In this document: piece by piece, positions 1-33,979 of the stretch
How the letters are laid out: each line of letters starts with the position of its first letter
Numbering within the stretch: the first letter of the stretch is position 1
Assembly (NCBI GenBank): GCA_021203665.1
Contig: JAJQAT010000148.1
Coordinates: forward strand, 1 to 33,979
Source of the DNA: Bacillota bacterium
GTDB taxonomy: Bacteria; Bacillota; Clostridia; UBA1381
Reading direction: 5' to 3'
DNA length: 33,979 bases
The notes under the pieces: model-generated
Databases searched by the model: none
What the model was told of the DNA's origin: nothing
What the model saw: only the letters and a program-made list of their open reading frames with translations
Translations under genes and position numbers: made by a program

Positions 1-1429
1 TTTGCTGGGTGCTGGTCGCTGTAACAGTGCTGTTTGTTATTGTGATATTGCTGCCGGCACCGCTGTAGCCGCCGCCGATTCCCGCGCCGTTGCTTCCGCC
101 GGTCGCAGTCAGCTTGTCGGCTGTGGTGTCATTCGCGGTTGTTATTATAAGCGTGTTCGCGGTCGAGGTTTTCTGCAATCCCGCATAGTTTGAGGCGGTG
201 CTTGTCAGCGTATTTTCGCCGTCGAGCTTTACCGTGACGGTATTTTCGGTTTCGCCGCAGTCAATCTCAAGCGGAGACGTTGAACTGTTTGCCACACTCA
301 CGCCGCTAAGCGTAACCGTAACGTCACCGTCCGTTGCCGTAACCTTTATCGTATCGGAGGTCGCTGTCGCGCCGGAGGTCACCATTGAAACCGTATACTC
401 GCCGCTCTCGGTAATATTCAGAAGATTATCCGCATATGTATAGCCGTCGCTGTTTTCCGTGCTAACCCAAAATTCGCTTGTGTACTCCCCGACATAACAC
501 GGGTATGCCGATTTTGTCGAGCCGTCCGTATTGGCGAACACCGCGTACCCGCTCGCGGGTGTTATGCCGTAAACCGTCTGCTGTCCCGTCGTGTAGCTGT
601 CGGCAAAATAGCCGCCGGTGATGGTGACGGATGAACTGTCGCCGGAGTAACCCGTTCCTATAGCACTGCCGGATGTGGAATATGCGGTAATATATCCGGC
701 TTTTATTGTAACTGTGCCCGCACTGCTGCGTCCTCCGCCTATGCCTGCGCCGGCACTGGCGGTTGCCGTTACCGTGCCGCCGTTTATCGTGATATTGCTG
801 CCGGCACCGCCGCGACCTCCGCCTATGCCTGCGCCGTTGCCGGCGGTTGCCGTTACCGTGCCGCCGTTTATCGTGATATTGCTGCCAGAACCGTAGCTGC
901 CGCCGCCGATTCCCGCGCCGTACTGATTGCCGGTTACGGTGAGGCTGCCGGAGGTTTCGCCGTCACCCTCGGCGCTTGTGATTGTGAGCGAGTAATCCGA
1001 GCCTGTGCCTTTCTGCAATCCCGCATAATTACCGCCTGTTGCTGTGAGCGTGTTCGTGTTGCTCAACACTACCGTGACGTTAGCGGTTGAGTTTGAGTCA
1101 ATCAAAAACGGCGATGTGCTGCCGCTTTCGATATTCACGCCCGCGAGGTTGATTGTAACGTCCCCGTCCGTTGCCGTAATCGCTATTGTGTCGGAGGTCG
1201 CTGTGTCGGTGCCGCTCGTTTGCGATATGGTGTATGTACCGCCTTTGGATATGGTGAGCGTTGGACTTGAATAGCTGCACCCGTCCGTAACGTCGGTTGT
1301 AACCGTAAACGCGCCGTATTCCGTGCCGTCCGCGAGCACCGGTATCGTCGGAAACAGTGCCGCCGTCATTGCAAGCGCAGTGAGCAGGCTTAAAATTCGT
1401 CCTTTCGTTTTTGTTTTTATTTTCATCAT
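1..1429 (-). CDS. Secreted beta-helix-like repeat surface protein (3' end outside window)
   Basis: This frame is open from an ATG at 1429 to the left edge (476 codons) and is absent from the ORF track because its stop lies outside the window. The start is supported by an AAGGAGAGG site 6 bases upstream. It begins with a signal peptide (basic MMKIKTKTKGR, hydrophobic core LLTALAMTAALF, then PVLADG). The mature part has two related modules, at about residues 40-140 and 310-410. Each contains TATSDTI.(I/V)TATDGDVT, a strand ending in (N/T)LxGVxxxxxSTSP and a NYAGLQK motif. Glycine-rich repeats with a GAGIGGG core follow both modules. This pattern resembles the beta-helix carbohydrate-binding-like proteins (Cthe_2159-type) of clostridia. 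A role in surface adhesion or glycan binding is inference. No anchor can be seen because the C-terminus is missing. The plus-strand ORFs here are shadows. Confidence 0.85.
   Translation of the reverse strand, partial: MMKIKTKTKGRILSLLTALAMTAALFPTIPVLADGTEYGAFTVTTDVTDGCSYSSPTLTISKGGTYTISQTSGTDTATSDTIAITATDGDVTINLAGVNIESGSTSPFLIDSNSTANVTVVLSNTNTLTATGGNYAGLQKGTGSDYSLTITSAEGDGETSGSLTVTGNQYGAGIGGGSYGSGSNITINGGTVTATAGNGAGIGGGRGGAGSNITINGGTVTATASAGAGIGGGRSSAGTVTIKAGYITAYSTSGSAIGTGYSGDSSSVTITGGYFADSYTTGQQTVYGITPASGYAVFANTDGSTKSAYPCYVGEYTSEFWVSTENSDGYTYADNLLNITESGEYTVSMVTSGATATSDTIKVTATDGDVTVTLSGVSVANSSTSPLEIDCGETENTVTVKLDGENTLTSTASNYAGLQKTSTANTLIITTANDTTADKLTATGGSNGAGIGGGYSGAGSNITITNSTVTATSTQQ
758..895 (-). 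repeat. Tandem 84-base coding repeat (28-residue GAGIGGG unit)
   Basis: The stretch beginning GGCGGTTGCC at 758 recurs at 842, giving an 84-base period (28 residues, SNITINGGTVTATA followed by GAGIGGG). Diverged copies lie on either side and near the left edge. The near identity of the two copies at DNA level points to recent duplication, and copy number could vary between strains. Confidence 0.75.
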
Positions 1430-1495
1430 AATAGTCCTCTCCTTTTTTGATGATTTTATTTATATATAAAGGGCAATGCCCCGGTTGGTGTGATA

Positions 1496-1665
1496 AATTT
1501 TTGTTTAATGTACAATGTATAATGTAAAATGTACAATTATTGAGGCTTTTCAAGGCAGAGCCTTGAAAAGCATTTATATAGGGATTTTAAGGCTTTGCCT
1601 TAAAATCCTCACCTTCATTGTACATTGTAAATTGTACATTATACATTGTACATTAAGCAAAAATT
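1496..1665. mobile_element. MITE-like palindromic element with long terminal inverted repeats
   Basis: The 170-base non-coding block starts and ends with inverted copies of TAATGTACAATGTATAATGT (21 bases perfect). The match extends outward with one mismatch to AATTTTTG and inward with a second shared ATGTACAAT. The interior holds two perfect hairpins: GCTTTTCAAGGC-AGA-GCCTTGAAAAGC and GGATTTTAAGGC-TTT-GCCTTAAAATCC. There is no ORF, so any movement would need a transposase in trans. No clear target duplication is visible. It sits 6 bases after the luxR-type stop codon and upstream of the surface protein gene, so it may also act as a transcription barrier. Confidence 0.65.
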
Positions 1666-1671
1666 ACCACA

Positions 1672-2418
1672 TCAACAATTCCGCATTACCCCCATCAGCT
1701 CCCATTTTGACGCGGTGTTTGTTTTTCTGAAGATATTCTGCAAATGCTTTTGGACGGTATTGCGGCTTACGTCAATCATTTCGGCAATTTCATCATTGCT
1801 TTTATATTCCAAAACAAAGCTCAAAATTTCCGTTTCACGCGGGGTTAAATCGAATTTTTCGCAAAATTCGGATACGTCCGCGCGGACAGCTCCGTCCGAA
1901 TTATACAGCCGGTTCATAACCTTGTTAAGGTGCTGCCCCAATGCGCGCAGGTAAAACAGCTCGCTTTCGTCAAACGCGCCGTCGGTCTTTGTTCTGAAAA
2001 GCGTTAAAACGCCGAGCAGCCGCTCATTGTATACAATGCTGTATTGAATGTTGTCGTATATGTGATACTTTTTGTAGCAGCGTATATATATCGGGTCGCC
2101 GAGCCGCATCTCATCGGAACGGAGGTCGCTGTCACGAACGAGCGTCGGCTCCTTGCTGAGCGCGAGCCATAGGAGGTCGTCCTTGTCGGCGCAGCGAATA
2201 TACTCCTCCTCAGCCTCCGCAAAGCCGGCGGGATAACACATCGGCGCACCGAATATCACGCCGCCCTCCGACATTTCCGCGGGCATAATGCTCGCGTAGC
2301 TGAACGGAACAAGCATCTTAAGCCTCGGCAGAAAATTATTTTTTAAGTCCTCCTTTGTCTCGGCGGAGTACAGCTCATATACAACCGTGTTAAATATCAG
2401 AAAATCGTTTTTATACAT
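1672..2418 (-). CDS. LuxR-family transcriptional regulator
   Basis: The 248-residue protein carries a C-terminal LuxR/GerE helix-turn-helix at about residues 190-240 (LTPRETEIL, then SNDEIAEMIDVSRNTVQKHL). The N-terminal 170 residues resemble a GAF-like sensor fold but show no motif I can name, so the ligand is unknown. A GGAGG site 5 bases before the ATG supports the start. It is divergent from the putrescine/GABA operon and separated from it by a spacer with two dyads. It is therefore the obvious candidate regulator of that operon and probably of itself. That role is inferred from position. It lacks a receiver domain, so it is unlikely to be a phosphorylated response regulator. Confidence 0.88.
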   Translation of the reverse strand: MYKNDFLIFNTVVYELYSAETKEDLKNNFLPRLKMLVPFSYASIMPAEMSEGGVIFGAPMCYPAGFAEAEEEYIRCADKDDLLWLALSKEPTLVRDSDLRSDEMRLGDPIYIRCYKKYHIYDNIQYSIVYNERLLGVLTLFRTKTDGAFDESELFYLRALGQHLNKVMNRLYNSDGAVRADVSEFCEKFDLTPRETEILSFVLEYKSNDEIAEMIDVSRNTVQKHLQNIFRKTNTASKWELMGVMRNC

Positions 2419-2432
2419 AAAATCCTCCGTCC

Positions 2433-2450
2433 TGCCGCCTTACGGCGGCA
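2433..2450 (-). promoter_or_regulatory. Stable hairpin next to the regulator's ribosome binding site
   Basis: On the minus strand TGCCGCC-GTAA-GGCGGCA forms a 7-bp GC-rich stem capped by a GNRA tetraloop, ending 4 bases before the GGAGG of the LuxR-type gene. The leader from the predicted promoter is about 160 bases, long for such a gene. It could influence translation or message stability; no function is shown. Confidence 0.5.
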
Positions 2451-2583
2451 CAAATCATAGCGCGGAAAAGAAGCAAGCAGATTGCGTTTATGAGGAGCGC
2501 CGACGTATTGGTATACTTCAAGCCCCGAATAAGCGTAATATGCGCAGCTTATTTTTCGCGTTATCACCGTCCTTGTTACCTAT

Positions 2584-2612
2584 ATCATAGCACATCATAT
2601 ACTTAAAATCAA
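2584..2612 (-). promoter_or_regulatory. Promoter of the LuxR-type regulator gene
   Basis: On the minus strand TTGATT (2607-2612) and TATGAT (2584-2589) are separated by exactly 17 bases, a good sigma-70-type match. The -35 box lies inside the first dyad of the spacer, so a regulator bound there would block the gene's own promoter. Confidence 0.6.
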
Positions 2613-2637
2613 GTATATATACTCAAAAATCGGTATA
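2598..2637. promoter_or_regulatory. Tandem dyad operator between regulator and putrescine operon
   Basis: Two abutting 20-base elements, 2598-2617 and 2618-2637, share the form TATACT-N8-RGTATA. The first extends to a perfect ATATACTT-N6-AAGTATAT palindrome. Dyads of about 20 bases are typical of LuxR-family sites. They end 19 bases before the operon -35 box, a position suited to activation, and the first overlaps the regulator's own -35 box. Binding by the adjacent LuxR-type protein is inferred. Confidence 0.6.
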
Positions 2638-2656
2638 AATTTCTATAATTTAATAA

Positions 2657-2685
2657 TTGAAATTAAGAATAGAAGGCGGTATAAT
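2657..2685 (+). promoter_or_regulatory. Promoter of the putrescine/GABA operon
   Basis: TTGAAA (2657-2662) and a perfect TATAAT (2680-2685) are spaced by 17 bases. Transcription would begin near 2692, leaving a leader of roughly 85 bases before the first gene. Confidence 0.7.
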
Positions 2686-2710
2686 ACAGCTATAAACAGA
2701 GATGAAATAC

Positions 2711-2751
2711 AAAGGCGTATTCGCGGCATTGTCACGAGTACGCCTTTTTTA
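2711..2751 (+). terminator. Terminator-like hairpin in the operon leader (possible attenuator)
   Basis: AAAGGCGTA (2711-2719) pairs perfectly with TACGCCTTT (2739-2747). Four more pairs, one a G-U wobble, extend the stem inward to an 11-base loop, and TTTTTT follows. It lies between the promoter and the first gene, so it should end most transcripts unless something prevents it. The leader before it is only about 20 bases, too short for a known riboswitch aptamer. A protein antiterminator or a small RNA are alternatives. Confidence 0.65.
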
Positions 2752-2778
2752 TCTCAAAAATGAAAGGAAGCAAGAAAA

Positions 2779-4155
2779 ATGACTGATAAGGAAAAGGTAT
2801 TAAAGGACGTAAACAAAATTATAACTCTGATTAAAACGGACCGCAAGGACATTTCCGCGGAGGATAAAAAGATGATTGTCGAGGACACTCTCGACCATTT
2901 CAACAACTATGTAAGCCCGGGTTGGCTCAAGTACAGAAAGTCGGTTTCCTCCGACTCCGAGAACGGCGCGGTTGTGGAATGGACGGACGAGGGTGCTTAT
3001 TGCTACGGCTTAAACGGCGAAAGCGAAAAGTTTATCGACTGCCTCGGCGGATTCGGCATCTACACCTGCGGACACAGAAATCCGGAAATCCTCGAAACGG
3101 TAAAGGCGCAGCTTGACCACCAGGCACTCCATTCTCAGGAGCTTTTGGACCCGCTGAGAGGCTATCTTGCAAAGGCTGTCGCGGATATAACTCCGGGCAA
3201 TCTGCAATACTGCTTCTTCACCAACGGCGGCGCGGAGGCGGTTGAAATGGCGCTAAAGCTGGCGCGTATCGCAACCGGCGGACGCTGGTACATATCGACT
3301 GTCGGCGCGTTCCACGGAAAATCGATGGGCGCTATTTCAATGGGCGGCAAGGGCACATACAGAACGCCTTACGCTCCGATGGTTCAACAGGTTCAGCACG
3401 TACAGTACGGCGTCGCGGAGGACGTGAGAAAGGCTATCGTGAATTTACAGGCGGTAGGCGAAAAGGTCGCGGCTGTTATCCTTGAGCCGATTCAGGGCGA
3501 GGCGGGAGTTATTGTTCCGCCGGAGGGATATTTGAAGGAGGTAAGAGAAATCTGCGACGAAACCGGCGTAGCTCTTATATTCGACGAAATTCAAACCGGT
3601 ATGGGCAGAACCGGCACAATGTGGAGATGCGAGGCGGAGGGCGTCACGCCGGATATTATGACGTTCGGCAAGGCGTTCGGCGGCGGCATAATGCCGATTA
3701 CGGGCATCATATGCGACCCCAAGATGTGGACGCAGGACCTTATCGACAATCCGTGGCTTTTAGGCTCGCCCACGTTCGGCGGAAATCCGGTATGCTGTTC
3801 GGCGGCGCTTGCGACAATCAAGTATATGCTTGAAAACGACATTCCGGGCGTATGTAAGAGAAAGGGCGAAATCCTTAAAGCGGGACTTGAAAAGATGGCG
3901 GCGAAATATCCCGAGATTATTCAGGAGGTACGCGGAACGGGACTTATGCTTGCGGTTGAGTTCCACACCTGCGATTTGGGCTACGAAACGGCAAAGGGAC
4001 TTTTCGCAAGACGCGTTATGACCGCCGGTACACTTGTAAACGCCAAAACGATAAGATTTGAGCCTACCGCCGTCATCTCCGAGCAGGATATAGCGGACGT
4101 AATTTCACGTATGGACGAGGCTCTTGCTGACACAAAAAAGGCAATGGGAGTTTGA
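2779..4155 (+). CDS. patA: Putrescine aminotransferase
   Basis: A class III PLP aminotransferase of 458 residues, the length of E. coli PatA/YgjG (459). It shares with that enzyme VSPGWLKYRKSV-type, EFIDCLGGFGIYxxGHRNP-type, LHSQELLDPLR, GAFHGKSxGA, EPIQGEAGVI and QTGMGRTG segments. The PLP lysine is K298 in TFGKAFGGG, and the partner-subunit phosphate motif is SPTFGGNP. The reaction moves an amino group from putrescine to a 2-oxo acid, giving 4-aminobutanal (cyclising to 1-pyrroline) in the cytosol. AAAGGAAG precedes the ATG. It is the first gene of the operon. Cadaverine could be a second substrate. Confidence 0.92.
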   Translation: MTDKEKVLKDVNKIITLIKTDRKDISAEDKKMIVEDTLDHFNNYVSPGWLKYRKSVSSDSENGAVVEWTDEGAYCYGLNGESEKFIDCLGGFGIYTCGHRNPEILETVKAQLDHQALHSQELLDPLRGYLAKAVADITPGNLQYCFFTNGGAEAVEMALKLARIATGGRWYISTVGAFHGKSMGAISMGGKGTYRTPYAPMVQQVQHVQYGVAEDVRKAIVNLQAVGEKVAAVILEPIQGEAGVIVPPEGYLKEVREICDETGVALIFDEIQTGMGRTGTMWRCEAEGVTPDIMTFGKAFGGGIMPITGIICDPKMWTQDLIDNPWLLGSPTFGGNPVCCSAALATIKYMLENDIPGVCKRKGEILKAGLEKMAAKYPEIIQEVRGTGLMLAVEFHTCDLGYETAKGLFARRVMTAGTLVNAKTIRFEPTAVISEQDIADVISRMDEALADTKKAMGV

Positions 4156-4185
4156 TATTAATTTGATATAAAGGAGGATATGACT

Positions 4186-5667
4186 ATGGAACCGAAAAAA
4201 ATGTACATAAACGGCGAATGGGTCGAGGGCAGCTCCGGCAAAACCACAAGCGCGGTAAATCCCGCGAACGGCGAGGTGCTTGCCGAGATTACCTTGGGAA
4301 CCGTCGAGGACGCACGCAAAGCAATAGCGGCGGCAAAGGAATCCTTTTATACAACGCGCGAATGGCGCGATATGGATTCTCAAACGCGCGGAGATTATAT
4401 TCTGAAAATCGCCGACGCGATTGACGCGGAGCGCGATGAATTCGCGAGAATAGACAGTATGGATCACGGCAAGCCGTTAAGAGAGGCGGAGTGCGACGTT
4501 GACGACGCGATTCACACCTTCAGATATTACGCGAGCCTTATCAAAGCGCCCTACGGCGGCGTTTACGATGTAAACGAGGGCTTCGGAAAGATGCACTCCT
4601 TTACGGTGCATGAGCCTGTCGGAGTATGCGGACTTATCACACCGTGGAATTATCCCCTGCTTATGGGCGTATGGAAGCTTGCGCCGGCTCTTGCCGCGGG
4701 CAACAGCGTTGTGTATAAGCCAAGCTCAAACTGCGTGCTTTCGAGCATAAAGCTTTTTGAAATATTTGAAAAGGTCGGCTTGCCCAAAGGCTGCGCGAAC
4801 CTTGTATTGGGTCCCGGCGGAACCATAGGCAACGAGCTTGCCGAAAACAACGATGTGGATATGGTTACGTTTACGGGTTCGACCGAGGTCGGACAGAGCA
4901 TTATGCGCGCTGCGGCGGGCAACGTAAAGAAGATAGGTCTTGAGCTGGGCGGCAAATCGCCGAACGTAATCTTTGCCGACGCCGATATTGAGGGCGCGGT
5001 TGAATGGGCAATGATTGGAATTTTCTTAAATCAAGGCGAGATATGCTCCGCCGGCTCGAGAATTATTATAGAGGAAAGTATAAAGGACAAATTCGTTAAG
5101 CGGCTTGCGGAGCGCGCGAACGCGATAACGATAGGCAATCCGCTCGACAACCCCGATATGGGACCGCTTGTGTCGGAGAGCCATATGAATAAGGTGCTTT
5201 CGTACATCAAAAAGGGTATCGACGAGGGCGCGGCGCTTGTATGCGGCGGCGAAAGATATACCGAGGGCGAATGCGCAAAGGGATATTATGTGCGCCCGAC
5301 CGTGTTTGACAACTGCACGGACGATATGACTATTGTAAAAGAGGAGATTTTCGGACCCGTAGTAACCGTTCAGACCTTTAAGACCGAGCAAGAGGCTATC
5401 GATATGGCGAATAATACCGAATACGGACTTGCCGGCGCGGTATTCACCGCGGACGGAGCGAGGGCGCTTAGGGTTATCAAGGAAATCAGAGCCGGAATTA
5501 CGTGGATAAACTGCTATAATCCCTGCTTTAACGAGGCTCCCTGGGGCGGCTATAAAAAGTCCGGCATAGGCAGAGAGCTTGGCGTGCACGGCTTGGAGGA
5601 ATACCAGGAGATTAAGCAAATTAATATCAACCTCAATCCCGGAATTGTCGGCTGGTACGAGCATTGA
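4186..5667 (+). CDS. Aldehyde dehydrogenase, probably 4-aminobutyraldehyde dehydrogenase
   Basis: An NAD(P)-dependent aldehyde dehydrogenase of the betaine-aldehyde type. The TPWNYPL motif, the FTGSTEVG cofactor loop, catalytic E253 (ELGGKSPN) and nucleophile C287 (GEICSAGSR) are all present. The usual GQxC reads GEIC here. The track start at 4180 leaves only 2 bases after GGAGG, whereas the ATG at 4186 leaves 8 and is preferred (493 residues). Betaine and aminoaldehyde dehydrogenases are hard to separate by sequence. Its place between a putrescine aminotransferase and a 4-hydroxybutyrate dehydrogenase argues for oxidation of 4-aminobutanal to GABA. It starts 30 bases after patA. Confidence 0.85.
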   Translation: MEPKKMYINGEWVEGSSGKTTSAVNPANGEVLAEITLGTVEDARKAIAAAKESFYTTREWRDMDSQTRGDYILKIADAIDAERDEFARIDSMDHGKPLREAECDVDDAIHTFRYYASLIKAPYGGVYDVNEGFGKMHSFTVHEPVGVCGLITPWNYPLLMGVWKLAPALAAGNSVVYKPSSNCVLSSIKLFEIFEKVGLPKGCANLVLGPGGTIGNELAENNDVDMVTFTGSTEVGQSIMRAAAGNVKKIGLELGGKSPNVIFADADIEGAVEWAMIGIFLNQGEICSAGSRIIIEESIKDKFVKRLAERANAITIGNPLDNPDMGPLVSESHMNKVLSYIKKGIDEGAALVCGGERYTEGECAKGYYVRPTVFDNCTDDMTIVKEEIFGPVVTVQTFKTEQEAIDMANNTEYGLAGAVFTADGARALRVIKEIRAGITWINCYNPCFNEAPWGGYKKSGIGRELGVHGLEEYQEIKQININLNPGIVGWYEH

Positions 5668-5681
5668 TGGGAGTGTTGGAA

Positions 5682-6794
5682 ATGAAACAATTCAGTATCG
5701 CGCCGAAGATAATAACGCTTGATTCCTGCGGCGAATTCATAGATAAATTGGGCATAAACGAGAATGACCTTGTTATCACGATAGAGGTTACGTGGAGCGC
5801 GTATTTTAAAGGCATTAAAGCCGGAACGGTAATTTTCATCGAGAATTACGGCTCGGGCGAGCCGACCGATGAAATGATTACGAGAATAGCCGCGGACATA
5901 AAAAAGCCGTACAAGCGCGTCATAGCGATTGGCGGCGGAACGGTTATAGACTGCGCAAAGCTGTTCGCACTCGAAACGCTTTTACCCGTTACGGATTTGT
6001 TCGACAGGAAAATTCCGGCTGTAAGGGACAAGGAGCTGATTCTTGTTCCCACGACCTGCGGAACAGGCTCGGAGGTAACGAACATATCGATTTTGGAGTT
6101 TAAAAAACGGCATACAAAATTTGGTCTTGCCTCTGATGCGCTGTATGCCGACGCGGCGGTGATAGTGCCGGAGCTGCTTTATAAGCTGCCGTTTAAGGTA
6201 TTCGCCGCAAGCTCGATAGACGCGCTTGTACATTCGGTTGAAAGCTATCTTTCGCCGAAAGCCGCGCCGATTTCAAGAATGTTTTCGCTTAAGGCAATGA
6301 CGATGATTTTAAACGGCTACAAAAAAATCGAATCGGACGGCAAGGACGCGCTTAAAGCACTTCTCCCCGACTTCTGCCTTGCGTCGACTATGGCGGGAAT
6401 CGCTTTCGGCAATGCCGGCTGCGCCGCGGTTCACGCGATGAGCTATCCGCTCGGTGCGGCGTTCCATGTTCCGCACGGCGAATCGAATTACGCAATGTTC
6501 ACTGGCGTGTTCAAAAAATATATGGAAATAAACCCCGACGGCGCGATAAGGGAGCTTAACGCCGCCATAGCCGCCGTTCTCGGCTGCGGCGCGGAAGATG
6601 TGTATGACGAGCTTGAGCGCCTGCTTAACGGCTCGATTTTGCAGAAAAAGCGGTTAAGCGAGTACGGTATGACAAATGAAATGATTGAGGAATTTACCGA
6701 TTCCGTTATCGAAAACCAACAGAGGCTGCTCGGGAATAATTATGTTTTTCTTGACAGAGCGGCGCTCATTGAAATATACACTAAACTTATGTAA
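5682..6794 (+). CDS. 4hbD: 4-hydroxybutyrate dehydrogenase (iron-containing alcohol dehydrogenase)
   Basis: A group III iron-dependent alcohol dehydrogenase. It has the GGGTVID nucleotide-binding motif, PTTCGTGSEVTN, and metal-ligand region histidines in DALVHSVE, AVHAMSYPLG and HVPHGESN. From memory it aligns almost end to end with Clostridium kluyveri 4HbD, including IVPTTCGTGSEVTN-type, KRRHTKxGxASDxLYA and ADSVIExQQRLL-type stretches. It should reduce succinate semialdehyde to 4-hydroxybutyrate with NADH. The track start is a TTG at 5664, but the ATG at 5682 has GGGAG 8 bases upstream, matches the family's MK... start and gives 370 residues. A start at 5667 overlapping the previous stop (TGATG) is the alternative. 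Confidence 0.88.
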   Translation: MKQFSIAPKIITLDSCGEFIDKLGINENDLVITIEVTWSAYFKGIKAGTVIFIENYGSGEPTDEMITRIAADIKKPYKRVIAIGGGTVIDCAKLFALETLLPVTDLFDRKIPAVRDKELILVPTTCGTGSEVTNISILEFKKRHTKFGLASDALYADAAVIVPELLYKLPFKVFAASSIDALVHSVESYLSPKAAPISRMFSLKAMTMILNGYKKIESDGKDALKALLPDFCLASTMAGIAFGNAGCAAVHAMSYPLGAAFHVPHGESNYAMFTGVFKKYMEINPDGAIRELNAAIAAVLGCGAEDVYDELERLLNGSILQKKRLSEYGMTNEMIEEFTDSVIENQQRLLGNNYVFLDRAALIEIYTKLM

Positions 6795-6806
6795 AGGAGT
6801 AAAAAA

Positions 6807-8180
6807 ATGTCAGATTTAAGAACAGCCCTGCCGCAAATAAAAACCAAAACCCTGCCGGGACCGAACGCGCAAAGCATCATAGACCGCCGCGTCAAGGCGA
6901 TTCCGAACGCGATTCGCTGCGGCTATCCGTTAGCCGTAAAGCGCGGCGAGGGAGCTATGATTGAGGACGTTGACGGGAATATTTTCCTTGATTGGGTTGG
7001 CGGAGTAGGCGTGCTGAACGTCGGCTACTCTCAGCCGAAAATGATTGAGGCGGTCAAGGCTCAGGCGGATAAATATTTTCACGTTATGATGAATATCGGC
7101 ACACATGAGGGCTATGTCGCGCTTGCCGAGGAAATGAACAAAATCGTTCCCGTAAGGGGCGAAACCAAGAAAACTATGTTTGTAAATTCCGGCGCGGAGG
7201 CGGACGAAAACGCCGTGAAAATCGCCAAGGGATATACAAAGCGTCCGAATATAATCGTATTTTCCGGCGCGTTCCACGGCAGAACGCAAATGACTATGGC
7301 GATGACGTCCAAGAAAGCGTATGCCTACGGTATGGGACCGTTCCCCGACGGCGTTTACCGCGCGGAATTTCCGTATTTGTACCGTGCGCCAAAGGGATTT
7401 ACGGAGGACGAGGCAATCGAGTATTACATAAAGCGTCTTAACGACGTTTTCGAGGAATGCAGCGCGCCCGACTATGTTGCCGCAATCGTCGCAGAGCCTA
7501 TCCAGGGCGAGGGCGGATTTGTTCCCGCGCCGATTGAATGGGTTAAGGCTGTAAGGAAAATCTGCGACAAGCACGGAATACTTTTGGTTGCCGACGAGGT
7601 TCAGACGGGTTTCGCGCGCTCGGGTAAAATGTTTGTTTCGCAGTATTGGAAGGACGCGGGTTGCTCGCCGGATATTATGACGTCGGCGAAATCCATCGCC
7701 GCCGGTATGCCGCTTTCGGCGGTCACCGCATCGGCGGAGATTATGGACGCGTGTCCCGCGGGAACAATCGGCGGCACGTTCTGCGGCAACGCGATGAGCT
7801 GCGCGGCGGGACTGGAGGTTATTAAATTCATCAAGGAAAACAACCTCTGCGACAGGGCACTTAAAATAGGCGGCAGAGTTATGGAATATTACCGTGAGGA
7901 GCTTAAGCCGTTCGGAGTTGTCGGCGACGTGCGCGGAATTGGCGCGTTCGTCGGACTGGAGCTTGTAAAGGATACCGAAACAAAGGAACCGTATCCGGAG
8001 CTTGTCGCGGCTATGGTAAAGAGAGCGGCGCAAAAGGGACTTATTATAGAGAGCGCCGGAACATACGGAAATGTTATCCGTTTCCTATGCCCGCTTGTAG
8101 TTACCGATGAGCAGCTTGAGGCGGGACTTGCAATTATGAAAGAAACAATGGCGGAAAGCCTTGAGGAATTAAATGGCTGA
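6807..8180 (+). CDS. gabT: 4-aminobutyrate aminotransferase
   Basis: A second class III PLP aminotransferase, 457 residues, clearly distinct from the operon's first gene. Motifs include FVNSGAEADENAVKIAK, FSGAFHGRT, EPIQGEGGF, ADEVQTGFARSGK, the PLP lysine K295 in MTSAKSIAAG, and GGTFCGNAMSCAA. GabT-type enzymes convert GABA plus 2-oxoglutarate to succinate semialdehyde plus glutamate. The product is the substrate of the 4-hydroxybutyrate dehydrogenase encoded just upstream. AAAGGAG precedes the ATG, and the gap to 4hbD is 12 bases. A related omega-amino acid such as 5-aminovalerate is a possible alternative substrate. It is the last gene before a terminator. Confidence 0.88.
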   Translation: MSDLRTALPQIKTKTLPGPNAQSIIDRRVKAIPNAIRCGYPLAVKRGEGAMIEDVDGNIFLDWVGGVGVLNVGYSQPKMIEAVKAQADKYFHVMMNIGTHEGYVALAEEMNKIVPVRGETKKTMFVNSGAEADENAVKIAKGYTKRPNIIVFSGAFHGRTQMTMAMTSKKAYAYGMGPFPDGVYRAEFPYLYRAPKGFTEDEAIEYYIKRLNDVFEECSAPDYVAAIVAEPIQGEGGFVPAPIEWVKAVRKICDKHGILLVADEVQTGFARSGKMFVSQYWKDAGCSPDIMTSAKSIAAGMPLSAVTASAEIMDACPAGTIGGTFCGNAMSCAAGLEVIKFIKENNLCDRALKIGGRVMEYYREELKPFGVVGDVRGIGAFVGLELVKDTETKEPYPELVAAMVKRAAQKGLIIESAGTYGNVIRFLCPLVVTDEQLEAGLAIMKETMAESLEELNG

Positions 8181-8210
8181 TTCTGCCCTTTCCTCCCCTA
8201 AATTTATCAC

Positions 8211-8243
8211 AATCAGAGCGTCTTGCCGGCGCTCTGATTTTTA
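8211..8243 (+). terminator. Terminator of the putrescine/GABA operon
   Basis: AATCAGAGCG (8211-8220) pairs perfectly with CGCTCTGATT (8230-8239) around a 9-base loop, followed by TTTTAT. It lies 30 bases after the gabT stop and ends the four-gene unit. Confidence 0.85.
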
Positions 8244-8255
8244 TATGGATGCCGT

Positions 8256-8284
8256 TTGACTTTACACATTAAATATGCTACAAT
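8256..8284 (+). promoter_or_regulatory. Promoter of the restriction-methylation gene
   Basis: TTGACT (8256-8261) and TACAAT (8279-8284) are spaced by 17 bases. They lie just after the preceding terminator and 32 bases before the ATG of the next gene. Confidence 0.7.
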
Positions 8285-8316
8285 AATTACAAATAATCGA
8301 AACGGGAGGCGTTGGT

Positions 8317-10437
8317 ATGACAGACGCGGAGCAGAAGCGGGCGGCAAAGGAATTTGCCGAATATTGGCGCGGCAAGGGCTACGAAAAGGGCGAAAGTCAA
8401 AAATTTTGGCTGTCGCTTTTGCGCGATATTTTGGGAGTGGAGTATCCGGAGCGGTTTATATCGTTTGAGGATCAGGTGCATTTGGATCACACGAGCTTTA
8501 TCGACGGCTATATCGACGCGACAAAGGTGCTTATCGAGCAAAAGGGGCTCGGAAAGGACCTGCGCAAGGGCATAAAACAATCTGACGGCTCCGTGCTGTC
8601 GCCATTTCAACAGGCGAAGCGCTATTCGGCGGACTTGCCTTATTCAAAGCGCCCGCGCTGGATTGTAACCTGCAATTTCGAGCAGTTTTTGATTTACGAT
8701 ATGGAGAAACCGACGGGTGAGCCGGAGAGTATAATGCTTTCGGAGCTGCCGCGCGAATATTACAGGCTGAAATTTTTGACCGACACCGGCAGCGACAGTC
8801 TGCGGCGGGAAATGGAAATATCAATCGCCGCGGGCGATATAATCGGTCGGATATACGACGCGTTTTTAAAGCAATACGCGAATCCCGATGACGCGGAAAC
8901 GCTCAAAAGCCTTAACGTCCTTTGCGTGCGGCTTGTGTTCTGCCTTTACGCGGAGGACGCGGGTATTTTCGGCGGACGCATGATGTTCCACGATTACCTT
9001 GCAGACTTTGAAACGCGCCATATGCGGACGGCGCTTATTGAGCTGTTTAAAATTTTGGACACCAAGCCCGAAAACCGCGACCCATACGGCGATGAAAAAT
9101 TAAACGCGTTCCCCTACGTCAACGGCGGCTTATTTTCGGACGAGAGCGTTATTATCCCGCGCATAACAGAGGAAATACGCGAGCTTATTTTGACGCACGC
9201 GAGTGCGGATTTTGACTGGAGCGAGATAAGTCCCACGATTTTCGGCGCGGTGTTTGAAAGCACCCTAAACCCCGAAACGCGGCGCGGCGGCGGTATGCAC
9301 TACACGTCAATCGAAAACATTCACAAGGTGATAGACCCGTTATTCCTTGACGATTTGACGGCAGAGCTGGAGGATATAAAGCGCGAGAGCGTGATAAAAA
9401 CGCGTGAAAAAAGGCTTGACGCATTTTGCGGCAAGCTGTCGACACTCGGATTTTTAGACCCCGCGTGCGGGTCGGGAAATTTCCTTACGGAGACATATTT
9501 ATCGCTTAGACGGCTTGAGAATGAGGCTTTAAAGATTAAAACAAACCAAATAACAATGCTTGACGATGTTGTGATAAGGGTGTCAATCGGGCAATTTTAC
9601 GGAATTGAGATAAACGATTTTGCGGTGACGGTCGCGAAAACCGCGCTTTGGATTGCCGAGTCGCAAATGCTAAAGGAAACCGAGGATATAATTCACGCGA
9701 GCCTTGATTTCCTCCCGCTCAAATCCTACGCGAATATAGTCGAGGGTAACGCGCTGAGGCTTGATTGGGAAGCGGTTGCGCCGAAGTATAAGCTGTCATA
9801 TATAATGGGCAATCCGCCGTTTGTCGGATATTCCTTGCAGACGAAAGGGCAAAAAGCCGACATTTTGTCCGTTTATATTGATGAAAAGGGCAAGCCGTAC
9901 AAAAGTGCGGGAAAAATAGACTATGTTGCAGGTTGGTATTTCAAAGCTGCAAGCCTTATTAAAGGCACAAAAATACGAGCGGCGTTTGTTTCGACAAACT
10001 CAATAACACAAGGCGAACAGGTTGCGGGAGTATGGAAACCGCTTTATGAACGTTTCGGAATACATATAGATTTCGCGCACCGCACATTCAGGTGGGACAG
10101 CGAAGCAAATATAAAAGCTCATGTTCATTGCGTGATTGTCGGATTCAGCTGTGGCGCTGGCATTGAACAAGGTCGATTATATGAAAACGACAGAGTACAG
10201 CTTGTAGATAATATTAACGCGTACTTAATGGACGCACCGGATATATTTATTAATACACGCTCAAAACCGATTTCAAATGTTCCCGAAATGGCAAAAGGTA
10301 GTATTCCTGTAGATAACGGAAATTTCTTTATAACCAAAGAAGAATATCCGGAATTTATAAAAATTGAACCAACAGCAAAAAAATATATAAAAAAATTTTA
10401 CGGTGCGCGAGAATTTTTGCACAATGAAGAACGCTAG
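8317..10437 (+). CDS. MmeI-like type IIL restriction-methylation protein, N-terminal part (ends at in-frame amber)
   Basis: The frame encodes the endonuclease, spacer and methyltransferase parts of an MmeI-like single-chain restriction enzyme. The N-terminal nuclease motif is D63 followed by E74-Q-K76 (D-X10-EXK type). The adenine methyltransferase part has motif I DPACGSGNF at 381-389 and motif IV NPPF at 499-502. The target-recognition region begins near residue 600. GGGAGG lies 8 bases before the ATG. The reading ends at TAG after residue 706, but the same frame continues with family sequence to 11082 (921 positions, the usual size). In relatives as I remember them the motif reads RWCLWL, so TAG replaces the Trp codon. 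The product alone would lack most of the recognition domain. Its promoter is intact. Confidence 0.85.
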   Translation: MTDAEQKRAAKEFAEYWRGKGYEKGESQKFWLSLLRDILGVEYPERFISFEDQVHLDHTSFIDGYIDATKVLIEQKGLGKDLRKGIKQSDGSVLSPFQQAKRYSADLPYSKRPRWIVTCNFEQFLIYDMEKPTGEPESIMLSELPREYYRLKFLTDTGSDSLRREMEISIAAGDIIGRIYDAFLKQYANPDDAETLKSLNVLCVRLVFCLYAEDAGIFGGRMMFHDYLADFETRHMRTALIELFKILDTKPENRDPYGDEKLNAFPYVNGGLFSDESVIIPRITEEIRELILTHASADFDWSEISPTIFGAVFESTLNPETRRGGGMHYTSIENIHKVIDPLFLDDLTAELEDIKRESVIKTREKRLDAFCGKLSTLGFLDPACGSGNFLTETYLSLRRLENEALKIKTNQITMLDDVVIRVSIGQFYGIEINDFAVTVAKTALWIAESQMLKETEDIIHASLDFLPLKSYANIVEGNALRLDWEAVAPKYKLSYIMGNPPFVGYSLQTKGQKADILSVYIDEKGKPYKSAGKIDYVAGWYFKAASLIKGTKIRAAFVSTNSITQGEQVAGVWKPLYERFGIHIDFAHRTFRWDSEANIKAHVHCVIVGFSCGAGIEQGRLYENDRVQLVDNINAYLMDAPDIFINTRSKPISNVPEMAKGSIPVDNGNFFITKEEYPEFIKIEPTAKKYIKKFYGAREFLHNEER
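10435..10437 (+). other. In-frame amber codon interrupting the restriction-methylation gene
   Basis: The sequence reads GAACGC-TAG-TGTCTATGG, in the frame set by the ATG at 8317. One base change (TGG to TAG) would restore the expected Arg-Trp-Cys-Leu-Trp motif. TAG is a genuine stop elsewhere in the window (mgtE, mnaA and pheT all end in it), so the genome is not recoded for amber. Confidence 0.8.
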
Positions 10438-10446
10438 TGTCTATGG

Positions 10447-11082
10447 TTGTTAAATGCAACTCCAAGTGACTTAAAATCAATGCCGCACGTTCTACAAAGA
10501 ATAAAGAATATACGTGAATTTAGACAAAATAGCACTAAAGCTGCAACAAGAAAATTTGCCGATTATCCTACTCGTTTTATGGAAATCAGACAACCATCAT
10601 CTGACTATATTCTTGTTCCCTCTCACTCATCGGAAAACAGGAAATATTTGCCCATCGGGTTTGAAAATGCAGATGTTATTTGTGGCAATGCAAATTTGTT
10701 AATCCCCAACGCCACACTGTACCATTTTGGCGTACTGACATCCAACGTTCATATGGCGTGGATGCGCGCGGTTTGCGGTAGATTGGAAATGCGGTATCGC
10801 TATTCCAACACTATTGTCTACAACAACTTTCCGTGGTGCAGTCCGACGGACGAGCAGAGGAAAAGGATTGAGCGAACGGCGCAGAGTATTCTTGACGCGC
10901 GGGCATTATACCCCGACAGCTCACTCGCCGACCTTTACGATGAGCTGACCATGCCGCCCGAATTGCGGAAGGCGCACCAAAACAACGACCGTGCGGTAAT
11001 GGAGGCATACGGCTTTGACGTGAAAACCACAACGGAAACAAGCTGCGCGGCGGCACTAATGAGAATATACCGCGAGATGTGA
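10447..11082 (+). CDS. MmeI-like protein, C-terminal part (remnant after the amber codon)
   Basis: This ORF is the direct in-frame continuation of the upstream one. It carries the rest of the target-recognition domain and the C-terminal helical domain. Conserved family segments include RKFADYPTRFMEIRQP, NATLYHFGVLTSNVHMAWMRAVCGR and YSNTIVYNNFPW. The listed TTG start has no ribosome binding site, so independent translation is doubtful. It would be made only by readthrough, or not at all. I interpret both pieces as one damaged or conditionally read gene. Confidence 0.75.
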   Translation: MLNATPSDLKSMPHVLQRIKNIREFRQNSTKAATRKFADYPTRFMEIRQPSSDYILVPSHSSENRKYLPIGFENADVICGNANLLIPNATLYHFGVLTSNVHMAWMRAVCGRLEMRYRYSNTIVYNNFPWCSPTDEQRKRIERTAQSILDARALYPDSSLADLYDELTMPPELRKAHQNNDRAVMEAYGFDVKTTTETSCAAALMRIYREM

Positions 11083-11125
11083 TGTGTTCTGGCAATGATT
11101 AAGTAAAGAAACGGAGGGAAAGATT

Positions 11126-11605
11126 ATGTTTAGGGAAATGCGGCGGAAAAATCAGGCTTTATCCCGCGAGGAATGTGTTGATATTTTAAACCGAGCAACG
11201 TCGGGTACTCTCGCGGTATCGGGTGATGACGGCTACCCTTATGCCGTGCCGCTCAGCTTTGTATATAATGATAATAAAATCATATTTCACTGCGCCAAGA
11301 AGGGGCATAAAATCGACGCGATAAGGCGGAGCGATAAGGTGTCGTTCTGCGTGATTGACGCGGACGATGTTGTTCCGGAGGAATTTACAACGTATTTCAG
11401 AAGCGTGATAGTTTTCGGCAGAGCGCGTATTTTGGAAAATGATGAAATCAGAGCGGCGATTAATACGCTTTCGGAAAAATACGATTTCGGCGATTATGAT
11501 GCGCGGAAGCGGGAAATAGATAAGTTCTTCCCCGCTCTTTGCATGGTTGAAATATCCGTCGAGCATATGACGGGCAAAGAAGCAATAGAGCTTAAAGCAA
11601 AATAA
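11126..11605 (+). CDS. Pyridoxamine 5'-phosphate oxidase-family flavoprotein (NimA-like)
   Basis: A 159-residue protein of the split-barrel flavin-binding superfamily. It begins with the MRRKxQxLSxEEC segment typical of NimA-like proteins. Then come GYPYAVPLSFVYxDxxIIFHCAxxGHK and a central VSFCVI strand. Such proteins bind FMN or another flavin and reduce small molecules; some clostridial members act on nitroimidazoles. The actual substrate cannot be read from sequence. GGAGGG lies 7 bases before the ATG. It starts 43 bases after the restriction-methylation frame and 19 bases before the GH2 gene, so it may be co-transcribed with the latter. Confidence 0.85.
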   Translation: MFREMRRKNQALSREECVDILNRATSGTLAVSGDDGYPYAVPLSFVYNDNKIIFHCAKKGHKIDAIRRSDKVSFCVIDADDVVPEEFTTYFRSVIVFGRARILENDEIRAAINTLSEKYDFGDYDARKREIDKFFPALCMVEISVEHMTGKEAIELKAK

Positions 11606-11624
11606 CATTTTTAAGGAGATACAT

Positions 11625-14354
11625 ATGGAAAAATTCAGTTTAGACAGGGATTGGAAATTTCACAACGGAGATTTTGTTTTATCCGAAACAAAATCCCACA
11701 CGGAGTCATATATGGCGGCAAAGGCGGGCGGCGCATTGGGCGCGGCATCGCCCGATTTTGACAAGAGCGACTGGGAAACGGTCAATCTTCCGCACGACTG
11801 GGCGGTATACAGCGAGTTTGACGAAAAACAGGGTCCCTCGCAAGGGTACAAAAAGCGCGGCAAGGCGTGGTATTCCAAGCGTTTCCGCCTTGAAGAGGAG
11901 GACAGAAGCAAGCAGATTTTAATCGAATTTGAGGGCGTGTCGTCATACGCGACGGTATACCTTAACGGCTCGGTTATCGGCAGAAATTTCTGCGGCTATA
12001 ATTCATTTACGGTTGACGCGACGGATATGGCGCTGTACGGCGAGCAGGTAAACGACCTCGTTGTGTTCGTTGACGCGACAGCAATCGAGGGCTGGTGGTA
12101 CGAGGGCGCGGGAATTTACCGCCACGTGAACCTATACAAGAAAAATCCGCTCCACATCGCGCATTGGGGCGTATTTGTGCATCCCGAGAAAAAAAGCGCG
12201 GACGTGTGGGACGCGGTCACGGACACGACCGTTGAAAACTCCTCGTATGAGGAAAAGGCTTTTCGCCTTAAAACCTATATTCTTGACAGGTATGATAATG
12301 TTGTCGGCAAAAATGAAACGGAGTTTTCCGTCGCGGGCGGCAGCTGCGCGGAGATTCGCCAAAGCATACTGACCTACAGTCCTCTTTTGTGGGACGTCGA
12401 TTCACCCAACCTCTATACGATGGTAAGCGAGCTGTACGAAAACGACACTCTTGCGGACTGTCAAAAAAACACCTTCGGATTCCGCACAATTTCTGTTGAC
12501 GCGGACAAAGGATTTTTCTTGAACGGCAGACGCGTGCCGCTTTACGGCACCTGCAATCATCAGGATCACGCCGGAGTGGGCGTGGCTGTGCCGGACAGCG
12601 TCAACGAGTACAGAATTAAGCTGCTTAAGGAAATGGGGTCAAACGCGTACCGCTGTGCGCACGGCAATCCAAATCCGGAAATACTTGATTACTGCGACAG
12701 GTACGGTTTGCTTGTAATGGACGAAAACCGCAATTTCAATTCAAGTCCCGACGGCATAAAGCAGGTGCGCGATATGGTTATGCGCGACCGCAACCACCCG
12801 TGCGTCGTGATGTATTCGCTCTTCAACGAGGAGCCCTTGCAGGGTACGCCGACGGGCAGAAAGCTTGCCGAAAGACTTCAATGCGAGATTAAAAAGCTCG
12901 ATAATACGCGTTTCCTTTTAGGCGCGATGAACACCGGAGTTACCACCGATGGCGGCGCCTGCGACGCTCTCGATATGACGGGCTTCAACTACATAACCCA
13001 CACATATGATGATTTCCGTGAAAAATATCCCGCTATGCCGATGATAGGCAGCGAAAACGACAGTGCTTTTGAAACGCGCGGCGTGTATAAAACCGACTAT
13101 TCAAAGCACGTCATAGACTGCTACGACAGCGAGGCGGCTCAATGGGGCAACACCTACCGCGACGGCTTTAAGCAGGTGGACACGCGGGAGCATATTATGG
13201 GACTTTTCATCTGGACGGGATTTGACTACCGCGGCGAGCCGACACCGTTTGAGTGGCCCTCAATCGGCACGCAGTTCGGCATTATGGACACCTGCGGATT
13301 TAAAAAGGACGCGTTCTATCTTAACAAGGCTTTCTTTACCGATGAGCCGATGATACATATTCTTCCCCACTGGAATTGGAGCGAGGGCGAGGAAATACGC
13401 GTTATGGCGCACACCAACTGCGCCGAAGCGGAATTATTTTTAAACGGCAGGTCGCTCGGCAGAAAAAATGTCGATAAATACGATATGACAGACTGGATTG
13501 TCCCCTTTGAAAAAGGGACACTAAAAATGTCGGGGTATATTGACGGCAAGGATGTTTGCTCCGACGAGGTTACAACCGCGGGAAATGCCGTAAAAATCAA
13601 TATTGAGCCGCACCGCGATTTTGTGTATGACGGCTGCGGTGACGCTGTTATTTTCAATATTTCCGTTTCGGACGAAAACGGTTTTAGTGTCCCCACTGCC
13701 GATAATTTGATTAAATTTACCGCGGAGGGCGGTGAGATAATCGGCGTAGGCAACGGCAATCCCAATTCTCACGAGGCGGATAAGGCTGAGGAGAGGCGGC
13801 TGTTTAACGGTCTTTGCCAGGTAATCGTAAAGCAAACTGACGGCGCAAAGGCAGTCACGCTAACCGCCGCGTCCGCAGGACTTGAAATCGCGCGCGTTTC
13901 GGTTGACGCGGTTGAATGCGGCGGTAAGCCGATATTTATACCGTCCGTAAGCGAGAGGTATATCTCAAAATGGCGTCAGTCTGTAGAGATTTTCGCCGAG
14001 CGTCCCGACCCGAATGTAAAAATCGACGACAGCGATATGAATACCTGGGGCATTGTCAGCGTCGGCGGCGGCTTTGACGATAAATTTGAAGACAGCGTCG
14101 GCTACATTCTTTATAAAACAGCTGCTGTGATAAATGCCGACGATAATTATATTGTTTTCCGCGAGATAATCGGCGACAGCGCGGAGGTTTATATTAACGG
14201 CGAGCAAAAATTCGGCGACAGCCCCGTAAACGGCGGCAAGGCTGAAATAGACGTTTCGGATATAACGGGAAATATTGATATAACCGTGCTGATACACAGT
14301 GAAAATCCGCGCCATCACGGCGGTATTTCAAAGCCGGTTGTTATTACGGATTAA
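11625..14354 (+). CDS. Glycoside hydrolase family 2, beta-galactosidase-like
   Basis: A 909-residue GH2 enzyme. It has a sugar-binding jelly-roll domain (LPHDWAVY, GKAWYSKRF), an immunoglobulin-like domain, and a TIM barrel with acid/base glutamate E402 in SLFNEEP. The probable nucleophile is E477 in IGSENDSAF. The C-terminal domains include a DUF4982-like segment (DEVTTAG) and an ENGFSVPTADN Ig-like segment. There is no signal peptide, so it should act in the cytosol on imported oligosaccharides. Beta-galactosidase is the commonest activity in this subgroup; beta-glucuronidase or another GH2 activity cannot be excluded. TAAGGAG precedes the ATG by 6 bases. No sugar transporter or regulator lies beside it. 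Confidence 0.87.
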   Translation: MEKFSLDRDWKFHNGDFVLSETKSHTESYMAAKAGGALGAASPDFDKSDWETVNLPHDWAVYSEFDEKQGPSQGYKKRGKAWYSKRFRLEEEDRSKQILIEFEGVSSYATVYLNGSVIGRNFCGYNSFTVDATDMALYGEQVNDLVVFVDATAIEGWWYEGAGIYRHVNLYKKNPLHIAHWGVFVHPEKKSADVWDAVTDTTVENSSYEEKAFRLKTYILDRYDNVVGKNETEFSVAGGSCAEIRQSILTYSPLLWDVDSPNLYTMVSELYENDTLADCQKNTFGFRTISVDADKGFFLNGRRVPLYGTCNHQDHAGVGVAVPDSVNEYRIKLLKEMGSNAYRCAHGNPNPEILDYCDRYGLLVMDENRNFNSSPDGIKQVRDMVMRDRNHPCVVMYSLFNEEPLQGTPTGRKLAERLQCEIKKLDNTRFLLGAMNTGVTTDGGACDALDMTGFNYITHTYDDFREKYPAMPMIGSENDSAFETRGVYKTDYSKHVIDCYDSEAAQWGNTYRDGFKQVDTREHIMGLFIWTGFDYRGEPTPFEWPSIGTQFGIMDTCGFKKDAFYLNKAFFTDEPMIHILPHWNWSEGEEIRVMAHTNCAEAELFLNGRSLGRKNVDKYDMTDWIVPFEKGTLKMSGYIDGKDVCSDEVTTAGNAVKINIEPHRDFVYDGCGDAVIFNISVSDENGFSVPTADNLIKFTAEGGEIIGVGNGNPNSHEADKAEERRLFNGLCQVIVKQTDGAKAVTLTAASAGLEIARVSVDAVECGGKPIFIPSVSERYISKWRQSVEIFAERPDPNVKIDDSDMNTWGIVSVGGGFDDKFEDSVGYILYKTAAVINADDNYIVFREIIGDSAEVYINGEQKFGDSPVNGGKAEIDVSDITGNIDITVLIHSENPRHHGGISKPVVITD

Positions 14355-14375
14355 AATGCCGCATAAATGTCAATG

Positions 14376-14410
14376 CAAAAAGGGACACTAAATTTTAGTG
14401 TCCCCTTTTT
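14376..14410. terminator. Bidirectional terminator between converging genes
   Basis: GGGACACTAAA and TTTAGTGTCCC form an 11-bp perfect stem flanked by AAAAA on the left and TTTTT on the right. It sits between the stops of the GH2 gene (plus) and the acetyltransferase gene (minus), so it can serve both. Confidence 0.85.
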
Positions 14411-14412
14411 AA

Positions 14413-14880
14413 TTAAAGAATTTGTTCAAGCGTTGTTGCCTGCGGTTTAAGTCCCTGCTTTTCATAGAAGCGCGCCGCGCTTTCGTTGCACGCCCAGACA
14501 TTAAGCGTCAGGTTATAGCAGCCGATTTCCCTTGCGTAGCCTTTAACGTACTCGTAAATCGCGGTTCCCACGTGCTTTCCGCGAATGCTTTCGTCAACGC
14601 ATAAATCGTCTATGTACATGGTTTTTATATCCGTCAGAATATTGTGATTTTTCTTTTGTCTTATCACGCAAAACGCGTAGCCGAGTACACTGCCGTCCTC
14701 ATCCGCGACAAATATCGGGCGGCTGTCGTCGTTTATTATATCAAGCAGCTCGCCGTCCGTATATTTGCGGCAATTCGCCTTAAATAAATCGGGTCTGCCG
14801 TTATGATGCACCGTAAGCACCTGATTTAATAAATCCTTTATTTTTTCCATATCCTTTTCTTCGGCTCTGCGTACCGTCAT
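14413..14880 (-). CDS. GNAT-family N-acetyltransferase
   Basis: A 155-residue GNAT protein. It starts with the MTVRRAEEKDMEKI segment usual for this superfamily. The acetyl-CoA-binding motif A reads LCVDESIRGKHVGTAIY (residues about 92-108), and the C-terminal NESAARFYEKQGL motif is present. It transfers an acetyl group from acetyl-CoA to an amine; the substrate is unknown. AAGGAGATGG lies just before the ATG. It follows mgtE by 56 bases with a terminator between them. Its promoter is unclear and may lie within mgtE or depend on readthrough. Confidence 0.88.
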   Translation of the reverse strand: MTVRRAEEKDMEKIKDLLNQVLTVHHNGRPDLFKANCRKYTDGELLDIINDDSRPIFVADEDGSVLGYAFCVIRQKKNHNILTDIKTMYIDDLCVDESIRGKHVGTAIYEYVKGYAREIGCYNLTLNVWACNESAARFYEKQGLKPQATTLEQIL

Positions 14881-14899
14881 ATTACCATCTCCTTGTAAA

Positions 14900-14926
14900 A
14901 ATTTAAGACTGCCGGAGCAGTCTTGA
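14900..14926 (-). terminator. Terminator after mgtE
   Basis: On the minus strand AAGACTGC and GCAGTCTT form an 8-bp stem around a 4-base loop, followed by AAATTTTTAC. It begins 12 bases after the mgtE stop and would end the long gltX-to-mgtE transcript. Confidence 0.75.
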
Positions 14927-14936
14927 TTTGGTTATT

Positions 14937-16295
14937 CTAAACATTGAGTACCGCGACCGCTATATTAAAATATATAAATATCGAACAGCAGTCAACTATT
15001 GTTGTGATGAGCGGCGTTGCCATTATCGCGGGGTCAAGGTGAACCCGCTTTGCCAGCATCGGCAGCATCGCGCCTATCAGCTTTGATATTATCACCGTGG
15101 CGATAATCGAAAGCGCTATGGTAAGCGCAAGCAGAAAATTCCGCTCATACATAAGATATATGCGCACTCCGTTCACAACGGCAAGCACCGCGCTTACCAT
15201 TATGGATATGCGAAATTCCTTAAACACCACCTTGAAAAAATCCTTGAAATGAATTTCATCAAGCGCGATACCGCGTATAATAAGCGTTGAGCTTTGCGCG
15301 CCACAGTTTCCGCCGGTGTCCATTATCATCGGCATAAACGATATTAAAATCGGCAATGCCGCGAATGCCGCCTCGTATTTATTTATGATAATCTGCGTTA
15401 CCGTCGCGGAAATCATAAGTATCAAAAGCCAGCCGATTCTGTTTTTCACGTGCTTGAAAATTCCCGTCCTGAAATATGATTCCTCATTAGGCGCGATAGC
15501 CGCCATTTTTGAGAAGTCCTCCGCGTTCTCCTCCTGAATGACGTCCATAGCGTCGTCAAAGGTCACGATGCCGACAAGGCGGTTATCCTTGTCAACCACC
15601 GGAAGCGCGAGAAAATCATATTTGCGGAACATATTTCCGACAACCTCTTTATCCTCGTGAGTGTCCACGCTTATAATATGCGTTTCCATTATGTCGGATA
15701 TTTTATCGTCCTCCTCAGCCGTGAACAGGTCCTTAACGGTTATAACGCCTATAAGCTTTCTGTTCTCCGTGACATAACAGGTGTATATGGTTTCCTTGTT
15801 TACGCCTACCCTGCGGATTTTATCAAACGCCTCCGCGACCGTCATATCCCTGTGCAGACTGACGTATTCTATCGTCATTATACTGCCCGCGCTGTCCTTT
15901 GGATAGCGCAGAATTTCATTTATGGCTTTTCTTTCGCCGGTGGTGGAATTTTTAAGTATTCTCGACACCACATTTGCCGGCATTTCCTCGATTATATCTA
16001 CCGTGTCGTCAATGAACGACTCGTCAAGAATTTCTCTGAGCTCCTTATCGGTAAACATACCTATAAGGTGCTTTCTCATATCGGAATTCATATGCGCGAA
16101 GGTTTCCGCCGCAAGGTCCTTTGGGAGCAGTCTGAATAAAATCATAAACTCGGCGCGTTCCTCGTAATCCTCGCCGAACAGCTCCTCGAACAGCACCGCC
16201 AAATCGGCGGCGTTTTCCTCCGCTACAATATTCCTGACCTCAACAAATTTCTTTTCCTTTAAAAGACCGTCTATTCTTTTCAGCAAGTCCTGCAT
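14937..16295 (-). CDS. mgtE: Magnesium transporter MgtE
   Basis: The 452-residue protein has the MgtE layout: a cytosolic superhelical N domain (residues 1-130), two CBS domains (about 135-255), and a C-terminal membrane domain with about five helices. The signature PMIMDTGGNCGAQSS carries the pore motif. MgtE is a Mg2+-gated Mg2+ channel in the plasma membrane. No M-box (ykoK) riboswitch is visible in the 69 bases upstream, so expression probably follows the upstream operon. A weak AGGGGG site precedes the ATG. The stop is TAG. Confidence 0.95.
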   Translation of the reverse strand: MQDLLKRIDGLLKEKKFVEVRNIVAEENAADLAVLFEELFGEDYEERAEFMILFRLLPKDLAAETFAHMNSDMRKHLIGMFTDKELREILDESFIDDTVDIIEEMPANVVSRILKNSTTGERKAINEILRYPKDSAGSIMTIEYVSLHRDMTVAEAFDKIRRVGVNKETIYTCYVTENRKLIGVITVKDLFTAEEDDKISDIMETHIISVDTHEDKEVVGNMFRKYDFLALPVVDKDNRLVGIVTFDDAMDVIQEENAEDFSKMAAIAPNEESYFRTGIFKHVKNRIGWLLILMISATVTQIIINKYEAAFAALPILISFMPMIMDTGGNCGAQSSTLIIRGIALDEIHFKDFFKVVFKEFRISIMVSAVLAVVNGVRIYLMYERNFLLALTIALSIIATVIISKLIGAMLPMLAKRVHLDPAIMATPLITTIVDCCSIFIYFNIAVAVLNV

Positions 16296-16364
16296 TTCGG
16301 GTCAGCCCCCTGTTCTACATGATTTTTCCCATTCTCATGCACGCATTAAGCGCATAAAGCGAAG

Positions 16365-17525
16365 CTATTGAGGCTTAACAGAAAAATTTTCGGGACGCTT
16401 ATCGCTGTAGCCGAAAGCGTAAAGTATCGCCTCAACGGTTCTTCTCGATGCCTCGCCGTCGCCGTAAGGGTTCGCGGCGTGAGCCATTTGATTGTAAAAC
16501 TCCTCATTGTCAAGAAGTCCCTTTGCGAGGCATACTATATCCTCTTTTATAACGCCCGCTATTTTAACCGTTCCGGCGGCTACCGCCTCGGGACGCTCCG
16601 TTTCCTTTCGCAGCACAAGCACGGGCTTCGCGAGCGCGGGAGCCTCCTCCTGTATGCCGCCGCTGTCCGTCATAACCATAAACGAGCGCGCCATAGCGTT
16701 ATGCAGCTCCTCAACGTCGAGCGGGTCTATAAGATGTACCCTGTCCACACCGCCGAGTATGCCGAACGCGGTTTCACGAACGGCAGGATTGAGGTGAACG
16801 GGATATACAAGCTCCACGTCCTCGTATTCCGTGACAATCTGCTTTAGCGCGTTACAGATATTTTCAAGCGGCTCACCGAGGTTTTCACGTCTGTGCGCCG
16901 TTACTATAATTACGCGTTTTTTATCAAAATCAAGCGTTCTCAGACACTCGTCCTTAAACTCATAATCATCGCGCACAGTGGTTTTAAGCGCGTCTATAAC
17001 GGTATTGCCCGTTATATATATTATGTCGTCGCTGACGTTTTCCTTGAGCAGATTTTGCCTGTTCTGCTCCGTCGGCGAGAAATTCAAGTCCGCGATTCTG
17101 CCGGTAAGCTGTCTGTTCATTTCCTCCGGAAACGGCGAATATTTATCATATGTCCTAAGTCCCGCCTCGACGTGTCCCACCTTTACCTGGTTATAGAACG
17201 CGGCAAGCGCGGCAACAAAGCTTGTGGACGTATCGCCGTGCACAAGCACAATATCCGGCTTTTCCTTTTTTATTACCTCGTCAAGTCCCTCAAGCACTCT
17301 GGTTGTAATTCCGATAAGGCTCTGTCTTGTTTTCATTATGTCAAGGTCGTAATCGGGCGTTATTCCGAATATTTCAAGCACCTGGTCAAGCATTTGCCTG
17401 TGCTGCGCCGTTACGCAGACGATTGACTCTATTTCGTCATATTTTTTTAGCTCAAGCGCAAGCGGAGCCATTTTTATCGCCTCCGGTCTTGTGCCGAACA
17501 CTGTCATTACCTTTAATTTTTTCAC
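16365..17525 (-). CDS. mnaA: UDP-N-acetylglucosamine 2-epimerase (non-hydrolysing)
   Basis: The 386-residue protein is a WecB/MnaA epimerase, interconverting UDP-GlcNAc and UDP-ManNAc in the cytosol. Diagnostic motifs are VFGTRPEAIKMAPL at the N-terminus, HVEAGLRTYDKYSPFPEEMNR, TAHRRENLGEP and DSGGIQEEAP. The start is GTG with GAGGG 7 bases upstream. It lies 18 bases after tagO. The pair supplies the first two steps of the GlcNAc-ManNAc linkage unit used for wall teichoic acid or another undecaprenyl-linked glycan. The later transferases (TagA, TagB) are not in the window. Confidence 0.94.
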   Translation of the reverse strand: MKKLKVMTVFGTRPEAIKMAPLALELKKYDEIESIVCVTAQHRQMLDQVLEIFGITPDYDLDIMKTRQSLIGITTRVLEGLDEVIKKEKPDIVLVHGDTSTSFVAALAAFYNQVKVGHVEAGLRTYDKYSPFPEEMNRQLTGRIADLNFSPTEQNRQNLLKENVSDDIIYITGNTVIDALKTTVRDDYEFKDECLRTLDFDKKRVIIVTAHRRENLGEPLENICNALKQIVTEYEDVELVYPVHLNPAVRETAFGILGGVDRVHLIDPLDVEELHNAMARSFMVMTDSGGIQEEAPALAKPVLVLRKETERPEAVAAGTVKIAGVIKEDIVCLAKGLLDNEEFYNQMAHAANPYGDGEASRRTVEAILYAFGYSDKRPENFSVKPQ

Positions 17526-17543
17526 ATTTACACCCTCTCTCGC

Positions 17544-18674
17544 CTATTTATCGCTCTTTATGTCCGTTGTTTCCTCTATGTCCGTTTCGGTATCATCGGT
17601 TTTATTTCGATTGTCGGGGTGGTGATGCACATAGCTGTTTTTGCCGAGCATACCGCCGATAAGTAGAAGTATAAGCACGCATATCACAAGCAAAAGCGCT
17701 CTCAAAACGCCGCTCTCCGCAAGCAGCACCGCCGTTATTCCGAGTACGCCGCTTATCGCGTACAGTATAAATACCGTCTGCTTTTGCGAAAATCCCATAT
17801 CGACAAGTCTGTGGTGCAGGTGTCCTCTGTCGGCAACCATCGGACTTTGTCCGTGCATTATGCGGCGTATCATAGCGAACGACGCGTCGAACAGAGGAAG
17901 CCCCAAAATAAGCAGCGGCACCGCGAACGAAATTACCGCGTAGCTCTTGAACACGCCCTGTATTGACAGCGTTGCGAGCATAAATCCCAAAAACGTCGAG
18001 CCGGTATCACCCATAAATATCTTTGCCGGATTAAAGTTGAACGGGAGAAATCCGAAGCACGAGCCCATAAGCGCTATACCGAGTATCGCTATCGGATATT
18101 CGCCTACTCTTATGGATATAAACACAAGCGAAACCGACATTATCGCGCTTACGCCCGCCGCGAGTCCGTCAAGACCGTCTATGAAGTTTACGGCATTGGT
18201 GATGAATACAATCCATATAACCGTCAAGCCGATTGAAAGCCACTGCGGCAAAACCCAGTACGGGTTGTCACTGAGCAAATTCGGGTTGGTAAACACGTCA
18301 ATCTTTATATCGCCCACGAAAATAACCACAAGCGCCGCGGCAATCTGAATTACAAATTTCAGCTTCGCATTAAGGTCCTTGCAGTCGTCGATAAATCCCA
18401 TTACCGCTATAATCGCCGCACCGGCAAGCGTTCCGAAAAGCTGCCTTGACGGCTCGGCAAAGCACAACGTCGCGACAACGAATCCGAATATTATCGCCAA
18501 GCCGCCTATTCTGGGTGTCGGCTTTTTGTGCATACGCCTGTTGTCCTTAGGTATATCCACCGCGCCCGCGCCTATCTTGAATGCCAAACGCCTTACAAGC
18601 GGAGTTGTGGCAAACGTAAAGACAAACGATACAATAAATGCAAATATCAAAAATAAAACCTGTTGAGTAGACAT
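17544..18674 (-). CDS. tagO: Undecaprenyl-phosphate GlcNAc-1-phosphate transferase (TagO/WecA type)
   Basis: A polytopic membrane enzyme of the MraY/WecA superfamily. Motifs include the cytosolic NRRMHKKPTPRIGG loop, NAVNFIDGLDGLAAG (metal-binding aspartates), MGDTGSTFLGF and RGHLHHRLVDMGFS. It attaches GlcNAc-1-phosphate from UDP-GlcNAc to undecaprenyl phosphate. The track start at 18686 is a TTG within the ribosome binding site. GGAGG followed 5 bases later by ATG at 18674 is the real start (376 residues). The C-terminal tail is hydrophilic and His/Asp/Thr-rich. It lies 12 bases after trpS. Confidence 0.92.
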   Translation of the reverse strand: MSTQQVLFLIFAFIVSFVFTFATTPLVRRLAFKIGAGAVDIPKDNRRMHKKPTPRIGGLAIIFGFVVATLCFAEPSRQLFGTLAGAAIIAVMGFIDDCKDLNAKLKFVIQIAAALVVIFVGDIKIDVFTNPNLLSDNPYWVLPQWLSIGLTVIWIVFITNAVNFIDGLDGLAAGVSAIMSVSLVFISIRVGEYPIAILGIALMGSCFGFLPFNFNPAKIFMGDTGSTFLGFMLATLSIQGVFKSYAVISFAVPLLILGLPLFDASFAMIRRIMHGQSPMVADRGHLHHRLVDMGFSQKQTVFILYAISGVLGITAVLLAESGVLRALLLVICVLILLLIGGMLGKNSYVHHHPDNRNKTDDTETDIEETTDIKSDK

Positions 18675-18686
18675 AATTTCCTCCAA

Positions 18687-19688
18687 TTACAGCACAAAGC
18701 CGACTTTCTTATATACTTTATTAAGAGTTCTTTGCGAAATTCTCTTTGCGCTGTCCGCGCCCTTTTGGCATATATCCATAAGATACGCCTTGTCCGCAAT
18801 AAGCCTGTCGTATTCGCCGCGTATGGGACGTATCGCCTCCACAACCGCCTCGGCGACATCGTTCTTGAAATCGCCGTAGCCCTTGCCGCTGTAATCCTTT
18901 ACTATGCTGTCTATATCTCTGCCCGTTACCGCCGACATAATGCTTAAAAGGTTGTTGATTCCCGCCTTTGACGGGTCGCCCTCACGGTATTCTATAACGC
19001 CCTCGCTGTCCGTGACGGCGCTCTTTATCTTCTTTGCGATAACATTCATATCGTCCATCATTGAAATATACGCCTTTGGATTCGGGTCGGATTTGGACAT
19101 CTTCTTTTCCGGCTCCTGCAAGCTCATTATCTTCGCGCCCGACTTCGATAACAGTCCCTCGGGTATTTTAAACACATTGCCGTAAATCGCGTTAAACCTC
19201 TGCGCTATGTCGCGGCATATCTCTATATGCTGCATCTGATCCTTGCCGACGGGCACATAGTCCGTCTGATAAAGCAATATGTCCGACGCCATAAGCACGG
19301 GATATGTAAACAGTCCCGCGTTGATATTATCCGCGTGGCGCGCAGATTTATCCTTAAACTGCGTCATTCGCTGAAGCTCGCCCATATACGTGTAGCAGTT
19401 TAACACCCAGGCAAGCTCCGCGTGAGCGGGATTATGCGACTGTATAAAGAGTATTGTTTCCTCAGGGTCGATTCCGCAGGCTATATACAGCGCGAGCACC
19501 TCGAGAGTTCTGCGCCGCACGTCCGCCGGCGTTTGACGCACCGTAATCGTGTGCAAATCCATCATCGCGTATATGCAGTGATAGTCCTTTTGTATGTCAA
19601 CCCAGTTCTTTATCGCTCCGAGATAATTTCCGAGCGTAAGATTTCCCGACGGCTGCACGCCGGAAAATATTATTTTCTTATCGTCCAT
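18687..19688 (-). CDS. trpS: Tryptophanyl-tRNA synthetase
   Basis: The 333-residue protein is a class I synthetase of bacterial TrpRS size. It has the HIGH-equivalent PSGNLTLGNYLGAI at residues 13-26 and a canonical KMSKSDPN loop near residue 195. MDLHTIT and GKDQMQHIEICRDIA segments complete the TrpRS pattern. It charges tRNA-Trp with tryptophan. AAAGGAACGG precedes the ATG. Only 23 bases separate it from the preceding aminotransferase gene, so there is no room for the T-box leader often seen before trpS in Firmicutes. Confidence 0.96.
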   Translation of the reverse strand: MDDKKIIFSGVQPSGNLTLGNYLGAIKNWVDIQKDYHCIYAMMDLHTITVRQTPADVRRRTLEVLALYIACGIDPEETILFIQSHNPAHAELAWVLNCYTYMGELQRMTQFKDKSARHADNINAGLFTYPVLMASDILLYQTDYVPVGKDQMQHIEICRDIAQRFNAIYGNVFKIPEGLLSKSGAKIMSLQEPEKKMSKSDPNPKAYISMMDDMNVIAKKIKSAVTDSEGVIEYREGDPSKAGINNLLSIMSAVTGRDIDSIVKDYSGKGYGDFKNDVAEAVVEAIRPIRGEYDRLIADKAYLMDICQKGADSAKRISQRTLNKVYKKVGFVL

Positions 19689-19711
19689 TTTTATCCGTTC
19701 CTTTCAAGGTA

Positions 19712-20905
19712 TTACAGGTTTTCCGTCAGCACCTCGCCGAGTCTTCTGATGCCCTCTGTAATTTTTTCTATGGTAGCCGACGAATAGTTAAGTCTGAACA
19801 TATTTGACGGCGCGAATATATCCGTGGCGAAATTGGAGCCGGGCACTATCGCGACCTTCTTTTCAAGACATTTGTCAACTATCGGCGTAATATCCGTAAT
19901 TGTGGGGCATTCGCACCACAGGAATATACCGCCCTCGGGAACAACCCATTTTACCTTGCCCTTCGGGAAATACTTTTCCATAGCGTCAACCATGGCGGCG
20001 CATTTCTTGCCGTAAAGCTCCCTGTTCTTCTCGATATACTTGTCTATATCGTATTTCTTCATAAACTCAACGCACATAAGCTGCGTAAGCATCGGTGTAT
20101 GTACGTCGTTTACCTGCTTTAATACCTCTATTTTTTCGCAAAGCGGCGCCGGCGCGATAATATATCCCAAACGCATACCCGGCGACAAAATCTTTGAGAA
20201 TGAGCCGGCGTATATAACTCTGCCCTCGGTATCCATCGATTTAAGAGTGGGCACGTCCTCGCCGGAGAAACGCAAATCTCCGTACGGGTTATCCTCAAGA
20301 ATGAGAACGTCGTATTTATTCGCAAGCTCAATCATACGCTTTCTCTTTTCGAGCGACATGGTACATCCGGTCGGGTTTTGGAATGTCGGAATGGTGTAAA
20401 TAAACTTTACGCCGTCTTCGCTTTTCAGCTTTTCCTCAAGCTCGTCCATATTCATTCCGTCCGCATCAACCCTTACGCCAACAAGAGAACACTCATATGT
20501 GCGGAACGCGTTAAGACTTCCGATAAAGCTCGGGCTTTCAACTATTACCTTGTCGCCCTTGTTTAAAAGTGCCTTTGCGGTAAGGTCAATACCCTGGTTC
20601 GCGCCCGTCATTATGATTATCTCGTCATTTTCGGTTATCGAATTTACCTTTTCCGCGCGCGCCCTCGCGCAGTCCTTCATTTTCGGGTAGCCGTCCGTGG
20701 TGCCGTACTGCAAGGCAAGCGTCGGATTTGTCATCAAAATCTTACCCGCGATTTTTGAAAGCTCCTCGCCCGGAAACAGCTCCGACGCGGGATTTCCGCC
20801 CGCGAGAGATATAATTTCCGGATCCGCCATACGCTTGAACATTTCACGTATCGCGCTGCCCTTCATCGTCTTTACTCTGTCAGCCATATAGTTTGTATAG
20901 TCCAT
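19712..20905 (-). CDS. PLP-dependent aminotransferase (2-aminoadipate/aromatic type)
   Basis: A 397-residue fold-type I aminotransferase. It starts directly with the enzyme part, without a GntR DNA-binding domain. Key segments are ISLAGGNPASELFP, LQYGTTDGYP, TIPTFQNPTG, DNPYGDLRF, and the PLP lysine K238 in AGSFSKILSPGMRLG. Relatives act as 2-aminoadipate, aromatic or branched-chain aminotransferases; the exact substrate is uncertain. AGGAGG precedes the ATG. It lies in the synthetase run, 30 bases after glnS and 23 before trpS. An aromatic substrate would fit beside trpS, but that is only suggestive. Confidence 0.87.
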   Translation of the reverse strand: MDYTNYMADRVKTMKGSAIREMFKRMADPEIISLAGGNPASELFPGEELSKIAGKILMTNPTLALQYGTTDGYPKMKDCARARAEKVNSITENDEIIIMTGANQGIDLTAKALLNKGDKVIVESPSFIGSLNAFRTYECSLVGVRVDADGMNMDELEEKLKSEDGVKFIYTIPTFQNPTGCTMSLEKRKRMIELANKYDVLILEDNPYGDLRFSGEDVPTLKSMDTEGRVIYAGSFSKILSPGMRLGYIIAPAPLCEKIEVLKQVNDVHTPMLTQLMCVEFMKKYDIDKYIEKNRELYGKKCAAMVDAMEKYFPKGKVKWVVPEGGIFLWCECPTITDITPIVDKCLEKKVAIVPGSNFATDIFAPSNMFRLNYSSATIEKITEGIRRLGEVLTENL

Positions 20906-20935
20906 TTTTATTTCCTCCTATTTATATGAAACGCA

Positions 20936-22603
20936 TTATTTGTTAATCTTTTTCCAGCTGTCCTTGAGCGCCGCCGTCCTGTTGAAAACCGGCATTTCCG
21001 GAGTGCTGTCGGGGTCCACGCAGAAATAACCGAGCCTTAAAAACTGGAATTTATCGCCGACCTTTAAATCGGTCATATTGCTTTCAAGCTTGGCGTTCTT
21101 TAGAACAATCATCGAGTCCTTGTTAAGATTATCGGTAAAATCGCTTACATCGGTTTCATCGGACGGGTTTTCCACGTTGAAAAGCCTGTCATAAAGGCGC
21201 ACCTCCGCGTCAAGCGCGTGAGCGGCGCTTACAAAATGAATCGTTCCCTTTACCTTGCGTCCGTCCGGCGCGTCGCCGCCGCGCGTCTGCGGGTCATATG
21301 TGCAGTGTACCGCCGTCACATTGCCGTTTTCGTCCTTGTCACAGCCGGTACAGGTCACATAATACGCTCCCTTTAAACGCACCTCGCGTCCCGGTGAAAG
21401 TCTGAAATACTTCTTCGGAGCGTCCTCCATAAAATCGTCCTCCTCAATGTAAAGCTCGCGCGAAAATTCAACGGTGCGCTTGCCCATTTCGGGATTTTCG
21501 GGATTTATCTCAACCTCTATATGCTCGACCTTGTCCTCCGGATAGTTGTCGATTATAAGCTTAATCGGTCTTAAAACCGCCATAACTCTGGGCACCTTTT
21601 TATTAAGATCCTCCCTTACGCACGCCTCAAGCAGGGCAAAGTCAACAACGCTGTACGCCTTTGACACACCTATTCTTTCGCAAAAAACGTGTATCGCCTC
21701 GGGCGTGTATCCGCGTCGGCGCATACCGCACAGGGTTGACATTCTCGGATCGTCCCAACCGGAAACAATGCCGTCCTTTACAAGCCTTAAACAGCGTCTT
21801 TTGCTTGTGAGCGTATAGTTAAGATTCATTCTCGCAAACTCAATCTGCCTTGACGGATTTTCATAGCCTACTTCCTTTAAAACCCAGTCGTAAAGCGGTC
21901 TGTGGTCCTCAAATTCAAGAGAGCAAAGCGAGTGCGTAACTCCCTCCACGGTGTCCGAAATCGGGTGTGCGAAGTCGTACATGGGATATACAAACCATTT
22001 ATCGCCCGTTCTGTGATGGTGCGCGCGCAGTATTCTGTATATGATAGGGTCGCGCATATTGAGGTTTGGCGACGCCATATCTATCTTGGCTCTCAAAACC
22101 TTTGCTCCGTCGGGAAATTCGCCCTTTGTCATTCTCTCGAAAAGGTCAAGATTTTCCTCTATGCTTCTGTTTCTGTACGGGCTGTCCTTACCCGGGCTTT
22201 TGAGCGTGCCGCGGTATTCCCTTATCTCGTCAGGCGAAAGGTCGCAAACATACGCCTTACCCTTTTTGATAAGCTTGATTGCCGCCGCGTATATATCGTC
22301 AAAATAATCGGACGCGTAAAGCACCTTATCCCACTTGAATCCGAGCCACCTTATATCCTCCATAATGGCGTCAACGTATTCCGTGTCCTCCTTTGTCGGG
22401 TTCGTGTCGTCAAGGCGGAGATTGCATTTGCCGCCGTACAGCTCCGCCATACCGAAATCTATGCTTATCGCCTTTGCGTGGCCTACGTGCAAATAGCCGT
22501 TAGGCTGCGGCGGAAAACGCGTCTGAACGTGGGTGTAAACTCCGTCCTCCAAATCCTTTTCTATAGCCTCTTGAATAAAATTTTTGCTGATTATTTCTTC
22601 CAT
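20936..22603 (-). CDS. glnS: Glutaminyl-tRNA synthetase
   Basis: The 555-residue protein matches bacterial GlnRS in length and motifs. These are [17 protein letters not shown] (HIGH box), the GWDDPRM segment, CxRIGVSKA, and an anticodon-binding C-terminal half with TRGG and [14 protein letters not shown]. The KMSKS-equivalent reads LTSKRRC rather than the usual MSKRK. It charges tRNA-Gln directly with glutamine. GAGGGG lies before the ATG, and the start is only 4 bases after the gltX stop, so the two are translationally close. Many Firmicutes lack GlnRS and use GatCAB instead. Confidence 0.95.
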
Positions 22604-22607
22604 ATGC

Positions 22608-24266
22608 CTATCCCCTCAATTTTTCTATTGCCTCGTCAAATCTCTTCATTACCTCGTCGGAGCCGAGCACCTGCATAATTTCATATAAGTCCGGCGTGTT
22701 TCTTCTGCCGGTCGCGGCAACTCTTATAACACCCGCGACATCTCCGACGTGTCCCTTGTAATTATCGGGATTTTTCTTGTATTCCTTCGGCGCTTTCGCG
22801 TATCCGAGCGTAACAGCCATATCGCGAACCGCGGGGAACCATTCCTCGCCGCTGCCGTTCGGATTGTAAATATTTTTGTAAAGCTCAAGTATCTCTATCA
22901 TATCCTCATTTGACAGGTTGTCCGCGAAATCAAGCTTCTTATCCCACAGCTCCGAATAAAAATACGAAACGTAATTTTCCACGTCCGACCACGACGCGAT
23001 GTCCTTACGCGGCTTTTTGTTCCCGCGCTCTATCGCGAATATCGCCTTGGCGTATTCCTCGTCGTCCACAAGCAGCTTATAGAGCTTTTCATTGTTTTCC
23101 CTCGCCCAGTCGGTCACCATATCGTAGACCTCCTCCGCGCTCAGGCGGCTGATATACGTCTTGCTGATGTCCGTGAGCTTTACCATATCGAACAGCGCGC
23201 CCGCCTTGCTCATTTTTGAAAAGCTGAACTTAAAGCTCTCTATATCCGCGTCGGGGTTTGCCAGACGCCAATCCTCGTAATTTGAGTTTGCAAGCGTCAT
23301 CAAATATTCCCATACCGCGCCCTTTGGATAGCCGACCTCGCTGTAAAAGCTGACAGCCGCCTCGGGGTCCTTTCTTTTTGACAGCTTGCGCTTTCCGCCG
23401 TTTTCCTCTTTCATGATAGGCGAAATGTGCGCGTACTTGGGCGGCTTAAATCCGCATAGATAAAACAGCTGCAAATGTATCGGAACAGACGAAATCCACT
23501 CGTCACCGCGTATAACGTGCGTCGTGCGCATAAGATGGTCGTCAACGGCGTGCGCGAAGTGGTATGTAGGAGTTCCGTCCTTTTTCAAAAGCACGATGTC
23601 CAAAATATTCTCCGGCATCTCGATTTCGCCCTTTATACCGTCCTTGAATTTTATGCGCTTTTCCGCGCTGCCGGGCGATTTCAGTCTTACAACGTACTCG
23701 TCGCCGTTCTTTATTCTCTTTTCGGCGTCCTCCGCGGATATATCGCGGTATTTTGCAAATTCGCCGTATATGCCCGGAAGCAGCTTTTCCGCCTCCTGCT
23801 TTTTGCGAATCTCCGAAAGCTCTTCCTCGGTCATAAAGCACGGGTACGCAAGTCCTTTTTCCACAAGCGATTTGACGTAAGCGTGATATATTTCCGTTCT
23901 CCTGCTCTGCGTGTACGGTCCGTAAGCGCCCTTTTCCTCCGTTTCGGACAGCGCGCCCTCATCTGTTTCGATACCGAAATCCTTTAATCCCTTGACGATA
24001 AGGCTCACGCCGTTTTCAACCTCGCGCTTTTTGTCCGTGTCCTCGATTCTGAGGTAAAACACGCCGTTTGTCGCCTTTGCCGCGCTGCGCGCCGCGAACG
24101 CCGCGAATAAGCCGCCGAAATGCAGAAATCCCGTCGGGCTCGGAGAAAAACGCGTTACAACCGCGCCCTCTTCAAGGTTTCTTTTGGGGTAAATCCGCTC
24201 ATAATCCTCGGGGGTTTTTGTTATATTTCCGAATAAAAGCTCTGACATCCGTTTATTACTGTCCAT
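22608..24266 (-). CDS. gltX: Glutamyl-tRNA synthetase
   Basis: The 552-residue protein is a class I glutamyl synthetase. The HIGH-equivalent is [14 protein letters not shown] and the KMSKS-equivalent is [28 protein letters not shown] and [12 protein letters not shown] are family segments. It is longer than the usual 470-490 residues, like the longer GltX form of some clostridia. The ATG at 24266 has AAAGGA about 12 bases upstream. A second in-frame ATG 18 bases in (MSELLFG) is possible. As first gene of the run it lies behind a strong promoter. With glnS present, it is probably specific for tRNA-Glu. Confidence 0.94.
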
Positions 24267-24314
24267 TGTTGTTTTTTATCCTTTCGTTTTTTACTAATAT
24301 ACCTATTCTATATT

Positions 24315-24343
24315 ATTATACCTAAAAAAAGCTCCAATATCAA
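24315..24343 (-). promoter_or_regulatory. Promoter of the gltX-glnS-...-mgtE run
   Basis: On the minus strand TTGATA (24338-24343) and a perfect TATAAT (24315-24320) are spaced by 17 bases, 48 bases before the gltX ATG. Gaps between the seven downstream genes are 4 to 69 bases with no terminator hairpin noticed until 14926. Confidence 0.72.
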
Positions 24344-24373
24344 TGGTTTTTGGGAATTTTTTTCGGATTAAGT

Positions 24374-24416
24374 CAAAAAAATAAGACGGCGCCGCCAAAT
24401 CGGCACGCGTCCGCCT
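24374..24416 (-). terminator. Probable terminator after the membrane-protein gene
   Basis: On the minus strand an imperfect GC-rich hairpin with a GCCG/CGGC core is followed by TTATTTTTTT. It lies just after the stop at 24426 and before the gltX promoter. The stem is not perfect, so confidence is moderate. Confidence 0.45.
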
Positions 24417-24425
24417 TTGTTTATT

Positions 24426-25145
24426 CTAATATTTGTACCTCGGGATTGAATATTTTTTTTCGTTTCTTTTACATATTATACGCTTGAGCCGCAAAAGCAG
24501 TGCCGACGCTATTCCCGTCATAACGGCGACTATCATCAGCCACCACGCCACTCCGATATTGCCGCCGGAAAGCGTAAGCCAGCCTAAAGAGCGGTAATTG
24601 AGGAAATAATACGGATAATTCGTTCCGTTTGAATACATAATTCCTTTGATTGACAGCAAAAGCGTCACTGCGAGGTATATAAGCGGCAGCACAAATCCCA
24701 TAAGGACGGTTCTTTTGCGGCATTTAAATCTCTTGTCAAACGCGAGGAAGTCAACAACCGACGCGAGCGGCGCGAATATGTGCAGGCACAAATTCTTCAT
24801 TGAAAGCAGATAAGCCCTATCCTTAAACGGCGCAAGCAGGCATGAGGACACTATCAGCGTGAGAAACATAGCCGCGGTAAACATATATTTAAGCGTAAAC
24901 AGTCGCTTTGGTATATAATATTTGCCCCGAAGCCGTTCCGCCGTTTCCAAAATCAGAAACACGGCTGAAATTACCGCTGTTCCAGAATTGCTGATAACCG
25001 TAAAATAAAGATATGTATTGCTGCGGAAAAGACCTCCATCGTCGCGCGCCTGCAAATACACTCCCGTAACCGTCAGTGCGATAATCACCGCTTTCCATAA
25101 TATTTCCGCGGCTGTCGGCAATAATTTTCTTTCGTATTTTCTCAT
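24426..25145 (-). CDS. Pr6Pr-family multi-pass membrane protein
   Basis: The product has six or so hydrophobic segments: about residues 12-30, 43-65, 80-105, 115-130, 145-165 and 190-215. They are separated by short charged loops, and the tail is basic. Segments [27 protein letters not shown] and YPYYFLNY match the Pr6Pr/FAR-17a-like group as I remember it. No biochemical function is known to me. The track start at 25178 lies inside the xth gene without a ribosome site. GGAGGAAGC-ATG at 25145 is the real start (239 residues). The ATG overlaps the xth stop as ATGA, so translation is coupled. Confidence 0.75.
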
Positions 25146-25906
25146 GCTTCCTCCTCTAAATCCAGCTCCACGGGGCAATGGTCGGAGCCGAAAATGTCGG
25201 TATGTATATCAGCCGAGGCGAGGCGGTTTTCCAATCTTTTGGATGTGATAAAATAATCTATACGCCAACCCGCGTTATTCTCGCGCGCCTTGAACATATA
25301 CGACCACCAGGAATATATTCCCTCTCTGTCGGGATAAAAATATCTGAACGTGTCAATAAAGCCGCTGTCCAAAAGCGCGGTGAATTTTCCGCGCTCCTCA
25401 TCGGTAAATCCCGCGTTTTTGCGGTTTGTTTTCGGGTTTTTCAAATCGATTTCCTTATGCGCCACGTTTAAATCGCCGCAGAAAATTACCGGCTTTTTGC
25501 TGTCAAGACCCTTTATATATTCCAGAAACGCGTCCTCCCATACCATGCGGTATTCAAGGCGCGTAAGAGAGCGCTGTGAATTGGGCGTATAGCAGGTTAC
25601 AAAATAGAAATCCTCAAATTCAAGCGTGATAACTCTGCCCTCTTTGTCATGCTCCTCTATGCCTATGCCGTAGGAAACGGATACAGGCTCCGCCTTTGAA
25701 AACACAGCCGTACCCGAATATCCCTTTTTCTCGGCGTAATTCCAATACGCATGATAACCCTCGGGCGCAAAATCAATCTGTCCCTCCTGCAGCTTTGTTT
25801 CCTGCACGCAGAAAATATCCGCGTCCGAGGCGTTGAAATATTCCCCAAATCCCTTTGTCATGCACGCGCGCAAGCCGTTTACATTCCATGATATAAATTT
25901 TTTCAT
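25142..25906 (-). CDS. xth: Exodeoxyribonuclease III / AP endonuclease
   Basis: The 254-residue protein is an exonuclease/endonuclease/phosphatase-fold nuclease of the XthA/ExoA type. It has SWNVNGLRA, the metal-binding glutamate in VQETKLQ, the TCYTPNS segment, [18 protein letters not shown] and the catalytic GSDHCPV. It cleaves DNA at abasic sites and degrades 3' ends during base-excision repair in the cytosol. Its own promoter lies upstream, and it overlaps the membrane-protein gene by 4 bases. Confidence 0.95.
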
Positions 25907-25935
25907 AGTTTTTTCTCCGTTAATTTTCTTATTGT

Positions 25936-25964
25936 ATTATATCGCGTAAAACAGAATATCACAA
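25936..25964 (-). promoter_or_regulatory. Promoter of xth
   Basis: On the minus strand TTGTGA (25959-25964) and TATAAT (25936-25941) are spaced by 17 bases, about 30 bases before the xth ATG. The rest of the 131-base gap up to the ATPase stop shows nothing else I can name. Confidence 0.65.
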
Positions 25965-26037
25965 AATCGGCATAAAGGCAAGCGCTTTATATAAATTCTC
26001 CGTTTTTCACAATTCGGCGGTTAAATTTTCGCGTTAT

Positions 26038-28641
26038 TTACCTTCTTCTAATCATTTTCAAAAGCTGTATAACCGCGAATGACGCGAGCGCGAGACCGCA
26101 TACCGCAAGCAGCTCAACCCACGTGAGCGGACTTACCGCGAACACTCCCTGAAGCGGCGGCACAAGCAGTACCGCGCCCAGCAGTACAAAGCCGACAAGG
26201 AACGCTCCTATCATGCTCCTGTTGTTCCACATCTTTTTGGTAAACCATACGGGCCTGTCGGATTTGCAGTTAAATCCGTGCATAAGCCTTGACAGGCAAA
26301 GCGTTGAGAACGCCATTGTGCTTGCGACATCGCTGCCGCGCATAAGTCCTATATAGAACGCAATCATAGTCATCACGCCGATTACAACGCCCTCTATACC
26401 TATATTGGCGAATACCTTTTTGGTAAGTATGGATTGGTTTTTCGGTCTCGGTTTTTCCATCATGACATCCGGACTGTGCGGCTCGACGCCGAGCGCGATA
26501 GCCGGAAGGCTGTCCGTCAAAAGGTTTATAAACAGCAGATGAACCGCCTTGAACGGCACCGGAAGCGCCATAACAGACGCGTACAGTACCGCGAGTATTC
26601 CGGCGGCGTTGCCCGACAGCAAAAACTGTATCGCGCGTTGAATATTCCTGTAAAGATTACGTCCGTTTTCGACGGCTTTTACGATAGTGGCGAAGTTGTC
26701 GTCGGTGAGCACCATCGACGCCGCGTCCTTTGCGACCTCACTGCCGGTTATGCCCATAGCCACGCCAATATCCGCCTGTTTAAGCGCGGGAGCGTCGTTT
26801 ACGCCGTCGCCGGTCATGGAAACGATATATCCCTTTCTCTGCCATGCGCTGACTATTCTTATTTTATGCTCCGGCGAAACCCTGGCGTACACCGCCACAT
26901 CGGTTACGAACTCGTCAAGCTCCTTATCCGACAGGTTCTCTATTTCGCTTCCCTCGACGGCGCGTCTGCCCTCGTCAAGTATGCCTATTTTTCTCGCTAT
27001 CGCCGACGCTGTGACAAGGTGGTCGCCCGTTATCATAATAGGCGTTATTCCCGCCATCCTACATTTCGCGACCGCCTCGGCGCTTTCCTCTCTCGGCGGG
27101 TCCTGCATAGCTATAAGTCCGAGCAAAATGTAACCACGCTCGTCCGAAACGGTTATATCCGCGGACGGGACATCTCTTTCGCAAACCGCGAGGACTCTGA
27201 GTCCCATTTCGGAAAACCGCATATTTACCCTTTTCAGCTCCTCAAGGTCGTCCGCGGTAAATTCGCGCTTGCCGTCCATTGTCTTGACCTCCAAAATGAG
27301 CGGTGCAAGCACGTCAACCGCGCCCTTTGTGAGCATTTTATAATTACCGCCGATTTTATGAACCGTACTCATGAGCTTTCTGTCCGAATCAAACGGTATC
27401 TCGCCCAAACGCGGATATTTTTCGCGCATACTTTCGGCGGGGAGGCTGTGCTTTTTCGAGAAATCTATAAGCGCGATTTCCGTCGGGTCGCCTATTTCCT
27501 GCCCATCCTTGTGTACGGAATCGTTGCACAAGGCGCCGTCGATAACAAGCTGCGCCTGCCGCTCGTTTATCTCGTCGTCCTTGTCTATAATTCTGCCGTC
27601 AAAATATATTTTCTGCACGGTCATTTTATTCTGCGTGAGTGTGCCGGTCTTATCCGAGCATATAACGGAAACGCTGCCCAAACCCTCTACGGCTTGGAGC
27701 TTTCTTATAATCGCGTTTTCCTTTGCCAGCTTTTGCGTTCCGACCGACAGCACTATCGTCACAATGGAGCTTAAAGCCTCGGGTATCGCCGCGACCGCGA
27801 GCGCGACGGCGAACACGAACGCGTCCGAGAATACGCTGAGCGACATCGCGTCCCTGCTGCGGAACAATTCAAGACCCATTACTATAACGCATATGCCGAT
27901 TATAATCAGCGACAGCTTTTTGCCGAAATTATCAAGGCTTATTTGGAGCGGCGTTTTCTTTTCCTTTGCGTTCTTAATCAACGCCGCGATTTTGCCTATC
28001 TCGGTATTCATTCCGGTACCGGTTACAACCATTTTGCCTCTGCCGTAGGTCGCGAAGCTGCCCGAATACATCATATTAACCCTGTCGCCGAGCGCTTTTT
28101 CTCCGTCAAGCAGAATTTCCTGCTTTTCCACCGGCTCGCTCTCGCCCGTCATCGCACTCTCGTCTATTTTAAGTGATGCGCTCTCGATTATTCGTCCGTC
28201 GGCGCAAATGTAATCCCCCGCCTCAATTACGACAACGTCGCCCACGGCAACGTCTTTTCCGGCGATAACCTGTATTTCTCCGCCGCGTATGACCTTCGCC
28301 GTCGGCGCGGACATTTCCTTTAGGCTGTCCAGGGACTGCTGCGCCTTTAAATTTTGAACGGTTCCCAATATTGCGTTTATCGTGATGACAACGAATATTA
28401 CAACCGCGCTTTCCGCGTCGCCCAGTATTCCCGATATTATTGCCGCGACTATCAGTATGATTACAAGAAAGTCCTTGTACTGCTCCAAAAACAGTATAAA
28501 CGGATTTTTCTTTTTCCCCTCGGCAATTTCATTTTTGCCGAATTTGCGTAGATTTTCCTCAGCCTGTCTTTGCGTAAGTCCGCTTTCGCACGTCCCGAAA
28601 GCCTCCATTACAGCCTCTTTTTTCATTTGATACGGATTCAC
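26038..28641 (-). CDS. P-type cation ATPase, predicted Mn2+ (or Ca2+) exporter
   Basis: The 867-residue protein is a type II P-type ATPase. It has an N-terminal cation_ATPase_N domain, the TGES actuator motif, PEALSS in membrane helix M4, and the phosphorylated D330 in CSDKTGTLTQ. MITGDH, GDGVNDAPALKQADIGVAMG and a six-helix C-terminal membrane domain with NLLTDSLPAIALG complete it. Homologues are usually labelled calcium ATPases (PacL/YoaB-like). The start is GTG with GGAGG 8 bases upstream. The leader contains a yybP-ykoY riboswitch that responds to Mn2+ in other bacteria, so Mn2+ export is the better prediction. Metal specificity is not provable from sequence. Confidence 0.92.
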   Translation of the reverse strand: MNPYQMKKEAVMEAFGTCESGLTQRQAEENLRKFGKNEIAEGKKKNPFILFLEQYKDFLVIILIVAAIISGILGDAESAVVIFVVITINAILGTVQNLKAQQSLDSLKEMSAPTAKVIRGGEIQVIAGKDVAVGDVVVIEAGDYICADGRIIESASLKIDESAMTGESEPVEKQEILLDGEKALGDRVNMMYSGSFATYGRGKMVVTGTGMNTEIGKIAALIKNAKEKKTPLQISLDNFGKKLSLIIIGICVIVMGLELFRSRDAMSLSVFSDAFVFAVALAVAAIPEALSSIVTIVLSVGTQKLAKENAIIRKLQAVEGLGSVSVICSDKTGTLTQNKMTVQKIYFDGRIIDKDDEINERQAQLVIDGALCNDSVHKDGQEIGDPTEIALIDFSKKHSLPAESMREKYPRLGEIPFDSDRKLMSTVHKIGGNYKMLTKGAVDVLAPLILEVKTMDGKREFTADDLEELKRVNMRFSEMGLRVLAVCERDVPSADITVSDERGYILLGLIAMQDPPREESAEAVAKCRMAGITPIMITGDHLVTASAIARKIGILDEGRRAVEGSEIENLSDKELDEFVTDVAVYARVSPEHKIRIVSAWQRKGYIVSMTGDGVNDAPALKQADIGVAMGITGSEVAKDAASMVLTDDNFATIVKAVENGRNLYRNIQRAIQFLLSGNAAGILAVLYASVMALPVPFKAVHLLFINLLTDSLPAIALGVEPHSPDVMMEKPRPKNQSILTKKVFANIGIEGVVIGVMTMIAFYIGLMRGSDVASTMAFSTLCLSRLMHGFNCKSDRPVWFTKKMWNNRSMIGAFLVGFVLLGAVLLVPPLQGVFAVSPLTWVELLAVCGLALASFAVIQLLKMIRRR

Positions 28642-28672
28642 GTTGATAACCTCCTCATTTTTACTTCATATA

Positions 28673-28729
28673 AAGAAAAAAAGCAACACTTTTATCGCAG
28701 CCTTATCTGCAACAAAAGTCTTGCTTCTT
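28673..28729 (-). terminator. Riboswitch-controlled terminator (expression platform)
   Basis: On the minus strand AAGCAAGACTTTTGTTGCAG pairs with the downstream CTGCGATAAAAGTGTTGCTT with only a few interruptions, and a run of seven T follows. The 5' half is the conserved 3' strand of the riboswitch aptamer, so ligand-bound aptamer and terminator exclude each other. Mn2+ binding should therefore allow transcription into the ATPase gene. Confidence 0.82.
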
Positions 28730-28802
28730 AGAATATGATACGGACCTTTCGGTCGTACTGACGACACCATATTACGCCTTTTGGCGCAAGCTACTCCCTT
28801 TT
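28710..28802 (-). ncRNA. yybP-ykoY manganese riboswitch aptamer
   Basis: Read on the minus strand, the leader shows the conserved marks of the family: AAAGGGAGTAGC at the 5' side, CGTCAGTACG in the middle arm and AAGCAAGACTTT at the 3' side. P1 is AAAAG with CTTTT, P2 is GCGCC-AAAA-GGCG(T), and the third arm is ATATGG...TCATAT with GACC-GAAA-GGTC at its tip. This family (RF00080) senses Mn2+ and often precedes Mn2+ exporters, including P-type ATPases. Confidence 0.87.
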
Positions 28803-28811
28803 ATTGGCTTT

Positions 28812-28840
28812 ATAATATCATATTATTTCCAATCTGTCAA
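28812..28840 (-). promoter_or_regulatory. Promoter of the riboswitch-ATPase transcript
   Basis: On the minus strand a consensus TTGACA (28835-28840) and TATTAT (28812-28817) are spaced by 17 bases. Transcription would begin close to the 5' end of the aptamer. Confidence 0.75.
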
Positions 28841-28851
28841 GAGTTTATTCG

Positions 28852-28892
28852 AAAAAAACAGGACAAATTTACCGACAAATTTGCCCTGTTTA
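28852..28892 (-). terminator. Terminator after recQ
   Basis: On the minus strand AACAGGGCAAATTT pairs with AAATTTGTCCTGTT (14 bp with one G-U) around a 6-base loop and is followed by TTTTTTT. It starts directly after the recQ stop. Confidence 0.88.
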
Positions 28893-28893
28893 T

Positions 28894-30726
28894 TTAGGAG
28901 TCTTTTTCTTTTAAAAAGCTTTTTATCTCATTCATAAATTCCGCGCCGTATCTGCGCCGTTTCATTTCACCCACACCGTTTACTCTTAAAAATTCGCCGT
29001 CAGTTGTGGGAAGCTTACGGCACATATCCCTGAGCGTTTCATCGGAAAAGACAACATATGCCGGAACGCCCTGTATCGCCGCGCGTTTTGACCTTACGCG
29101 CTTTAGCCGCTCGAACAAGCCGGCATCATAAGTCGCTTTGGAATCGTCGCTTTGCGTCTTTACCGCGCGCGTTTCCTCTTTGACGAATTTTGCCGTAACC
29201 AAATTGCCGTCAAGTATTTCCTTTGACTTTCTTGTCGGCGCGACGGTTCTGTAGCTCTCCTCGTCAATCGTAAGATATTCGTTCATGACAAGAAAATCTA
29301 TCATCTCGCGTATGCGGGAGGTCTTTGTATCCCGCATAATTCCATAGGTTGATATTGTGTCAAGTCCGAGATTGCGTATCCTCTCACTGTCGCTGCCTTT
29401 GAGAATATCGGCAAGCATCGTCTTGCCGCAGCTTCTGCCGCGATTACGTATTCTGTACACGCACGATATTATTTTCTGCGCGTCCACCGTAATATCAACG
29501 GTTTCGAGGTTTGAAAGACAGTTGCCGCAGTTTTCGCAATGCGGCGGCGGTGTTTCGCCGAAGTATTTTAAAATAAAGGCACGCAGGCAGTCGGGCGTTG
29601 TGGAATAAAACGTCATCATTTTGAGCCGCTCCAAATCAAGCTCCTTTATTTTTTTGCGTGTCTCCTCGTCTATCTCGGAATTTTCCTCGGGATTTTCAAT
29701 AAAATACCGCGCGGTTCTTACATCGCTTGCGCTGTATAGCAATATGCAGTCGGACCGACCGCCGTCGCGTCCGGCTCTGCCCGCCTCCTGATAATAGCTT
29801 TCGATATTCTTCGGCATATTAAAATGCACAACAAGATAGACATTGGATTTGTCGATACCCATACCGAACGCGTTTGTGGCAACCATAACGCGCCGTCTGT
29901 CATAGATAAAATCGTCCTGATTTTTTGCGCGTTCCTCCGCCGTCAACCCCGCGTGATAGCGCGTCGCGCTGTAACCCAAGGTATTGAGCGCATCGCATAC
30001 CTCCTCCACGGTTTTTCGCGTCGAGCAATAAACGATGGCGGATTGGTTCTTGTGAGCGTTAAGTATATCATACAGCTCGTCAAGCTTTCTTTTCGGTCGG
30101 CGAACCTCAAAATAGAGATTCTCGCGGTTAAATCCCGTAACGCAAATATACGGATTTTGAAGCCGCAGAATACGTATAATATCACGGCGCACATCGTCCG
30201 TTGCCGTCGCGGTAAACGCGGCTATAACCGGACGCGACGGCAGACTGTCAATAAAATCCGAGATTTTCAGATAGCCCGGTCGAAAGTCGTGTCCCCATTG
30301 TGAAACGCAGTGGGATTCGTCAACGGTAATCAGCGATATTTTAACGCGCCGCGCCATATCGATAAATCGGTCAAGCTCCAATCGCTCGGGCGCGACATAA
30401 ACAATTTTATATACGCCGGCTTCTATATTGCTCATAACCTTATTCTGCTGCTGAAGCGTAAGCGAGCTGTTTAAATAAGCGGCTCTGATACCCATCTGCG
30501 CAAGCGCGGCAACCTGGTCGGACATAAGCGATATTAAAGGCGATATGACAAGCGTTATACCGTCAAGCATTAGCGCGGGAATTTGATAGCAAACCGATTT
30601 CCCCGCGCCGGTTGGCATAATGCCCAACACATCGCTTCCGCTTAAAATTTTGTCGATAATCTCAGCCTGCCCCGAACGGAAATCGCTGTGTCCGAAATAT
30701 TGTTTTAAAATTTGTTCTTTTTCCAT
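28894..30726 (-). CDS. recQ: ATP-dependent DNA helicase RecQ
   Basis: The 610-residue protein has the full RecQ layout. The helicase core carries Walker A TGAGKS (about residue 40), DESHCVSQWGHDFRP and FGMGIDKxNVxxVVH-type motif, and ends in the QEAGRAGRDG motif VI. A zinc-binding domain with CENCGNC, a winged helix and a C-terminal HRDC domain (CRKLPTTDGEFLRVNGVG) follow. It unwinds DNA 3' to 5' in recombination and fork repair. The ATG has no recognisable ribosome binding site; the 45 bases before it are purine-poor (CAAACTACAAACACAAACC). A stable hairpin lies upstream, after pheT. Confidence 0.95.
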   Translation of the reverse strand: MEKEQILKQYFGHSDFRSGQAEIIDKILSGSDVLGIMPTGAGKSVCYQIPALMLDGITLVISPLISLMSDQVAALAQMGIRAAYLNSSLTLQQQNKVMSNIEAGVYKIVYVAPERLELDRFIDMARRVKISLITVDESHCVSQWGHDFRPGYLKISDFIDSLPSRPVIAAFTATATDDVRRDIIRILRLQNPYICVTGFNRENLYFEVRRPKRKLDELYDILNAHKNQSAIVYCSTRKTVEEVCDALNTLGYSATRYHAGLTAEERAKNQDDFIYDRRRVMVATNAFGMGIDKSNVYLVVHFNMPKNIESYYQEAGRAGRDGGRSDCILLYSASDVRTARYFIENPEENSEIDEETRKKIKELDLERLKMMTFYSTTPDCLRAFILKYFGETPPPHCENCGNCLSNLETVDITVDAQKIISCVYRIRNRGRSCGKTMLADILKGSDSERIRNLGLDTISTYGIMRDTKTSRIREMIDFLVMNEYLTIDEESYRTVAPTRKSKEILDGNLVTAKFVKEETRAVKTQSDDSKATYDAGLFERLKRVRSKRAAIQGVPAYVVFSDETLRDMCRKLPTTDGEFLRVNGVGEMKRRRYGAEFMNEIKSFLKEKDS

Positions 30727-30778
30727 TGGTTTGTGTTTGTAGTTTGAATTTGAGTTTAGATTTATAACGACGCGGGAT

Positions 30779-30817
30779 AAACCCCTCCGTCGCGGCTATG
30801 CCGCGACTGAGGGGTTT
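30779..30817 (-). terminator. Long GC-rich hairpin between pheT and recQ
   Basis: AAACCCCTC-N-GTCGCGGC pairs with GCCGCGAC-N-GAGGGGTTT around a 3-base loop, giving 17 bp with one mismatch. It begins 13 bases after the pheT stop. The following T tract is short (GGGGTTTATC), so it could be a terminator or a dispersed palindromic repeat of the CCCCTC...GAGGGG type often seen in gut clostridia. Confidence 0.6.
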
Positions 30818-30829
30818 TGTGCCGCATTA

Positions 30830-33214
30830 CTATCTCAACTGCGCTCCGAGCTGTCCTTCCAACTTCTTAACAACCTTATCGAACACCTTCTGAACCTCTT
30901 CACCTGTAAGACTTCTGTCAGCCGCTCTGTATACGGCGCTGTAAGCGACACTCTTTTTGCCGTCGGGAATTTGTTTTCCCTCGTACACGTCAAACAGCTT
31001 TAGACTTTCAAGCGTCTTGCCGGACGCTTTTCTTATAACCTCTTCAATGTCCGAAACGGGCACGCTCTTATCAACAAGCATAGCAATATCGCGTGTTACC
31101 GCAGGGAACTTCGGCAGCTCCTTGAATTTGATATTCGTATCTGTATTGAGGAATACGTTTTCAAAATCCAGCTCGCCGATATATACCGGCGTATCAATGC
31201 CGTATTTTCTGCTTACCGCCGGATGAATTTCACCGATTATACCGAGCGTTTTTCCGCCCGCGCTTATCTTCGCGCAGCGTCCCGGGTGGAAGGTCGGGTT
31301 ATCTGAAACCGCCTCATACTTAACCTTGTTTACGTTGAGGTTTGCAAACAGGCTCTCGCAAATACCCTTTATGTCGTAGAAATCCGCATTTCCGCCGTAC
31401 ATACCGAGCGTTATCTTCATCGGCTCATTCGGCAGCTTGTCCGCGTCCGCGTTGGGAATAAATATTTTTCCTATCTCAAAGAGCTTCGCGGACGGATTTC
31501 TGTAATTGTAATTTCTCGCAAGAATATCAAGCATACTTGAGATTGTGGTTGTACGCATTACGGAGGTGTCCTCGCCGAGCGGATTTGAGATTTTAACAAC
31601 ATTGCGGAGCTCACTGTCCTCGGGGATATTCAGCTTATCGAATATTGACGGACTTGTGAATGTGTATGTGTAAATCTCATACATTCCCTGCGCCGCAAGC
31701 AGCTCGTTCACACGGTCCTGCATCTGCTGACGCTCGGTTTTCTTTCCGCAGGTAGCCTCGCCCGAAAGCAGCGTTACGGGGATCTTGTCATAGCCGTAAA
31801 AACGCGCTACCTCCTCCGCTATATCCGCCTCGCCCTCAAGGTCGGGTCTGAATGACGGCGGCGTTACGGTCATATTTTCAAGGTCGGTTTTAATTTCAAG
31901 CGCGCCAAATATTTTCACCATATCCTCTGTCGGAATGTCGGTGCCCAAAAACGCGTTAATTTTATCGGGTCTGAACGCAAGCGTTTTCATATCCGTCACA
32001 TTACCCATAATGTCAATCATACCGCCGACGTTTTCGCCGCAGCCGAGCATTTCCACAAGCTGACACGCGCGTTCAACCGCGGGAACGGTGTTGTTGTAGT
32101 CAAGTCCCTTTTCGTACCTTGAGGACGATTCGGTTCTCAGTCCCACTCTCTGCGCGGTAAGCCTTACCGATGCGCCGTCAAAGGTAGCCGACTCAAATAT
32201 AACCGTGGTCGTGTCGTCCTTAACCTCGCTGTTAAAGCCGCCCATTACGCCCGCTATCGCAACGGCTCTGCCGCCGTCCGCTATAACAAGGTCGTTATCC
32301 GTGAGCGTTCTGTCCTGCTCGTCAAGCGTCTTTATAACCTCGCCGTTACCGGCGCGGCGCACAATGATTTTGTTGTCCTGTAAATCACGCAAATCAAACG
32401 CGTGCATCGGCTGACCGTATTCAAGCAAAACATAGTTTGTAATATCGACAATATTGTTTATCGGTCTTACACCGCAGGCGCGTAGTCTTTGCTGCATCCA
32501 AGAGGGCGACGGAGCGATTTTTACATTCTTAACCATTCTTGCGCAATAGCGCTTGCACTTATCCTTATCCTGCACGTCAACGCTTAAAGTGTCCGCGATG
32601 TTTTCACTGTTTTCCGCAAACTTCACCTCGGGAATCGTGAATTTTTTGTTAAAGGTCGCGGCGGTTTCACGCGCAAGTCCGATTATGCTGAAGCAGTCGG
32701 GGCGGTTTGAGGTTATCTCAAACTCGACAACAGTTTCGTTCATTCCGAAAATATCCCTTATATCCTTGCCTATCTCGGTATCATCGGGAAGAATTAAAAT
32801 TCCGTATTCCGGCGTGTATCCCAACATATCCTCTGTTATGCCAAGCTCATCGTGGGAGCAGAGCATACCGCAGGATTCAACTCCGCGCATTTTTGTTTTC
32901 TTAATTTTGCCGCCCGGAAGTACCGCTCCGATAAGCGCGGTGGGAACGATAATGCCCGCCTTGACGTTCGGCGCGCCGCATACAATTTGCAGCGTCTCGC
33001 CCGTGCCGGCGTCAACCGTGCATACGTGCAAATGGTCGCTGTCCGGATGATCCTCACAGGTAAGCACCTTTCCGGCTACCACGTTCTGCACGGAATCTCC
33101 CATGCTTTCATAACCCTCAACCTTTGACCCCGTCATTGTAAGTCTGTCCGAATATTCTTTCGGCGTAACGTCTATGTCCATATAGTCGTTTAGCCAGCTC
33201 ATAGGTAAATTCAT
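30830..33214 (-). CDS. pheT: Phenylalanyl-tRNA synthetase beta subunit
   Basis: The 794-residue protein shows the full PheT domain order. It has an N-terminal tRNA-binding OB fold (CEDHPDSDHLHVCTVDAG), then a B3/B4 editing region with MVKNVKIAPSPSWMQQRL and NIVDITNYVLLEYGQPMHAFD. A B5 domain and the core-like domain follow, with a C-terminal FDX-ACB domain (LPKFPAVTRDIAMLVD) last. PheS and PheT form an alpha2-beta2 enzyme; the beta subunit binds tRNA and edits. AAAGGA precedes the ATG. The alpha-subunit gene, normally directly upstream, is absent here; a toxin-antitoxin pair occupies that position 25 bases away. The stop is TAG. Confidence 0.96.
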   Translation of the reverse strand: MNLPMSWLNDYMDIDVTPKEYSDRLTMTGSKVEGYESMGDSVQNVVAGKVLTCEDHPDSDHLHVCTVDAGTGETLQIVCGAPNVKAGIIVPTALIGAVLPGGKIKKTKMRGVESCGMLCSHDELGITEDMLGYTPEYGILILPDDTEIGKDIRDIFGMNETVVEFEITSNRPDCFSIIGLARETAATFNKKFTIPEVKFAENSENIADTLSVDVQDKDKCKRYCARMVKNVKIAPSPSWMQQRLRACGVRPINNIVDITNYVLLEYGQPMHAFDLRDLQDNKIIVRRAGNGEVIKTLDEQDRTLTDNDLVIADGGRAVAIAGVMGGFNSEVKDDTTTVIFESATFDGASVRLTAQRVGLRTESSSRYEKGLDYNNTVPAVERACQLVEMLGCGENVGGMIDIMGNVTDMKTLAFRPDKINAFLGTDIPTEDMVKIFGALEIKTDLENMTVTPPSFRPDLEGEADIAEEVARFYGYDKIPVTLLSGEATCGKKTERQQMQDRVNELLAAQGMYEIYTYTFTSPSIFDKLNIPEDSELRNVVKISNPLGEDTSVMRTTTISSMLDILARNYNYRNPSAKLFEIGKIFIPNADADKLPNEPMKITLGMYGGNADFYDIKGICESLFANLNVNKVKYEAVSDNPTFHPGRCAKISAGGKTLGIIGEIHPAVSRKYGIDTPVYIGELDFENVFLNTDTNIKFKELPKFPAVTRDIAMLVDKSVPVSDIEEVIRKASGKTLESLKLFDVYEGKQIPDGKKSVAYSAVYRAADRSLTGEEVQKVFDKVVKKLEGQLGAQLR

Positions 33215-33239
33215 ATTAATTCAATCCTTTCAAAATTAT

Positions 33240-33581
33240 TTATTGTTCAGATTTCAAAACTTCTTCGATATTCTTTTTTAATTCAGGAAAATCCAAAATT
33301 ACGGCGTTGTATACATCAGTCATACGCAGCGATTGGTATTTGTGCGCAGCTATATCGCGAAATCCGGCTATGCTTTTCCACGGAATGTGAGAATATTTCA
33401 AACGAAATTCCGTTGAAAGTCCCTTTACCAATTCGCCGATATTTATAGCAGTCATACAAAGAGCGCGTTTTAGAGTTTCACTTGAGTTAAAATCACTAAA
33501 TTCTACGCCCGCCGTCATTTCTGCGGCAATGTTTATTTCATCTACTATTTTTGTTAAAATAACCCAATCTCTACGCTGCAT
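33240..33581 (-). CDS. hepT: HepT-like HEPN toxin ribonuclease
   Basis: The 113-residue all-helical protein belongs to the HEPN/DUF86 group. It carries the catalytic R-X4-H motif as RDIAAHKY near residue 75, followed by a tyrosine that in studied HepT proteins is the site of AMP modification. Such toxins cleave RNA and are neutralised by a partner nucleotidyltransferase. Its start lies inside the preceding MntA-type frame (11-base overlap), typical of a coupled type VII toxin-antitoxin pair. It ends 25 bases before pheT on the same strand, so the two may share a transcript. Confidence 0.85.
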   Translation of the reverse strand: MQRRDWVILTKIVDEINIAAEMTAGVEFSDFNSSETLKRALCMTAINIGELVKGLSTEFRLKYSHIPWKSIAGFRDIAAHKYQSLRMTDVYNAVILDFPELKKNIEEVLKSEQ

Positions 33582-33861
33582 ATAATGTCACCGCCTTGTC
33601 TATTTCAAGTATGGAATCCTTTGAAACAGGCGCGTGAATAACATCAACCTCTTTGCTCAAAAGATCCTCAAAACGATATTTTAAGGAGCATATCGTAAGC
33701 AGAGTTATAACGCTGTCGTCCTCAAATTCCACCAATAAATCAACGTCGCTGTCCTCGGTATTGGTGCCTTTGGCGTAAGAACCGAACAGGGCAACGCTTT
33801 TAATCGGATACTCGGCGGCGGCAATCTTAACCGCATTCGAGATTTGTTCTATTGTAAGCAT
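33571..33861 (-). CDS. mntA: MntA-like nucleotidyltransferase antitoxin
   Basis: The 96-residue protein is a minimal nucleotidyltransferase. It has the GSYAKGTNTEDSDVDLLVEF motif (GSX10DXD, residues about 27-46) that binds Mg-ATP, and a further aspartate in EVDVIHA. In studied HepT/MntA pairs this protein adds AMP to the toxin tyrosine and switches it off. AAGGGA lies 10 bases before the ATG. A TTGACA box is present upstream at 33927-33932, but no good -10 box matches it. Confidence 0.85.
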   Translation of the reverse strand: MLTIEQISNAVKIAAAEYPIKSVALFGSYAKGTNTEDSDVDLLVEFEDDSVITLLTICSLKYRFEDLLSKEVDVIHAPVSKDSILEIDKAVTLYAA

Positions 33862-33937
33862 TATAAATCAATCCCTTCAAATTTGTGTTTGTAGGAGTAA
33901 CGGCAACATCGTAGGGGCGGTCATTTTGTCAAGAGTA

Positions 33938-33979
33938 ACATGGTATACACATGTGAAAGGACATGGTATACACATTTGC
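33938..33979. repeat. 23-base direct repeat at the right edge
   Basis: ACATGGTATACACAT occurs at 33938 and again at 33961 (period 23), the second copy followed by TTTGC at the window edge. Just left of it is TGTCAAGAG, which read outward on the minus strand is a TTGACA box. This could be the terminal multi-repeat of an insertion sequence (IS21-type ends look like this) or a tandem operator for the MntA/HepT pair. The window ends before this can be resolved. Confidence 0.5.

Follow-up and report, generated by a model that had tools for sequence, protein, structure and literature searches.

Among the nitrogen compounds that matter in the gut and in other anaerobic communities are putrescine and agmatine, and the literature searched describes no regulator of the clostridial putrescine/agmatine pathway. 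AguR of Enterococcus faecalis is a LuxR-like protein encoded divergently to an agmatine/putrescine operon, and it activates both that operon and its own promoter (PMC3796520). Two other kinds of system bear on the locus considered here. Binding sites of the NarL type have a 7-2-7 frame (PMC4549865, PMC2718512), of which the engineered NarL site TACCCCTAAAGGGGTA is an example (PMC4549865). The typical target of an ANTAR protein consists of two hairpins with A1/G4 hexaloops (PMC3369931).

The window (the whole stretch of 33,979 bases that was analyzed) belongs to a clostridial MAG and contains a LuxR-type gene divergent to the pat operon:

1672..2418, minus strand: luxR1, a 248-aa regulator with a GAF-like N-terminal domain and a C-terminal GerE domain
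2779..4155, plus strand: patA, putrescine aminotransferase (NCBIfam NF008570, 675.3 bits against a cut-off of 612)
4180..5667, plus strand: aldehyde dehydrogenase, probably for 4-aminobutyraldehyde (below equivalog cut-offs)
5664..6794, plus strand: iron-containing alcohol dehydrogenase, a possible 4-hydroxybutyrate dehydrogenase (below cut-off)
6807..8180, plus strand: second class-III aminotransferase, 4-aminobutyrate aminotransferase-like (below equivalog cut-off)

Among the operon genes, patA alone exceeds a curated equivalog cut-off (its score with a second model, TIGR03372, is 487, under the cut-off of 659), and the activities of the other operon members are assigned from family and context. 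The operon is flanked at 8317-11082 by an MmeI-like restriction-methylation gene whose target recognition domain is broken by a stop codon in frame (10435-10437); the halves on either side of the stop both match MmeI domains. Just downstream of luxR1, at 1496-1665, 42-nt inverted repeats (93% complementary) surround two smaller hairpins, an element that is either MITE-like or terminator-rich.

The GerE domain of LuxR1 is clear (PF00196, 47.3 bits against a cut-off of 23.5, E=1.6e-12). In the AlphaFold model of the protein (mean pLDDT 84, pTM 0.67), the N-terminal domain resembles 3o5y (TM(target) 0.73), which was also found by profile match, while Pfam GAF hits LuxR1 only below its cut-off. 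As modeled, then, the sensor domain is GAF-like and not a receiver. A search of LuxR1 for PF03472, the autoinducer-binding domain of quorum-sensing LuxR proteins, gave no match up to E 0.1. It looks soluble, in contrast to lactococcal AguR, which is membrane-bound.

The tandem dyads and the predicted promoters

The preliminary description reported the pattern TATACT-N8-RGTATA twice, end to end, and both copies are indeed present: TATACTTAAAATCAAGTATA at 2598-2617 directly abuts TATACTCAAAAATCGGTATA at 2618-2637. Exact matches occur in the window at these two places only, and the exact 20-mer pattern is confined to this locus in the whole of the genome's own 2.16-Mb assembly. With up to two mismatches allowed, the window has 10 matches, against 2.9 +/- 1.9 expected. 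The combined pattern TACT-N8-AGTA-N4-TACT-N8-RGTA occurs without mismatch once in the assembly, here, and shuffling the 360-bp spacer 20,000 times with dinucleotides preserved never produced the tandem pair (a single site came up in 0.9% of cases). The pair is thus beyond chance at the scale of window, assembly and spacer.

The 20-base unit itself stands only in part. Conservation is limited to the central 16 bases, TACT-N8-RGTA; the related sites described below do not keep the flanking TA. The dyads are therefore better read as two 16-bp TAC-N10-GTA sites, shown here with the elements around them (all promoters and transcription starts are predictions):

2584..2612, minus strand: predicted luxR1 promoter, TTGATT-N17-TATGAT with extended -10 (TG), conserved in G015 and G467, with a start expected near 2577
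2600..2615, no strand assigned: predicted operator site 1, TACTTAAAATCAAGTA, 7-2-7 type, within the first dyad, resting on pattern counts and shuffles
2620..2635, no strand assigned: predicted operator site 2, TACTCAAAAATCGGTA, 7-2-7 type, within the second dyad
2638..2656, plus strand: A/T-rich stretch from site 2 to the -35 box, 84% identical between the own genome (G000) and G467
2657..2685, plus strand: predicted pat operon promoter, TTGAAA-N17-TATAAT, conserved in G015 and G467, with a start predicted near 2692

Two other ways of framing the repeats were tried and dropped. A Lux box (20-bp, 7-6-7) does not suit the agu and pot sites, which are without outer TA pairs, and a palindrome centered on the junction, AAGTATATATACTT, suits the pat sites and the agu pair of G467 but not the single pot sites.

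The centers of sites 1 and 2 are 20 bp apart. The luxR1 -35 box (2612..2607, minus strand) lies inside site 1, as had been claimed, and does so in 3/3 genomes, all of which keep the promoter form TTGATT-N17-TATRAT. To place the dyads just upstream of the operon's -35 box was likewise fair, the second ending 19 bp from it. Measured from the 16-bp site, the -35 box of pat is exactly 21 bp away in each of G000, G015 and G467, and site 2 is centered at about -64.5 relative to the predicted start. At the pot promoter the distance is exactly 22 bp in six genomes (G000, G015, G467, G025, G022 and G178, the promoter match being weak in G178). The aguB site is more distant, its separation from the -35 box being about 58-59 bp by manual count. 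Thus pat and pot both have a site in the fixed position, near -60 to -65 and upstream of the predicted -35 box, that is expected for a class I activator. The near-equal spacing in sequences that are otherwise different argues for an upstream activator near -65 at these two promoters. The A/T-rich bases that separate the -35 box from site 2 may form an UP-element/alpha-CTD region.

Recurrence of the sites and their conservation

In G015 and G467, one contig carries luxR2, PII-potABCD and aguB-aguA beside the luxR1/patA locus. The products of aguB-aguA convert agmatine to putrescine, and potABCD serves uptake. TAC-N10-GTA sites are found also in the luxR2/aguB spacer (own genome, G015 and G467) and at the luxR2/PII junction (the same six genomes as above):

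C186:21318, own genome: luxR2/aguB site TACTACTTTTTGAGTA
C186:20443, own genome: pot site TACTCCTTTTGGAGTA, overlapping the last luxR2 codons
G467: luxR2/aguB pair TAATTAAAAAGAAGTA and TACTTAAAAAGAAGTA, two copies, again 20 bp apart
G467: PII-pot site TACTTAAAAGGGAGTA
G025 and G022: PII-pot site TACTACTTTTGGAGTA
G178, of a different family: PII-pot site TACTCCTTTCGGAGTA

Among 12 non-redundant sites, TACT and AGTA are near-invariant and the center is W-rich. The own 2.16-Mb assembly has 18 exact TACT-N8-AGTA sites, 3 of them at polyamine promoters; six others that were inspected lie in genes, terminators, repeats or further places, none of them linked to polyamines. The spacers of LuxR3-type relatives (G014, G415) have no clear dyad. 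The comparison makes a well-supported case that the motif marks a small polyamine regulon, consisting of pat, luxR2/aguB and PII-pot, and the regulatory design is a fairly ordinary one.

Some features of these neighborhoods may be recorded here. More than one clostridial family has a PII-family gene at the head of potABCD, with the gene for a LuxR-type regulator as neighbor (L040 11949-13184, G000 C186; L032/L033, L048, L034, L037). A third branch of the LuxR family stands beside urea carboxylase genes (checked in L039, G014) and UAAP-type proteins, and its locus in G415 (L038) has in addition two PII-like genes and an ABC transporter. In the own assembly, aguB extends for about 30 codons at a contig end and then gives way to unrelated sequence (L040 end, G000 C186 21.4-21.6 kb), and aguA was not found in that assembly (84% complete); G015 differs in both respects.

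LuxR2 is a paralogue of LuxR1 within the same cluster, 24-30% identical to it. The two differ at positions aligned with the base-contacting residues of NarL, yet the motif is common to their promoters, and either paralogue may be the binder at a given site.

An intact luxR1/patA pair occurs in two further genomes, G015 (L024) and G467 (L025), whose LuxR1 proteins are 96% and 72% identical to that of the own genome; together with the own genome they represent two independent lineages (n=2). No further intact pair turned up in the family, in the order, in a sample of the class or in the order to which G271 belongs. G271 itself (L035 7509-8863) has a decayed pair, in which what is left of luxR1 and patA stands back to back and has lost the 5' end of each gene together with the entire operator spacer, and G134 has an orphan luxR1 relative, beside which no dyad was seen. 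In both lineages the dyads accompany the gene pair, so the refuting case named in the preliminary description, loss of the dyads beside a conserved pair, is not seen. Between G000 and G467 the spacer is 82% identical over the dyads and 84% from there to the -35 box; identity is lower directly upstream (53%) and in the leader (55%). Conservation of both dyads has to be qualified, however: site 2 of G467, TACTTAAAGGCAGGTA, has both arms intact, while site 1, TGCTTAAAATCAAGTA, keeps the operon-side arm but has TGCT instead of TACT in the arm toward luxR1. No luxR1 was found in G025 and G022; there the pat genes lie about 10 bp behind potD and so have no operator of their own. Separate tandem operators at pat are confined to the two lineages in which a luxR1 diverges from patA.

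The leader of patA

Between the predicted start and patA lie two overlapping hairpins, overlooked in the preliminary description, which suggest a second layer of control:

2706..2721, plus strand: small hairpin AAUAC-[AAAGGC]-GUAUU with A1 and G4 in the hexaloop (ANTAR P2-like); GAUAC-[AAGGGU]-GUAUU in G467
2711..2753, plus strand: intrinsic-terminator-like hairpin with U-run in the patA 5' leader, z about -6.8

The 5' arm of the terminator-like hairpin overlaps the hexaloop hairpin. All three genomes keep 13/13 of its pairs, with one compensatory change; as this change was equaled in 163/500 shuffles and only three sequences are available, covariation is weak support. The leaders of PII-pot, luxR2 and urea carboxylase have similar A1/G4 hairpins, and glnA leaders of the same family have a hairpin (GAGC-AAAGGU-GUUU) over a terminator, the same design. 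Of 135 terminator-like hairpins in the DNA examined, 14 are accompanied by a hexaloop hairpin of at least 4 bp, and 9 of these belong to leaders of the nitrogen genes just named (by manual classification, and including several orthologues). Exactly one ANTAR protein is encoded in each of seven genomes tested (7/7), after glnA in five.

The patA leader therefore has the hexaloop hairpin overlapping an intrinsic terminator that is characteristic of ANTAR targets, but it has a single one, no second hexaloop hairpin being found in it, and lacking the dual hairpin it is not assigned to that group. Its mode of action may resemble that of an ANTAR-type attenuator. A leader peptide over 2702-2779 was considered and rejected (the frame is not conserved, and G467 has no ATG), and an Rfam search of the window, L024 and L025 matched no known riboswitch. 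G467 has a further A1/G4 hexaloop and terminator hairpin between patA and the aldehyde dehydrogenase gene (L048 around 2158), not seen in the window.

Proposed control and comparison with known systems

It is very probable that LuxR-type regulators bind the two palindromes; that these serve as operators through which such regulators activate polyamine genes has strong support from position and recurrence. I consider it quite probable that dimers of a one-component GAF-GerE activator use the pair as tandem operators, and the divergent luxR1 is the most likely gene for this activator. One dimer bound at site 2 and another 20 bp upstream would occupy the same face of the DNA, about two turns apart, and would aid RNA polymerase in starting transcription of the pat operon, leading from putrescine to GABA and onwards. 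Simultaneously, the dimer on site 1 would limit transcription of luxR1. The same regulon would take in aguBA and PII-potABCD by way of the 16-bp site beside luxR2. After initiation, the leader would probably add nitrogen-linked attenuation through the ANTAR protein encoded after glnA.

The preliminary description had one protein switching on the operon and limiting its own synthesis. A regulator with a GerE domain and the fixed distance from site 2 to the -35 box agree with the former, and activation of the pat operon is likely. The notion of one protein lacks support as put, since the motif common to the luxR2/aguB and PII-pot promoters implies a shared regulon in which LuxR1, LuxR2 or both may bind. 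The -35 box conserved inside site 1 makes repression of luxR1 plausible; the degraded half-site in G467 makes it weaker as a conserved trait, and the behavior of AguR, which raises its own promoter, cautions against assuming it.

That the pat sites are bound mainly by LuxR2 as a general polyamine activator, or by LuxR1 and LuxR2 in competition, with LuxR1 merely modulating, is somewhat unlikely. LuxR2 is more widespread than LuxR1 and adjoins PII-pot with the same motif in several lineages, and G025 and G022 appear to run the entire pathway with LuxR2 alone, but the tandem operators occur at pat only with a divergent luxR1. Slightly less probable still is a protein that activates both promoters, with site 1 auxiliary and its overlap with the -35 box tolerated. 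AguR, whose own promoter activity rises with agmatine (PMC3796520), offers a precedent and the weak luxR1-proximal half-site of G467 would fit; against this, site 1 is centered near -30 of the luxR1 promoter, in the polymerase footprint, where bound proteins normally repress, and the -35 box is conserved exactly within it.

Control of the operon might instead be mainly post-initiation, by leader terminator and ANTAR antiterminator, with the dyads a minor input. The conserved terminator overlapped by an A1/G4 hexaloop, the like design of glnA leaders and the single ANTAR protein per genome, beside glnA in most, speak for this, but the hairpin here is one where a typical target has two (PMC3369931) and the operators are left unexplained, so I regard it as unlikely. 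It is very improbable that the repeats are A/T-rich promoter debris, overlapping -10-like TATACT/AGTATA hexamers with no dedicated regulator site. TATACT does resemble a -10 box, the spacer is A/T-rich, and promoter-like matches in the region number 9 against 4.1 in shuffles; nevertheless, the tandem is absent from the 20,000 shuffles, its arms are conserved, its geometry is fixed, and the motif recurs at two other polyamine promoters.

To return to the tandem operators, the analysis yields a defined 16-bp candidate operator, a regulon of three promoters with two possible regulators, and a candidate checkpoint for nitrogen, with possible use as a polyamine-responsive promoter. Only tentatively do I suggest that the whole is a previously undescribed clostridial polyamine regulon under two stacked controls: GAF-GerE sensors of a polyamine or breakdown product acting on NarL-like operators in tandem, and a minimal ANTAR-type leader that has a single hairpin and ties these operons to the glnA-linked nitrogen regulator.

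Each part has its counterpart among known systems. Like the sites bound by GerE dimers in NarL/NarP, the predicted sites are inverted TAC....GTA heptamers 2 bp apart, and the pot site TACTCCTTTTGGAGTA has few differences in 16 positions from the engineered NarL site TACCCCTAAAGGGGTA. Against the NarL 7-2-7 consensus (TACYYMT-like heptamers; arrangement and example site from PMC4549865), all sites match at 10-13 of 14 specified positions, the pat sites, which share the arrangement, at 11/14 and 12/14; for the agu and pot sites this is partly circular, as the scan that listed them used the same consensus. The differences are the tandem sites at 20-bp spacing, a GAF-like domain in place of a phosphorylated receiver, and polyamine rather than nitrate genes. 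LuxR proteins of the SdiA/CviR/QscR type and LuxR solos share with LuxR1 the layout of N-terminal ligand domain and GerE domain and are its best full-length fold matches, but identity is 15-20%, there is no hit to the autoinducer-binding Pfam domain, and the N-terminal domain is nearer to GAF 3o5y. The leader resembles those of the ANTAR systems EutV and NasR (PMC3369931) in having an A1/G4 hexaloop that overlaps a leader terminator before nitrogen genes, and differs in its one small hairpin in place of the dual hairpin. The nearest studied analogue is AguR, likewise a LuxR-like regulator encoded divergently to a polyamine operon, though with other genes in another order and with its own promoter activated.
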